In this document: positions 1 through 64,000 of the stretch, piece after piece
Layout of the letters: the number at the start of each line of letters is the position of its first letter
Numbering within the stretch: the stretch's first letter is position 1
Source of the DNA: an uncultured Lachnospiraceae bacterium
Lineage (GTDB): Bacteria; Bacillota; Clostridia; Lachnospirales; Lachnospiraceae
Reading direction: 5' to 3'
Assembly: GCA_946535225.1 (NCBI GenBank)
Contig: CAMNDJ010000002.1
Coordinates: 1 to 64,000, forward strand
Length of the DNA: 64,000 bases
Notes under the pieces: model-generated
Told to the model about the DNA's origin: nothing
The model's input: the letters and a program-made list of their open reading frames with translations, nothing else
Database searches by the model: none
Made by a program: the position numbers and the translations under genes

Positions 1-128
1 AGCGAAAAGTTCCGTAAAAAACCTCGGATTAGGTCGAAAGAAGTCTATGAAATTACGGAAGTAATGGCAATAATTGCAGAAAGTTCCGTAAATAATGAAG
101 TTCTCCCCAAAAAAACTCAAAAAATGTA

Positions 129-157
129 TTGACATACAATATTATATGATGTATAAC
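129..157 (+). promoter_or_regulatory. sigma-A-type promoter of the padR operon
   Basis: TTGACA (129-134), 17-nt spacer, TATAAC (152-157); overlaps a palindromic operator-like repeat. Confidence 0.7.
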
Positions 158-194
158 ATTATCAACAGGCAATATTATACGATATATAATATTG
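137..194. promoter_or_regulatory. two tandem palindromic operator-like sites (probable PadR autoregulation)
   Basis: CAATATTATA-tgatg-TATAACATTA (137-161) and perfect CAATATTATA-cgata-TATAATATTG (170-194), 33 bp apart. Confidence 0.6.
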
Positions 195-300
195 TACGGT
201 CGCAAAGCAACGTCTGCAAAAGCAGAGCGACAAGCGACAAGCGATTAGCAGTAAAGCAATAAGCATAAAGGATCATTTAAAAAAGGGAGGTGAAGGTGCT

Positions 301-645
301 TTGGTATTCAATACGGGTTCTGCACTGTTGGACGCGATAGTCCTGGCAGTTGTGGCAAGAGACAAGAGCGGGACCTATGGATATAAGATCACACAGGATG
401 TCCGATCCGTTATAGAGTTGTCGGAATCAACGCTGTACCCGGTCTTAAGACGACTGCAGAAGGATGAGTGCCTTGAGACCTACGATGAGCAATTCAACGG
501 CCGTAACAGGCGTTATTACAGGATAACGGAAAGAGGCGGCGCACAGCTTAATCTGTATCGCAGTGAGTGGCTGTCATATTCGTCCAAGGTGACTTCGATA
601 TTCATGGGCAAAAAAGAGGGAAATAGTGAGGAGGATAAGAAATGA
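301..645 (+). CDS. PadR family transcriptional regulator
   Basis: TTG start after AAGGGAGGTGAAGG SD; winged-helix sequence YGYKITQDV...ESTLYPVLRRLQKDECLETY...RRYYRITERG. Confidence 0.9.
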   Translation: MVFNTGSALLDAIVLAVVARDKSGTYGYKITQDVRSVIELSESTLYPVLRRLQKDECLETYDEQFNGRNRRYYRITERGGAQLNLYRSEWLSYSSKVTSIFMGKKEGNSEEDKK

Positions 646-1928
646 ACAAAACAGATTTCTTGGGCGAACTTGAGAAACTGCTTAAGGATATTCCGGAAGA
701 TGAGCGTAAGGATGCGCTGAGTTACTACTATGATTATCTGGACAGTGATGATGAGAATGAGATCGCGAAGCGCATTGAGGAGCTCGGTTCTCCGGCAGAA
801 TTGGCAGAGAAGATCAAGCTGGCAAACGGTGACACACATGTCATAGAGGGGGAATTCACTGAGACAGGCTATTCGGACCGCGCAGATGACACTCGTGACG
901 TTCCTGATAAGTATACGCAGGTAACCGAATCTGACGAGAGTGTCAGCGGTCAGAACGGAGAGAAGAAATACAATATATTCGGAGTTACGATCACCAAGAG
1001 TGTACTCATTCTGCTAATAATACTGCTGCTTCTCATAGTCCCGGTATTAGCCAAGGGATGCGGCAAGGTGATCGGAGCGGTGTTCAGGATCCCGAAGGCG
1101 ATAACACATATGGATTCGCTGGATGATCTTGCAGATGATATAGGTGATGCGGCGGGCGATCTGGCCGACAAGATTGTAAACAACGCGGTAGCGGCATCGG
1201 GGGATAAAGCTACGGAATCGCGTAACGTGACTGTTGATGGGAATAAGATGGTCATTGGGGAAGCAAGTGAAGTAAAGGACATCAAGATCGATGCCGCCGC
1301 AATAGCATTCTATGTCAAGGAGAGTTCGGGAAATGAGATCAGCGCCGAGTGTGATGATGATGTGAAATTCGATGCAAGCATCGAATCCGGCACATTGAAG
1401 ATCAAGGTGTCACGTAAGAACAAAAACGCACTTGATAAAAGCAAGAAAGCCGTGCTGTATCTCCCGAAGAATATGGAAGTCTCAAAAGTTGAATTGGACC
1501 TTGCAGCGATCCATATGATCGACGAAGTTGATTTTGACTGTAAGGATCTGACAGTCAAGCTTGGCGCCGGAGATGTGACTATGCCTAAGGTAAATGCCAA
1601 GACCACCGATGTGGAGATAGGTGCAGGCGAACTGAAATTTGACAAGCTTGTTACCGAAAAGGCTGATATAGAGGTTGGCATGGGTGACTTTAATATGAGC
1701 GGTGATATCACAGGCGATCTTGACCTCGATGTATCGATGGGCAATGCAACACTTAAGCTTGCAGGTAAGGAAGCCGACCATGATTACAGTTACGAAGTCG
1801 GAATGGGCAATCTGGAGGTCGGTTCGACTAAGATATCAGGAATGGCAGGAAGTAAGGAGATCGACAATGGTTCGGATTCGGACTTTGATATAAATGTCGG
1901 AATGGGCAGTGTAACGATCAAGTTTTAA
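642..1928 (+). CDS. DUF1700 (HAAS) domain plus DUF4097-type beta-repeat membrane protein
   Basis: N-terminal FLGELEKLLKDIPEDERKDALSYYYDYL; TM segment; C-terminal DLTVKLGAGDVTMPKV...IEVGMGDFNMSG repeats; 4-nt overlap with padR. Confidence 0.85.
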   Translation: MNKTDFLGELEKLLKDIPEDERKDALSYYYDYLDSDDENEIAKRIEELGSPAELAEKIKLANGDTHVIEGEFTETGYSDRADDTRDVPDKYTQVTESDESVSGQNGEKKYNIFGVTITKSVLILLIILLLLIVPVLAKGCGKVIGAVFRIPKAITHMDSLDDLADDIGDAAGDLADKIVNNAVAASGDKATESRNVTVDGNKMVIGEASEVKDIKIDAAAIAFYVKESSGNEISAECDDDVKFDASIESGTLKIKVSRKNKNALDKSKKAVLYLPKNMEVSKVELDLAAIHMIDEVDFDCKDLTVKLGAGDVTMPKVNAKTTDVEIGAGELKFDKLVTEKADIEVGMGDFNMSGDITGDLDLDVSMGNATLKLAGKEADHDYSYEVGMGNLEVGSTKISGMAGSKEIDNGSDSDFDINVGMGSVTIKF

Positions 1929-1949
1929 GGATTTTGAGGAGGAAGAAAA

Positions 1950-2132
1950 ATGAATGACAAGAGACTTGTAAAATCAGCATCAAACAGAATGATCTGCGGA
2001 GTTTGCGGAGGTATTGCCGAGTATATCGGGATCGACCCCACGGTAGTGCGCATTCTCTGGGTAGTTTTCTCGTGCATGGGAGCCGGCATACTGGCTTATC
2101 TGGTTGCGGCAGTGATAATACCTGAAGCATGA
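1950..2132 (+). CDS. PspC domain-containing protein
   Basis: RLVKSASNRMICGVCGGIAEYIGIDPTVVRILWVVFS. Confidence 0.9.
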   Translation: MNDKRLVKSASNRMICGVCGGIAEYIGIDPTVVRILWVVFSCMGAGILAYLVAAVIIPEA

Positions 2133-2152
2133 TCGAAGAAGCACCGTAAACT

Positions 2153-2190
2153 GTTGTGAAAAGTACCGCAAAGTGTTGATTTTTCACAAC
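2153..2190. repeat. 10-bp perfect inverted repeat overlapping the -35 of the dctP-like promoter
   Basis: GTTGTGAAAA (2153-2162) / TTTTCACAAC (2181-2190). Confidence 0.6.
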
Positions 2191-2204
2191 TTTAGGGGTA
2201 CTAT
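2176..2204 (+). promoter_or_regulatory. candidate promoter of the dctP-like gene
   Basis: TTGATT - 17 nt - TACTAT. Confidence 0.55.
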
Positions 2205-2213
2205 GTAAATTAA

Positions 2214-2255
2214 AGGTGGAGGCTTGAGTTCTTTTCGTCGGCCTGCACCTTTTTT
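2214..2255 (+). terminator. intrinsic terminator-like hairpin at the predicted 5' end of the dctP-like mRNA
   Basis: AGGTGGAGGC...GCCTGCACCT followed by TTTTT. Confidence 0.6.
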
Positions 2256-2321
2256 ACTGTTTTCTTAAAAAGGGCAGGGTCATGATTAAAGACATGCCCT
2301 GAATACTCGACGGAGGAGGAC

Positions 2322-3317
2322 ATGTATCGTTTTAAAACCGCGATTTTCGCTTTGACAGCGTGTATCGGAATAGGACTGTGCGGCTGTGGGGCGGCTGACA
2401 CCGGGACCATATCGGATGATCTTGTGCTCAGGGCGGGTTTTTCCACATCATCTTCAGACCCCAGAGTGGTCGCGACAGAGCTTTTTAAGGAAGAGGTAGA
2501 GAAAGCTACTGAGGGGAGGATAAAGATAGAGATATATACGGACGGTGAACTTGGCGGAGATTCGGAGCTCATAAGCGGTATCGTCAACGGAGATGTTGAT
2601 ATCACCGCATCCAGTGCGGGGAATTTTGCCAATTATGATCCCAACGTCGGAATAACGGCTTTCCCGTTCCTTTTTGATGACTTTGATGAAGCGTGGGCTT
2701 TTGTCGACGGTCCTGTCGAAGCGGAGGCGGAAGCCAAATTATACGAAGGTAATATAAAGGTACTCGCCCATTACGATAACGGCTTCAGATGCGTGACTAC
2801 TACAGAGGAGTACGGCCCGGTCAATTCGGTAGCCGATATGCAGGGGATGGTCATCAGGACACCTGAGAACCAGATCGTTATGCAGACTATGCTGCTGCTT
2901 GGTGCGACGCCCAAGGTCTTAGAGTTCAATAAGCTTAAGGATGCACTGAAAAACGGCGAGTTTGATGCACAGGAGAATCCGATCCCCGTTATCTACAATA
3001 ACGATCTGTACGAGGTTCAGAAGAATCTTGCCATTACCAACCACAGTTATGACGTTATGCTCTTTGTCATCAGACAGGATATCTGGGACAGACTCTCGGA
3101 GGCTGACAGACAGGTGATCATGGATGCGGCTTTAGTGGCTCAGAAGAAGGACAGGGAACTCGTGCGATCACAGACTGAAGAATACATAAGCAAACTGGAA
3201 GAAAAGGGGATGAACATCACATATCCGGATCTTAGTGAGTTTAAGGCTGCTACAGCCTCCGGGATAGATGAATTTGCTGACAGATACGATGTCAAGCTGC
3301 TTAACAGGATAAGATAA
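2322..3317 (+). CDS. TRAP transporter DctP-family substrate-binding lipoprotein (orphan)
   Basis: lipobox GLCGCG; DctP-like GDVDITASSAGNFANYDPNVGITAFPFLF, MVIRTPENQIVMQTMLLLGATP, EFDAQENPIPVIY. Confidence 0.88.
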   Translation: MYRFKTAIFALTACIGIGLCGCGAADTGTISDDLVLRAGFSTSSSDPRVVATELFKEEVEKATEGRIKIEIYTDGELGGDSELISGIVNGDVDITASSAGNFANYDPNVGITAFPFLFDDFDEAWAFVDGPVEAEAEAKLYEGNIKVLAHYDNGFRCVTTTEEYGPVNSVADMQGMVIRTPENQIVMQTMLLLGATPKVLEFNKLKDALKNGEFDAQENPIPVIYNNDLYEVQKNLAITNHSYDVMLFVIRQDIWDRLSEADRQVIMDAALVAQKKDRELVRSQTEEYISKLEEKGMNITYPDLSEFKAATASGIDEFADRYDVKLLNRIR

Positions 3318-3338
3318 CAGTAAATATACAGAGGTTTT

Positions 3339-5876
3339 ATGGGAATCATCATTTTACTGACAGTCATAAGCGCGATGTCCATCGCCTGCCTTATCGATGC
3401 CATCAGGGTCAAAAGGACCAACCCCGGTTTCATCTTCATGGAACTGTTGGGCGTTGTGAGCAATATCATATGCTTGATCCTTTTTTCGGGAAGCAGGGTA
3501 GCGGACATAAGGTTGGGATTCAATATCTTCCTGTTTACACAGGCCTGGCTTTATTTCGGGGCAGTGTGGACTCTTGCGGCCATGGACAGATACAGGCATT
3601 TCAAGAGATTCTTAATCCCGGTGACTGTGCTGTCTCTGTACAAGACGGCCATAGTCTTAAGCAGTACCGAGAGCAGGAAGATATTCAGCATGTCCAAGCA
3701 CATCGCCATGGGCAGGACCTGGTGGGTGTTTGCTCCGCATGCAGGAATACCGCCGGTGTTCGGAATGGAGGGTTACTATGTTGCACTCTTCATAGAATCT
3801 CTCATCATGCTGAGTGCCATCGTGATCTATTCGAGGCATACGGACAGGCTGTTCCGCTTCAAATACTATGCCCTGATCATCTGTGAGGTGATCTATCTTG
3901 TCCCTGAGTTTGGTACGCTTTTCTACAAATGGCCGACTTGGATAGTCGGAACGAGCGTGAATGCGGCATGTCTGATATGGGCATATTATGTTAACCACTA
4001 TTCAACCATAAGATTAAAAGGCTGGTCGCTTGACAGCTTCGCGAATGAAATGAGTGACGGCTTCATACTGTACGATGAGTATGATGATCCGATATATATG
4101 AACGAGCTGTTAAAGAATACTTTGACACCGGATCTCATTGAGGATTTTAAGGACAGGTCCAAGCTTGATGAATGGGTATCTGAAACGACGCGCATCGACA
4201 AGATGGATATCAGAGAATATGTTAAAAGTGATGGCTCCAAGGTCTATTTCAGAGTCAAGAAGAACGAACTCGGCAAAGAAGGGATATCGTTCGGTACCAT
4301 ATATATCCTTCATGACTCCACTGATTCGGTCGTGAGACTGGTCGCCATGGAGGAATCCAATGATGAGCTTGAGAGAGCATCTCAGATGAAGTCGGATTTC
4401 TTAGCCAATATGTCGCATGAGATACGTACTCCGATGAATGCGGTCATAGGCATGGCGGAGCTTGCATTACGAGAACGACCGGATCCCAAGGTCACGGATT
4501 ATCTGAGGCAGATACAGACTTCCGGCCGTAACCTGCTTAACATCATCAATGATATACTTGATTTCTCCAAGATCGAAGCCGGCAAGATGGAGATAATAGA
4601 TGCGCCCTATGATCCGCTCGAAGAGATAAGCGATATATCCAATATCCTGATGACAAGGATAGGAGACAAGCCCATAGAGTTCTATGCCGATCTGGATGTC
4701 GCTATCCCGCATATCTTAGAAGGCGATGCAATGCGCATCAGGCAGGTACTCATCAATCTTGCGAGCAATGCGATCAAGTTTACGAATGAGGGTATTGTCG
4801 TCCTGTACATGACCTGTGAAAAAACGAGTGCGACTGAGATAATGTTAAGCTATCATGTGATCGACACCGGGACGGGCATAAAGGAAGAAGATATCGACAG
4901 GCTGTTTAAGAATTTCGAGCAGATCGATGCCAAGCGAAACAGGACCGTTGAAGGTACTGGACTCGGACTTGCGATCTCCAAGAGCCTTGTTGAGGCTATG
5001 GGCGGGACGATAGGAGTAAGGAGCACCTATGGCAAAGGTTCGGACTTCTATTTTAGCATCCCTCAGAGGATCATCGATCCGGCTAAGAAACTCATAGTGC
5101 GTAATGCGGATAACAAATATGCCTGCGTGCTCAATGACAGAGAAGATATGATGGGCAAGTTCATAGAAGAACTTGGTAAATTCGGCGTAAAAGGAGCGAT
5201 ACTTAAGTCGCTTAAAGAATTTACTCCGTCCGGTAAGCAGGATTACATCTTCTTTGAACCTAAGAATTACGATCATGATATGAAGGAGTTCTTAGACGAA
5301 CATAAGGATGTTACCGGTGTTATACTTGTTCCCTTCGGCGACGACTATCAGCCTGACAGAAAGAATCTTAAAGTGATGCACAGACCGCAGACTACGGTTG
5401 CGCTCATGTCGATCTTAAACGATACTGTAGATAAGTCAGAGGACGAAGGACCGGCAGAATTCTGCAAGGCAGATTTCACGGCTCCTGATGCAAAGATTCT
5501 TATAGTTGATGACAACAGTGTCAACATTATGATAGCTGAAGGACTGCTTGAGGACACTAAGATCAAATGCACATCAGTATTGAGTGGTAAGGAAGCGATA
5601 GAACTTATGCGGAAAGAGTCGTTTGATCTTGTATTCATGGATCATATGATGCCGGAGATGGACGGAGTGGAAGCTACACACATAATAAGAGATACCATAC
5701 CGGAGGCAGCTTACACACCGATCGTTGCACTGACTGCCAACGTTATGGAAGGACTTAAGGAAGAATTCATCAGAGAGGGAATGAATGATTTCGTGGCCAA
5801 GCCGATCGATGTCAAAGTTCTGCTCGAAGTACTCAGACGTTGGCTGCCTGCCGATAAGATAATAGAGAACAGATGA
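3339..5876 (+). CDS. hybrid sensor histidine kinase/response regulator with multi-TM N-terminus
   Basis: H box MSHEIRTPMNAVIGMAEL; N box NLASNAIKFTNEG; G box GTGLGLAISKSL; C-terminal REC ILIVDDNSVNIMIAEGLL...MDHMMPEMDGVEA. Confidence 0.93.
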   Translation: MGIIILLTVISAMSIACLIDAIRVKRTNPGFIFMELLGVVSNIICLILFSGSRVADIRLGFNIFLFTQAWLYFGAVWTLAAMDRYRHFKRFLIPVTVLSLYKTAIVLSSTESRKIFSMSKHIAMGRTWWVFAPHAGIPPVFGMEGYYVALFIESLIMLSAIVIYSRHTDRLFRFKYYALIICEVIYLVPEFGTLFYKWPTWIVGTSVNAACLIWAYYVNHYSTIRLKGWSLDSFANEMSDGFILYDEYDDPIYMNELLKNTLTPDLIEDFKDRSKLDEWVSETTRIDKMDIREYVKSDGSKVYFRVKKNELGKEGISFGTIYILHDSTDSVVRLVAMEESNDELERASQMKSDFLANMSHEIRTPMNAVIGMAELALRERPDPKVTDYLRQIQTSGRNLLNIINDILDFSKIEAGKMEIIDAPYDPLEEISDISNILMTRIGDKPIEFYADLDVAIPHILEGDAMRIRQVLINLASNAIKFTNEGIVVLYMTCEKTSATEIMLSYHVIDTGTGIKEEDIDRLFKNFEQIDAKRNRTVEGTGLGLAISKSLVEAMGGTIGVRSTYGKGSDFYFSIPQRIIDPAKKLIVRNADNKYACVLNDREDMMGKFIEELGKFGVKGAILKSLKEFTPSGKQDYIFFEPKNYDHDMKEFLDEHKDVTGVILVPFGDDYQPDRKNLKVMHRPQTTVALMSILNDTVDKSEDEGPAEFCKADFTAPDAKILIVDDNSVNIMIAEGLLEDTKIKCTSVLSGKEAIELMRKESFDLVFMDHMMPEMDGVEATHIIRDTIPEAAYTPIVALTANVMEGLKEEFIREGMNDFVAKPIDVKVLLEVLRRWLPADKIIENR

Positions 5877-5902
5877 TCATTTGACATAAGGAGAGTTGTT
5901 CA

Positions 5903-6826
5903 ATGGACAATTACAGAATACTGTTAGCCGGAAGAAATAAGACGCTCATAGATCACATCTTCATGCAGATGGATGATGAATATGAATGTATGACGACTTC
6001 ATCAAGACCGGAGGATATACTTAATCATATCAATGCCATCAGATATGATGCGTTCATCTACTGCGTTCAGAAGGAAGACAGAGAAGATTATTCCATGATC
6101 ATGGGGTATAAGGACAGGTTCTTAAGAAAAGGAACGACTGTTTTCGTGATGGGTTACAAGGAAGAATGTGAGAATTTCCAGAAAACGACAGGACATATGG
6201 CTGCAAATGCATATTACGTTCCGGTGCCCATGAATGATGTCAAGAATGCGATCAGGGAAGCTGCAAGGAATTACTTCGATGCGATGGCGGCTCTTGATGC
6301 AGAGATGCGTATGATGGAAAGCGCACCTGAGCCTGAACCGGCTCCCGAAGCCGGCATTACGGCACAGGTATCCGAAGCATCTGATAAGACGGTTGATTCC
6401 GAAGAACCTAAGCCGGCCCCCGAACCTGCATCAGAAACCGAAGCACCGGCTCCCGAGCCTGACCGTAAGAAGATACTCGTGATAGATGACGATCCAATGG
6501 TACTTAAGCTCATTCAGGGACATCTCGGTGATGAGTATGATATCGCTTCAGCCATAAGCGGTAAGGTGGCGTATAAATACTTAAGTTCCAAGTCGGTGGA
6601 TCTGATACTCCTTGACTATGAGATGCCTGAAGAGAACGGACCCATGGTATATGAAAACATTCGTAAGATGGAAGGGGATATCAAGAATGTTCCCATCGTG
6701 TTCTTAACCGGCGTTACGGAGAGAGACAAACTGGTCAAGGCGATCCAGCTTAAGCCTAACGGCTATCTTCCCAAACCCATCAACGGTACGAAACTTACGA
6801 ATACCGTCAGCAAACTCATAGGTTGA
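5903..6826 (+). CDS. two-REC-type response regulator with Pro/Glu-rich linker
   Basis: C-terminal REC KKILVIDDDPMVLKLI...VDLILLDYEMPEENG...PKPINGTKL; N-terminal REC-like domain; PEPEPAPEA/PKPAPEPASETEAPAPEP linker. Confidence 0.85.
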   Translation: MDNYRILLAGRNKTLIDHIFMQMDDEYECMTTSSRPEDILNHINAIRYDAFIYCVQKEDREDYSMIMGYKDRFLRKGTTVFVMGYKEECENFQKTTGHMAANAYYVPVPMNDVKNAIREAARNYFDAMAALDAEMRMMESAPEPEPAPEAGITAQVSEASDKTVDSEEPKPAPEPASETEAPAPEPDRKKILVIDDDPMVLKLIQGHLGDEYDIASAISGKVAYKYLSSKSVDLILLDYEMPEENGPMVYENIRKMEGDIKNVPIVFLTGVTERDKLVKAIQLKPNGYLPKPINGTKLTNTVSKLIG

Positions 6827-6842
6827 GCGAGGAGTTAACTGA

Positions 6843-6871
6843 TTGACAATCACGATTTAATTTTTTATTAT
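6843..6871 (+). promoter_or_regulatory. candidate valS promoter
   Basis: TTGACA - 17 nt - TATTAT; no T-box seen between it and the start. Confidence 0.55.
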
Positions 6872-6912
6872 TACAAAAGATACATAGAACATAAGAAGGA
6901 AGAAGAAGTAAA

Positions 6913-9579
6913 ATGCACAAGGAATTAGCCAAAACATATGATCCTAAGGGAATGGAGGACAGAATATACAAAAACTGGGTGGACAGCGGATACTTTCATG
7001 CTGAAGTAGACCATAGCAAGACACCTTTTACCATAGTGATACCGCCGCCGAACATCACGGGACAGCTTCATATGGGACATGCTCTTGATGAGACCATGCA
7101 GGACATCCTGATCAGATATAAGCGCATGCAGGGCTATAATGCGCTGTGGCAGCCCGGAACGGATCACGCTTCCATAGCTACGGAAGTCAAGATCATAGAG
7201 AAACTCAAGGAAGAAGGCATAGACAAGGCTGACCTTGGGCGCGAAGGTTTCCTTAAGAGAGCCTGGGCGTGGAAGGAAGAATACGGCGGACGTATAGTCA
7301 ACCAGCTTAAGAAACTCGGCTCTTCATGTGACTGGGACAGAGAACGCTTCACCATGGATGAAGGCTGTAATAAGGCTGTCACCGAAGTCTTCTGCAAGAT
7401 GCACGAGAAAGGATGGATATACAAGGGCAGCAGGATAATCAACTGGTGTCCCGTATGTAACACTTCGATCTCGGATGCCGAGGTTGAATACGAGGAACAG
7501 GCAGGCCATCTGTGGCATATCAAATATCCGCTTGTGGATGCAAGCGGCAAGCCTTCAGAGACTGAATTCCTTACATTCGCAACCACACGTCCGGAGACCA
7601 TGCTCGGTGATACTGCCGTAGCGGTCAATCCGAATGATGACAGATATAAGAAACTCCATGGCAGAATGGTATGGTTGCCTCTCGTAAACAAGCCGATACC
7701 TGTTGTTACCGACGAATACGTAGATATGGAATTCGGTACGGGTGTCGTTAAGATAACGCCCGCTCATGACCCTAACGACTTCGAAGTAGGTAAGAGACAT
7801 GATCTCCCCGAAGTCAATATAATGAACGATGATGCTACGATCAATAACAACGGCGGCAAATATGCGGGCATGGACAGATACGAGGCAAGGAAAGCTATAG
7901 TTGCAGACCTTGAAGCCCTGGGACTCTTAGTCAAGATAGAAGATTATACTCACAATGTCGGAACGCACGACAGATGCGGAACTACGATAGAGCCTCTGAT
8001 CAAGGCACAGTGGTTCGTCAAGATGGATGAACTCATCAAACCGGCCGTCAAGGCTGTCAAGGAAGGTGATATCAAACTCATTCCTCCGAGGATGGACAAG
8101 ATATACTTCAACTGGACCGACAATATAAGAGACTGGTGTATCTCAAGACAGTTGTGGTGGGGTCACAGGATCCCCGCATACTACTGCAAGGATTGCGGCG
8201 AGGTCATCGTATCCAAGGATAACGTTAACGTATGTCCGAAGTGCGGTTCTTCTCATATCGAGCAGGATCCGGATACTCTGGATACGTGGTTCTCATCAGC
8301 ACTCTGGCCCTTCTCTACACTCGGATGGCCTGAGCAGACAGAGGATCTTAAGTATTTCTATCCCACCGATGTGCTCGTGACAGGATATGACATCATATTC
8401 TTCTGGGTCATCAGAATGATATTCTCGGGCTATGAGCAGATGGGCGAGAAGCCGTTTAAGACTGTGCTCTTCCACGGACTTGTACGTGACGATCAGGGAC
8501 GCAAGATGAGCAAATCCTTAGGAAACGGCATAGATCCTTTGGAGATCATAGATAAATACGGCGCGGATGCGTTAAGACTCACGCTCATCACCGGTAATGC
8601 TCCCGGAAATGACATGAGATTCTATATGTCGAGGGTTGAGGCGAGCAGAAACTTCGCCAATAAGGTATGGAATGCATCAAGATTCATCATGATGAACATG
8701 GGTGATACCGATCCGGCTAAGCCCTCGGATTCAGATCTTAAGGCGGAGGATAAATGGATCATCAGCAAGCTTCAGTCCGTGATCAAAGATGCGACCGAGA
8801 ATATGGATAAGTTCGAACTCGGCATCGCAGTTCAGAAGGTCTACGATTTTATCTGGGATGAATTCTGTGACTGGTATATAGAGATGGTCAAGCCCAGATT
8901 ATATGCAGAAGGTGAGTCATCTGATAAGAACGCAGCTCTCTGGACTCTTAAGAACGTTCTGATAGACGCACTTAAGCTGCTTCATCCTTATATGCCTTTC
9001 ATCACTGAAGAGATATTTATGACACTTCAGTCAAAAGAGGCTTCGATCATGATCTCTTCGTGGCCGGTATATGATGAGAACAGAGTATACCCGAAAGAGG
9101 AAGAAGATGTAGAGCTGATCAAGGAAGCTGTAAGAGGCATAAGAAATGTCCGCACTCAGATGAATGTGGCTCCTTCAAAAAAAGCGAGCATCTTTGTCGT
9201 ATCGGAAGATGCGGGAGTACGTGAGGCCTTTGAGACGGGCACTGTATATCTTAAGGGACTGGCATACGCTACGGAGGTCATCGTTCAGAATGATATGCAG
9301 GGTATAGCATCGGATGCGGTATCCGTAGTCATACCCGGTGCAAATATATATATTCCTTTTGCGGAGCTTGTGGACATAGCCAAGGAACGTGAGCGTCTTG
9401 CCAAAGAGGAAGACAGACTGCGCTCGGAGATATCCAGAGCCGAAGGAATGTTAAGTAATGAGAGATTTACGTCCAAGGCTCCGGCAGCCAAGGTTCAGGA
9501 AGAAAGAGACAAGCTTGAGAAATACAGACAGATGCTTAATGAAGTGTCTGCTCAGATAGGAAAACTGGGGAATATTTAA
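6913..9579 (+). CDS. valS: valine--tRNA ligase
   Basis: PPPNITGQLHMGHALD (HIGH), GRKMSKSLGNGIDP (KMSKS), C-terminal coiled coil. Confidence 0.98.
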   Translation: MHKELAKTYDPKGMEDRIYKNWVDSGYFHAEVDHSKTPFTIVIPPPNITGQLHMGHALDETMQDILIRYKRMQGYNALWQPGTDHASIATEVKIIEKLKEEGIDKADLGREGFLKRAWAWKEEYGGRIVNQLKKLGSSCDWDRERFTMDEGCNKAVTEVFCKMHEKGWIYKGSRIINWCPVCNTSISDAEVEYEEQAGHLWHIKYPLVDASGKPSETEFLTFATTRPETMLGDTAVAVNPNDDRYKKLHGRMVWLPLVNKPIPVVTDEYVDMEFGTGVVKITPAHDPNDFEVGKRHDLPEVNIMNDDATINNNGGKYAGMDRYEARKAIVADLEALGLLVKIEDYTHNVGTHDRCGTTIEPLIKAQWFVKMDELIKPAVKAVKEGDIKLIPPRMDKIYFNWTDNIRDWCISRQLWWGHRIPAYYCKDCGEVIVSKDNVNVCPKCGSSHIEQDPDTLDTWFSSALWPFSTLGWPEQTEDLKYFYPTDVLVTGYDIIFFWVIRMIFSGYEQMGEKPFKTVLFHGLVRDDQGRKMSKSLGNGIDPLEIIDKYGADALRLTLITGNAPGNDMRFYMSRVEASRNFANKVWNASRFIMMNMGDTDPAKPSDSDLKAEDKWIISKLQSVIKDATENMDKFELGIAVQKVYDFIWDEFCDWYIEMVKPRLYAEGESSDKNAALWTLKNVLIDALKLLHPYMPFITEEIFMTLQSKEASIMISSWPVYDENRVYPKEEEDVELIKEAVRGIRNVRTQMNVAPSKKASIFVVSEDAGVREAFETGTVYLKGLAYATEVIVQNDMQGIASDAVSVVIPGANIYIPFAELVDIAKERERLAKEEDRLRSEISRAEGMLSNERFTSKAPAAKVQEERDKLEKYRQMLNEVSAQIGKLGNI

Positions 9580-9591
9580 GAGGGTACAGAT

Positions 9592-11127
9592 TTGGCAGAG
9601 AGCAATAAGCTATCATCGGAAGAACTGGCCAAGTTAAGAGAGCAATTGAAACGGGAAGCTGCCAATGTAAATGTTGGTAATCCCGTTATAGCTCACGAAA
9701 CGGAAGCAACAGAAGAAGGGGCAGAGAAAGAGCCTGTAAGTTCCAAGGTCATCACGGTCACCGTCTCTGAGGATAAGATGAAGGCGATGGTGAACCTGTC
9801 CGTTCCCCTGGGAACAGAAGCGTATTCCGTTCCCGAAGTTGTTGCGGCCCTTCGGTCTAACAGGGTCGTTCTCGGAATCAGAAGCGACCTGATCAATGAG
9901 ATGATAAGTCTTGGTCAGTATAATGAAGATACGGTGGTTGCGGAGGGAACGGAAGTGGTTCCCGGTGTCGAAGGCTATTATGAATGGCTCGTCGATATGG
10001 AGAAGAGAGAGAATCCCGACATCCGTGAGGACGGTACAGTGGATTACACCTCCATGAATAAGCTTGCAAATGTAAGTGAAGGAGACAGGATCGCCATCTA
10101 TTATCCTGCCATACAAGGGGAGAAGGGCTTCGATGTCATGGGAGCGGAGAAGATACCGAGGATCGCCAAGGACCAGCCTCAGTTAAGGGGCAAATACATA
10201 AGGTTCGATCCCGATACCAATGAGTATTTTGCGACCATATCCGGTAAGATATCGAGAAACGGCAATGTCATTGAGATTTTATCGGTACACGAAGTCAACG
10301 ACGATCTTAATGTCAACTACGGTACGGTAGAATTCTACGGTGATATAGTCATAAACGGCAATGTGGAATCCGGTGCGACCATAAGAGCGGGACGTAATGT
10401 TACGATCAACGGAACGGTGTCAAATGCCAAGGTTTTCGCAGGCGGAGATATAGTGCTCGCCAGGGGGGCACAGGGCAAGAGCAGGATATCCGCAAGAGGC
10501 GATGTTTTTGCCGACTTCATAGAGTACGCATCTGTAGATGCCAAGGGTGAAGTACATGCCAATTACATAATGAATTCCGAAGTCAGATCTTCAAAGAAGG
10601 TGCTGGTAGACGGTGCGAGAGGTACCGTTGTCGGAGGATTCACACACGGTCTGTCGGGAGTAGAGGTTCGTACTTCCGGTAATTATAATGAGATCATCAC
10701 AGAACTGCATGCAGGATTCGGCGATGAGGATTATATGCAATATGATACTCTCAATAAGAGAGAGGAAACGGTCAATAACGAGCTGGCAGCCATAATATCC
10801 GAAATGACGGAACTGCTCAAGGCCAGTAAGCAAAGGGGCGCGACTCAGCAACAGAAAGATCGTATTTACGAACTGAATGTCAAGAAAGATGCGGCCTATG
10901 CTCAGGTTGATGATATCACCAAAGAGAAGCATGAACTTGCAGTCAGGATGGCGGAGGGAACAAATTCGTATGTGGAGATAAGAGGAGATGCCTATCGTAA
11001 TACCACTATCGGTATCGATGCAGCCAAACTTGTTCTTCACAAAGAGGAGAGCTGCGTCAGATTCATATGCAGAAATGATAAGATCGAGAGACGGCAGGCT
11101 CATCTGGATAAGAAAGAAGAAGCATGA
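9592..11127 (+). CDS. FapA family (DUF342) protein
   Basis: GDIVINGNVESGATIRAGRNVTINGTVSNAKVFAGGDIVLARGAQGKSRISARGDVFADFIEYASVDAKGEVHANYIMNSEV beta-helix pattern. Confidence 0.88.
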   Translation: MAESNKLSSEELAKLREQLKREAANVNVGNPVIAHETEATEEGAEKEPVSSKVITVTVSEDKMKAMVNLSVPLGTEAYSVPEVVAALRSNRVVLGIRSDLINEMISLGQYNEDTVVAEGTEVVPGVEGYYEWLVDMEKRENPDIREDGTVDYTSMNKLANVSEGDRIAIYYPAIQGEKGFDVMGAEKIPRIAKDQPQLRGKYIRFDPDTNEYFATISGKISRNGNVIEILSVHEVNDDLNVNYGTVEFYGDIVINGNVESGATIRAGRNVTINGTVSNAKVFAGGDIVLARGAQGKSRISARGDVFADFIEYASVDAKGEVHANYIMNSEVRSSKKVLVDGARGTVVGGFTHGLSGVEVRTSGNYNEIITELHAGFGDEDYMQYDTLNKREETVNNELAAIISEMTELLKASKQRGATQQQKDRIYELNVKKDAAYAQVDDITKEKHELAVRMAEGTNSYVEIRGDAYRNTTIGIDAAKLVLHKEESCVRFICRNDKIERRQAHLDKKEEA

Positions 11128-12464
11128 GTAGTAAAGGTTCAGTCACAAAAACATACAGTTATGAACAGGCGGTATCGTATCTTGATTCGGTACCGCGTTT
11201 TGTTGATAAGCGGTTTGAAGGAGCAAAGGCCTTCTATGAATACCTGAAGGACAAAGGCGTTATAACCGAAGGCGGTCGCAAGGTGTTTCATGTTGCAGGG
11301 ACTAACGGCAAAGGAAGTGTCTGCGCTTTTCTTAAGTCCATGCATATGGCAATGGGTAAGAGAGTCGGAGTGTTTACATCACCTCATCTCATTGACCTAA
11401 GAGAACGTATAACGATCGGTGATGTGATGATCACCAAAGAAGATCTGGCAGATGCATTTATGACAGTGATGTCATATTTGGAAGAATTCAAGTCATCGAC
11501 TCCTTATAGCGATTATGTGCCGGTATATTTCGACTGGTTGTTTTTTATCGCAGCCGTATATTTCGAACGGGAGAAGACGGATGCGATCATCTGGGAGACA
11601 GGACTCGGCGGAAGATATGATGCCACGAATGTGATCGGATATAAGTCCGTGACTGTCATAACCGAGATCGGGATGGATCATATGGAGATCCTCGGAGACA
11701 GCATAGATAAGATAGCATCTGAAAAAGCAGGGATAATAAGGAGAGGGACACCGGTCATAACCGTTGACAGAGATCCTTTGGCGCTTGACGTGATAAGCAG
11801 TGTGGCAAAGAGTATGGGTTCGCCCCTTACGGTCGTGCCGAATGCGTCAGGTATCACGAAAAAAATGAATGATAAAGGGATTGATTTTTCGTATAAATCC
11901 CATTATTATAATAATGCTACTCTAGAGGTAGTGGGTCATGCCGTATATCAGACCGAGAATGCAGCTTTGGCTGTGACGGCAATGGAAGCGGCATACTCTG
12001 CCGACGAACTGCCCTTTGAGTGTGTATATGAGGGAATCAAGAACATGCATCATCCCGGCCGTATGGAAGAGGTCGCACCCGGGGTATTTTTTGACGGAGC
12101 GCATAATACAGACGGGATAGGAGCATTGCTTGAAAGTGTCAGGCATGACGGCTGCAGAGGTCTTAGATATATGATCTTTTCGGCGGTCGGTGATAAGCAG
12201 GCAGATATCGAGCTTGCAATGGTCGCAGAATCGGGGCTTTTTGACAAGGTATGCTTAGTGCCGATATCGGGAGCCAGAGGCAGAAGCCATGATGAACTGT
12301 CGAAGCTACTGACGGTACTTACAGACAGACAGATTTACGGCGAGCTTGCGGGGGATCTGCGGACAGCCTATGACAGTTACAGGCAGGGGTTAAGGGAAGA
12401 AGACAGACTCTATGTATGCGGTTCTCTGTATCTTATCGGAGAACTCAAGGAGATGATCATGTGA
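11124..12464 (+). CDS. folC: folylpolyglutamate synthase/dihydrofolate synthase
   Basis: VAGTNGKGSVCAFL, FTSPHLIDLRERITI, ETGLGGRYDATN, DGAHNTDGI. Confidence 0.95.
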   Translation: MSSKGSVTKTYSYEQAVSYLDSVPRFVDKRFEGAKAFYEYLKDKGVITEGGRKVFHVAGTNGKGSVCAFLKSMHMAMGKRVGVFTSPHLIDLRERITIGDVMITKEDLADAFMTVMSYLEEFKSSTPYSDYVPVYFDWLFFIAAVYFEREKTDAIIWETGLGGRYDATNVIGYKSVTVITEIGMDHMEILGDSIDKIASEKAGIIRRGTPVITVDRDPLALDVISSVAKSMGSPLTVVPNASGITKKMNDKGIDFSYKSHYYNNATLEVVGHAVYQTENAALAVTAMEAAYSADELPFECVYEGIKNMHHPGRMEEVAPGVFFDGAHNTDGIGALLESVRHDGCRGLRYMIFSAVGDKQADIELAMVAESGLFDKVCLVPISGARGRSHDELSKLLTVLTDRQIYGELAGDLRTAYDSYRQGLREEDRLYVCGSLYLIGELKEMIM

Positions 12465-12583
12465 AGAATGATCGTGATCGATCACTCTTTACAGTCCGGT
12501 TTGTGCCGAGCCCAAACCGGATGATGGCGTCGCCGAATCTGATATTCGGCTCGCTGCCTCGCATAGGATGCTCGGCATGGAGG
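12461..12583 (+). ncRNA. candidate structured cis-regulatory RNA, copy A
   Basis: homologous to 28427-28551; P1 GTGAAGA/TCTTTAC, P2 TCCGGTTTG/CAAACCGGA, P3 GCCGAAT/ATTCGGC, P4 GCAT/ATGC, loop GCCGAGC complementary to GCTCGGC next to the SD. Confidence 0.75.
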
Positions 12584-12588
12584 AAACA

Positions 12589-12747
12589 ATGATCAATTTC
12601 GAAGAAGAACTTAAGAAGTTCCATCCTTCACTTGAGATAGAAGAGGCTGAAGATGCCATATACAACCAGGATCTTACCGACATCGCAGATCTTTTGGTAG
12701 GTTTAGTCAAGGAGGATAAGGAATCTGCAAGTGAGGATAAGCAGTAA
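12589..12747 (+). CDS. small conserved-looking 52-aa protein of unknown function
   Basis: SD GGAGG then ATG; MINFEEELKKFHPSLEIEEAEDAIYNQDLTDIADLLVGLVKEDKESASEDKQ; shorter than the ORF track reports. Confidence 0.7.
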   Translation: MINFEEELKKFHPSLEIEEAEDAIYNQDLTDIADLLVGLVKEDKESASEDKQ

Positions 12748-12759
12748 CGGGAGTGAAGC

Positions 12760-14187
12760 ATGATTTGCTATAATTGCGGAGCTACACTCACCCACAATGA
12801 TTTCTGTACGAACTGCGGAGCGGATGTAGCCAGATATAAGAAGATAGTAAGCACTGCCAATCTTTTGTACAATATGGGACTTGATAAGGCAAGGGTCAGA
12901 GATCTGTCCGGTGCCACCGAATCCCTGAGGCAGTGTCTTAAACTGGATAAATCGAATATTGACGCCAGGAACCTTTTGGGCCTTATATATTTTGAGGTCG
13001 GAGAGTATGTTCTGGCGCTTAACGAATGGGTAATAAGCAAGAACTTAAGACCGACCAAGAACATAGCTGATGATTATATAAGCCTGTTACAGGATAATCC
13101 CGCGAAGCTTGATACTTATTCGCAGGCCGTCAAGAAATACAATCAGGCGCTCAGCTACTGTTATCAGGGGTCGTTGGATCTTGCCGTGATACAGCTTAAG
13201 AAGGTTTTAAGCCTTAATCCCAAATACGTACAGGCGCATCAGCTTCTTGCGCTTCTATATATCAATGATGAACAGTGGGAAGATGCCAAGAGAGAGCTTA
13301 ACCGCTGCCAGAAGATAGATGTGGGCAATACGATCACACTTCGTTATCTTAATGAGACGCGTAATATCCTGGATATGGATGACGGCGACGACGCATTCTC
13401 ACCGGGCGGACTGGATCTTAAGGGGCGTAAAGGCTTCGGTGATCAGAAGAAGCGGGACAGGGATACAGCGGACAGTTATTCGATTCCTGTCATTCGCAAG
13501 GAGAACAGAACGCTAGCCACCATTGTCAATGTAGCAATCGGTATAATGATAGGGATCGCGGTGGCTTATCTTCTCATCCTTCCGGCCAGGATCTCGGCTG
13601 CGAGAGAAGGTGTAGATGAGAGTCTTAAGGCAACGGGTGAACAGTTAGATGCCAAGACTGCACAGATATCGTCTCTTGAACAGGAGCTTAAGAGCGTGAA
13701 CGGACAGCTTGAGAAGACCAAAGAGGAGCTGGAGGTATATACCGGCGAATCGGGCAAGATGTCCGCTATGGACGATCTGTTAAATGCCGTTAATTCGTAT
13801 CTCGAGAATCCGGAGGATACCAAGGCGGTGGCTGAGTATCTGGATATGATAGATGAAGAGAAGTTAGCCGAGACGGGGGAGAGCTTTAATACGGTATACC
13901 TTCTTATGATGTCCAAGATAGGTGCGGATGTCGGTTCACAGTATTATGATTCGGGCATGAAATCATATCAGGCCGAGATGTATGAGGACGCTATCAAAGA
14001 CTTGACAAAGGCATATACTTATGATAATAGTAATGGAGATGCGTTGTACAACCTCGGTAATGCATACCGTAAGTCAGGTGATATCGTCAACGCTGTTGAA
14101 ACATATAACAAGGTAATCGAGGAATTTCCGGATACAGAGATGGCGACAAGATCACAGCAATATGTCAATGAACTGAATGTAGATTAG
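12760..14187 (+). CDS. zinc-ribbon/TPR membrane protein
   Basis: MICYNCGATLTHNDFCTNCGAD zinc ribbon; TPR-like repeats; TM around ATIVNVAIGIMIGIAVAYLLIL; C-terminal TPR. Confidence 0.85.
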   Translation: MICYNCGATLTHNDFCTNCGADVARYKKIVSTANLLYNMGLDKARVRDLSGATESLRQCLKLDKSNIDARNLLGLIYFEVGEYVLALNEWVISKNLRPTKNIADDYISLLQDNPAKLDTYSQAVKKYNQALSYCYQGSLDLAVIQLKKVLSLNPKYVQAHQLLALLYINDEQWEDAKRELNRCQKIDVGNTITLRYLNETRNILDMDDGDDAFSPGGLDLKGRKGFGDQKKRDRDTADSYSIPVIRKENRTLATIVNVAIGIMIGIAVAYLLILPARISAAREGVDESLKATGEQLDAKTAQISSLEQELKSVNGQLEKTKEELEVYTGESGKMSAMDDLLNAVNSYLENPEDTKAVAEYLDMIDEEKLAETGESFNTVYLLMMSKIGADVGSQYYDSGMKSYQAEMYEDAIKDLTKAYTYDNSNGDALYNLGNAYRKSGDIVNAVETYNKVIEEFPDTEMATRSQQYVNELNVD

Positions 14188-14192
14188 ATAAC

Positions 14193-14222
14193 AAAAGGAG
14201 AACAGTTAATGTTCTCCTTTTT
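14193..14222 (+). terminator. intrinsic terminator
   Basis: AAAAGGAGAAC agttaat GTTCTCCTTTTT. Confidence 0.8.
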
Positions 14223-14274
14223 CAAAGTATTATGTCATCCCGAACAGTAATGGGATAGGAAGAGGAGAGAAAAA

Positions 14275-17200
14275 ATGGCAAAGAGAACAGACATCCACAA
14301 AGTACTGATCATAGGGTCAGGCCCTATAATCATCGGACAGGCCTGCGAGTTTGACTACTCGGGCACACAGGCGTGCAAGGCGCTCCATAAGTTAGGTTAC
14401 GAGATAGTGCTCGTCAATTCCAATCCGGCAACGATAATGACGGATCCGGAGACTGCGGATGTCACCTATATAGAGCCGTTAAATGTAGACAGATTAGAGC
14501 AGATAATAGCCAAGGAGCGTCCTGATGCCCTGCTTCCGAACTTAGGAGGTCAGTCGGGACTTAACCTCTGTTCTGAGCTCAACAAGGCGGGAGTGCTCGA
14601 TAAGTACAATGTCAAGGTCATAGGTGTTCAGGTGGACGCCATAGAGCGAGGCGAGGACAGGATAGAGTTTAAGAATACGATGAACGAACTCGGCATAGAG
14701 ATGGCCAGATCGGATGTCGCCTATTCGGTTGATGAGGCGCTCCAGATCGCGGACAGACTGGGTTATCCCGTTGTACTTCGTCCCGCATATACGATGGGAG
14801 GAGCAGGCGGCGGCCTCGTATACAACAAAGAGGAACTCAAGGTCGTCTGTGCAAGAGGCCTTCAGGCTTCACTCGTAGGACAGGTTCTTGTCGAAGAGTC
14901 GGTTTTGGGCTGGGAAGAGCTTGAACTTGAGGTCGTACGTGACTCGGAAGGCAATATGATCACGGTCTGCTTCATAGAGAACATCGATCCCATCGGCGTT
15001 CATACAGGCGATTCGTTCTGTTCGGCTCCGATGCTCACGATCTCTGAAGAGACTCAGAAGAAACTTCAGGAGCAGGCATATAAGATAGTAGATAAGGTAC
15101 AGGTCATCGGTGGTACGAACGTTCAGTTCGCACATGATCCCAAGTCTGACCGTATCATAGTAATAGAGATCAATCCCCGTACATCGCGTTCATCAGCGCT
15201 CGCATCCAAGGCGACCGGTTTCCCGATCGCGCTTGTATCGGCGATGCTTGCTACGGGACTTACTCTTAAGGACATTCCCTGCGGCAAATACGGAACACTT
15301 GATAAGTACGTTCCGGACGGTGACTATGTTGTCATCAAGTTTGCGAGATGGGCCTTCGAGAAGTTCAAGGGCGTAGAGGACAAGCTCGGTACTCAGATGC
15401 GCGCTGTCGGCGAAGTCATGAGTATCGGTAAGACATATAAGGAAGCTTTCCAGAAGGCGATAAGATCACTTGAGACCGGCCGCTACGGACTGGGACACGC
15501 TAAGAACTTCGACAGCCTCAGCAAGGAGGAGATCCTGTCGCGTCTCGTGAATCCCTCGAGTGAGCGTCATTTCCTTATGTATGAGGCACTCCGTAAGGGA
15601 GCCACTGTAGATGAGATATTTGAGCTTACCAAGGTTAAGCACTGGTTCATAGAGCAGATGAAGGAACTCGTGGAGGAAGAGGAGGCACTTGTTGCCGCAT
15701 TCAAGGGTTCGGTTCCTGCGGATGATGCTCTTATCAAGGCCAAAAAGGACGGCTTCTCAGATAAGTACTTAAGCCAGGTTCTTGACATCCCCGAAGCGGA
15801 CATCAGAGGCAGGAGAGATGCGATCGGCCTTCATGAAGCATGGGAAGGCGTGCATGTAAGCGGTACCGAGAACAGTGCATATTATTACTCAAGCTACAAT
15901 ATTGAGAATGACGAGAGCCCTTCTACGGATAATAAGAAGATAATGATCTTAGGCGGCGGTCCCAACAGGATAGGCCAGGGTATCGAGTTCGATTACTGCT
16001 GCGTTCATGCTGCAATGGAGCTTAAGAGACTTGGATTTGAGACGATCATCGTCAACTGTAATCCCGAGACCGTATCAACGGACTATGATACATCCGACAA
16101 GCTCTACTTCGAGCCGCTTACACTTGAGGATGTCTTAAGCATATACAATAAAGAGAAGCCCTTAGGTGTTATCGCTCAGTTCGGTGGTCAGACTCCTCTT
16201 AATCTCGCCGCAGACCTTGAGAAAAACGGTGTCAAGATATTAGGAACTTCTCCCGCTGTCATCGATCTTGCGGAAGACAGAGATCAGTTCAGGGCGATGA
16301 TGGATAAGCTTGGCATCCCGATGCCTGAATCAGGAATGGCAGTTACCGTTGAGGATGCCATAGAGATCGCAAATAAGATCGGATATCCCGTAATGGTACG
16401 TCCTTCGTACGTCCTCGGCGGACGCGGAATGGAAGTCGTATATGATGATGATTCGATGAAAGAATACATGGCAGCTGCAGTAGGTGTCACACCTGACAGG
16501 CCGATCCTCATAGACAGATTCTTAAATCACGCTCTTGAGTGTGAAGCAGATGCCATAGCGGACGGAGCACATGCATTTGTTCCCGCTGTAATGGAGCATA
16601 TAGAGCTTGCCGGCGTACACTCAGGTGACAGTGCATGTATCATTCCTTCGGTACATATATCGGAAGAGAATGTTAAGACCATCAAGGAATATACACGTAA
16701 GATCGCGGAAGAGATGCATGTAAGAGGTCTTATGAACATGCAGTATGCGATAGAGAAGGGTAAGGTATTCGTGCTCGAAGCCAATCCCAGAGCATCACGT
16801 ACCGTGCCGCTCGTATCCAAGGTATGTAACATAAGGATGGTACCTCTGGCGACTCAGATCATCACGTCGGATCTGACGGGCAATCCTTCTCCGATACATG
16901 ATCTTAAGGAAAAGACGATCCCCTACTACGGTGTAAAGGAAGCGGCATTCCCGTTCAATATGTTCCCTGAAGTAGACCCGATATTAGGACCGGAGATGAG
17001 ATCGACAGGTGAAGTGTTAGGTCTCTCATCTTCGTACGGTGAAGCATTCTTCAAGGCACAGGAGGCTATTCAGTCTAAGCTTCCGACAGAGGGAACGGTC
17101 CTTATCTCGGTCAACAAGAAGGATAAGGATGAGGTCATAGAAGTTGCGAAGATATTTGATGAGTGCGGATTTAAGATCTTAGCTACGGACGGCACGAGCA

Positions 17201-17496
17201 AGGTGTTAACCGAAGCCGGAGTACCCAATACAAGAGTCAACAAGATATACGAAGGACAGCCCAATATCAACGATATGATAATCAACGGCGATATCCAGCT
17301 GATCGTCAACTCGCCCGTAGGCAAGGCATCGGCTCAGGATGACAGCTACCTTCGTAAGGCAGCCATTAAGGCTAAGGTTCCTTATGTGACAACGATCGCG
17401 GCAGCCAAGGCATCAGCCGAAGGTATCCGCTACATCAAACAGAACCCTCAGGCAGAGGTTAAGTCACTGCAGCAGTACCATTCAGAGATACACTGA
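14275..17496 (+). CDS. carB: carbamoyl-phosphate synthase large subunit
   Basis: 1073 aa; VLIIGSGPIIIGQACEFDYSGTQACKAL and second ATP-grasp half ILGGGPNRIGQGIEFDYCCVHA. Confidence 0.98.
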   Translation: MAKRTDIHKVLIIGSGPIIIGQACEFDYSGTQACKALHKLGYEIVLVNSNPATIMTDPETADVTYIEPLNVDRLEQIIAKERPDALLPNLGGQSGLNLCSELNKAGVLDKYNVKVIGVQVDAIERGEDRIEFKNTMNELGIEMARSDVAYSVDEALQIADRLGYPVVLRPAYTMGGAGGGLVYNKEELKVVCARGLQASLVGQVLVEESVLGWEELELEVVRDSEGNMITVCFIENIDPIGVHTGDSFCSAPMLTISEETQKKLQEQAYKIVDKVQVIGGTNVQFAHDPKSDRIIVIEINPRTSRSSALASKATGFPIALVSAMLATGLTLKDIPCGKYGTLDKYVPDGDYVVIKFARWAFEKFKGVEDKLGTQMRAVGEVMSIGKTYKEAFQKAIRSLETGRYGLGHAKNFDSLSKEEILSRLVNPSSERHFLMYEALRKGATVDEIFELTKVKHWFIEQMKELVEEEEALVAAFKGSVPADDALIKAKKDGFSDKYLSQVLDIPEADIRGRRDAIGLHEAWEGVHVSGTENSAYYYSSYNIENDESPSTDNKKIMILGGGPNRIGQGIEFDYCCVHAAMELKRLGFETIIVNCNPETVSTDYDTSDKLYFEPLTLEDVLSIYNKEKPLGVIAQFGGQTPLNLAADLEKNGVKILGTSPAVIDLAEDRDQFRAMMDKLGIPMPESGMAVTVEDAIEIANKIGYPVMVRPSYVLGGRGMEVVYDDDSMKEYMAAAVGVTPDRPILIDRFLNHALECEADAIADGAHAFVPAVMEHIELAGVHSGDSACIIPSVHISEENVKTIKEYTRKIAEEMHVRGLMNMQYAIEKGKVFVLEANPRASRTVPLVSKVCNIRMVPLATQIITSDLTGNPSPIHDLKEKTIPYYGVKEAAFPFNMFPEVDPILGPEMRSTGEVLGLSSSYGEAFFKAQEAIQSKLPTEGTVLISVNKKDKDEVIEVAKIFDECGFKILATDGTSKVLTEAGVPNTRVNKIYEGQPNINDMIINGDIQLIVNSPVGKASAQDDSYLRKAAIKAKVPYVTTIAAAKASAEGIRYIKQNPQAEVKSLQQYHSEIH

Positions 17497-17532
17497 GTTA
17501 AAGCCGCAGTTTATTAAAACGGAGGAGAGTAA

Positions 17533-17910
17533 ATGATAAAGAAGATTTCCACAGATAAAGCACCTGCAGCGATCGGACCGTATTCACAGGCCATAGTTGC
17601 CAATAAGATGGTATATGCATCAGGTCAGATACCGATCGATCCCGAGACGGGAAATGTTGAGGCGACTGACATAAAGGGTCAGACTGAGCAGGTCATGAAG
17701 AACATAGGAGCGATCCTTATAGCTGCAGACTGCGGATATGAGCAGGTCGTAAAGACCACATGCTTCCTTGCCGACATGGGCGATTTCGCTGCGTTCAACG
17801 AGGTCTATGAGAAGTACTTCCCGGGTAAGCCCGCAAGAAGCTGCGTGGCTGTTAAGGACCTTCCAAAGGGTGTGCTGTGTGAGGTAGAGGTCATAGCATG
17901 TCTGTACTAG
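17533..17910 (+). CDS. RidA family protein
   Basis: APAAIGPYSQAIVANKMVYASGQIPIDPETG...ARSCVAVKDLPKG. Confidence 0.95.
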   Translation: MIKKISTDKAPAAIGPYSQAIVANKMVYASGQIPIDPETGNVEATDIKGQTEQVMKNIGAILIAADCGYEQVVKTTCFLADMGDFAAFNEVYEKYFPGKPARSCVAVKDLPKGVLCEVEVIACLY

Positions 17911-18812
17911 CCCTTTTTATCACGGCGATAATATGGGGCACGGCATTTGTCGCGCAATCAGAGGGAATGGACTATCTCGGTCCATTCTCTTTTAATGCCA
18001 TAAGATATCTGATAGGATCGGTCGTGCTTATACCGGTCGTTGCGGTTCTTCGGACCACCCGTAAGCATAAGCTCATATCAGATGCAAAAGTGACAGCCTC
18101 TGATATGACACAAGTGTCAGTCAGTGCATGGGAACCGGGAACGGACTTAAGGAACACCATAAAGGGCGGAATACTTGTGGGATTGTCACTCTGTGTTGCG
18201 TCACTGTTTCAACAGTTTGGTATCATATATACGACGGTCGGTAAGGCAGGATTCGTAACGGCTCTCTATATCATCATCGTGCCGTTTTACGGAGTTTTGC
18301 TTAAAAAGAAGATAGAAGGTCGGGCATGGATCGCAGCAGGGATCGCGATCGTAGGATTCTATCTGATGTGTATGACGGGAGCGGAAGGCTTCAATATCGG
18401 AGACGGACTGGTCCTCATAGGTTCCTTTATATGGGGAGTGCAGATAATGCTCGTCGACAAATATGCGCCTAAAGCAGATGCTGTGATGCTAAGCAGCATA
18501 GAGTTCGGTATAAGCGGTATCATATGCACGGTCCTTGCATTGATATATGAGAGAGAAACTACCATACAGGCTGTCACGGATTGTGCAGGGCCGCTTCTTT
18601 ATGCAGGGGTGATGTCATGCGGGGTAGCCTATACATTGCAGGTAGTGGCACAGAAGAGAGTCCGGCCGGCGCTTGCCTGTCTTATCATGAGTCTTGAAGC
18701 CGTATTCTCCGCCATTGCCGGATGGATACTTCTCGGACAGGCTATGACGGGAGTTGAGATCGCCGGTTGTGCGCTGGTTTTTGCAGGTGTTGTGATCGCA
18801 CAGTTAAAATAG
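17898..18812 (+). CDS. DMT (EamA) family transporter
   Basis: about 10 TM segments; IWGTAFVAQSEGMDYLGPFSFNAIRYLIG; SLEAVFSAIAGWILLGQ. Confidence 0.92.
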   Translation: MSVLALFITAIIWGTAFVAQSEGMDYLGPFSFNAIRYLIGSVVLIPVVAVLRTTRKHKLISDAKVTASDMTQVSVSAWEPGTDLRNTIKGGILVGLSLCVASLFQQFGIIYTTVGKAGFVTALYIIIVPFYGVLLKKKIEGRAWIAAGIAIVGFYLMCMTGAEGFNIGDGLVLIGSFIWGVQIMLVDKYAPKADAVMLSSIEFGISGIICTVLALIYERETTIQAVTDCAGPLLYAGVMSCGVAYTLQVVAQKRVRPALACLIMSLEAVFSAIAGWILLGQAMTGVEIAGCALVFAGVVIAQLK

Positions 18813-18826
18813 GGCAAAAGTTGGTA

Positions 18827-18855
18827 TTTACAAAGCGAATATTAGATGCTACAAT
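18827..18855 (+). promoter_or_regulatory. candidate promoter of the degV gene
   Basis: TTTACA - 17 nt - TACAAT. Confidence 0.6.
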
Positions 18856-18883
18856 ACGTAGTATAGAAAACTACATTACGTAG
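18849..18883. promoter_or_regulatory. tandem operator-like sites overlapping the degV promoter
   Basis: CTACAATACGTAG (18849-18861) and CTACATTACGTAG (18871-18883), 22-bp period, each CTAC-N5-GTAG. Confidence 0.65.
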
Positions 18884-18903
18884 TTATTTGGAGGAATACC
18901 ATA

Positions 18904-19752
18904 ATGTACGATTACAAGATCATAGCGGACAGCAGCTGTGAGCTGCCGACTTCTTATAAGGATGATGAGAGATTTGCCCTTGTTCCGTTCAGGATGGAAG
19001 TGGACGGAGTGAATTACAAGGACAACAGCAGCCTTAATATAAAGAAATTCTTAGAGAGCATCAAGCAGAGCAAGACTTGCCCCAAGAGTTCATGTCCGTC
19101 GCCGGATATTTTCTTAAGGCAGTTTGAGGCAGATGTAAGAAGGATATATGTGATAACCATTTCAGGTAAGTTAAGCGGTTGCTATAACAGTGCGATGCTG
19201 GCTAAGAGCCTGTATGAAGAGGAGCATGAAGATAAACAGATAATCGTTATCGATTCACAGTCAGCGTCAGGCGGTGAATGCCTGTTGGCTCTCAAGGCTA
19301 TGGAACTTGAGGAAGAGGGCTGTGACTTTGATGAGATATCCGTAAGACTTACCAATTACAGGGATCATATATCAACATATTTCGTGCTGGATAATATTGA
19401 GACTCTTCGCAAAAACGGCAGACTCTCAAGGCTTCGTGCACTTGCTGCCAATACGCTCAATATCAAGCCTCTCCTTGCAGGTGAAAATGGCGATATAATC
19501 CAACTCGGGAGAGCCATAGGATTGCGTAAAGCCTGGAACAGCATGGTCAAGCGCATAGCCGAAGAGACTGCAGGTATAACCGATATGAAGAACAGACGCC
19601 TTATAATCACTCATTGTAATAATTTCAAGGGTGCCAAGTTGGTCAGGGACATGCTCAAGTCTTGTACGGATTTCAAGGAATATATCATAATGAACACATC
19701 GGGACTCAGTTCGCTCTATGCCAATGAGGGCGGGATAATAGTAGTTTACTGA
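18904..19752 (+). CDS. DegV family (fatty-acid binding) protein
   Basis: IIADSSCELPTSY...ISGKLSGCYNSAMLA...VIDSQSASGGECLL...DNIETLRKNGRLS. Confidence 0.95.
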   Translation: MYDYKIIADSSCELPTSYKDDERFALVPFRMEVDGVNYKDNSSLNIKKFLESIKQSKTCPKSSCPSPDIFLRQFEADVRRIYVITISGKLSGCYNSAMLAKSLYEEEHEDKQIIVIDSQSASGGECLLALKAMELEEEGCDFDEISVRLTNYRDHISTYFVLDNIETLRKNGRLSRLRALAANTLNIKPLLAGENGDIIQLGRAIGLRKAWNSMVKRIAEETAGITDMKNRRLIITHCNNFKGAKLVRDMLKSCTDFKEYIIMNTSGLSSLYANEGGIIVVY

Positions 19753-19765
19753 TAACATGCATGAT

Positions 19766-19797
19766 AAAAGGCCGTTACCACGGGTAACGGCTTTTTG
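19766..19797. terminator. bidirectional intrinsic terminator
   Basis: AAAAGGCCGTTACC acgg GTAACGGCTTTTT between convergent genes. Confidence 0.8.
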
Positions 19798-19814
19798 TCA
19801 TATACTCAGATATC

Positions 19815-20048
19815 TCATTCGTCAAACAGAACAGTTACATAGAAACCGCGCTCATTCTCAATGACGGATGTAACATCGCCTTCTTTTACCTTGAGGCGCT
19901 CCGTTCTGGCTATATTGGGCGACATTGCCAGTGAGGGATCGATCGTATAGTAGAAATACCCGCTGGGGAGACTTCCCTCGGTGACCGTGACATGGTCTCC
20001 TTCCTTGACTACGCCTGCTCTTTCCATTTTGAATTCCATTTTTCGCAT
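19815..20048 (-). CDS. small hypothetical protein (77 aa)
   Basis: GGAGAA SD before ATG on the - strand; convergent terminator downstream. Confidence 0.65.
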   Translation of the reverse strand: MRKMEFKMERAGVVKEGDHVTVTEGSLPSGYFYYTIDPSLAMSPNIARTERLKVKEGDVTSVIENERGFYVTVLFDE

Positions 20049-20102
20049 ATCGTTCTCCGTTTATAATTTTATTAAATCGCTGATATCAGTATGCCACAGA
20101 TA

Positions 20103-20111
20103 TGGTATACT
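20103..20111 (+). promoter_or_regulatory. extended -10 promoter immediately upstream of an ATG
   Basis: TGGTATACT ending 6 nt before ATG 20118. Confidence 0.5.
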
Positions 20112-20117
20112 GACTAT

Positions 20118-20582
20118 ATGGAAATTTTCGAGATAAACGATCACAAGAGTTTTATGAACGCTCTGCTCATGACGGATGCCTATGACATGTTCCTGCTTAA
20201 GGAAGCCGTTATCCGGACAGCCAATACCTTCACTGTCGACGGTTCGGAGAATAAGGAGTTCTATGGCAGTGATAAGGATATTCAGGCCATAGAATCGCCG
20301 TATGATCACACACCGTGGCAGAAGATAAGACCTGTGATAGCAGGACTTATCAAGGGCAGGCACACACCTCTTATGATGCATATAGTATTGTATCTCAATC
20401 CGGAACTTGAGACAAATATCCTCGCCGATTCAGGCAGATCTGTCGATCATCTGATACTCAATATCCGATACGGTGATGGTATGCTCAAACTGACGACCGG
20501 AGTCGCATATAAGGAGTTTACGTTAGACAAGGAAGCCGAGAGGTTATGGGACGGATATGTGGCGGCCAAGCTGGTCCCGTAG
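20118..20582 (+). CDS. conserved hypothetical protein (DUF5721-like, from memory)
   Basis: MEIFEINDHKSFMNALLMTDAYDMFLLKEAVIRTANTFTVDG; start chosen at 20118 rather than 20091. Confidence 0.7.
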   Translation: MEIFEINDHKSFMNALLMTDAYDMFLLKEAVIRTANTFTVDGSENKEFYGSDKDIQAIESPYDHTPWQKIRPVIAGLIKGRHTPLMMHIVLYLNPELETNILADSGRSVDHLILNIRYGDGMLKLTTGVAYKEFTLDKEAERLWDGYVAAKLVP

Positions 20583-20591
20583 GAGTAATAT

Positions 20592-20885
20592 ATGGAAGTT
20601 ATCGTAATGATGATAATATATGTATTGCTCGTCAACATCACGGGGTTTGCGTTGATGGGCATAGATAAAGGAAGAGCTAAGAAGAGGGGATTCCGGATAC
20701 CGGAAGCCACTCTTTTCGTGGTCGCGCTGATAGGCGGGAGCATCGGATCCATCATAGGAATGCTGTTTTTCAGGCATAAGACCAGGAAGTGGTATTTCAT
20801 ATACGGGATGCCGGTGATACTGCTGATCCAGATAGCATTGGTGGCGGCGCTACTGCTCTCACCCGTCAAGATCGCATTCCTGTAG
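20592..20885 (+). CDS. DUF1294 family membrane protein
   Basis: INITGFALMGIDKGRAKKRGFRIPEATLFVVALIGGSIGSIIGMLFFRHKTRKWYFIYGMP-type sequence. Confidence 0.85.
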   Translation: MEVIVMMIIYVLLVNITGFALMGIDKGRAKKRGFRIPEATLFVVALIGGSIGSIIGMLFFRHKTRKWYFIYGMPVILLIQIALVAALLLSPVKIAFL

Positions 20886-20894
20886 AGAGGGGCT

Positions 20895-21614
20895 ATGGAT
20901 ACTTCATTACATATCGCATTGTGTGACAGCGATCCGGGAGATCGCAAACAGATGGAGAGACTCTTATCAAGAGAGTCGGACAAAAGAGTGAATACAACGG
21001 GTGGTTTCTATGTGGACACATTCGGCGGAGTAGATGCCATAGTCAAATCCCCGATCCTGTATGATGCCTATTTTCTGGATTCGACCGATCCTGTATGTGA
21101 CTCGTACGGGATAGCCAAGGCTGTGAGGGATAAGGGTATCCTTTCGCCCGTAGTCTATTGCATATCCACCATAGATTACAGACAGTCAGGGCCGGAGCTT
21201 CCCGGAAGCATATATATGGACAAGCCGATCAAGGTTGCCGAACTGTCTGCCGTACTCGATGAGATCATACGGAACAAGAAAGAGAATTATATCCCTACAA
21301 TAGAACTGCGCAACCAGTATGAGACCTTCTATATCAAGCCCGAAGACATCCTGTATTTTACGGGCGGAGGATATACGGTCGACGTGCATATGACCGACGG
21401 TTCGATACGTCAGGCGACATGCTTCATAGACAGTCTGTGGAGGGATCTGTACTCATTCCCGATGTTCCAGTATATAAGCCCCAATACCATAGTCAATGCG
21501 ACTTATGTGGCAGGACTGGGACCGTTGTCCGTGATGATGCGCGACAGTACGAAGCACAGTGTTAAGGCCAAATATTTCGGCATACTCAAAAAGAAGATCG
21601 CCAGATATCAATAG
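20895..21614 (+). CDS. LytTR-type response regulator with divergent REC domain
   Basis: N-terminal LHIALCDSDPGDRKQMERLL; C-terminal LytTR-like IPTIELRNQYETFYIKPEDILYFTGGGYTVDVHMTDGS. Confidence 0.82.
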   Translation: MDTSLHIALCDSDPGDRKQMERLLSRESDKRVNTTGGFYVDTFGGVDAIVKSPILYDAYFLDSTDPVCDSYGIAKAVRDKGILSPVVYCISTIDYRQSGPELPGSIYMDKPIKVAELSAVLDEIIRNKKENYIPTIELRNQYETFYIKPEDILYFTGGGYTVDVHMTDGSIRQATCFIDSLWRDLYSFPMFQYISPNTIVNATYVAGLGPLSVMMRDSTKHSVKAKYFGILKKKIARYQ

Positions 21615-21624
21615 ATCATGGCGG

Positions 21625-21761
21625 TCCGGGCGCATATATATTGCGCAAGCGGGTAGTTTTTTTGCGTCGGCACTTAGCCGGCGTTCCTCAGACGGCTTAT
21701 GTGCCGTTACGCAAAAATCCTAGCGCAAGCGTGCCCGCGGTGCTATATATATGCGCCCGGA
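21625..21761. repeat. nested palindromic (MITE/REP-like) element or large RNA hairpin
   Basis: 17-bp perfect terminal inverted repeat TCCGGGCGCATATATAT/ATATATATGCGCCCGGA enclosing GCGGG/CCCGC, TTTTTGCGT-CGGCAC/GTGCCG-TTACGCAAAAA and inner TAGCCG/CGGCTTA stems. Confidence 0.75.
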
Positions 21762-21793
21762 ACGGGATGAAAGTATTAATAGAGGATCAGGAA

Positions 21794-22723
21794 ATGTCAG
21801 ATATAACGAATAAGATAGTCGAAGAGATAGGCAAGGTTATAAAGGGCAAGGATGATGTCATCAGGATGACATTGTGCGCGATGCTTGCAGGCGGACATGT
21901 GCTGCTTGAAGATATCCCCGGCGTGGGCAAGACCACGCTTGCGCTGGCTTTGTCCAAGGCACTCTCTCTTGATCATAAGAGGGTACAGTTCACACCGGAT
22001 GTGATGCCTTCGGACCTGCTGGGCTTTAATATGTATGACAAGGCTAGCGGAACTTTCAGGTTCAATGAGGGCTCGATATATACCAATCTTTTCCTCGCTG
22101 ACGAGATCAACCGTACTTCTCCCAAGACTCAGTCTGCTCTTTTGGAAGTGATGGAAGAGGGTGCGGCTACCGTAGAGGGTGAGACAAGAGTGATGCCGAA
22201 GCCTTTTTTTGTCATAGCGACACAGAATCCTTTCGGTTCTGCAGGTACACAGAAGCTTCCGGAGTCACAGCTTGACAGATTCCTTATCTCGCTGACCATG
22301 GGCTATCCTGACAGGAAGAGTGCCATCGATGTATTAAAGGGAGGTTCGCGTGAAGCGATCGATACTGTAGAACCGGTTTCGGATGGAACGGGGATCATGA
22401 AGATGCAGGATGAGGTTGAGGCACTCCATGTGGATGACAGTATATATGATTATATCGTAAGACTCTGTGAACAGACCCGTAACGGAAGATATTTCGAGTT
22501 AGGGTTAAGCCCCAGAGGCAGCATCGCCATCATGAAGGCAGCCAAGGCCTGTGCTTATATCGAAGGAAGGGATTATCTCATCCCTGAGGATATACATGAG
22601 ATATTCCCGTATGTGGCATCTCACAGATTAAGACTGAATGCAAATGCCAAGGCAGCAGGTACTACCCGGGACAAAGCCTTTGAGGCGATCCTTGATGAGG
22701 TATCGATACCCAAGGTGAACTGA
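21794..22723 (+). CDS. MoxR family AAA+ ATPase
   Basis: LLEDIPGVGKTTLALAL (Walker A), LFLADEINRTSPKTQSALLEVMEE, ATQNPFGSAGTQKLPESQLDRF; start trimmed to ATG 21794 with AGAGGA SD, upstream ORF part is the palindrome. Confidence 0.93.
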   Translation: MSDITNKIVEEIGKVIKGKDDVIRMTLCAMLAGGHVLLEDIPGVGKTTLALALSKALSLDHKRVQFTPDVMPSDLLGFNMYDKASGTFRFNEGSIYTNLFLADEINRTSPKTQSALLEVMEEGAATVEGETRVMPKPFFVIATQNPFGSAGTQKLPESQLDRFLISLTMGYPDRKSAIDVLKGGSREAIDTVEPVSDGTGIMKMQDEVEALHVDDSIYDYIVRLCEQTRNGRYFELGLSPRGSIAIMKAAKACAYIEGRDYLIPEDIHEIFPYVASHRLRLNANAKAAGTTRDKAFEAILDEVSIPKVN

Positions 22724-22725
22724 CA

Positions 22726-23739
22726 ATGAAAGCCAAATATCAGGATATTCTGTATATCATCATATATGTGATCGGCATCGTGCTTTTGTTTATGACGGCG
22801 ATCTTTTACAGACAGCCACTGCTGTCTGTTTTCTTAATATTGCTCCTTATCCTTCCCCCTCTGTCCATATACGGCTTTATCAAAGCTCTTCCGCTTCTTA
22901 AGGTGATTCTTAAGCCTGAGTATACGGAATATGAATCAGACACCGAGGGACGGCTCGTTCTGAACGTCCAAAACCCCACACTGCTCCCGTTACTTAATTG
23001 CAGGCTTTTTTTCACTGTCATGAACATGTACTATCCGGACGACTACGACAGAGAGCTGCTATTCTCTGCGGAGGCTAAGTGCAACAAGGATATATATATC
23101 CCGATCACGCTTATAGGAGCGGGAATGATCAAGATAAACGTGCAGAAACTGATGATCTCGGATCCGCTTCATATGTACACCAAGGAGATCGCATTTAACG
23201 AGATCACGGAACTGCCGGTAATCCCGCAAAAGAAAGAACTGGCAGATCTTAAGTTTGCCAAGGCGGCAGCTTCCGATGAGGACAGTGTATGGGCGCCTGA
23301 CGGTGAACTCACCAGAGACATACGTGATATAAGAGAGTACAGACCCGGTGACAGGCTTAAGGATATACACTGGCTTTTGGCTGCCCGCACGGACGAGCTG
23401 CCCGTCAAGGAATATGAGCGTGCCAAGGAACTGTATTTTTTGCTGTTGCCTGAACTTGATAAGGCCGATATGCAGGAGACACTTGCGACATTTTACAGTG
23501 TGGCCGTCAAGCTCTTAGACGCAGGAGAGATATACCGAGTCGCTGTTTATCACAGCCATGAAGACACGGTTATGCTTAAGACAGTGGACTGTACGGAAGC
23601 CCTTAAGGAAGTAATGTTTGAGCTTTTCCGTGAATCGGTGGGAGATATCTGCCCGGCAATGGACAGACTTAAGTTGATATACCCTGATGCGCATGGGATC
23701 ATAAGGATCAAGGGTAACAGTATCAGAGAGGATTCCTAA
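22726..23739 (+). CDS. DUF58 domain-containing protein
   Basis: two N-terminal TM segments; DIREYRPGDRLKDIHWLLAARTDELPVKEYE. Confidence 0.9.
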   Translation: MKAKYQDILYIIIYVIGIVLLFMTAIFYRQPLLSVFLILLLILPPLSIYGFIKALPLLKVILKPEYTEYESDTEGRLVLNVQNPTLLPLLNCRLFFTVMNMYYPDDYDRELLFSAEAKCNKDIYIPITLIGAGMIKINVQKLMISDPLHMYTKEIAFNEITELPVIPQKKELADLKFAKAAASDEDSVWAPDGELTRDIRDIREYRPGDRLKDIHWLLAARTDELPVKEYERAKELYFLLLPELDKADMQETLATFYSVAVKLLDAGEIYRVAVYHSHEDTVMLKTVDCTEALKEVMFELFRESVGDICPAMDRLKLIYPDAHGIIRIKGNSIREDS

Positions 23740-26469
23740 GTGTTGCGTTTGCCTAAGACACCTGAGGAAAAAAGAATAGAGACTGAGCTTACGACACTCG
23801 GGGTATCCGTCGGACAGCCCTATACGGACACCGGAATGAGGAGGGCCGTTCTGTGCCTTATAAGGGGGCTCTTGGTATTTCTGTCCACATTCGGGACCAT
23901 AGGCGGACTCACCCATGCTTTCGGTCTGGAATTTAATCCTCTCACCATAGGCATTGCGCTTTTTGTTATCTCCGTAGTCATATGCTTTACATACTTTAAC
24001 AAGATCACGTTCTATACGGGATATGTGCTGATATTCATGGCCTTCCTCGTCCTGTATGTGGTGGCATATTCACACATCAATTCAGGCTTCCAGGCCTTTC
24101 TTAACGAAGTCTATAAGGCATACAGTGATTTCTTCAATCTCCCGTCGACAAGAGAGACCACGGAATACATAACTGACAGGAGTGTCACAGTCCCGGCCGC
24201 AATGCTCTTTACCGGTGCAGGCTTTGCGATCTTACTTAATATCTCAATCTCTGCATACATGGACTTGTTCTCTACATTCCTTCTGACATTCCTGCCGATG
24301 CAGCTGGCTTTTTACATAGACATCATTCCACCGATGCCGTATCTTGTGATGCTTATCACAGTCTACATCGCAGTCGAGATCTTAAGCAGATCCGGCAGGT
24401 TCAGGCTCCCGTACAGATACAAGAAAGGGCAGCAGTTTGTAATGATGGTCGGCAACGGCAGGCGCTTCTCATTAAGACCGGCACGCAAGACGATCAGGTA
24501 TGAGTATCTGGCAAGCGGCAGAGGGATGCTACAGGAGGCCGTCGTAGGCGTAGCGGCATCGGCACTTCTGATGCTGCTTTTAAGTACAATGTTTGCCGGG
24601 AGATTTACGACCAAATATGTTTCCAATCGAATTAAAGATGCGACCGACGGTTACGTCAAGATGCTCGCACAAGGCGGGATAACCTCACTCTTTAACAGAT
24701 ATACGGCGACCGGAGGTATATCGCACGGAAGGCTCGGCGGCATCAGCTCGGTAGCTCCGGATTACGAGACCGATATCATTGTCCGCCTCATACCGACCTC
24801 CGTGGGTGAAAGCGGCGGCAGGATAAGCCCGCTGTATCTCAAGGCATATACCGGAGTCTATTATGACAAGAACAGATTCTATGAGTCTGTCCCGGGCAAA
24901 AACGAGGCGACTGCGGATATCGCAGATCAGAGATATATCCCGTCCGGGGCGAACTATATGGATACGGATCGTGTGGCCTATATGAAGCTGTGGCTGTTAA
25001 ATGTCGATGCAGATAATTACTACGATTACAGGCCGTATTACACACTGTATTCAAGCAGCGGAAGGGGAGAGAAGTTCACGGGTATAGGGACTGCGGCGCT
25101 TATTTTTGCGCTGACTGATCTTCATGCATCCGAAGAGGCCGATAAGGATAAAGATAAGATGGCGGAGTGGGTCATAGCACATAAGGATGATCCTGAATCT
25201 TCGCCGTCAAGTTATGAACTTATCTATACTCCCTTTACCGAGAATGCATATTATGAACCGAATCCGACGGTAGATGATGATTCGGATGCTTCCGTATATG
25301 AGGATTATCTGGCTGTACCCAAAGAGCTGGAAGGAACTCTGGATATAGCGATAAGGGAAGCCGGGCTTGATAAGATAACGGTCGATCCTTCGGATACCGT
25401 ACTTACGGGGATAAATCCAAAGTACAAGGAATATATCGTCGGGCAGAGTAAGAGGCTTCTTATACTGCAGGCACTGAGAGATCATTTTAGGCAGGATTAT
25501 CAATACAGCATGATGCCCGGAACAACTCCTTTTAACAGGGATACCGTGGATTATTTCCTGTCGGAACAGAAGAGAGGTTACTGCGTTCACTTTGCGGCTT
25601 CTTCCACGCTCATCTTAAGGCGAATGGGTATACCCGCAAGATATGTGGAGGGGTATGTCGTGAATCCGTCTGATATAGTGGATGGAGAGATCTATAAAGA
25701 GCCGGCTTCGGACTGGATCATTGGTGCGGACGGCTTGGATATAAGTGCGACAGAGGCTGTGACGGGCTCTGATGGTGAAGAAGCGCTTAAACCCGGACAG
25801 ATAGCCGTGGTCGATGCAGAGATACCCGATGCCAATGCACATGCCTGGACAGAGGTCTATATAGACGGTTACGGCTGGATCCCCTATGAGTTCACTCCGC
25901 CGTCCGATGAAGAGGATTTACGGCTCGGAGGCTTTGGAGATTTCCTGGCAAGGCTTTTTGCAGCCACGAACAGAAACAGGGGAAACGGCTCTGAGACAGG
26001 ATCCGAGGCAGGCCGGATAAACCCCGGTACCGGTGCACTAAAGGGACTTAGAAACAGCAGGATATTTAAGATATTCGGAAGCGTTGACTTCATCCTGCTT
26101 CCCGTGATCATCGTGCTCGGTACGGTTGCGCTCATGATCCTGGCAATAGAGGGATTCAAGATCTTAAAGTGGAGATACAGATTAAGCAGGTTACTTAAGG
26201 ACGGTAATTACAATGATGCTCTCCTTATGCAATACCTGCGTTTCCTTAAGTCGCTTCGAAGAAAGGGGATCATCACGGATCCTTATCCTACGATAAGTGA
26301 GGTTTCGGAAGAGTTGACAAAGGTCCCCGGTTTTAAGAGCGATATCAAAAATGATATTCCCATCCGGGATAGTCTTGATGTTGTCAGCCGCGCCGCTTAC
26401 GGCCCTATGCAGATAACACCGGATGAATATACGGCTACACTAAAGACGATGCAATCGATCATAAGATGA
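23740..26469 (+). CDS. transglutaminase-like (TgpA-type) membrane protein
   Basis: N-terminal TMs; GYCVHFAASSTLILRRMGIPARYVEGYVV; AHAWTEVYIDGYGWIPYEFTPP. Confidence 0.93.
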   Translation: MLRLPKTPEEKRIETELTTLGVSVGQPYTDTGMRRAVLCLIRGLLVFLSTFGTIGGLTHAFGLEFNPLTIGIALFVISVVICFTYFNKITFYTGYVLIFMAFLVLYVVAYSHINSGFQAFLNEVYKAYSDFFNLPSTRETTEYITDRSVTVPAAMLFTGAGFAILLNISISAYMDLFSTFLLTFLPMQLAFYIDIIPPMPYLVMLITVYIAVEILSRSGRFRLPYRYKKGQQFVMMVGNGRRFSLRPARKTIRYEYLASGRGMLQEAVVGVAASALLMLLLSTMFAGRFTTKYVSNRIKDATDGYVKMLAQGGITSLFNRYTATGGISHGRLGGISSVAPDYETDIIVRLIPTSVGESGGRISPLYLKAYTGVYYDKNRFYESVPGKNEATADIADQRYIPSGANYMDTDRVAYMKLWLLNVDADNYYDYRPYYTLYSSSGRGEKFTGIGTAALIFALTDLHASEEADKDKDKMAEWVIAHKDDPESSPSSYELIYTPFTENAYYEPNPTVDDDSDASVYEDYLAVPKELEGTLDIAIREAGLDKITVDPSDTVLTGINPKYKEYIVGQSKRLLILQALRDHFRQDYQYSMMPGTTPFNRDTVDYFLSEQKRGYCVHFAASSTLILRRMGIPARYVEGYVVNPSDIVDGEIYKEPASDWIIGADGLDISATEAVTGSDGEEALKPGQIAVVDAEIPDANAHAWTEVYIDGYGWIPYEFTPPSDEEDLRLGGFGDFLARLFAATNRNRGNGSETGSEAGRINPGTGALKGLRNSRIFKIFGSVDFILLPVIIVLGTVALMILAIEGFKILKWRYRLSRLLKDGNYNDALLMQYLRFLKSLRRKGIITDPYPTISEVSEELTKVPGFKSDIKNDIPIRDSLDVVSRAAYGPMQITPDEYTATLKTMQSIIR

Positions 26470-26475
26470 CAAAGA

Positions 26476-26517
26476 AAAAGCGGAACCTCCGGCACTCTTG
26501 CCGGAGGTTCCGCTTTT
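26476..26517. terminator. bidirectional intrinsic terminator
   Basis: AAAAGCGGAACCTCCGGC actctt GCCGGAGGTTCCGCTTTT. Confidence 0.9.
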
Positions 26518-26529
26518 GCCCTGACAGGT

Positions 26530-27753
26530 TTATGACCTGTAATCTGCGTTGATCTCCACGTACTTCTCGGTAAGATCACAGCCCCATGCGGTAGCGGAAG
26601 CCTTGCCGTCATTCATGTCTATGAGCACGATGACTTCGGAGGCCTTCATGATCTCGGCGGCTTTAGCCTCATCGAATTCGGGCAGCGAGCCCTTGTCAAA
26701 CACTTTCTCTTTGCCGTTTTCACTCTCGAAGTACAGTTCTACCTTCTCCTGGTCAAAATCAACTCCCGAATAACCCATGGCGCATAAGAAACGTCCGAAA
26801 TTGGCATCACAGCCGTATATGGCTGCCTTGGAAAGATTGGATCCCACCACGGCACGCGCCAGCACCCTGGCATCCTCCTTGGTCTTTGCATTGACTACTT
26901 TGGCAGTAAAGAGTTTGCTCGCGCCCTCGCCGTCTGCGGCCATCCTGCGCGCAAGGTTTTCGCATACATAGAGCAGCGCTTCCTTAAAGGTCACGTAATC
27001 TTCGTTCTCAGACTCTATCTTCTTATTCTCAGCTAAGCCGTTGGCCATGATGAGAAGCGTATCATTGGTAGATGTATCACCGTCCACGGTTATCATATTG
27101 AAGGTATCCTTCACAACTTCACTGAGTGCTTTCTGAAGCAGCTTCTTGCTTATGCTTAAGTTTGTTGTGATAAAGCCAAGCATTGTGCACATATTGGGAT
27201 GTATCATGCCTGATCCCTTACTCATGGCACCCATGGTCACTTCCTTTCCTCCAACGGTAAAAGTGACAGCGACTTCCTTATTGACCGTATCCGTGGTCAT
27301 TATGGCCTTAGAAGCCATGGTCCCGGCCTCGATGGTATCGGAGAGCTTGTTGCTCAATGCGCCGACTCCGTTGACTATCTTATCTATCGGAAGCTGCATG
27401 CCTATGACACCGGTGGAAGCTACGGCAACAGTTGAATAGGGCACACCGAGTGCTTCCTCAACCGCTTCTGCAGTCTTGATACATGCCTCGAATCCTTCAT
27501 TTCCAGTGCAGGCATTGGCGATTCCCGCATTGATCACCACTCCGTGCATGGGCGAACCGGACTTGACGATATCCGTATCCCAGAGCACACAGGCGGCCTT
27601 GACTACATTCGATGTAAAAGTACCCGCACATTCACAGGGAGTCTTGGAAAAGATCATTGCCATATCGTCCCTGTCTGTATATTTTATTCCTGCAGCATGA
27701 TTGGCTGCCGTAAATCCCTTCGCCGCGGTCACACCGCCTTCTATTATCTCCAT
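26530..27753 (-). CDS. argJ: bifunctional glutamate N-acetyltransferase/ornithine acetyltransferase
   Basis: GGVTAAKGFTAANHAAGIK; VAVASTGVIGMQLPIDKI autocleavage region; MTTDTVNKEVAV. Confidence 0.96.
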   Translation of the reverse strand: MEIIEGGVTAAKGFTAANHAAGIKYTDRDDMAMIFSKTPCECAGTFTSNVVKAACVLWDTDIVKSGSPMHGVVINAGIANACTGNEGFEACIKTAEAVEEALGVPYSTVAVASTGVIGMQLPIDKIVNGVGALSNKLSDTIEAGTMASKAIMTTDTVNKEVAVTFTVGGKEVTMGAMSKGSGMIHPNMCTMLGFITTNLSISKKLLQKALSEVVKDTFNMITVDGDTSTNDTLLIMANGLAENKKIESENEDYVTFKEALLYVCENLARRMAADGEGASKLFTAKVVNAKTKEDARVLARAVVGSNLSKAAIYGCDANFGRFLCAMGYSGVDFDQEKVELYFESENGKEKVFDKGSLPEFDEAKAAEIMKASEVIVLIDMNDGKASATAWGCDLTEKYVEINADYRS

Positions 27754-27762
27754 GATGATCTC

Positions 27763-28251
27763 CTATTCAATAAAGTTGACTATATTCTCTGTATTTAACG
27801 TAAAGTCGTAGTAGTTAAGGTCTTCACGCTTCGTCCATCCGATCTCCTTCCAGAAGGCATTGCCTATGTCATTGCGGGTAAAGGCTATGAGTGAGACCTT
27901 GTTGATGCCTTCAGCCTGAAGGGATTGCATGCAGTGGACTACCATGGACTTGCCTATGCCGCGCAGCCTGTACTGAGGATCCACACATACATGATAGAGG
28001 CATCCGCGTCTGCCGTCATGTCCGCAGAGGATCGCACCGACTATCTTACCGTCTGTCTCAGCTACGACCGAGCTGCCCGGGTTACGCTCAAGGAAACGGG
28101 CGATGCTCTCCTTGGAATCATCGATGCTTCTTATCGCAAATCCCTTGATCTTATACCATAGATCTTTGACCTTATCATAATCTTCTACTGTCATAGCGCG
28201 TACGTTGACGCTTGCCTCATTACTCACAGTTTTCTCCGTTTCTTCTGACAA
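27763..28251 (-). CDS. GNAT family N-acetyltransferase
   Basis: VDPQYRLRGIGKSMVVHCMQSLQAEGINKVSLIAF; same strand 9 nt upstream of argJ. Confidence 0.92.
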   Translation of the reverse strand: MSEETEKTVSNEASVNVRAMTVEDYDKVKDLWYKIKGFAIRSIDDSKESIARFLERNPGSSVVAETDGKIVGAILCGHDGRRGCLYHVCVDPQYRLRGIGKSMVVHCMQSLQAEGINKVSLIAFTRNDIGNAFWKEIGWTKREDLNYYDFTLNTENIVNFIE

Positions 28252-28339
28252 AACGTTCCGGGGTCATATGATCCGCCCGGAAACTGAACATTACAAATAT
28301 TTATAATACCTTAATCGCCCTATTTTTTCAACGGATGTC

Positions 28340-28368
28340 TTGAAACTAAAGGCATATTATTGTATACT
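28340..28368 (+). promoter_or_regulatory. argG promoter
   Basis: TTGAAA - 17 nt - TATACT; implies a leader of about 180 nt. Confidence 0.65.
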
Positions 28369-28426
28369 CACGAAAGCAGTAAATATAGGCTCTATATGAG
28401 CTGTTTTCATATGATCAGGAGGATCA

Positions 28427-28551
28427 GTGTGAAAAATGATGTTGATACATCTTTTTCACACCTGCGATTTGTGCCGAGCCCAAATCGCTTTATGGCATCG
28501 CCGAATCTGATATTCGGCTCGCCGCCTCGCACTAAGTGCTCGGCCAGGAGG
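28427..28551 (+). ncRNA. candidate structured cis-regulatory RNA, copy B (argG leader)
   Basis: P1 GTGTGAAAAA/TTTTTCACAC, P2 GCGATTTG/CAAATCGC, P3 GCCGAAT/ATTCGGC, P4 GCAC/GTGC, loop GCCGAGC (28473-28479) complementary to GCTCGGC (28538-28544) just before AGGAGG. Confidence 0.78.
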
Positions 28552-28556
28552 TAGAT

Positions 28557-29780
28557 ATGAAAGAGAAGGTTGTACTTGCTTATTCGGGCGGATTGGATAC
28601 TACGGTGATAATCCCCTGGCTTAAGGAGAATTATGATTATGATGTAGTCTGCGTCTGCGGTAACTGCGGACAGGCAGAGGAGCTGGACGGACTTGAGGAA
28701 AGAGCATTATCTTCAGGTGCTTCCAAGCTTTATATAGAGGATATCACGGATGAGTTCTGCGATGATTTCATTATGCCCTGTGTAAAGGCTCATGCGGTAT
28801 ACGAGAATAAGTACCTCTTAGGTACATCTATGGCTCGCCCGGCGATCGCCAAGAGACTTGTTGAGGTGGCACGTAAGGAGGGCGCGACAGCCATCTGCCA
28901 CGGTGCTACAGGTAAGGGTAACGACCAGATCAGATTTGAGCTTGGTATCAAGGCACTGGCTCCCGACCTTAAGATAATCGCTGCATGGAGAGATCCCAAG
29001 TGGAATATGAATTCGCGCGAAGAGGAGATCGAGTACTGCAGACAGCACGGTATACATCTTCCTTTCTCTGCTGATTCAAGCTACAGCCGTGACAGGAACT
29101 TATGGCATATAAGCCACGAAGGTCTTGAACTCGAGGATCCTGCTAATGAGCCTAATTACGAGCATCTTCTCGTACTTTCCACAACACCGGAGAAGGCTCC
29201 GGATGAACCCGAGTATGTGACGATGACATTTGAGAAGGGTACTCCGGTATCACTTAACGGCAAGAAGATGAAGGTTTCCGAGATCATCACTGAGCTTAAC
29301 AGGTTAGGCGGCAAGCACGGTATCGGTATCATAGACATAGTTGAGAACAGAGTCGTAGGCATGAAGAGCCGCGGCGTATATGAGACACCCGGAGGAACGA
29401 TCCTCTACGAAGCTCATCAGCAGTTAGAGGAGCTCATCCTTGACAGAGATACATATGCACTCAAGGCTGACCTCGGCAATAAGTTCGCTCAGGTCGTATA
29501 TGAAGGCAAGTGGTTCACACCGCTTCGTGAAGCACTTCAGGCATTCATCGAGAGCACACAGCAGTATGTCACCGGTGAAGTTAAGTTCAAGCTCTATAAG
29601 GGCAATATAATAAAGGCCGGCACGACATCACCTTATTCACTTTATAACGAGAGCATCGCTTCATTCACGACAGGTGATATGTACGATCACCATGATGCAG
29701 AGGGCTTCATCAATCTCTTCGGATTGTCTACGAAGGTAAGAGCCCTTAAGCTTCAGGAAGCGGGAGTGCTTAAGAAGTAA
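28557..29780 (+). CDS. argG: argininosuccinate synthase
   Basis: [41 protein letters not shown] before ATG 28557. Confidence 0.97.
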
Positions 29781-29798
29781 TTGAGTTAAGATAGGGTC

Positions 29799-29827
29799 GG
29801 AAGTGCGCGGATATTCCGCGCATTTCC
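29799..29827 (+). other. 13-bp intercistronic hairpin without U-tract
   Basis: GGAAGTGCGCGGA tat TCCGCGCATTTCC (one G-T pair). Confidence 0.7.
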
Positions 29828-29874
29828 AATGTAGTACGGACTATATGCCACGCTGTGCGGTATGGAGGATTATA

Positions 29875-30759
29875 ATGGAACAAAAAGAGATGGACGAACT
29901 GTTAAGAAAGGCCGAGGTACTCATAGAGGCGCTTCCCTATATACAGCAGTTTAACAGGAAGATCATAGTAGTCAAATACGGCGGATCCGCAATGAGCAAT
30001 GAAGAACTGCAGAAGAATGTCATCAAGGATGTGACGCTGCTTAAGCTCGTCGGCTTCAAGCCGATCATCGTACACGGCGGCGGCAAGGCTATCAGCAAGT
30101 GGGTCGAGAAGTCGGGCAAGGAGCCTAAGTTCGTTAACGGTCTGAGAGTAACGGATGAGGACACTATGGAGATAGCCGAGATGGTGCTTGGCAGAGTGGG
30201 CAAGAACCTTGTCAGAATGGTCGAGGAACTCGGCGTCAGAGCGGTCAGCATCTCGGGTAAGGACGGTGGACTGCTTAAGTGTGACAGGAAGTATTCAGAC
30301 GGTCAGGACATAGGATTCGTTGGAGATGTAAGAGAAGTCGATCCCAAGATACTCTATGATCTGCTTGAGACAGATTTCCTTCCGATAGTCGCACCGATCG
30401 GACTTGATGATGATTTTAATACATACAATATCAATGCCGATGATGCGGCCTGTGCCATAGCCAAGGCAGTAGGTGCCAATAAACTCGTATTCCTTACGGA
30501 TACGGAAGGGTTGTATAAGGACTTTAACGACAAATCTTCTTTTATCTCGAGAATATCGGCTTCGGATGCGGACAGGCTGATCGCTGACGGAATGATAGGC
30601 GGCGGTATGCTGCCTAAGCTTACGAACTGTACTGATGCCGTAAAGAACGGTGTATACAATGTCCATATCCTGGACGGAAGGATACCGCACAGTATGTTGC
30701 TTGAGATATTCACAAGCAAAGGTATCGGGACGATGATCATCCCTGATAATGTGAGGTAG
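29875..30759 (+). CDS. argB: acetylglutamate kinase
   Basis: [32 protein letters not shown] 29875 after GGAGG. Confidence 0.97.
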
Positions 30760-30800
30760 GCTACAGACGGATCGAAAACTGTCTCACATGGAGGATTATT

Positions 30801-31988
30801 ATGAATAAGACGATCGAAATGGCGGAAGCCAATATACTTCATACTTATAACAGGTTTCAGATAGTGCTCGATCACGGTAAAGGGACGAGACTCTATGATG
30901 ACGGGGGCAGAGAATACCTTGATTTCTTCTCGGGTATCGGTGTTTATGCGCTTGGTCACGGTAATACCGAACTTAATGATGCCATCAAGGCACAGGTGGA
31001 CAAACTCGTCCACTGTTCCAACCTCTATTACAATGAGCCTGCGGCCAAGGCTGCGGCCAAGCTCAATACACTTGCGGGCATGGATAAGGTGTTCTTTACG
31101 AATTCCGGAGCAGAGGCTATAGAGGGAGCGTTAAAGGCTGCGATCAAGTATGCATATCTTAAAGACAAAAGACACGATCATGAGATAATCGCACTCGATC
31201 ATTCATTCCACGGAAGAACATTAGGAGCCCTGGCTGTTACCGGCAAGGCTGCATACAGAGAGGCCTATGCACCTTTTGTGGCTGATGCGAGATTTGCAAA
31301 TATGAACGATCTTAAGTCGGTGACTGATCTGGTCAACGACAGGACCTGTGCGATCATAATGGAGACTGTACAGGGTGAAGGCGGTATATATCCTGCAGAT
31401 AAGGAATTCATAGAGGGTGTATATAAACTGTGCAGGGAGAAGGACATACTGTTGATATTAGATGAGATACAGTGCGGACTCTACAGGACGGGACAGCCCT
31501 ATGCATTCATGCATTATGATGTCAGGCCCGATATCCTTACGACTGCGAAGGCCCTCGGTAACGGTATACCGATCGGAGCTTTTCTCTTAAATAAAAAGGT
31601 GGCGGAGGCTTCCCTTGTTGCCGGTGATCACGGCACTACTTACGGCGGTAATCCTCTTGCGACTGCAGCTGCTGATAAGGTCCTTGAGCTGTTGGAGAGC
31701 ACGAGAGTATTGGATAACGTGCGTAATTTAACTCCGTATCTTGAAGAAAAACTGGATGCACTGGTCGCAAAATATCCTTGTATTAAGGAACGCAGAGGCA
31801 AGGGCTTCATGCAGGGACTTGAACTTGACGGAGTTGCACCCGGTGAGATAGTGAATAAGGGGATCGAAAAAGGGATACTTATGTTGACTGCAGGAGTCAA
31901 TGTGCTGAGACTGCTTCCTCCGCTCGTGATAACGAAGGAAGATATAGACAGGATGTATGAGATACTTGATGAGGTATTCGCTTCATGA
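30801..31988 (+). CDS. argD: acetylornithine aminotransferase
   Basis: DFFSGIGVYALGHG, FFTNSGAEAIEGALKAA, LDEIQCGLYRTG, TTAKALGNGIPIGAF. Confidence 0.95.
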   Translation: MNKTIEMAEANILHTYNRFQIVLDHGKGTRLYDDGGREYLDFFSGIGVYALGHGNTELNDAIKAQVDKLVHCSNLYYNEPAAKAAAKLNTLAGMDKVFFTNSGAEAIEGALKAAIKYAYLKDKRHDHEIIALDHSFHGRTLGALAVTGKAAYREAYAPFVADARFANMNDLKSVTDLVNDRTCAIIMETVQGEGGIYPADKEFIEGVYKLCREKDILLILDEIQCGLYRTGQPYAFMHYDVRPDILTTAKALGNGIPIGAFLLNKKVAEASLVAGDHGTTYGGNPLATAAADKVLELLESTRVLDNVRNLTPYLEEKLDALVAKYPCIKERRGKGFMQGLELDGVAPGEIVNKGIEKGILMLTAGVNVLRLLPPLVITKEDIDRMYEILDEVFAS

Positions 31989-33532
31989 AGGAGAACAAAA
32001 GACTGATCGCGGTAATACTCTGTGCGGTCATGGTCATATGGGCATTGATCATCGGGCTTAGGCCCCTGCCCGAGAATAACAGCATCACGGTCGCTCCCGA
32101 CTACAACGACTCGTTGGTTGTATGGTATACGGATGAATCCATGACGGATTATCTTAATGCCATGGCCGTGGAATATCATGAGAACGGCGGAATAAGGGTG
32201 TTGCCCAGACTTAAGGGCTCGAGCGAATACATAGAATCCGTATACAGGGCATCGATAGATGATGACGGAGCACCGGATGTCTATATATTGAGTAATGATG
32301 CTTTGGAGAAGGCCTATCTGTCAGGTTGTGCGAGAGTAGTGGATGAAGGAGAAGAAGTACTGAATACTCTGTCTTTTCCTTCTACGGCACTTAATGCAGT
32401 TACCTACAAAGGGCATAAGGTCGGCTACCCTTATTATTTCGAGACCTGTGCTCTGCTGTATAACAAGACATATCTTCGCGAGATGATAACCAATAAGGTC
32501 ATTGCCGAGAATGCTGCTGAACCTGAAGGGGATAATGCTTTCGCAGAGGAAGAGGGAAGCGAAGAAGAATTACAGACAGAAGCGGTTCCTGCTGAGGGAA
32601 CGCCGGAATTTGCGGAATATATCGAGAATAAGATATCGGAATCGATCCCAACTACATTTGATGAACTGCTTGCATTCGCTGACAGTTATGATGCACCCGA
32701 GAAGGTAGAGGGTATGTTCAAATGGGACGTCAGGGATGTTTTCTTTAACTATTTTTTCATAGGTAATTATATCAATATCGGCGGTGAGTGCGGTGACGAT
32801 ATCGGATCTATCGATGTCTATAATATGGACGCGATCAAAGCGATGAATCTGTTTCAGAGCCTTAACGGTTTCTTCGCATTCGAATCAAGCGATGTCACAT
32901 ATGATCTGGTGGTGGACGAGTTCGAGGAAGGCAAACTCGTATTTGCCACGGCCACATCGGATATAATAAAAAGGCTGGATGATGCAAGAGAAGCCGGCGA
33001 ATTTGAGTATGAATACGGACTGGCCATGCTTCCGGATATAAGCGAGGGGATGGACAGCAGGAGTCTGTCGGTCACAGAGGCCATAGTTGTGAACGGTTAT
33101 ACCGACAAAGCAGCAGAGGCAGAGGCATTTGCACGCTTCCTCTCAGTCACTCATGCATCCGATCTCTATGACAGAACCGGCAAGATCCCTGCGGCTACAG
33201 GCTTTATAGACTATAGCACAGATGAGACGCATGCTTCTTTAAAGGCATTTGCCGATGAATACTCTTATTCCGTTCCGATGCCCAAGCTCATGACGACTTC
33301 CAATTACTGGCTGTTACTTGAGGATGCATTTGCGGGAATATGGTCGGGCAGTGACGTATCCGGTACGCTCAAAGATCTGGCCGAGCAGCTTCAGCTGCAG
33401 ATCACGGGTGAGGAAGTGACGCTTTACTATATCTCTATCCCGAGAGAAGAAGAGGATATAGAGTATCTGGATGAGGATGCGCTCTCTAAGGAAGCCAAGG
33501 ATGAGAACGGTTCGCCCGGACAGGACAGGTAG
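31985..33532 (+). CDS. extracellular solute-binding protein (family 1-like), orphan
   Basis: signal/anchor AVILCAVMVIWALIIGL; SLVVWYTDESMTDYLNAMAVEY; ATFLS-type C-terminal AEAFARFLSVTHASDLYDRTGKIPA; overlaps argD stop. Confidence 0.82.
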   Translation: MKENKRLIAVILCAVMVIWALIIGLRPLPENNSITVAPDYNDSLVVWYTDESMTDYLNAMAVEYHENGGIRVLPRLKGSSEYIESVYRASIDDDGAPDVYILSNDALEKAYLSGCARVVDEGEEVLNTLSFPSTALNAVTYKGHKVGYPYYFETCALLYNKTYLREMITNKVIAENAAEPEGDNAFAEEEGSEEELQTEAVPAEGTPEFAEYIENKISESIPTTFDELLAFADSYDAPEKVEGMFKWDVRDVFFNYFFIGNYINIGGECGDDIGSIDVYNMDAIKAMNLFQSLNGFFAFESSDVTYDLVVDEFEEGKLVFATATSDIIKRLDDAREAGEFEYEYGLAMLPDISEGMDSRSLSVTEAIVVNGYTDKAAEAEAFARFLSVTHASDLYDRTGKIPAATGFIDYSTDETHASLKAFADEYSYSVPMPKLMTTSNYWLLLEDAFAGIWSGSDVSGTLKDLAEQLQLQITGEEVTLYYISIPREEEDIEYLDEDALSKEAKDENGSPGQDR

Positions 33533-33569
33533 TCAGAGGGCAAAACATTAAGTCCGGTCGATTTTTCAC

Positions 33570-33598
33570 TTGCATATCGCACGCATTTCATAGATAAT
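33570..33598 (+). promoter_or_regulatory. candidate promoter of comEA-like gene
   Basis: TTGCAT - 17 nt - GATAAT. Confidence 0.45.
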
Positions 33599-33615
33599 TA
33601 ACTTGTCATATGGAG

Positions 33616-33644
33616 ACCTGCTTCCGTCGATCGGGAAGCGAGGT
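33616..33644 (+). promoter_or_regulatory. SD-sequestering leader hairpin
   Basis: ACCT-GCTTCC (33616-33625) pairs with GGAAGC-g-AGGT (33634-33644), covering the GAGG Shine-Dalgarno of ATG 33649. Confidence 0.6.
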
Positions 33645-33648
33645 ATCA

Positions 33649-34362
33649 ATGTATATTTTCAACAGTATAAGAAGCCTTGTGCGGAAAAACACAGGGCTCT
33701 TAGTGTGTCTGCAATTAGCACTCTTTATCCCTTTTATCACGGGCTGCGCAGAAGGGGAGACTCTTTATGAGATAGATAAAGAAGATGCTTTGATAAAAGC
33801 GGAGGTTCAGACCGGGGTTCAGTCGGAGGAACAACTCTTATCAGCCGGCTCAACCGAAGAGCAGACAGGCGTATCGCATGAAGATACGGAAACAGAAGAT
33901 AAGGTTCTGATCGTCCATCTGTGCGGTGCTGTCAACAATCCGGGCGTATATGAGCTTGATATAGACAGCAGGATGATAGACGGGATCAACAAAGCCGGAG
34001 GATTCAGTCCGGATGCCAGTGAGGATTCTCTGAATCTGGCGATGGAGCTTACGGACGGCAGCAGGATATATGTACCGACCAAAGAAGAAGTTAAGGACGG
34101 GGTCGGATACGGAGTGACCTATGGATCGGAGAATCCCGTTACGGATATGAACGGCGGCAGCAATGCCGATACAAAGGTCAATATCAATACGGCAGATGAA
34201 CAAAGGCTGACCACGCTGTCGGGTATCGGGGTCAGCAGGGCTAAGGCCATAATCGCTTACAGGGAAGAGCACGGAGGCTTTAAGACCGTGGAAGAACTGA
34301 TGAATGTAAGCGGTATCGGCAAGGCGAGTTTTGAGAAGTTAAAGAACGATATCACGATATAG
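33649..34362 (+). CDS. ComEA-like protein (SLBB plus helix-hairpin-helix)
   Basis: VHLCGAVNNPGVYELDIDSRMIDGINKAGGF; VNINTADEQRLTTLSGIGVSRAKAIIAYREEHGGF; lipobox-like FITGC. Confidence 0.92.
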   Translation: MYIFNSIRSLVRKNTGLLVCLQLALFIPFITGCAEGETLYEIDKEDALIKAEVQTGVQSEEQLLSAGSTEEQTGVSHEDTETEDKVLIVHLCGAVNNPGVYELDIDSRMIDGINKAGGFSPDASEDSLNLAMELTDGSRIYVPTKEEVKDGVGYGVTYGSENPVTDMNGGSNADTKVNINTADEQRLTTLSGIGVSRAKAIIAYREEHGGFKTVEELMNVSGIGKASFEKLKNDITI

Positions 34363-34427
34363 AAGTATCTGTGATATATAAGGACTCATACGGGTATCGG
34401 ATAAGAGTCAGGCGGGGATAAGAGAAG

Positions 34428-35114
34428 ATGAGTAAGATTCTTGTAGTGGATGATGAGAAACTGATCGTCAAGGGACTTAAGTTTTCCCTTGAACAGGACG
34501 GAATGGAAGTTGACTGCGCATATGACGGCGAAGAGGCGTTGGATTGCGTCAGGAACAATGAATATGATCTTATCCTTTTGGATGTCATGCTGCCTAAGCT
34601 AACAGGGTTTGAAGTCTGTGCCGCCATAAGGGAATTCTCAAATGTTCCGATCATCATGCTGACCGCAAGAGGCGAAGATGAGGACAAGATCTTAGGTTTG
34701 GACCACGGCGCCGACGATTATATGACCAAGCCTTTCAATATATTGGAGGTAAAGGCCAGGATCAAGGCCATAATGCGCAGAATGCATGCATCAGGTACTC
34801 CGGGCAGGGTTCCCGAGAGCATAGAATGCGGTGAGCTTAAGATGTCCGTGGATCTAAGGCGCGTGACCATAGGTGAGAAGGAGATACGACTCACATCCAA
34901 GGAATTCGATATACTGAAGCTGTTGCTCATCAATCCGGGAAGGATATACAGCAGAGACGATCTGCTTAAGACCATATGGGGAAGCGGGACTCCTGCGGAT
35001 GCGCGTACGGTTGACGTGCATGTAAGGCGTCTCAGAGAGAAGATTGAGAGAGACCCCGGTAACCCTGAGTATGTATTCACCAAATGGGGCTGCGGTTATT
35101 ACAATAAGAGATAG
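34428..35114 (+). CDS. OmpR/PhoB-type response regulator
   Basis: ILVVDDEKLIVKGL, LILLDVMLPKLTGFE, C-terminal winged helix LTSKEFDILKLLLINPGRIYSRDDLL. Confidence 0.96.
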   Translation: MSKILVVDDEKLIVKGLKFSLEQDGMEVDCAYDGEEALDCVRNNEYDLILLDVMLPKLTGFEVCAAIREFSNVPIIMLTARGEDEDKILGLDHGADDYMTKPFNILEVKARIKAIMRRMHASGTPGRVPESIECGELKMSVDLRRVTIGEKEIRLTSKEFDILKLLLINPGRIYSRDDLLKTIWGSGTPADARTVDVHVRRLREKIERDPGNPEYVFTKWGCGYYNKR

Positions 35115-35119
35115 GATAA

Positions 35120-36604
35120 GTGAGCATTTCAGACAGATTTAAGGGTTTATATACAGGTTTGGTATCTAAGATCGGAAGCATTCACCTGCTTAGAAGCTTC
35201 CGGTTCAGGATATTTGTTCTGATGCTGGTGATAGGCGTGATCCCGAGTATTTTCATAAGGGCCGCGATATTATCAAGCTATGAGAACAGAGCCATAAGTG
35301 TGCGCGAATCCGAAGTCCAGAATCAGTTAGGTATCATCGCCAAGCATCTTATCACATACGACTATTTAAGAGATCCCACCAACGAAGCCATAAATGCCGA
35401 ATTAGAGCAGATGTCCAATCTGTATGACGGACGTATACTCATAATCGGCGGCAATTTCAAAGCCATCAAGGACACCAACGGTGTCAGTGCAGGCAAGATA
35501 ATAGTATCGGAAGAGGTCATCAAGTGCTTTAAGGGCCAGAAGGTGGTCAATTATGACTCCAAGAACGGTTATATAGAGATGACTACTCCCATAACGGAGA
35601 CGGTGACCGATGAAGAAACGGGAGCCAATACCGATGTTGTCAGGGGAGTGATGTTAAGCAGTGTCTCAACGGATACCATAGCCATGACGATGCGGATAAT
35701 CGGTCGTGTGGCCTGGACTATAGATATAGTGGTCATCGCGATAGTCTTTGCGATCGCGATGCTTTTTTCCAGAGTGCTCACCAAACCCTTCAACAAGGTT
35801 ACCGGTGCCATAAGCGAAGTCGGAGAGGGCTTTACGGATGAAGCACTGTCTGTGCCGGATTATGCGGAGACCGAGCATATAGTTGATGCTTTTAATAAGG
35901 TGCTGGCCAGGATGAGGGCTTTGGATGAATCGAGACAGGAATTTGTCGCAAATGTCTCTCACGAGCTTAAAACACCGATAACTTCAATGAAGATCCTTGC
36001 GGATTCACTGATGGAAGGGCCGGACAAACCGGTAGAACTGTACAGGGAGTTCATGGAAGACATTGCCGGAGAGATCGACAGAGAGGATAAGATAATATCC
36101 GATCTTCTGACGCTCGTAAGGCTTGATAAGACGAATACAGACTTAGATCTTTCGTCCAACAGCATCAATGCGATGATAGAGATGATACTTAAGAGGCTTA
36201 AGCCTATAGCGGCGGGGGCCGAAGTTGAACTTATCTTTGAGAGCGCAAGGGAAGTAGTCACCGGCGTTGATGAGGTCAAACTGAATCTGGCACTTACCAA
36301 TCTCATAGAGAATGCGATCAAATACAACAGACCGGGCGGAAGCGTGTATGTGTCATTAGACTGTGATCATCAGTATTTTACCGTTGAGATAAAGGATACC
36401 GGTATAGGTATACCGGAAGAAGCCTTAGAGCATATATTTGAGAGATTCTACAGGGTGGACAAATCCCATTCAAGAGAGATCGGAGGAACGGGACTCGGTC
36501 TGTCGATAGCCAGGAATATCATAATGATGCACAGAGGAACAGTGAGCGTTGAAAGCGTGACGGGCGAGGGCTCTGTCTTTACTGTTAAGGTACCTTTGGT
36601 ATGA
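35120..36604 (+). CDS. sensor histidine kinase
   Basis: TM, HAMP, FVANVSHELKTPITSMKILADSL, NLIENAIKYNRPGG, GGTGLGLSIARNI. Confidence 0.95.
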   Translation: MSISDRFKGLYTGLVSKIGSIHLLRSFRFRIFVLMLVIGVIPSIFIRAAILSSYENRAISVRESEVQNQLGIIAKHLITYDYLRDPTNEAINAELEQMSNLYDGRILIIGGNFKAIKDTNGVSAGKIIVSEEVIKCFKGQKVVNYDSKNGYIEMTTPITETVTDEETGANTDVVRGVMLSSVSTDTIAMTMRIIGRVAWTIDIVVIAIVFAIAMLFSRVLTKPFNKVTGAISEVGEGFTDEALSVPDYAETEHIVDAFNKVLARMRALDESRQEFVANVSHELKTPITSMKILADSLMEGPDKPVELYREFMEDIAGEIDREDKIISDLLTLVRLDKTNTDLDLSSNSINAMIEMILKRLKPIAAGAEVELIFESAREVVTGVDEVKLNLALTNLIENAIKYNRPGGSVYVSLDCDHQYFTVEIKDTGIGIPEEALEHIFERFYRVDKSHSREIGGTGLGLSIARNIIMMHRGTVSVESVTGEGSVFTVKVPLV

Positions 36605-37551
36605 GAAGAGAAAATAAGATCAAAGATCATATCCGGACAGCCGTTTTATGTCTTAGCATCACCGTATGCATATGCGGATGTGCGTTTACGGGTCATAAAC
36701 AGGGGTCGGAAGCGGCCGATGCTGACGGATCGTATAAGATCTATTGTTTTGACAGGGATGAGAATGCCCTGTTGTCGTACGACTATGTAACCGAGGTAAG
36801 TGACACTGAGTCACTTGCGGGCGAACTGCTTGAAGAAATGAGCAAAAAACCTGATGATATAGAACTCAAAGAGGTGATCAGGGATTTTGAGATCAGGTCA
36901 TATGTCTGTGAAGAAAAACAGATCGTGATCAATACGGATGAAAGATATGCGCTCTTGGAGCCTACGAAAGAGGTGCTTACAAGGGCGGCTATAGTCAGGA
37001 CTCTGGGACAGATAGACGGAATAGAATATATATCGATAAAGGTTAAGGATGAAGATCTGACGGATGCACTGGGACAGCCTGTGGGGCTTATGAGCGCCAC
37101 AGATTTTGTAGACAATCCCGGGGATGAGATAAATGCCTATGAGAACAAGGAACTTGTGCTGTATTTTGCTGACAGTGACGGCTCGGGGCTTATCAAGGCA
37201 ACGAGAACGGTGGAGTACAATACGAGTATATCGCTTGAGAAACTGACTGTGGAACAGCTCATATTGGGTACTGAGTCTAAGCAGCTTCGTGCCACCATCA
37301 ATCCACAGACTAAGATCATCAATGTCACGGTGAAGGATGGCATATGTTATGTCAACCTGGATCCTGCGTTCTTAACTGTCCCCGAGGGCATCAGACCCGA
37401 AGTGATGATATATTCCATAGTGGATTCACTTGTTGAACTGCCGGGAATACAGAAGGTGCAGTTTATGGTCGACGGAGAGAGCGATATAATGATCGCTGAT
37501 TCCGTGAGTCTGACTGATATATATGAGAGAAATCTTGATATCGTAAGATGA
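36601..37551 (+). CDS. GerMN domain-containing lipoprotein
   Basis: lipobox VCICGC; VEQLILGTESKQLRATINPQTKIINVTVKDGICYVNLDPAFLT. Confidence 0.88.
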   Translation: MRRENKIKDHIRTAVLCLSITVCICGCAFTGHKQGSEAADADGSYKIYCFDRDENALLSYDYVTEVSDTESLAGELLEEMSKKPDDIELKEVIRDFEIRSYVCEEKQIVINTDERYALLEPTKEVLTRAAIVRTLGQIDGIEYISIKVKDEDLTDALGQPVGLMSATDFVDNPGDEINAYENKELVLYFADSDGSGLIKATRTVEYNTSISLEKLTVEQLILGTESKQLRATINPQTKIINVTVKDGICYVNLDPAFLTVPEGIRPEVMIYSIVDSLVELPGIQKVQFMVDGESDIMIADSVSLTDIYERNLDIVR

Positions 37552-37588
37552 TCGTCTTTGGCGTTCGCCTGCTTTTTCACAAGAAGAG

Positions 37589-39886
37589 GTGATCATTATA
37601 AATAAATATACGGAAGGTCTGAGCCGCTTATGGCGGACCAGGCCCTTATGTGTTATCTGTATCTGTGCGGTCCTGATCGTTCGGGTCATCTTAGCGCTCA
37701 TCCCTATAGACTGTGATACTCTGCCCGAAGAAGTCGGGGGAAGATTTATGACCGTTACAGGTACCGTTATATCCTCTGCCGTCAGTGAAGGCTTCGACGG
37801 CCCCGTACTTTTAACATATATAAAGGATATAGAGGCTGATGATATCGACGGAGAGTACAGAGATAAGAAGATGCGCATATTTCTGCCTCCTGACAGTGAT
37901 ATAAGACCCGGGCAGAGGATAAGAGTCAAAGGGAAGGTGTATCTGTATGAAAAGGCAACAAATCCGGGACAGTTCGACGCATTCGGATTCTATAAGAACA
38001 GAGGCATACTGTGTGATATAAGAGATGCAGAGCTTAAGGCAGCGGGCAGAGAGTACTCAAAGACCGCCTGGTTTATGCAAAAAGTAAGAAACCGGTCAGA
38101 AGACATACTTAATACATATCTGGAAGCGGAAGATGCTGCCATAATAAAAGCCATGCTCTTCGGAAATAAGAATGAGATCGAAGATGAGATAAAAGAACTT
38201 TTCAGAAGAAACGGTATTGCTCATATACTTGCGATTTCAGGCCTTCACATATCATTTCTTGCGATGCTGCTGTACAGATTGTTCACTGCTGCGGGCCTGT
38301 CCGTAAAGATAAGAGCTGCAGTCAGTGAGACGGCGATCATCTTGTATGGGATAATGGTCGGATTCTCTGCTTCATCCTTCAGGGCTATATGCATGTTTAC
38401 GATATTCCTGCTAAGTAAAGTGTTCAAGCGGACTTACGATATGTTGACAGCAATGTCGTTTGCACTGACACTGGTGTCATTAACTACGCCAAAGCTGCTG
38501 AAAGACTCGGGTTTGGCGCTTTCATACCTTGCGGTGCTCGGTGTCGGATATTTTAATGCCGTATACGCAAAGAATGAAGACGAAAAGGCGGCAGGAGAAA
38601 ACATAAAAACCGGAACTGTGGGCCGTATCGGGGGGTTGATATCGTCTCTTAAGCAGGCAGTGAGTATATCTCTGTTCGTGTTTCTTGCTACTTTACCGGA
38701 GATCCTTATGATGTACGGCGAAGCCGCGTTTTATTCGATCATCTTAAACCTTGTGATCATACCGCTTATGTCGGTACTGCTCATGGCCTCCATATCTTTG
38801 GTCATAGCCGGATATGTCGGGTTCGGATATGTCGCAGTGCTCTCGGCGATACCGATAAAAGTTATATTAGGATTATATAAAAATGTCTGCAAAGTACTGA
38901 CTGTTCACAATATGGGAAGGATAAATATAGGGTCGCCTGCTCTGTGGCAGACAGCGTTCTTCTATATACTCTTAGTCGCGGCCGTAAATCTTAAGGGCAG
39001 ATACAGGAAGACCGGAGCGATTTTCATGATGCTCACTGCAGTTTTGCTGCTGTTTGTGCATCCGCTTAAGGGCATGGACATCCGTATGGTCGATATAGGG
39101 CAGGGTGACTGTATGGTCATACGTACTTCGGACGGACCGTTCAGAGGTACGAATACATATATAATAGACTGCGGCAGTTCGTCTAAAAAGGAGCCGGGCA
39201 CAAGGCGCCTGATCCCCATGCTTAAACATTTCGGTACTCACAGAGTGGACGGGGTATTCATCACGCATCCCGATTCGGATCATGTAAACGGCATTGAAGA
39301 ACTGTTGAACGGTGCAAGGGAAGAGAATCTTAAGATAGGCAGGATATACATGTATGAAGGCTTTGTATCTTCCGGTGAACTGCCTGATGTGTTTGAGAGA
39401 TATGACATTACAGGTCTGAGAGCGGGAATGTGCCTGTCAGACGGCAGATTAAAGTTCAAGGTACTGTTTCCGTACGGAGGCTATCCCGTGACAGATCCCA
39501 ATGCCGCTTCTCTGATGATGGATGTGGAATACGGAGACTTCCATATGCTGACAACGGGGGATGCCGGTATAGAGGGTGAACGGTATATAACTGAGACCAT
39601 GAGAGCAGACTATGACGGGGAGTGTCAGGATTACAGCGTGCTCAAGGTAGGACACCACGGATCGGATACATCCTCGGGCGAAGAGTTCTTACGGATGACT
39701 GACTCTGAGATAGCCCTTATCTCCTGCGGAAGGAACAATTCATACGGACATCCGCACAAAGAAACGACAGACAGGCTAAAAAGTATAGGAAGCAGGATAT
39801 ACAGGACCGATGAGTCCGGGTGTATTTCGATACGCACGGACGGGCGAAGTATCCTTGTGGATACTTTCATGTCTGAGGGACCGTAG
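37589..39886 (+). CDS. comEC: ComEC/Rec2 family DNA internalization protein
   Basis: NGIAHILAISGLHISFLAMLLYRL, metallo-beta-lactamase part VDIGQGDCMVIRT...FITHPDSDHVNG...LKVGHHGSDTSSG; GTG start uncertain. Confidence 0.94.
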   Translation: MIIINKYTEGLSRLWRTRPLCVICICAVLIVRVILALIPIDCDTLPEEVGGRFMTVTGTVISSAVSEGFDGPVLLTYIKDIEADDIDGEYRDKKMRIFLPPDSDIRPGQRIRVKGKVYLYEKATNPGQFDAFGFYKNRGILCDIRDAELKAAGREYSKTAWFMQKVRNRSEDILNTYLEAEDAAIIKAMLFGNKNEIEDEIKELFRRNGIAHILAISGLHISFLAMLLYRLFTAAGLSVKIRAAVSETAIILYGIMVGFSASSFRAICMFTIFLLSKVFKRTYDMLTAMSFALTLVSLTTPKLLKDSGLALSYLAVLGVGYFNAVYAKNEDEKAAGENIKTGTVGRIGGLISSLKQAVSISLFVFLATLPEILMMYGEAAFYSIILNLVIIPLMSVLLMASISLVIAGYVGFGYVAVLSAIPIKVILGLYKNVCKVLTVHNMGRINIGSPALWQTAFFYILLVAAVNLKGRYRKTGAIFMMLTAVLLLFVHPLKGMDIRMVDIGQGDCMVIRTSDGPFRGTNTYIIDCGSSSKKEPGTRRLIPMLKHFGTHRVDGVFITHPDSDHVNGIEELLNGAREENLKIGRIYMYEGFVSSGELPDVFERYDITGLRAGMCLSDGRLKFKVLFPYGGYPVTDPNAASLMMDVEYGDFHMLTTGDAGIEGERYITETMRADYDGECQDYSVLKVGHHGSDTSSGEEFLRMTDSEIALISCGRNNSYGHPHKETTDRLKSIGSRIYRTDESGCISIRTDGRSILVDTFMSEGP

Positions 39887-39936
39887 ATCGCGGTGAGTGC
39901 TATATCAAAAAATCATTAGTAATGTAAGTACGGATA

Positions 39937-39945
39937 TGGTAAAAT
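39937..39945 (+). promoter_or_regulatory. extended -10 promoter of purC
   Basis: TGGTAAAAT. Confidence 0.45.
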
Positions 39946-39991
39946 GTTAATCTGAAATCCGTATTTATCTGCAGTAAGGAGGATATGACGT

Positions 39992-40861
39992 ATGCAGCAA
40001 CTCAAACCCGTCAAAGAGGGTAAGGTAAGAGAGATATATGACAACGGCGACAGCCTCATCATGGTAGCGACCGACAGGATAAGCTGTTTTGACGTGATAC
40101 TCGGTAATAAGGTCACGGGTAAAGGCAAGGTACTGACTCAGATGAGCAGATTCTGGTTCGATATGACTAAGGATATCATTCCCAACCATATGATCTCGGT
40201 GGATCCTGAAGATATGCCTGAGTTTTTCAGACAGCCCGAGTATGCGGGCAACAGTATGTTATGCAGGAAGCTCAATATGCTGCCTGTAGAGTGTATCGTC
40301 AGAGGTTATATCACGGGATCGGGCTGGGCAAGTTATCTTAAGGACGGTACGGTGTGCGGGATAAAGCTCCCGGACGGTTTAAAGGAATCGGATAAACTGC
40401 CTGAGCCGATATATACTCCTTCCACCAAAGCGGAGATCGGTGATCATGATGAGAATATCTCGTTTGAGCAGAGCGTGGATTATTTAGAGAAACGCTTCCC
40501 GGGTAAGGGCAGGGAGTATGCTGAGAAACTCAGAGATTATACGATTGCGTTATATAAGAAATGCGCAGACTATGCTCTTTCAAAGGGGATAATAATAGCG
40601 GATACCAAGTTTGAATTCGGACTTGATGATGAGGGGAATATAGTACTCGGCGATGAGATGCTCACTCCGGACAGTTCAAGATTCTGGCCTGCTGATCAGT
40701 ATGAGCCGGGACACGGTCAGCCGAGCTTTGACAAGCAGTTTGCCAGAGACTGGTTAAGATCCAATGAAGGGCATAACTGGGTGCTGCCGGATGATGTTGT
40801 TCAGAAGACTATAGACATATATCACAAGGGTTATGAATTACTCACGGGACAGACATTATAA
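39992..40861 (+). CDS. purC: phosphoribosylaminoimidazolesuccinocarboxamide synthase
   Basis: VKEGKVREIYDNGDSLIMVATDRISCFDVILGNKVTGKGKVL. Confidence 0.97.
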   Translation: MQQLKPVKEGKVREIYDNGDSLIMVATDRISCFDVILGNKVTGKGKVLTQMSRFWFDMTKDIIPNHMISVDPEDMPEFFRQPEYAGNSMLCRKLNMLPVECIVRGYITGSGWASYLKDGTVCGIKLPDGLKESDKLPEPIYTPSTKAEIGDHDENISFEQSVDYLEKRFPGKGREYAEKLRDYTIALYKKCADYALSKGIIIADTKFEFGLDDEGNIVLGDEMLTPDSSRFWPADQYEPGHGQPSFDKQFARDWLRSNEGHNWVLPDDVVQKTIDIYHKGYELLTGQTL

Positions 40862-41927
40862 GGGAATAAGCAATATCAGGGGTCGATTTGCAGGATTTCT
40901 TGCAGCGACCCTCGCTTTTGCTGTGCTCCTTTCCGGATGCGGTAAGCGGGAGGATGCGACCAAGATAGTGTTGACGGCAGGTTTTGCCAAGGATGAAGTG
41001 TTCAGATTGGAGAATAAGTCCTGCTCAGAAGCTGAGATGAGGGTATATCTTACCAATATTCAGAATCAGTATGAGAATGTATACGGAAGCAGGATCTGGG
41101 AGGCCGATGTAGACGGTGAGACCCTGGAAGACAATGTTAAGGATATGGCCCTGTCTAAGATGGCACAGATAAAGGCCATCAATCTGCTGGCTGCGGACAG
41201 GGGAATAGAACTTGATGAAAATGACATGGAGAAAGTTACAGAGGCTGCAGATGAGTATTACGGTTCGCTCAATGATACCGAAAAGGAACTCATGGGTGTG
41301 GATGAGGACGTGATCTTTGGCCTGTATAAGGAGTATGCCCTGTCTGAAAAGTTATATCAGAATATAATAAAAGACATCAATCCCGAGATAAGCGATGACG
41401 AAGCCAGAACTATAACGGTCGAACATATATTGATAAAAACGTATAATCTGGACGAGAACGGAAAGATGCACAGTTATACGGAGAATGCCAAAGAGGAGGC
41501 TTATAAGCTGGCTTTGGACATACAGGAGAGAGCTGTTAACGGAGAGGATTTTGAAAACCTGGCATCGGAGTTCAATGAGGACAGCCAGATGACGTATTCA
41601 TTCGGTAAAGGTGAGATGGATGCAGTCTTCGAGAACGCGGCGTTTAATCTCGGAGAGGGAGAAATATCGCGCGTTATTGAAACGGAATACGGTTATCACA
41701 TAATCAAATGTATCAGTACGTTCAACAGGGAAGTCACGGATGCAAATAAGATAAGGATAGTGGAGGAGAGACGTAACAAGGTCTTTTCCGAAGTATATGA
41801 CAATTATGTCGAGGGTCTGACCAAGAATATAAATGATGAACTCTGGGACGATATGACCTTTATACATGATCCTGCCGTGAAGACCTGTGATTTCTTTGAA
41901 GTATTTGACAGAATATGGAATAATTGA
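40833..41927 (+). CDS. PrsA/SurA-like peptidylprolyl isomerase lipoprotein
   Basis: lipobox LLSGC; parvulin motif ITVEHILIKTY...FENLASEFNEDSQMTYSFGKGEMDAVFENAAFNLGEGEIS...GYHIIKC; start overlaps purC and is uncertain. Confidence 0.88.
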   Translation: MNYSRDRHYKGISNIRGRFAGFLAATLAFAVLLSGCGKREDATKIVLTAGFAKDEVFRLENKSCSEAEMRVYLTNIQNQYENVYGSRIWEADVDGETLEDNVKDMALSKMAQIKAINLLAADRGIELDENDMEKVTEAADEYYGSLNDTEKELMGVDEDVIFGLYKEYALSEKLYQNIIKDINPEISDDEARTITVEHILIKTYNLDENGKMHSYTENAKEEAYKLALDIQERAVNGEDFENLASEFNEDSQMTYSFGKGEMDAVFENAAFNLGEGEISRVIETEYGYHIIKCISTFNREVTDANKIRIVEERRNKVFSEVYDNYVEGLTKNINDELWDDMTFIHDPAVKTCDFFEVFDRIWNN

Positions 41928-41963
41928 GTATACTGTGCGTGACGGTTTATATAAGGAGCAGAT

Positions 41964-42320
41964 ATGGCAAATATAATGTTATGTGACGATGCGCTCTTCA
42001 TGCGCTCGGCGATCAGAAAAATGGTTGAAGATGCTAAGCACACGGTAGTGGCCGAGGTGGGTAACGGTATCGATGCCATAGAGACTTACAACGTGGTAAA
42101 ACCTGACATTGTATTAATGGATATCACAATGCCGGATATGGACGGTATAGAAGCGACAAAGAGGATAATCGCTTCCGATCCGAATGCAAAGATAATAATA
42201 GTATCGGCCATGGGACAGATGGAGATGGTCATCAAGGCCATAACCGCGGGAGCCAAGGACTTTGTGGTAAAGCCTATAGAAGGCGATAAGCTGCAGTTCT
42301 GTATCCGTAAGTATATGTAA
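41964..42320 (+). CDS. CheY-like single-domain response regulator
   Basis: NIMLCDDALFMRSAIRKMV, DIVLMDITMPDMDGIEA, VSAMGQMEMVIKAITAGAKDFVVKP. Confidence 0.95.
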   Translation: MANIMLCDDALFMRSAIRKMVEDAKHTVVAEVGNGIDAIETYNVVKPDIVLMDITMPDMDGIEATKRIIASDPNAKIIIVSAMGQMEMVIKAITAGAKDFVVKPIEGDKLQFCIRKYM

Positions 42321-42427
42321 CAGCTTAAATACCTGGCGTTTTGAGACTGCGGTTTAAAAACGGACAGATATACCGAAGGGTTATGAAACTGTTATTTATT
42401 CCGAAATTATAAAGAATTTGTTAAATG

Positions 42428-42454
42428 TTAGCACTCGTACTTGACGAGTGCTAA
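42428..42454. promoter_or_regulatory. CIRCE operator (HrcA binding site)
   Basis: TTAGCACTC-gtacttgac-GAGTGCTAA, exact match to the consensus with N9. Confidence 0.97.
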
Positions 42455-42469
42455 TTTTCGTTATATAAC
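42441..42469 (+). promoter_or_regulatory. htpG promoter with -35 inside CIRCE
   Basis: TTGACG - 17 nt - TATAAC. Confidence 0.65.
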
Positions 42470-42507
42470 ATTTTCTGTAGTAAAAATATATTCGGAGGTA
42501 ATTCGAT

Positions 42508-44607
42508 ATGGCAGAGAAACACGGTAATTTGTCGATCAACAGTGACAATATTTTTCCCATAATCAAGAAATGGCTCTATTCGGATCATGACATATTCTAC
42601 AGAGAGCTTATAAGCAACGGCTGTGATGCGATCACAAAACTCAAGAAACTCGATATGATGGGTGAGTATTCACTCCCCGAAGGCTACAAGCCGAGGATCG
42701 ACGTGATATGCAATCCGGAACAGAAGACGCTTAAGTTCATCGATAACGGACTCGGAATGACAGCAGATGAGGTAGAGGAGTATATCAATCAGATCGCTTT
42801 CTCAGGCGCTGCCGATTTTATCGAGAAATACAAGGACAAGGCCAATGACGATCAGATAATCGGACACTTCGGACTCGGATTCTATTCTGCGTTCATGGTA
42901 GCGGATGAAGTTCATATAGACTCTCTTTCTTATAAGGACGGCGCTGCTGCAGTACACTGGGAATGTGACGGCGGCACGGAGTTTGCCATGAAGGACGGAG
43001 ACAAGGACAGTGTGGGTACCGAGATCACGTTGTTCCTTAATGAAGACGTACTTGAGTTCTGCAATATATATAAGGCAAGGGAAGTCATTAAGAAATACTG
43101 TTCGTTCATGCCCACAGAGATCTATCTGAGCAAGTTTAATACCGACGAGACAGAGACCATAGACAAGGGTGAGGAACGTCCTGACGATGAGATAGTTGAG
43201 ACTATCGCTCCTAAGGAAGATGACAAGGACGGCAAGATAAGGCTAAAGATCCGTAAGAGGCCGGAACTGCTCAATGAGACTACTCCTCTTTGGACTAAAC
43301 ATCCCAATGATTGCAAGAAGGAAGATTATATAGATTTCTATCGTAAGGTATTCAATGATTACAAGGAGCCTCTGTTCTGGATCCACCTCAACATGGATTA
43401 TCCTTTTAACCTCAAGGGAATACTCTACTTCCCCAAGATCAATCTTGAATATGAGTCGATAGAAGGCGTGATCAAACTCTATAACAATCAGGTGTTCATA
43501 GCGGACAATATCAAGGAGGTCATACCGGAATTCCTGATGCTCCTTAAGGGCGTCATAGATTGTCCGGATCTTCCGCTCAACGTATCGAGATCGGCACTTC
43601 AGAATGACGGCTTTGTAAATAAGATCAGTGAATATATCACCAAGAAAGTGGCAGACAAGCTTTCCGGCATGTGCAAGACCGAAAAAGAAGACTACGAGAA
43701 GTACTGGGATGATATATCGCCCTTCATCAAGTACGGCTGCTTAAAGGATGATAAGTTCTGCGAGAAGATGACGGATTATATCCTCTTTAAGAATCTCGAC
43801 GGCAAATATCTTACGCTCCCCGAGTGTCTTGAGGTTAAACCGATAGATACGGATGATGAGGAAAATCCCGAAAACAGTGAGGATAAACCCTCAGAGGATA
43901 CATCGACCGAAACAGTCAATACAGATGACACTTCCGTCAGTGAAAACGGCGAAGGCGGTTCGGAAGGTGAAGATGAGAAGAAAGAAAAGAAAGAAAAGAT
44001 AATATACTACGTTACTGATGAGCAGCAGCAGAGCCAGTACATAGCGATGTTTAAGAAGGCTAAAAAGGATGCCGTTATACTGACTCACAATATAGACCAG
44101 CCTTTTATTTCTCAGCTTGAGAGCAAGAATGAAGGCATACGTTTCATGAGGATCGATGCGGATCTGACGGATGATTTTACTTCCAAGACCGGCAAGAAGG
44201 AGCAGGAGGAGATGGATGCCGCACTTGAAGACCTCAACAAACTCTACAAGAAAGCCCTTAAGAAGGAAAAGATCAACGTTAAACTCGCCAAGCTCAAGAA
44301 TAAAAAGATAGCATCTGTTATCACTCTTTCCGAAGAGAGCAGACGTATGCAGGATATGATGAAGATGTACGGAATGTCCGGCATGGGAATGGGAGACATG
44401 GGTAAGGAAGGCGAGACCTTAGTCTTAAACTACGGTCATCCGCTTGTTAAATCCCTGATAGAGAACAAGGACAAGGCCGATAATGAGCTCATCTGCGAGC
44501 AGTTATACGATCTTGCAAGACTCATGCATGCGCCTCTTGAAGCGGAAGAGATGAGCCGCTTCATCGAAAGGAGCAATGAACTCATGGGTAAGCTTGTGGA
44601 GAAGTGA
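42508..44607 (+). CDS. htpG: molecular chaperone HtpG (Hsp90) with acidic insertion
   Basis: FYRELISNGCDAITKLKKL, DNGLGMTADEVEEYINQIAFSGA, GHFGLGFYSAFMVAD. Confidence 0.97.
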   Translation: MAEKHGNLSINSDNIFPIIKKWLYSDHDIFYRELISNGCDAITKLKKLDMMGEYSLPEGYKPRIDVICNPEQKTLKFIDNGLGMTADEVEEYINQIAFSGAADFIEKYKDKANDDQIIGHFGLGFYSAFMVADEVHIDSLSYKDGAAAVHWECDGGTEFAMKDGDKDSVGTEITLFLNEDVLEFCNIYKAREVIKKYCSFMPTEIYLSKFNTDETETIDKGEERPDDEIVETIAPKEDDKDGKIRLKIRKRPELLNETTPLWTKHPNDCKKEDYIDFYRKVFNDYKEPLFWIHLNMDYPFNLKGILYFPKINLEYESIEGVIKLYNNQVFIADNIKEVIPEFLMLLKGVIDCPDLPLNVSRSALQNDGFVNKISEYITKKVADKLSGMCKTEKEDYEKYWDDISPFIKYGCLKDDKFCEKMTDYILFKNLDGKYLTLPECLEVKPIDTDDEENPENSEDKPSEDTSTETVNTDDTSVSENGEGGSEGEDEKKEKKEKIIYYVTDEQQQSQYIAMFKKAKKDAVILTHNIDQPFISQLESKNEGIRFMRIDADLTDDFTSKTGKKEQEEMDAALEDLNKLYKKALKKEKINVKLAKLKNKKIASVITLSEESRRMQDMMKMYGMSGMGMGDMGKEGETLVLNYGHPLVKSLIENKDKADNELICEQLYDLARLMHAPLEAEEMSRFIERSNELMGKLVEK

Positions 44608-44640
44608 TCTTAACGGCTTGATATATCGGAATGACAGAAC

Positions 44641-44680
44641 AGTGGAAGCATATCCGTATCGATATGCTTCCACTTTATTT
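44641..44680 (+). terminator. intrinsic terminator after htpG
   Basis: AGTGGAAGCATATC cgtatc GATATGCTTCCACT followed by TTATTTTTT. Confidence 0.88.
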
Positions 44681-44717
44681 TTTGGCCCTTTCGTTGTATA
44701 CTTAAATTTGGCTTTTT

Positions 44718-47700
44718 ATGCATATCGATTGGCATGTAAAGCACTTTTTCCTTAAGGACGATCAGATGGAAAAGCTTGTGTCTAAGAGAGGCAGGGAACA
44801 GGGATCGCTGTCTTTCTCCGAATCCAAGATCGAAATAACTCTTAAGCAGGATGATCTCTACGAAGGCTATTTTGAGATCGAATGCTCTGATGACGGTGTG
44901 ATGGAAGGATATATTTATTCTTCTTCCATTCGCATGCAGGCAGGCGTAAGGTTCATAAGCGGTAACAAGATCGCCGTGCCGTATGAATTTGATTCATCCG
45001 GGATGAACCAGGGCGATGTGCTTAAGGGGAATTTCATGATCGTGAGCAGTTTCGGCGAATATATCCTGCCGTTTGCGGTATCGATAAGCCACGAAGTGAT
45101 AGAATCGTCTTTAGGATCCATAAGGAATCTTTTTCATTTCACCAATCTGGCCAAGAGTGACTGGGATGAAGCCGTAAGAGTCTTCTACAGTCCCGGGTTC
45201 ATAGATATAATGACCGGTACGGATGCATCATACCGTAACCTTTATATGGGTCTGACCTCAGGCGGCAATAAGAACCACAATCTTGAGGAATTCCTGATCG
45301 GCATCAATAAAAAGAAGATAATAGAGTACTCCGTATCGCAGGAGAGTTTTAAGATAACCGATGTACATGAGCGGGTGAGCGAGTCTTTCAGTCTCATAAA
45401 GGACGGATGGGGTTATGTGCTCGTGGGCGTCAAAGCGATAGGGGATTTTATCGTCCTGCCCAAGAACAGGCTTAAGAGCGAGGATTTTGACGGAGACGAA
45501 TGCGTTTTTGAATACGGCATAGATCCGGATAAGCTCCATTCGGGCAACAACTTCGGACGGATAGTGTTTAAGCATCTTTACGGTCAGATAGCCGTGGACA
45601 TCACCGTGAGCAATACCTCTCAAAAAAGGAGGTCGGGTGCACTTCACAGAGAAAAGAACGCAAGATACCTGCTCGTCAGGCATTATTTAGACCACAGGAT
45701 GGATCTTATAAGCCGGAATAAATGGGTAACTCTCTGCGAGGACATCGTAAGCCACAGAGGCAGCATAGACAGTTCGGATATAGAGAATGCTCTTTATGAG
45801 GCGTATCTTCTTCTTGTGCAGGAACGGTTCAATGAAGCCAAGTGGATACTTGACAGGCAGATAGCACCGTACATAGAAGAAGAGTCGGATGAGTTCTACT
45901 GTTTCTATCTGTATCTTACGGTCCTTTATAATGTTGACCATTTCTATACTGCGGACATAGCATCCAGAATATCGGCGATATATGACAAGAATCCCGATAA
46001 CTGGAGGATAGCATGGGTATTACTCAAGACATCGGATGAGTTTAAGCGTAATCCCGCAAGAATGTATGATTTTGCACTCGGGCTTTTGTCCGGCGGATGC
46101 AACAGTCCGCTCGTATATATAGAGATAGTGAAGATGCTTCATGCCATGCCGTCACTTCTTACGCGTTTTGACGACGAGGAATTGAGAGTCCTGAATTTTG
46201 CTGCAAGAAACCGGCTGATCAGCCTTGAACTCAGAGAGCAGATAGCATATCAGGCAGGAAGATTTAAGGATTATGACATAAGGATAGTGCGGATACTTAA
46301 GGCGCTGTATGACAGTAATCCTACGGATGACGTTTTGCAGGCGATATGTTATCAGCTCATCCGCGGAGGGCGAACCGGAGATAAATACTATGAGTTCTAT
46401 GCAGAGGGAGTGAAGCGCGGTTTCGGAATAACCAGGCTCTATGAGTGCTATTTGGAATCGGCGGGCGAAAGGACGGATGTGATCATTCCCAGAGAAGCGC
46501 TTATGTACTTCTCATACGATAATGATCTGAGCGCACCGCAGAAGGCCTACCTGTATGCATATATCATCAAACACAAAAATGAAGATCCCGATATCTACAT
46601 GGAATACAGGGCGACAATAGAGAGATTCACCTTAAGCCAGCTCTATGCCGGAAGGCTCAACAGGGATCTGGCCTATCTGTATACCGAGATCGTGCTTGGC
46701 CAAATGCCTACCGAGGATAATCTGACACAGTTTGCGGGACTTCTTCTGATACATCAGATAAGAGTCGAGGATCCACAGGTCGTCTCGGTCATCATCATGG
46801 ATGAGAGGTTGAAAAAAGAGAGAGTCTATCCTGTTTCAGGTTCAAAGGCATATGTGGTCCTGCCGAGCAGTGATTATACGCTGCTATTGGAGGATTCACT
46901 CGGCAATCGCTATTTCGGGACCAAGGAATATGTTACCGAGAGGTTCTTCCTGCCAAGAAAGATGCTTCCTCTCGTGGAGCCCTATGCCAAGGATGATCTT
47001 TTTCTTAACCTGTATATCTGTGAAGGCAATAAGGATTTTGTTTCGGTCAATGACAGGAATCATGAGAGATATCTGTATCTTGAGCAGAGCGAAGAAGTCG
47101 ATGACGGATTCAAAGCGGCCATCAGGCTTCCGCTTGTCAAGTATTACAGGGATGCAGATGATACGGCCATGCTGGACGGGCTCTTGGAACGCATGGAGAG
47201 GAATGATATCCCTGTCAAGGACAGAGATGAACTCATCCGGCTTCTGATAAGCAGAGGATTGCTCGACAGGGCGTTTGAATATGTCCTTTATTACGGCCCG
47301 GAGAGTATGGAAGCCCAGGTGCTCGTAAGATTGTCCACCATGCTGATAGACAGAGACGGACTGATCGAGGATGACAGGCTTACCGCGGTCATACTGAGTG
47401 CTTTTGACAGAGGGAAATACAACGAGACAGGCCTTTTGTATCTGGTCACTTTCTACAAGGGACCCGCAAAGAATCTCAGGAACATCTGGAAGGCTGCATC
47501 GGGATTTTATGTTGAAACCTATAACATATGCGAGAGGATGATCGAGCAGACACTTAAGACGGGTGCTTACATAGGTGATGAGGCACAGGTGCTTAGGGAA
47601 TACGTGGAAGGCGGAGGAAGGACCGCTTTGGAACTCGAATATCTTACGTATCTTGCGCAAGAGTATTTTGTCGGTGACAGGCTGATGGATGAGTATTTCT

Positions 47701-48314
47701 TTGGCGAGATGGCAAGGATATATGAGAATGAGAATGAACTTCCGACCGTTTGTATGCTTGCTTTTCTCAAATACTATGCATATAACGCCAAACTTTCGGA
47801 ATTAAGCGACAATACGGCAGAGCATATAAGGAGATACATTAAGAAACTCTATGTGCAGGACGGGATAATAATGCCGTTCATGCAGTCATTTGCTTCGGTA
47901 TCAAGAGAATCGGAGGAGATGAGCAAGCTGACGGTGGTAGAATACAGGGGTGAACCCGGATCAAGGGTGACGATCAACTATTTCATCAGCAGTGAGAACA
48001 GTTCCAATTACGGATATACAAGGGATGAGATGAAGGAGATATACGGGGGTATCTATACCAAAAGCTTCCTCCTGTTCTTCGGAGAGACGCTGCAGTACTA
48101 TGTGACCGAAGAGCACTCCGGAATGGAAGAGTTGACTGAGAGCGGAACGGCAAATAAGAATGATGTAGATTCTTCGGATCTTGCGGACAGGTTCAATCTC
48201 ATAAATGATATCGCCATGGCTTCGACCCTGGGAGATTACGATACGGCATTAAGACTCCTTGAAGAGTACAAGGAGAAGGAATATATAACGGATCGGTTAT
48301 TTAATATCCAGTAG
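44718..48314 (+). CDS. large uncharacterised protein (DUF5717-like, from memory)
   Basis: 1198-aa intact ORF; beta-rich N-terminus then helical/TPR-like body; alternative start ATG 44766 has an AAGGA SD. Confidence 0.82.
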   Translation: MHIDWHVKHFFLKDDQMEKLVSKRGREQGSLSFSESKIEITLKQDDLYEGYFEIECSDDGVMEGYIYSSSIRMQAGVRFISGNKIAVPYEFDSSGMNQGDVLKGNFMIVSSFGEYILPFAVSISHEVIESSLGSIRNLFHFTNLAKSDWDEAVRVFYSPGFIDIMTGTDASYRNLYMGLTSGGNKNHNLEEFLIGINKKKIIEYSVSQESFKITDVHERVSESFSLIKDGWGYVLVGVKAIGDFIVLPKNRLKSEDFDGDECVFEYGIDPDKLHSGNNFGRIVFKHLYGQIAVDITVSNTSQKRRSGALHREKNARYLLVRHYLDHRMDLISRNKWVTLCEDIVSHRGSIDSSDIENALYEAYLLLVQERFNEAKWILDRQIAPYIEEESDEFYCFYLYLTVLYNVDHFYTADIASRISAIYDKNPDNWRIAWVLLKTSDEFKRNPARMYDFALGLLSGGCNSPLVYIEIVKMLHAMPSLLTRFDDEELRVLNFAARNRLISLELREQIAYQAGRFKDYDIRIVRILKALYDSNPTDDVLQAICYQLIRGGRTGDKYYEFYAEGVKRGFGITRLYECYLESAGERTDVIIPREALMYFSYDNDLSAPQKAYLYAYIIKHKNEDPDIYMEYRATIERFTLSQLYAGRLNRDLAYLYTEIVLGQMPTEDNLTQFAGLLLIHQIRVEDPQVVSVIIMDERLKKERVYPVSGSKAYVVLPSSDYTLLLEDSLGNRYFGTKEYVTERFFLPRKMLPLVEPYAKDDLFLNLYICEGNKDFVSVNDRNHERYLYLEQSEEVDDGFKAAIRLPLVKYYRDADDTAMLDGLLERMERNDIPVKDRDELIRLLISRGLLDRAFEYVLYYGPESMEAQVLVRLSTMLIDRDGLIEDDRLTAVILSAFDRGKYNETGLLYLVTFYKGPAKNLRNIWKAASGFYVETYNICERMIEQTLKTGAYIGDEAQVLREYVEGGGRTALELEYLTYLAQEYFVGDRLMDEYFFGEMARIYENENELPTVCMLAFLKYYAYNAKLSELSDNTAEHIRRYIKKLYVQDGIIMPFMQSFASVSRESEEMSKLTVVEYRGEPGSRVTINYFISSENSSNYGYTRDEMKEIYGGIYTKSFLLFFGETLQYYVTEEHSGMEELTESGTANKNDVDSSDLADRFNLINDIAMASTLGDYDTALRLLEEYKEKEYITDRLFNIQ

Positions 48315-48341
48315 GTATTCATGTAAGGATCATGCAAAATT

Positions 48342-49616
48342 ATGTTTGAATTTAACAAATCTGTCATAGTCGGCTATGACCTGTCAAATGAATATTCTCA
48401 GATAAGCTACTATACAGCGGGTGATGCTCTGGCCAAGACCGTCAGCATACGTGAGGGAGAAGAGGAGTATTGCATCCCGCCCGTGCTCTTTAAGCGCAGC
48501 GAAGTCAATCAATGGTTTGTTGGTGCTGATGCGACAGCTTACAGTGAGGCGCATGAAGGTGAGCTCATCGGAAGGCTGTGGGACAGAGCCCTGGTAGGAG
48601 AATCGGTGACGGTAGGCGGAGAAAAGTTCGATCCCCTTGCTCTTCTGACGCTTTATGTAAGGAGGACTCTGAATCTGCTGACCAATTTGGTCAACAAGAA
48701 GGACGTGACGGGTATCATGTTCACTGTCCCGAATCTTACCAAGAGAGCTATCGAAGTATTGAGTGTTGTTACTTCTTCGCTGGATTTCAAGTCTGCGAGG
48801 ATCAGTTTCATGGGCAGGGAGGAGAGTATATTCTATTATGTCATCAACCAGCCTGAAGAACTGTGGAAGAGAGATGTGGTCGTATACGACTATAACGGCA
48901 GCAGGATCACGGGATTTAAGTTCAGGTTAAACAGGATAACCCGCCCTGTGGTCTGCTTCGTTGACAGGCAGGAATTTGCGCTCGACAAGGAAGATGACAG
49001 GGATAAGGACAGGAGATTCTTGGATATCGTGCATGAGACAACGGACGGACAGTTAGTGAGCTGCGCATATCTGCTTGGTGACGGATTTAATGGTGACTGG
49101 TGCAGAGATTCACTGGCCGAACTTTGTCGTAACAGAAGATTGTTTAAGGGTAATAATCTATACAGCAGAGGAGCTTGTTATGCCATGCAGGATAAGCTTG
49201 CCTCATCGTCCGGCGAGAATAAGAAGATAGTATTCCTCGGTAATGACAAGCTCAAGGCAAATATAGGAATGGATGTGATCCGGGGTAAGGAAAAGTCTTA
49301 TTATGCGCTCTTAGACGGAGGAGAGAACTGGTTTGATTCAAGAAAGCGCGTGGAAGTCATACTTGATGAAGGCAATACGTTTACCATAACCATAACGCCT
49401 CTTGACGGAAGGGGCGTAAGACATATAGAGATCGTTCTGGACGGGCTTAAGGACCATGAGCCCAAGTCGGTGCGTTTAAGGATAGAAGCCATCATGGAAT
49501 CCGAGGATATGTTAAGGCTCAATGTCACGGACTTAGGCTTCGGTGAATTCTATCCGGCTTCGGATCAGTTGTTTACCAGGACGATATCACTTATGGGAGG
49601 AGAAGAACCTGTATGA
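48342..49616 (+). CDS. Hsp70/actin-like ATPase-fold candidate (DUF5716-like, from memory)
   Basis: VIVGYDLSNEYSQISYY, YCIPPVLFKRSEVNQWFVGADA, VVVYDYNGSRITGFKFR and KIVFLGNDKLKANIGMD sit in the order of Hsp70 phosphate-1, VPS..VG, phosphate-2 and adenosine motifs. Confidence 0.75.
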   Translation: MFEFNKSVIVGYDLSNEYSQISYYTAGDALAKTVSIREGEEEYCIPPVLFKRSEVNQWFVGADATAYSEAHEGELIGRLWDRALVGESVTVGGEKFDPLALLTLYVRRTLNLLTNLVNKKDVTGIMFTVPNLTKRAIEVLSVVTSSLDFKSARISFMGREESIFYYVINQPEELWKRDVVVYDYNGSRITGFKFRLNRITRPVVCFVDRQEFALDKEDDRDKDRRFLDIVHETTDGQLVSCAYLLGDGFNGDWCRDSLAELCRNRRLFKGNNLYSRGACYAMQDKLASSSGENKKIVFLGNDKLKANIGMDVIRGKEKSYYALLDGGENWFDSRKRVEVILDEGNTFTITITPLDGRGVRHIEIVLDGLKDHEPKSVRLRIEAIMESEDMLRLNVTDLGFGEFYPASDQLFTRTISLMGGEEPV

Positions 49617-50458
49617 GCAATCTGATACTCTGTCAGGGTGAATATTCGAAAACTCCATATTATCTTTCGGGTGACTGCAGGAACATATACTGTATAGAAG
49701 AACTGTGCTATTACCTGTATCACAATGCCTATCTTCTGGATGATGATTTCGTTACATACGAGCTTGCCGATTGGATCAGCGAGTCCTTAAACCTAAAGGA
49801 ACTTGGCAGAGAGATCAATAAGATATGCAGAAAGAACGATGCTTTGGCTAAGTTGGTGACGATCTTGTCCGAGCGGGTCGGATTCTACTCGACGGATGAA
49901 TGGAATGCTCTTATTCGTGAGATAGGACAAAACGGCGGACTTTCGACAAGTGAAAGAAGGAAGCTTCGAGCCGACGGATTCTTAAAGGCCGGTAAATTCG
50001 GACTGGCGATGGATGAATATGATCAGATGATAAGAGACAATGATGCGGGAGATGACAGGTTCAGGGCCAAGGTATATCACAATTTAGGAGTGTGTCAGGC
50101 GAAACTGTTCATGTTTCAGAGGGCCGCGGAGAGCTTTGAGATGGCATATAAGATATTTGCCAATACGGAGAGCTATGTATCGATGCTGTGTGCGATGAAG
50201 ATGTATATGTCTTCATCCGATTATTTGAGTTATCTGTCATCGCATAAGGAGACGTATGAGGATTCCCTTGAAGTGGAACAAAGGTTTAGTACCGTAAAGG
50301 ACGGATTCGGATCCGGGCCCGTGAGCAGATATATAGCCGAGATAGGTAAAAACAAGAGCCAGGGAACCGATTACTATGACGGGATAGAAACATTGACTGA
50401 AGAAGTCAAAGAGGAATACAGAAATCAGGTATTCAGAGGAAGAACCGGAGGTTACTGA
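49613..50458 (+). CDS. uncharacterised TPR-containing protein
   Basis: LRADGFLKAGKFGLAMDEYDQMIRDNDAGDDRFRAKVYHNLGVCQAKLFMFQRAAESFEMAYKI; 4-nt overlap with previous gene. Confidence 0.78.
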   Translation: MSNLILCQGEYSKTPYYLSGDCRNIYCIEELCYYLYHNAYLLDDDFVTYELADWISESLNLKELGREINKICRKNDALAKLVTILSERVGFYSTDEWNALIREIGQNGGLSTSERRKLRADGFLKAGKFGLAMDEYDQMIRDNDAGDDRFRAKVYHNLGVCQAKLFMFQRAAESFEMAYKIFANTESYVSMLCAMKMYMSSSDYLSYLSSHKETYEDSLEVEQRFSTVKDGFGSGPVSRYIAEIGKNKSQGTDYYDGIETLTEEVKEEYRNQVFRGRTGGY

Positions 50459-51666
50459 TGGGTTTTGGTTCAAAACTGTTGTCCAAACTGTTCGGAACAG
50501 GATATGACGAGTTCTCAGATCTTGAGATGGATGAAGGACTCGAAGAAGAATTCGAATGGGACTGGGACCATATAATGGAAGAGCGCCATCTGTTCAAGAT
50601 GAGCGATGAAGTCCAGAGAGAGAAATACATAAGGAGTCTCGTGGAGCAGGTAAGGGATGCGTCTGTGGAACTTGATAAGCTCTCAACGGAGTATAATCAG
50701 GTGACAGCCATGTTAAAGGATATGGATGAGATAGATTCCCTGCCGGTCAGTGAGAAGGTCGGGCTTCAGGATTCGGCCAGAAATATCCTTCAGTATGAGG
50801 AAGAGGCCAAGGATTATGAGGCCAAGAGAAGCGCCATAACGGACGAGCAGTTCAGGAGCATGGAGCGATTCGAAGAGAACATGCCAAAGGCCTGTGAGGA
50901 TATGGAAGAGGCGGAGAGATATAAGGGCCTTATCAAGGATGACCTTAGGAAACTGGAAGGCGAGAAACATGCGTATCTGTACAGGCAGGATGAGTTAAGG
51001 ACGGATATAGGCAATTTAAGGGGTATGACGATCATTTGCGTGTTCGCGGCAGTGCTTTGTGTGATCATGCTGCTCGTGCTCCAATTCGGGTTTGAGATGG
51101 ATACACAGATCGGTTATATAGTGACTTCGCTCACGGCGGCCGTCGTCATCACCTTCCTCTACGTAAGATATCTTGACGCAACCAAGGAATTAAAAAGAGT
51201 CGAGAAGGGGATCAACAGGCTGATCCTCTTGCAGAACACCGTAAAGATCCGGTATGTCAACAATACCAATCTTTTAGACTATCTGTATACCAAATATAAT
51301 ACCAAGAGCGCCAAAGAACTCAAGAGAGTCTGGGAGATGTACGAGATTGAGAGGGATCAGCGGCAGCAGGCTGAATTAAATGAAAAGGAACTGACCTTCT
51401 ATCAGGCCGAACTGCTTCATAAGTTAAGAAAATATCAGTTAAACGACGTATATGCCTGGCTTCATAATCCGCTTGCGATAATAGAGCACAACGAGATGGT
51501 GGAACTCAGACACGCACATATTTTGCAGAGGCAGAAATTAAGAGCCAGAATGGATTATAATAAGAGGCTGGCCAAAGAGGGACAGGATGAACTCAAGGAA
51601 TTCGTGAGACAGTATCCGGAGTATGCATCTGAAGCCCTTAACATGGTAGAGAGATATTCGAGATGA
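50458..51666 (+). CDS. uncharacterised coiled-coil membrane protein
   Basis: long heptad-like helices flanking TMs MTIICVFAAVLCVIMLLVLQFGF and IGYIVTSLTAAVVITFLYVRYL; overlaps previous stop by 1 nt. Confidence 0.75.
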   Translation: MGFGSKLLSKLFGTGYDEFSDLEMDEGLEEEFEWDWDHIMEERHLFKMSDEVQREKYIRSLVEQVRDASVELDKLSTEYNQVTAMLKDMDEIDSLPVSEKVGLQDSARNILQYEEEAKDYEAKRSAITDEQFRSMERFEENMPKACEDMEEAERYKGLIKDDLRKLEGEKHAYLYRQDELRTDIGNLRGMTIICVFAAVLCVIMLLVLQFGFEMDTQIGYIVTSLTAAVVITFLYVRYLDATKELKRVEKGINRLILLQNTVKIRYVNNTNLLDYLYTKYNTKSAKELKRVWEMYEIERDQRQQAELNEKELTFYQAELLHKLRKYQLNDVYAWLHNPLAIIEHNEMVELRHAHILQRQKLRARMDYNKRLAKEGQDELKEFVRQYPEYASEALNMVERYSR

Positions 51667-51668
51667 TG

Positions 51669-51697
51669 TTGACAGAAATGTGCCCGTAGGGTACTAT
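51669..51697 (+). promoter_or_regulatory. candidate promoter of the amino-acid ABC transporter operon
   Basis: TTGACA - 17 nt - TACTAT. Confidence 0.6.
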
Positions 51698-51756
51698 TAT
51701 CAAGTCGCTTTAGCGCGCTACCAAGATAGTTTTGATGAGGAAGGAACGGAAATAAC

Positions 51757-52572
51757 ATGAAAAAGTTTATCACGGTCATTTGTTTGATGATATGCACGAT
51801 CGCTCTTGTATCATGCGGAAAAAAGCAGGATGCGGGCGGATCTGACAGAAAGACGTTTACTGTAGGATTTGATGCGGAATTTCCTCCCTACGGATATCTG
51901 GATGAGAGCACCGGTGAGTATGTGGGCTTTGATCTGGATCTTGCAGCGGAAGTATGTAAGCGTAACGGATGGGAACTCATAAAGCAGCCGATCGACTGGG
52001 ATGCCAAGGATATGGAGCTTAATTCAGGTGCCATAGACTGTATATGGAACGGCTTTACGATCAACGGAAGAGAGGATCAGTATACATGGTCTGTGCCTTA
52101 TGTGGACAACAGCCAGGTATTTGTGGTATCCGCTTCATCAGGGATCAAGACCAAAGCGGATCTTGCAGGCAAGACAGTAGGAGTACAGAAGGATTCATCG
52201 GCACTCGCCGCACTTGAAGACGAAGAGACTCCTGAGAATATCGAACTTAAGGATTCATTTGCGAATCTTATACAGTATGCCGATTACAATACGGGATTCA
52301 TGGATCTCGAGGCCGGTGCCATAGATTGTCTCGCACTTGATATAGGTGTTGCCAATTTCCAGGTTTCACAGAGAGAAGCAGGTGCATATGTCATTCTCGA
52401 CGACAAGCTTTCTTTGGAGCAGTATGGTATTGGCTTTAAGCTCGGTAATGAAGAGCTTAAGAATACCGTAGAGAAGACACTCCTTGAGATGGTCGATGAC
52501 GGCACGTTTATGAAGATCGCCGGAAACTATTCGGATTTCGGGCTTACTGACAGTGTATGTCTGGGTAAATAA
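51757..52572 (+). CDS. amino-acid ABC transporter substrate-binding lipoprotein
   Basis: lipobox LVSCG; FTVGFDAEFPPYGYLDESTGEYVGFDLDLAAEVCKRNGWEL. Confidence 0.95.
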   Translation: MKKFITVICLMICTIALVSCGKKQDAGGSDRKTFTVGFDAEFPPYGYLDESTGEYVGFDLDLAAEVCKRNGWELIKQPIDWDAKDMELNSGAIDCIWNGFTINGREDQYTWSVPYVDNSQVFVVSASSGIKTKADLAGKTVGVQKDSSALAALEDEETPENIELKDSFANLIQYADYNTGFMDLEAGAIDCLALDIGVANFQVSQREAGAYVILDDKLSLEQYGIGFKLGNEELKNTVEKTLLEMVDDGTFMKIAGNYSDFGLTDSVCLGK

Positions 52573-52582
52573 CAGGTAGGAT

Positions 52583-53227
52583 ATGAGTACGACTTTTATG
52601 CAGTTACTCTCGGGAATGGTGGTGTCGGTGGAGATATTCCTTCTGACGCTGCTCTTCTCGCTTCCGTTAGGACTTTTAGTCTCGTTCGGAAGAATGTCAA
52701 GAAACAGAATATTGCAGGGGTTAGTCAAGGTTTATATAGCGATAATGAGAGGTACACCACTTATGCTGCAGCTTATAGTGGTGTATTTTGCGCCGTTCTA
52801 TATATTCGGGATACCGATAGCACCGGAATACAGGTTCATTGCCGTGATCATCGCGTTTTCGATCAATTATGCGGCTTATTTTGCCGAGATATACAGGGCA
52901 GGCATAGAATCGATGCCCGTCGGGCAGTATGAAGCGGCTGCGGTATTGGGATACAGTAAGTCGCAGACATTTTTCAAGATCATATTCCCGCAGGTGATCA
53001 AGCGTATACTGCCTCCGGTGACCAATGAGACCATAACGTTAGTCAAGGATACATCGCTTGCTTTTGTGATCGCTGTTGCGGAGATGTTCACGATAGCCAA
53101 GCAGATCTCTGCCAAACAGGCATCGGTCACGGCACTCATGGTCGCAGGACTGTTTTATTTTGTGTTCAACTACGTAGTTGCATTTATTATGGAGAAGTTT
53201 GAGAAAAAACTCTCCTACTACAGATAA
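52583..53227 (+). CDS. amino-acid ABC transporter permease
   Basis: MRGTPLMLQLIVVYFAPFY; YFAEIYRAGIESMPVGQYEAAAVLGYSKSQTFFKIIFPQVIKRILPP. Confidence 0.96.
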   Translation: MSTTFMQLLSGMVVSVEIFLLTLLFSLPLGLLVSFGRMSRNRILQGLVKVYIAIMRGTPLMLQLIVVYFAPFYIFGIPIAPEYRFIAVIIAFSINYAAYFAEIYRAGIESMPVGQYEAAAVLGYSKSQTFFKIIFPQVIKRILPPVTNETITLVKDTSLAFVIAVAEMFTIAKQISAKQASVTALMVAGLFYFVFNYVVAFIMEKFEKKLSYYR

Positions 53228-53242
53228 GGATCAAGGACTGAT

Positions 53243-54007
53243 ATGGAAGACAGAAACCTTCTTACAATAGAACATATGAAGAAGCATTTCGGGGATACTT
53301 CCGTGTTGTTCGACATTTCGCTCAAGGTTAATAAGGGTGAGGTGGTATCCGTGATCGGTCCTTCAGGTTCGGGCAAGTCGACGCTGCTTCGATGTGCGAC
53401 TCTGCTTGAGGAGATGGATGACGGTTCACTTATTTATTCCGGAAGATATGCCGCTAAGAGCGAAGGAGATAAGAGTGTATATGCTTCCAAAGAAGATCTT
53501 AGGAAGATAAAGAGATCGTTCGGGCTGGTATTCCAGAACTTCAATCTTTTCCCGCACTATTCGGTGATACAGAACATTACCGATGCGCCCATAAGCGTAG
53601 CGGGTGTCGGAAGGGAAGAAGCTGTGAGCAAGGCAAGGCAACTGCTTGACATGTTCGGCTTAAGTGACAAGGAGAATGCCTATCCGTGCGAGCTGTCCGG
53701 CGGACAGCAGCAGAGGGTGGCCATAGCAAGAGCGCTGGCATTAGAACCGGAGATATTGTTCTTTGATGAACCGACTTCGGCTTTGGATCCGCTCCTTACA
53801 GGCGAAGTGTTAAGCGTGATAAGGCGTCTTGCGGATGAGCATATGACGATGGTCATCGTCACCCATGAGATGGAGTTTGCAAGAGAAGTGTCCGACAGGA
53901 TATTGTTCATAGAAAAGGGTTACGTCGTGGAAGAAGGGACTCCGGAGGAACTGTTTGCTTCGGACAATCCCAGAGTCAGAGATTTTATCGGAAGCATAAG
54001 GAAGTGA
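53243..54007 (+). CDS. amino-acid ABC transporter ATP-binding protein
   Basis: GPSGSGKSTLLRC, LSGGQQQRVAIARALA, ILFFDEPTSALDP. Confidence 0.97.
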   Translation: MEDRNLLTIEHMKKHFGDTSVLFDISLKVNKGEVVSVIGPSGSGKSTLLRCATLLEEMDDGSLIYSGRYAAKSEGDKSVYASKEDLRKIKRSFGLVFQNFNLFPHYSVIQNITDAPISVAGVGREEAVSKARQLLDMFGLSDKENAYPCELSGGQQQRVAIARALALEPEILFFDEPTSALDPLLTGEVLSVIRRLADEHMTMVIVTHEMEFAREVSDRILFIEKGYVVEEGTPEELFASDNPRVRDFIGSIRK

Positions 54008-54017
54008 GAGGAGAACA

Positions 54018-55451
54018 ATGGGTACAGACGGTTTTATCAGTCCGCTTTCGGAGAGATATGCGAGCAAGGAGATGCAGCATATTTTCTCTCAGGACAAGAA
54101 GTTCAGGACTTGGAGGAGACTTTGGCTTGCGCTCGCAGAGACAGAGAAGGAGCTTGGACTTGACATCACGGATGAGCAGATAGAAGAGTTAAGGAGCCAT
54201 CTGGATGATATCAATTATGATGTGGCCAAGGCCAGAGAGAAAGAGGTGCGTCATGACGTAATGAGCCATGTATACGCATACGGCGTACAGTGCCCCAAGG
54301 CCAAGGGCATAATTCACCTGGGTGCTACGAGCTGCTATGTCGGGGACAATACAGATATCATCATTATGACCGAGGCTCTTAAGCTCGTTAAGCGCAAACT
54401 TTTAAACGTTATGAGCGAGCTTGCGGATTTTGCGGAAAAATACAAGGATCAGCCGACTTTGGCTTTCACGCATTTCCAGCCCGCCCAGCCGACCACCGTG
54501 GGCAAGAGAGCGAGTTTATGGCTCAATGAGTTTGCCATGGATTATGAAGACATATGCTATGTGATCTCCGGAATGAAGCTGCTCGGAAGCAAAGGTACTA
54601 CGGGTACACAGGCTTCTTTCTTAGAACTCTTTAACGGAGATGAGGACAAGATAGATCAGATAGATCCTAAGATCGCAAAGAAGATGGGCTTTGACGCATG
54701 TGTTCCGGTTTCGGGACAGACATATTCGCGCAAGGTCGATACAAGAGTCTTGAATGTGCTTGCGGGGATCGCGGCATCAGCCACCAAGATGAGCAATGAC
54801 ATAAGGCTTTTGCAGCATCTTAAAGAAGTGGAGGAGCCGTTTGAGAAGAGTCAGATAGGCTCGTCTGCAATGGCATACAAGAGAAACCCCATGAGAAGCG
54901 AAAGGATCGCCTCTCTTAGCAGATATGTGATCTGTGATGCACTTAATCCGGCGATAACTTCTGCAACGCAGTGGTTTGAGAGGACGCTTGACGATTCGGC
55001 CAATAAGAGACTGGCCATACCGGAAGGATTCCTTGCTGTAGACGGTATATTGGATCTGTGCATCAATGTGGTAGACGGACTTGTGGTGTATCCCAAAGTC
55101 ATAGAGAAGCATATGATGGCGGAACTGCCGTTCATGGCTACCGAGAATATCATGATGGATGCGGTCAAAGCAGGCGGAGACAGACAGGAACTTCATGAGA
55201 AGATCCGCACGCTTTCGATGCAGGCCGGAAGAGCCGTCAAAGAAGAAGGCAGGGACAATGATCTGTTAGAGAGGATCGCGGCAGATGAGTCATTCGGCTT
55301 AAGCCTTGAGGAACTTAAGGAGGCCATGAAGCCGGAGAAATACGTGGGAAGAAGTGCAAGACAGGTTGAAGTGTTCTTAAGAGACGTGATCCGTCCCATT
55401 CTTGATGAGAATCGTGACAGTCTCGGAATGAACGCAGAGATAAACGTTTAG
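54018..55451 (+). CDS. purB: adenylosuccinate lyase
   Basis: HLGATSCYVGDNTD, SSAMAYKRNPMRSERI signature. Confidence 0.97.
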   Translation: MGTDGFISPLSERYASKEMQHIFSQDKKFRTWRRLWLALAETEKELGLDITDEQIEELRSHLDDINYDVAKAREKEVRHDVMSHVYAYGVQCPKAKGIIHLGATSCYVGDNTDIIIMTEALKLVKRKLLNVMSELADFAEKYKDQPTLAFTHFQPAQPTTVGKRASLWLNEFAMDYEDICYVISGMKLLGSKGTTGTQASFLELFNGDEDKIDQIDPKIAKKMGFDACVPVSGQTYSRKVDTRVLNVLAGIAASATKMSNDIRLLQHLKEVEEPFEKSQIGSSAMAYKRNPMRSERIASLSRYVICDALNPAITSATQWFERTLDDSANKRLAIPEGFLAVDGILDLCINVVDGLVVYPKVIEKHMMAELPFMATENIMMDAVKAGGDRQELHEKIRTLSMQAGRAVKEEGRDNDLLERIAADESFGLSLEELKEAMKPEKYVGRSARQVEVFLRDVIRPILDENRDSLGMNAEINV

Positions 55452-55460
55452 GAGGTCATT

Positions 55461-56753
55461 ATGGTTAAAGCGGTTGTAGGAGCCAATTGGGGCGACGAAG
55501 GAAAGGGAAAGATAACTGATATGATGGCGGCTAAGGCCGATATCATAGTAAGATTCCAGGGAGGAGCAAATGCCGGACATACTATTGTCAACGGATACGG
55601 CAAGTTTGCTCTTCATACATTGCCCAGCGGTGTGTTCTATGATCACACAACAAGTATAATCGGCAACGGGGTAGCTCTCAATATCCCTATTCTCATGAAC
55701 GAGATACAGTCGATCGTGGATAAGGGAGTTCCCAAGCCCAGGATCTTAGTATCAGACAGGGCACAGATCGTTATGCCTTATCATATACTGCTCGATCAGT
55801 ATGAAGAGGAGAGACTCGCAGGCAAATCCTTTGGTTCGACCAAATCGGGTATAGCTCCTTTCTATTCAGACAAATATGCGAAGATAGGCTTCCAGGTAAG
55901 CGAACTCTTTGATGATGAGCTGCTTAAGGAGAAGGTGGAGCGAGTATGTGAGATCAAGAACATCCTCTTTGAACATATGTATCACAAAGAGAAGATAGAT
56001 CCGGCAGCTCTGCTTGATACACTGCATGAATACAGGGATATGATAGCGCCTTATGTATGCGATACTTCTTTGTATATATCAAATGCGCTTAAAGAAGGTA
56101 AGACGGTGCTTTTGGAGGGACAGCTCGGTACTCTCAAGGATCCCGATCACGGAATATATCCGATGGTAACCTCCTCATCAACGCTTGCGGCTTACGGTGC
56201 CATAGGAGCGGGTATCGCGCCTTATGAGATCGGGCAGATAGTGACGGTATGTAAGGCATACTCTTCTGCAGTCGGAGCAGGTGCTTTTGTTTCTGAGATA
56301 TTCGGAGATGAAGCGGATGAACTGAGACGTCGCGGGGGCGATGGCGGAGAATACGGTGCAACGACAGGCCGTCCGAGGAGAATGGGATGGTTTGACTGCG
56401 TGGCGAGTAAGTACGGCTGCCGTATGCAGGGTACAACGGATGTTGCGTTCACTGTGCTCGATGTGCTGGGTTATCTTGATGAGATCCCGGTATGCGTGGG
56501 CTATGAGATAGACGGTAAGGTTACGGATGAATTCCCGGTCACCAGACTGCTTGAGAAAGCTAAGCCCGTGATAGAGAAACTCCCGGGTTGGAAATGTGAT
56601 ATCAGAGGCATCAGAGAATATGATAAGCTTCCCAAGGAGTGCAGGGACTATATCGAGTTCATAGAAGATAAGATAGGTTATCCCATAACTATGGTATCTA
56701 ACGGCCCCGGCAGAGATGATATCATCTACAGAAAGAGCAAGTATTCCAAATGA
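55461..56753 (+). CDS. purA: adenylosuccinate synthase
   Basis: VVGANWGDEGKGKITDMMA, GGANAGHTIV, TTGRPRRMGWFD. Confidence 0.98.
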   Translation: MVKAVVGANWGDEGKGKITDMMAAKADIIVRFQGGANAGHTIVNGYGKFALHTLPSGVFYDHTTSIIGNGVALNIPILMNEIQSIVDKGVPKPRILVSDRAQIVMPYHILLDQYEEERLAGKSFGSTKSGIAPFYSDKYAKIGFQVSELFDDELLKEKVERVCEIKNILFEHMYHKEKIDPAALLDTLHEYRDMIAPYVCDTSLYISNALKEGKTVLLEGQLGTLKDPDHGIYPMVTSSSTLAAYGAIGAGIAPYEIGQIVTVCKAYSSAVGAGAFVSEIFGDEADELRRRGGDGGEYGATTGRPRRMGWFDCVASKYGCRMQGTTDVAFTVLDVLGYLDEIPVCVGYEIDGKVTDEFPVTRLLEKAKPVIEKLPGWKCDIRGIREYDKLPKECRDYIEFIEDKIGYPITMVSNGPGRDDIIYRKSKYSK

Positions 56754-57358
56754 TAGATACCGTGATATTTGATGTGGGCAATGTTCTGACTCGTTTCGGA
56801 TGGCAGGATTTCATAAGGTCATTCGGATACAGCGAGGATATATGCAAGCGAGTGGGTGATTCGACGATAGAAAGCCGGTACTGGAAGGAATATGACAGAG
56901 GTGTCATGACAAATGACGAGATCGTCAACTTGTTTGTGAGCCTTGATAAAGGCGTGGAAGAGCAGATAAGAGAAACGATGAAATGCTTTACCGGGATACT
57001 GACTCCGGCAGATTACGCCATTCCCTGGATACAGGAACTGAAGAGAAGGGGATTACGGGTGTTATTTCTGTCAAACTTCTCAAAAAGGGCTTATGAGGAG
57101 TGTGCCGATGCTCTTGGTTTCCTTGAATATGTGGATGGCGGGATATTCTCTTATGAAGTAAAACTCATCAAACCGGATCCTGCCATATACAGATGCCTGA
57201 CGGACAGATACGCTCTTACCCCTTCAAACTGCGTTTTCATAGATGATCTGGAGGATAATGTGGCTGCAGGTGCGGCAGCGGGATTTCAGACCATTCTCTT
57301 TGAGGAATACGAGCAGGCCCGAGCAGAGCTTGAACAGGTACTAAAACATACTGAATAA
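56750..57358 (+). CDS. HAD family phosphatase
   Basis: VIFDVGNVLTRFGW; KLIKPDPAIYRCLTDRYALTPSNCVFIDDLEDNVAAGAAAGF. Confidence 0.94.
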   Translation: MIDTVIFDVGNVLTRFGWQDFIRSFGYSEDICKRVGDSTIESRYWKEYDRGVMTNDEIVNLFVSLDKGVEEQIRETMKCFTGILTPADYAIPWIQELKRRGLRVLFLSNFSKRAYEECADALGFLEYVDGGIFSYEVKLIKPDPAIYRCLTDRYALTPSNCVFIDDLEDNVAAGAAAGFQTILFEEYEQARAELEQVLKHTE

Positions 57359-57371
57359 GTCAAAAATGTAT

Positions 57372-57400
57372 AACACCACAATATTTTGTGGTGTTATTTT
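57372..57400 (+). terminator. intrinsic terminator
   Basis: AACACCACAA tatt TTGTGGTGTT ATTTT. Confidence 0.75.
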
Positions 57401-57447
57401 AGTACTACTAAAAAAGTCAGCAAAATACTGGTCCGAAAGCGTGTGAG

Positions 57448-57459
57448 GTACTATAGTAC
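57448..57459. promoter_or_regulatory. 12-bp perfect palindrome upstream of the GGDEF/EAL gene
   Basis: GTACTATAGTAC, upstream of TGCTATATT (57482-57490). Confidence 0.4.
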
Positions 57460-57524
57460 TATGGCGCAGAATTGTGCATTATGCTATATTGGTTTAAATA
57501 GGTGTATTGGGTATTCGGAGGGTT

Positions 57525-60500
57525 ATGAATTTCCATTCCAAGCGTTTCATCAAAATGACGGGACTATCTGAGACAGCCAGAGTTGACAGGGTTGTCTTGT
57601 TGTGTTACGCGGTCTGTGCATTGGTGATGACACTTTTCGGAAGACTTGATATGTATGATATTACGGGAGCTGAAGGGATAGATCTTTTGATATCCGTCAG
57701 CTTCTATATTTTGTTATGGCTTCCCGTTGCGATCGGTAAGTTCGGCTTCTACAAACTGATACACAGAGACCGGAACATAAGATTTATGGTATTCGGCCTG
57801 TTCTTAGTCTTCTATGCATTCCTGCTCCTTACCGACGACAGTTATGAATGTGCATATATCGCCATACCTTTCTCCATACTGACGATCGCATACAGCAGCA
57901 CGAGATTATCGGTGATAGTAGCTTTCTCATGTATGGCGATGTCCGGACTATATGCCGCTATACCGTATATCCGGGGCGATATATCGACATCGGAAGACAG
58001 GTCCTATGCATTTATCATTATCCTTTCAGTCGCACTTTTCCTTAATCAGATGACCTATCTCATTGAACAGAGAGCCCGTCGCAGAAGAACGGAGCTCATT
58101 AATGAGAGGAACCGTCTTAAGTCGTTTGTTGCCGTCGGAATAGAGCGTATATTCGAATACGATATTCCCGGCGACTGCTTTATGACTGCCAAGAGTAAGG
58201 ACGGCAATTACGGTGAAGAGAGATATATAGAGAATTTCCGCGATTCGGTCAAGCGTATGCGTTATGTTCTGTATGCGGACTGGGATCGCTTTGATGATTT
58301 CATATCTGACTGCGATAACGGTGTCGAAGTCATAGAGAGGCAGTTTCGCTTAAGAGACAGGAATGCGGATTATAAGTGGTTTGCGATAAGAGGTCATTCC
58401 ATTAAGGATGAAAAGGGCAATGTGATAAAGGTCGTCGGCGTTATGGAGAATATCGACGAGCTTAAGCGCATGGAGATCAGACAGGCCGATGAGAACATGC
58501 GTGATCCTCTGACCAAGCTCTACAGAAGAGATTATGCAAGAGAGCTCATCGACGACTTCCTTAAGAAGCAGGAAGAGAGCGACAGACCCGAGTTTGCCGG
58601 TATACTTGCCATCGATATAGATAATTTCGATATACTCTGTGACCGCATGGGTAAAGCTTTCGGTGATGAGATACTCAAGAACATTGCATCCGATCTGGAT
58701 GCGATATTCTATCCCACGGATGTGCTCGGCAGGATCGGGGGAGATGAATTCGTCATCCTGATGAAGAACATCGTGGATGTTCGTGATATCGACAAGAAGA
58801 TAAGAGAGATACAGAGAGTCATCAACCATACTTATGTCGGGGAGAATGTAAGCTTCGGATCGACAGTCGGAATAGGTGCTTCCGTATATCCTACTGACGG
58901 TGAAGACTTTGAGACACTCTTCGATAAGGCCGAGAAAGCCCTGTTCCATGCAAAGAGCGCAGGCAAGAACTGTTACGGATTCTACCTTGCGGCCAAAGAG
59001 GATGTATATAATGAATATCCTATCGAGGAGAGGCGTGAGAGGATAGCGAGACTTGACAGAGAAGCCATGGAGAGCGGAAATGCTTCGGATTCCCTTATAG
59101 AACTTGCATTCAAACTGATAGATGAGTCTAAGGATACAGACAGTGCCATCAACCTTCTCATAAGACAGGTGGCAAGACAGATGAGCCTCGGAGGTATAAG
59201 GATCAAAGCCCGTGTAGGCAAGGAATTCAGGACTGTCAATATGTATCAGTGCTGTACCGTTCCCGAGATGGACTTCGACGGCGCCGAGATGACATACACG
59301 TTCGAGCAGTGGTCGGATATGCTCGAAGAATACAGAGAGAACAACAATATCATAGTATGCGACAGCGTTATGGATATAGCTAATCCCGTAACGAGGCAGC
59401 TGATGCTCATATCCGGAGCCAAGTCCTATGTTGGATGTGCGTTTACGGACAAGGGAGAATTTGCCGGCAGCATAGATTTCGTCGATTTCTCAGGACCGAG
59501 GGCATGGACGGCAGGTGATCTTACGACGATAAGAGCCGTTACCAACGTGGTATCGTCTTATCTGCTCAAGATGAAAGCGTATGAGGATGCATCCGATACT
59601 ATCGAGAGACTCACGGGTTACGACGGAGTGACCGGACTCATGACATATGAGAAGTTCCTCACCATGGTCAGCGAGTATATCGAGAATGCGCCACACGGCA
59701 ATTACGCCATGGTATATATGGACTTCAGTAACTTCAAATACGTCAATGAGACGTACGGTTACGAGACCGGTGATAAGATACTCAGGGAACTCGTAAACGA
59801 AGCATCGGGATACGGAGAATTCTTCGTATACGGAAGCCGTGTATTCTCCGACAATATGGTAATGTTAGCGCGTATGGGTAACAGGACCGAAGAGGAGATC
59901 GTATCGGCCTTCGAGAGAGCCAGCAAGCTGTTTGCCGACAGGATGCAGAGGGAATACATAGACAGCAAGCTCATTCTCGATATAGGTGTATGCACGTTTG
60001 AGATCTGCGGGCGTCCGGTACCGCTTAAGAACATAATCTCCAATGCAAATATGGCACGTAAGAGAGCCAAGCTTCCCGACAGTCCCAGATGTATCGTATA
60101 CAACGAGGGCATGGGCGCTGAGGTTCGTGCAGAGGTGGCTTATGCCAACGATATGGAGGATGCGTTCAGAAATCACGAATTTGTCGTATATATGCAGCCT
60201 AAGGTCGATCTTGTCACCAATGAGATAGAAGGTGCAGAGGCATTGATCAGATGGAAGAAGCAGGACGGCACACTCATCTTCCCCAACGATTTCATTCCGG
60301 TATTCGAGAAGAACAAGAGCATAACGCTCCTTGATTACTACGTATATGATGAAGTATGCAAGTACCTGCGCCGCAGGATGGACGAAGGCAAGAGGATCGT
60401 CAGGGTATCGGTCAACGTATCGAGAGTCCATCTGTTCTCTATCAATGAACTTGTGAGCTATATAAGGAGCCTTATCGTCAAATACGAGATACCGCCGCAG

Positions 60501-60899
60501 TATTTGGAGTTTGAGCTTACCGAGACCGTATTCACGGACAAAGTGGATGATACGATCTTACTCATGAACAAACTCAGGGATCTCGGCGTGAAGGTATCCA
60601 TGGATGACTTCGGATCGGGTTATTCATCGCTTAACGTTCTGACCAAGCTTCCTTTGGATGTGCTTAAGCTTGACAAGGAATTCTTAAATGATTTCGAGAA
60701 CGATCCGGATGAAAAGATAATAATACCGAGTGTTATTGATATGGCTAAGAAGCTTAACCTCCGCGTAGTCTGTGAAGGTGTCGAGACAAAGGAGCAGGTC
60801 GGATTCCTGCGTGAGGTCGGCTGTGATTATGCACAGGGTTACTTCTACTCTAAGCCTATCACTCAGGAACAGTTTGATGAACTCTTAGAGGTAGTTTAA
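57525..60899 (+). CDS. multi-domain GGDEF/EAL protein (TMs-PAS-GGDEF-GAF-like-degenerate GGDEF-EAL)
   Basis: RIGGDEFVILMKN; second GGDEF lacks the motif (YGSRVFSDNMVMLARM); EAL domain YMQPKVDLVTNEIEGAEALIRWKK, SMDDFGSGYSSLNVL. Confidence 0.93.
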   Translation: MNFHSKRFIKMTGLSETARVDRVVLLCYAVCALVMTLFGRLDMYDITGAEGIDLLISVSFYILLWLPVAIGKFGFYKLIHRDRNIRFMVFGLFLVFYAFLLLTDDSYECAYIAIPFSILTIAYSSTRLSVIVAFSCMAMSGLYAAIPYIRGDISTSEDRSYAFIIILSVALFLNQMTYLIEQRARRRRTELINERNRLKSFVAVGIERIFEYDIPGDCFMTAKSKDGNYGEERYIENFRDSVKRMRYVLYADWDRFDDFISDCDNGVEVIERQFRLRDRNADYKWFAIRGHSIKDEKGNVIKVVGVMENIDELKRMEIRQADENMRDPLTKLYRRDYARELIDDFLKKQEESDRPEFAGILAIDIDNFDILCDRMGKAFGDEILKNIASDLDAIFYPTDVLGRIGGDEFVILMKNIVDVRDIDKKIREIQRVINHTYVGENVSFGSTVGIGASVYPTDGEDFETLFDKAEKALFHAKSAGKNCYGFYLAAKEDVYNEYPIEERRERIARLDREAMESGNASDSLIELAFKLIDESKDTDSAINLLIRQVARQMSLGGIRIKARVGKEFRTVNMYQCCTVPEMDFDGAEMTYTFEQWSDMLEEYRENNNIIVCDSVMDIANPVTRQLMLISGAKSYVGCAFTDKGEFAGSIDFVDFSGPRAWTAGDLTTIRAVTNVVSSYLLKMKAYEDASDTIERLTGYDGVTGLMTYEKFLTMVSEYIENAPHGNYAMVYMDFSNFKYVNETYGYETGDKILRELVNEASGYGEFFVYGSRVFSDNMVMLARMGNRTEEEIVSAFERASKLFADRMQREYIDSKLILDIGVCTFEICGRPVPLKNIISNANMARKRAKLPDSPRCIVYNEGMGAEVRAEVAYANDMEDAFRNHEFVVYMQPKVDLVTNEIEGAEALIRWKKQDGTLIFPNDFIPVFEKNKSITLLDYYVYDEVCKYLRRRMDEGKRIVRVSVNVSRVHLFSINELVSYIRSLIVKYEIPPQYLEFELTETVFTDKVDDTILLMNKLRDLGVKVSMDDFGSGYSSLNVLTKLPLDVLKLDKEFLNDFENDPDEKIIIPSVIDMAKKLNLRVVCEGVETKEQVGFLREVGCDYAQGYFYSKPITQEQFDELLEVV

Positions 60900-60947
60900 G
60901 CCGGAGGATACTCGCAGACTGAAGCGAAAATGATATACAGACCTGTA

Positions 60948-60984
60948 CATAGCCCGAGACGATTTATGTATCGTTCGGGCTATG
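60948..60984. promoter_or_regulatory. long inverted repeat abutting the extended -10 of the glp-like operon
   Basis: CATAGCCCGA-g-ACGAT...ATCGT-TCGGGCTATG; TGGTATACT at 60983-60991. Confidence 0.55.
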
Positions 60985-61014
60985 GTATACTTACAGAGAT
61001 TGGAGACTTGATCT

Positions 61015-62454
61015 ATGTATGACATAATAATAATCGGTGCGGGGATCATCGGCAGTTTTATAGCGCATGATCTTTCGAAAAAACTTTGTAATGTACTTGT
61101 GATCGACAAGGAGGCGGACGTTGCAAACGGTGCGACCATGGCAAACAGTGCCATCGTGCATGCGGGCTATGATCCTGAACCGGGAACGCTCAAGGCCAAG
61201 CTCAATGTCAGGGGTAACCGTATGTATCCCGGGATCTGTGAAAGCCTGGGCGAGCCATATGTAAGATGCTCAGCTTTTGTCGCTGCCACATCCGAAGCTG
61301 AGAGCCGGATATTAGATACTCTGGCAGAGAGAGCCGGGGAGCGTGATATCGAGTACAGGGATATGGACGGTGACAGTGCCAGGGAACTGGAAGAGAATCT
61401 GAGCGATGATGTGATCAGAGTACTGGAATTCCCTACGACCGGTATCATATATCCGTGGAATATAGCCATTGCGTTGATGGAAGAAGCTGTTATGAACGGC
61501 GTGGACCTTAAGCTCAGCGAAGAGGTGGTTGACATAACCAAGGAAGAGAGATATAAAGTCACCACCGACAGAGGCGTTTATGAGGCGGACATGGTGATCA
61601 ATGCGGCCGGTGTATATGCCGACAGAATATACGCAATGGCACTTAAGGGAGAGCCGGATTTCCATATAAAGCCCAGAAGGGGTGAGTATTATGTGATAGA
61701 CGAGATGGCTAAGCCGGTTGTAAACAGGGTGATATATCCCGTTCCGGGACCCGATGGCAAGGGGGTATTAGTTGTTCCGACTATACACAATAACGTTCTG
61801 ATCGGTCCCAATTCACAGCCGGTCGATGACAAGGAGGCAGTCTGCAATACGAGTGAGGCGTTAAATGATGTTAAGGCCCGTGCGTCCAAGACTGTCAAGA
61901 ACCTGCCTTTCGATAAAGTGATAAGGACTTTTGCGGGTTTGCGTCCGTCCGGAGATACGCATGATTTCGTCATAGAAGAGTCAAAGACGCTGGCGGGTTT
62001 TGTCAATGTGGCCTGTATAGAGTCTCCGGGACTTGCTTCGGCTCCTGCCATTTCCGAATATGTGATCGACAATTTTGTTAAAGATGCATATCCGGATAAA
62101 AATGCAAGCGATTATGTGCACAGAAAGCCGATAACATTCATGACCGGGATGAGCGATGAAGAGAGAAACGAACTGATAAGCAAAGATCCCGATTACGGCC
62201 GGATAGTCTGCAGATGCTGCCTTGTGAGCAAGGGAGAGGTAAAGGAAGCGATCAACAGACCGGTTGGAGCTACGACTGTAAAGGGTGTCAAGAAGCGCGT
62301 AGGGCCGGGTCTGGGCAGATGTCAGGGAGGATTCTGCGAACCGCTTATAGTGGATATACTGGCCGGGGAACTCGGGGTTGACCGGGCTGATATAAGATAT
62401 GACTCTGCCGAGTCGGTGATGTTGATCGGACAGACCAAGAAAGGAGCGCTGTGA
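61015..62454 (+). CDS. FAD-dependent oxidoreductase, GlpA-like with (2Fe-2S)-type C-terminal domain
   Basis: DIIIIGAGIIGSFIAHDLSKK; C-terminal IVCRCCLVSKGEVKEAIN...VGPGLGRCQGGFC. Confidence 0.93.
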   Translation: MYDIIIIGAGIIGSFIAHDLSKKLCNVLVIDKEADVANGATMANSAIVHAGYDPEPGTLKAKLNVRGNRMYPGICESLGEPYVRCSAFVAATSEAESRILDTLAERAGERDIEYRDMDGDSARELEENLSDDVIRVLEFPTTGIIYPWNIAIALMEEAVMNGVDLKLSEEVVDITKEERYKVTTDRGVYEADMVINAAGVYADRIYAMALKGEPDFHIKPRRGEYYVIDEMAKPVVNRVIYPVPGPDGKGVLVVPTIHNNVLIGPNSQPVDDKEAVCNTSEALNDVKARASKTVKNLPFDKVIRTFAGLRPSGDTHDFVIEESKTLAGFVNVACIESPGLASAPAISEYVIDNFVKDAYPDKNASDYVHRKPITFMTGMSDEERNELISKDPDYGRIVCRCCLVSKGEVKEAINRPVGATTVKGVKKRVGPGLGRCQGGFCEPLIVDILAGELGVDRADIRYDSAESVMLIGQTKKGAL

Positions 62455-62456
62455 TC

Positions 62457-63710
62457 ATGATAAAAAGAGAACTGGTCGTGATCGGCGGCGGAAGTGCGGG
62501 GATCGCGGCGGCTATAGCAGCATATAATAACGGGTGTAAGGATATCCTGCTGCTTGAGAAGGATGCGGAACTTGGCGGCATTCTCCTTCAGTGCATACAT
62601 AACGGGTTCGGACTCCATCGCTTCGGGGAGGAACTGTCAGGACCTGCCTATGCTGAGAAATGGAAGGACAGCCTTGCACAGACATCAGTGGATGTAAGGA
62701 CTTCGACAACGGTCATTCATCTTACGTCCGATAAACATATCACATATGTCAATCCGAATGAAGGCTATGTTACGGTGGAAGCCGGGGCGATAGTGCTGGC
62801 AGTGGGCTGCAGAGAGAGGAGCAGAGGTGCCATTGCGACGCCCGGATACAGGCCGAGCGGGGTATGGACGGCCGGAACTGCGCAGAAATACATCAATATG
62901 CAGGGCTATATGGTCGGCAAAAGAGTCTTTATCCTGGGCAGTGGCGACATAGGACTTATAATGGCGAGACGCATGGTATTAGAGGGGGCTAAGGTTCTCG
63001 GAGTCGCTGAGATCATGCCTTATTCCAACGGTTTGCCGCGTAATATCAAGCAGTGTCTGGATGATTTTGATATACCATTGTATCTGAGCCATACGGTCAC
63101 GGACATCCGGGGGAAGGCCAGGTTAAACGGTATCACGATAAGCAAAGTCGATGAGAAGCTGACTCCGATACCGGGAACGGAGATGGATTTCGATGTGGAT
63201 ACACTGCTTCTGTCGGTCGGTCTCATACCTGATACGGCGCTGCTAAATGAAGCAGGTATCAAACTCCATAATAAGACCAAGGGCGCGACGGTAAATGAGC
63301 ATATGGAGACCAGTATCCCCGGTGTATTTGCCTGCGGAAACGGGCTTCATGTTCATGACCTGGTCGATTTTGTGAGCATGGAAGGCGAAGAGGCGGGAGC
63401 AGCCGCAGCCAAGTATCTTAGGGGCGAACTCATAAGAAAAGAAGATTCCGTGATCGAGGCCGGAAACGGTATAAGTTATGTCCTGCCTTCTTATATTGAC
63501 ACTGAGGCCATGGAGGAGAGCATGGAGATCAAATGCAGGGTGACAGGAAATGCCAGAAACGTTAAACTGACGTTAAAAAACGGCGACAAGCTGATCAAAG
63601 AGATAAAGAAACTGAGAGTCGCACCGAGTGAGATGGAGAAGATAGAAGTCAAAAAAGCGGAATTCGGTGCAGCAAAGGGCAGATTTGTCCTGGCATTAGA
63701 GGAGTTATGA
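62457..63710 (+). CDS. NAD(P)/FAD-dependent oxidoreductase, GlpB-like
   Basis: LVVIGGGSAGIAAAIAAYNNG; CIHNGFGLHRFGEELSGPAYAEKW; VFACGNGLHVHDLVDFVSMEGEEAG. Confidence 0.93.
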   Translation: MIKRELVVIGGGSAGIAAAIAAYNNGCKDILLLEKDAELGGILLQCIHNGFGLHRFGEELSGPAYAEKWKDSLAQTSVDVRTSTTVIHLTSDKHITYVNPNEGYVTVEAGAIVLAVGCRERSRGAIATPGYRPSGVWTAGTAQKYINMQGYMVGKRVFILGSGDIGLIMARRMVLEGAKVLGVAEIMPYSNGLPRNIKQCLDDFDIPLYLSHTVTDIRGKARLNGITISKVDEKLTPIPGTEMDFDVDTLLLSVGLIPDTALLNEAGIKLHNKTKGATVNEHMETSIPGVFACGNGLHVHDLVDFVSMEGEEAGAAAAKYLRGELIRKEDSVIEAGNGISYVLPSYIDTEAMEESMEIKCRVTGNARNVKLTLKNGDKLIKEIKKLRVAPSEMEKIEVKKAEFGAAKGRFVLALEEL

Positions 63711-64000
63711 TGGGAGAGACGACTAAAACATATACATGCATAGTATGTCCCCGTGGATGTGATGTGACGGCAACCCTTAACGACAAAGGTGATATACTGT
63801 CCATAGAAGGCAATTTCTGCCCCAGAGGTGAGGAATATGTCAGAAACGAACTGACACATCCCATGAGGCAGCTGACATCCACAGTGATTATAAAGGGAGG
63901 CCTGTATGACAGACTGCCGGTGATCCTGTCATCCCCGATACCGAAAGACAGGATGATGGATGTTATGAAGGCATTAGACGGTGTGGAAGTGAGCAGCCCG
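63707..64000 (+). CDS. DUF1667 domain-containing protein, truncated by window end
   Basis: TYTCIVCPRGCDVTATLNDKGDILSIEGNFCPRGEEYVRNELTHPMRQLTSTV; no stop before 64000. Confidence 0.9.
   Translation, partial: MMGETTKTYTCIVCPRGCDVTATLNDKGDILSIEGNFCPRGEEYVRNELTHPMRQLTSTVIIKGGLYDRLPVILSSPIPKDRMMDVMKALDGVEVSSP

Follow-up and report, generated by a model that had tools for sequence, protein, structure and literature searches.

The window, meaning the whole 64,000-nucleotide stretch analysed here, holds an arginine cluster (ArgJ, a GNAT protein, ArgG and an amino-acid kinase), and between a presumed host Shine-Dalgarno (SD) sequence and argG lies a compact structured element (Table 1). The four stems that a preliminary description had proposed for this leader, P1 to P4, were all found, and its observation that the P2 loop GCCGAGC is the exact complement of GCTCGGC near the SD was borne out, with a gap of 1 nt to AGGAGG. 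P4 and the full pseudoknot are mutually exclusive, because GC 28538-28539 is common to both. The copy in the argG leader folds with a z-score of -4.4 against 200 dinucleotide shuffles and the second copy in the window with -3.9 against dinucleotide shuffles. Computed accessibility of the SD is intermediate (mean unpaired 0.43), a prediction that is ambiguous as to SD sequestration.

The second copy, said in the same description to differ mostly at paired positions, precedes a 52-aa ORF without family assignment. Its differences are indeed largely compensatory: P2 changes from GCGATTTG/CAAATCGC to CCGGTTTG/CAAACCGG, and P4 from GCAC/GTGC to GCAT/ATGC. In Rfam 15, cmscan returned no match at the gathering score for the element in the window, which the preliminary description had not matched to an Rfam family, or for 14 copies from other genera. 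The snoRNA matches that appear at a relaxed E-value are at chance level and were rejected.

Table 1. Positions of the element copies, their structural parts and adjacent features in the window.
Feature	Position	Strand	Basis or remark
Element copy 2, before 52-aa ORF (12589-12747)	12460..12583	+	repeat search, fold
Copy 2 P1	12460-12493	+	copy 2 fold
Copy 2 P2	12496-12503/12513-12520	+	copy 2 fold
Copy 2 pseudoknot	12505-12511 with 12570-12576	+	copy 2 fold
Copy 2 SD GGAGG	12579-12583	+	precedes 52-aa ORF
Presumed original host SD AGGAGG, upstream of insertion	28417..28422	+	empty argG leaders in G010, G004
Element copy 1, core GTGTG to GCTCGGC, between host SD and argG	28427..28544	+	CM/BLAST boundaries, orthologous empty sites
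P1, near-perfect palindromic hairpin at element 5' terminus	28427..28461	+	fold, covariation
P2 hairpin, arms GCGATTTG/CAAATCGC	28464-28471/28481-28488	+	compensatory change in copy 2
Pseudoknot 5' strand, P2 loop GCCGAGC	28473..28479	+	exact complement of GCTCGGC
P3 whole, with internal loop AUC/UC (GGC-AUC-GCCGAAU...AUUCGGC-UC-GCC)	28494..28523	+	covariation
P3 GCCGAAT/ATTCGGC	28500-28506/28512-28518	+	extended by GGC 28494-28496/GCC 28521-28523
P4 small hairpin GCAC-UAA-GUGC	28529-28532/28536-28539	+	overlaps pseudoknot strand by 2 nt
Pseudoknot 3' strand GCTCGGC	28538..28544	+	ends 1 nt before AGGAGG
Element-side SD AGGAGG, upstream of argG	28546..28551	+	argG start codon 28557
argG (argininosuccinate synthase), downstream gene, outside element	28557..29780	+	Pfam PF00764, PF20979

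Dispersal and pairing of the element

The draft genome to which the window belongs (2.04 Mb, 86% complete) carries 12 clear BLAST copies that are 74-100% identical, all of them in sense orientation with a start codon directly 3', and about 13 similar copies in total. A covariance model (CM) built from 27 copies gave 19 raw matches in genome G000, 40 in G010 and 51 in G004, the last two being sister species; the counts include truncated copies as well as echoes of P1 on the antisense strand. In another 17 species of the genus, matches are few or absent. Carriers make up 42 of the 299 Lachnospiraceae genomes sampled (~14%), many of them with at least 11 copies. Among 392 Clostridia genomes, matches were found solely in two Lachnospiraceae members, and none of the ~370 Clostridia genomes outside Lachnospiraceae has the element. 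Genomes with the exact core pattern are mostly Lachnospiraceae (Roseburia, Lachnospira, Eisenbergiella, Acetatifactor, Parablautia), together with a few metagenome bins that are named less precisely, for example as Clostridium or Bacillus. As far as tested, the element is thus restricted to Lachnospiraceae. Within one genome the P1 types are lineage-specific.

The exact core pattern occurs at 124 places, and the pseudoknot strand is recognisable in 105. An ORF, counted when it has at least 60 aa or runs off the contig, starts no more than 25 nt past that strand in 92 of these 105 copies, usually 14 nt away. The genes that follow are unrelated: argG, leuA (2-isopropylmalate synthase), clpX, folA (dihydrofolate reductase), pyrE, rsmI and fhs, as well as genes for the beta subunit of indolepyruvate oxidoreductase, an ECF transporter component and a Cys/Met-metabolism enzyme. 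Near one copy, the cis-regulatory RNA TwoAYGGAY was also matched strongly (L192:2586-2750, minus strand).

Across 30 genera of Lachnospiraceae, covariation is present in P1 to P4 and in the SD-proximal pseudoknot; an alignment lacking covariation, which would have spoken against the fold as first described, was not obtained. Arms from the same locus pair better than arms exchanged between loci (0/5000 for each of P1, P2, P3 and the pseudoknot; 30 genera). In the family alignment, whose pair counts lean towards the model structure because it was fitted to the model (which did not include the pseudoknot), 35 of 37 pairs have changes on both sides and no shuffle came near, while the 4 pairs of P4 all show double changes with 88% of cells paired. 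The genus alignment gave the same outcome. The fold is under pairing selection. Moreover, G-U pairs are scarce: they account for 10 of the 1177 pairs in P1-P3 and, in the pseudoknot, for 22 of 323. Known RNAs usually contain more; in a c-di-GMP-I riboswitch from one element-bearing locus, the first hairpin has 2 of 6 by our own count from the alignment. With only a handful of known RNAs in the comparison set, the scarcity in P1-P3 is a hint of pairing at the DNA level, in single-stranded DNA.

Several structural variants were observed. One subfamily (L072, L073, L074 and L077 in G010, L093 in G004) has an extra hairpin, GTTGTGCAAGAGAGTTGATCTCAACTCTCAGCCC, in the P2 loop and has lost the pseudoknot loop; since it counts at least five copies, spread does not strictly depend on the pseudoknot. 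In a second one (L091, L092, L094-L101 and L108 in G004), an insert of ~60 nt, TAGGGTCTGCAAGTACATCC...TTGTCTGGC, occupies the P3 internal loop, and many G004 contigs end inside this insert, so the repeat breaks the assembly. An additional GTTTCAC...hairpin lies between P1 and P2 at L271, L293, L313, L324, L326 and L327. Copies with internal or 5' truncations and copies without the pseudoknot remain upstream of genes.

Insertion sites

Orthologous genes in sister species provide empty and occupied versions of the same site, and pairs beyond those given here were also found. leuA is empty in G004 (ACAGGAGGAGTAAA-ATG, also written CATAACAGGAGGAGTAAA-ATG) and occupied in G010 (ACAGGAGGAGTA-[element]-AG-ATG, also written CATAACAGGAGGAGTA-[element]-AG-ATG). 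The gene of an FAD enzyme shows the reverse arrangement, being empty in G010 (CAGGGGATTATT-ATG, also written ACAGGGGATTATT-ATG) and occupied in G004 (CAGGGGATTA-[element]-TT-ATG, also written ACAGGGGATTA-[element]-TT-ATG). Orthologous argG is without the element in G010, G004, G007, G005, G003, G009 and G002, the empty leader reading AAAGGAGATTAAGC-ATG in G010 and AAAGGAGACTGAGC-ATG in G004. From empty and occupied sites, the insertion measures 120-190 nt, is in sense and normally has the host SD on its 5' side and the start codon on its 3' side; the orthologous pairs therefore place the insertion point 3' of the host SD and the first spacer bases. In occupied genes, the nearest upstream SD is now that of the element's 3' end.

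Upstream flanks of 139 copies yield the consensus RRGGRGGATTA, with A at -1 in 126 of the 139. An SD-like sequence lies at -14..-3 in 108 of these copies (78%), compared with 10/82 and 12/81 (~12-15%) at control positions. The copy L353 in G239 is placed close to the 3' end of a gene; the SD-like sequence AGAGGGTA stands on both sides, and removal of the element together with one repeat restores the natural gene end ...VAKRVE*. Since this copy sits at the 3' end of a gene, the target is an SD-like sequence and not the start site as such.

The repeat at L353 is an 8-bp direct repeat, also seen at some other copies, so that an 8-bp duplication can accompany insertion. The two flanks of one locus are more alike than flanks of different loci (0/1000 shuffles), and most copies are without a full duplication. 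The downstream core is the target's version in L018, L353, L183 and L191 and the element's version in L005 and L020; thus a clean target-site duplication of one kind does not account for every copy. Furthermore, nested insertions into the SD of an older copy were found (L072, L033 and L093, the last vs L335), and copies decay from the 5' side with the SD kept.

Mobility, regulation and reading frames

Similar copies dispersed within one genome and presence/absence polymorphism at orthologous sites make it very probable that the structure before argG is one copy of a mobile element that is non-autonomous and specific for SD-like targets. Such an element would consist of 120-190 nt, beginning with the terminal palindrome P1, followed by P2-P3-P4 and the pseudoknot, and ending 3' with an SD-like core (about RRGGRGATTA). 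It inserts directly 3' of host sequence that matches this core, in fixed orientation. A mobility enzyme or process would recognise the folded element and join its SD-like end to SD-like targets, which would make translation start sites its main landing site; joining may take place at a short core common to both, of which the version of either strand could survive. As an SD comes with the element (carried or duplicated), translation of the host gene would continue and the insertion be tolerated. Mobility is the most likely reason why the fold is conserved; the predicted P4/pseudoknot alternative beside the SD may affect translation as a side effect.

The preliminary description had read the feature as a candidate riboregulator in the argG leader. 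A role as a regulator of argG or the arginine pathway is not supported, as copies of the element stand before dozens of genes that are unrelated, and argG, leuA and others are without it in sister species; no consistent link to one pathway was found. The position before argG is uninformative alone, because the window holds an arginine cluster, and an arginine-linked metabolite is an unlikely ligand. What stands of the layout that had been likened to translational riboswitches is the covariation of the stems and of the SD-proximal pseudoknot; in its distribution, the structure behaves as a dispersed mobile element. A wider form of regulation, in which a translational riboswitch or another ligand- or protein-responsive cis-regulator spread to many genes as a useful shared global signal, would account for the conserved fold, for the SD-proximal pseudoknot with its mutually exclusive P4 and for copies that stand in sense at 5' ends, rare exceptions aside; intermediate SD accessibility is compatible with it. 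We nonetheless regard it as distinctly unlikely, since the downstream genes share no theme, sister-species orthologues do without the element, L353 sits at the 3' end of a gene, the SD lies outside every conserved helix, truncated and pseudoknot-less copies persist before genes, and P1-P3 are nearly free of G-U pairs. An intermediate reading, also unlikely, combines both: the copies would be mobile ribosome-binding-site cassettes with an SD-like integration core whose P4/pseudoknot acts as a common translational switch, placing dozens of genes in one strain-variable regulon.

A frame beginning GTG AAA AAT is open across the window copies and many copies of the genus, to within a few nt of the gene start; its stop lies 2 nt before the ATG at L001 and 1 nt before it at L004, L005 and L035. 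The element could on this basis be a leader-peptide cassette, in which the host SD starts translation of the frame across the element to the next start codon and couples the two. In other genera, however, at least half of the copies have the frame broken early or shifted, with pairing conserved, and the start-stop GTG TGA often takes the place of the first codons, so that we hold a leader peptide to be very improbable. This start-stop mini-ORF is common, and its variants GGTTGA, CCGCTA and GAGTGG preserve P1 pairing instead. The GTG AAA AAT frame, which in many genus copies ends at the start codon of the gene or overlaps it, is probably a source of spurious or wrongly extended gene calls.

The mobile-element reading has a narrower form that we consider rather doubtful, namely that the element is a decayed short relative of the IS200/IS605 type or of REP/RAYT, or a TnpB/IscB guide-RNA remnant. 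The 5'-terminal hairpin, the insertion 3' of a fixed short motif in fixed orientation, the motif-like right end and palindromes of single-strand type with few G-U pairs all resemble such elements. The IS200-type genes of G010 and G004 were rejected as a source, however, as their flanks differ from the element, and Y1 transposase genes occur in 7 of 22 element-rich genomes as against 12 of 22 element-free ones, with no match in 15 of the 22 element-rich genomes. The TnpB domain is absent from the carriers G000, G201, G137 and G260, there is no Rfam match, and the 8-bp duplication at L353 would be unexpected for IS200/IS605. The RVT_1 domain is likewise absent from several nearly complete carriers (G103, G137, G255, G260); Y1, RVT_1 and TnpB are each missing from many element-rich genomes, nearly complete ones included, and none tracks with the element, so that no autonomous partner was found. 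A Y1 enzyme may be supplied in trans from elsewhere, or may have been in the past.

Searches for another origin gave no group II intron match in Rfam, for the window element or copies from other genera, no match in the plasmids searched and none in IMG/VR by exact pattern. Three matches in a phage collection (MT837007.1, MT836788.1, MT838414.1) are unverified, unannotated 'Bacteriophage sp.' faecal contigs with ORFs for enolase and a FeoB-like protein; they look like Lachnospiraceae chromosome, and a phage origin was rejected. Neither solitary P1 hairpins nor long autonomous copies were found, the exact P1 hairpins inspected in eight genomes being ordinary copies.

The element looks like mobile DNA that usually targets the gap between SD and start codon and pays its way with a replacement SD, and would therefore be well suited to drive the evolution of 5' leaders in a family that is dominant in the gut; because of it, leaders of housekeeping genes differ between closely related species. 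For motif scans, it is a warning that a covarying, pseudoknotted, SD-adjacent structure need not be a riboswitch when it stands before a biosynthetic gene, but can be a selfish repeat. That G-U pairs are nearly lacking also suggests a simple test of selection at the DNA level versus the RNA level.

Relation to known systems

No earlier description of the element was found in Rfam or in the main text of open-access papers dealing with structured RNAs of bacterial genomes and of human microbiomes. REPs are extragenic single hairpins of ~20-40 nt that are moved by RAYT (HUH) transposases, without SD targeting or a pseudoknot. The element is like REP/BIME sequences in being short, high-copy, non-autonomous, palindromic and placed beside a fixed short motif, but unlike them it is SD-targeted and pseudoknotted and has no associated Y1 gene. 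IS200/IS605-derived elements and TnpB omega/reRNA have a terminal hairpin, an orientation fixed by a motif and a pseudoknotted RNA near the right end. These features are shared by the element, whereas many of its carriers have no Y1 or TnpB, a direct repeat is present at L353, and an SD serving a gene forms its right end. Translational riboswitches of the preQ1-II and SAM-II type have a pseudoknot close to the SD, as does the element, which differs from them in that its genes have no theme, the SD lies outside conserved pairing and its presence is polymorphic between species.

BOX, RUP, Correia and other MITE-like repeats are, like the element, small, interspersed and transcribable with neighbouring genes (pneumococcal repeats: PMC3049150). 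The element differs from BOX, RUP and Correia in the lack of terminal inverted repeats, its near-strict sense orientation, its position between SD and start codon and its conserved pseudoknot. Among the mobile/repeat sequence candidates (MRSC; PMC11109978), which resemble the element as structured motifs present in several copies per genome, MRSC-65-2 is a single long stem, unlike the four-helix pseudoknotted unit of fixed position and orientation found here.
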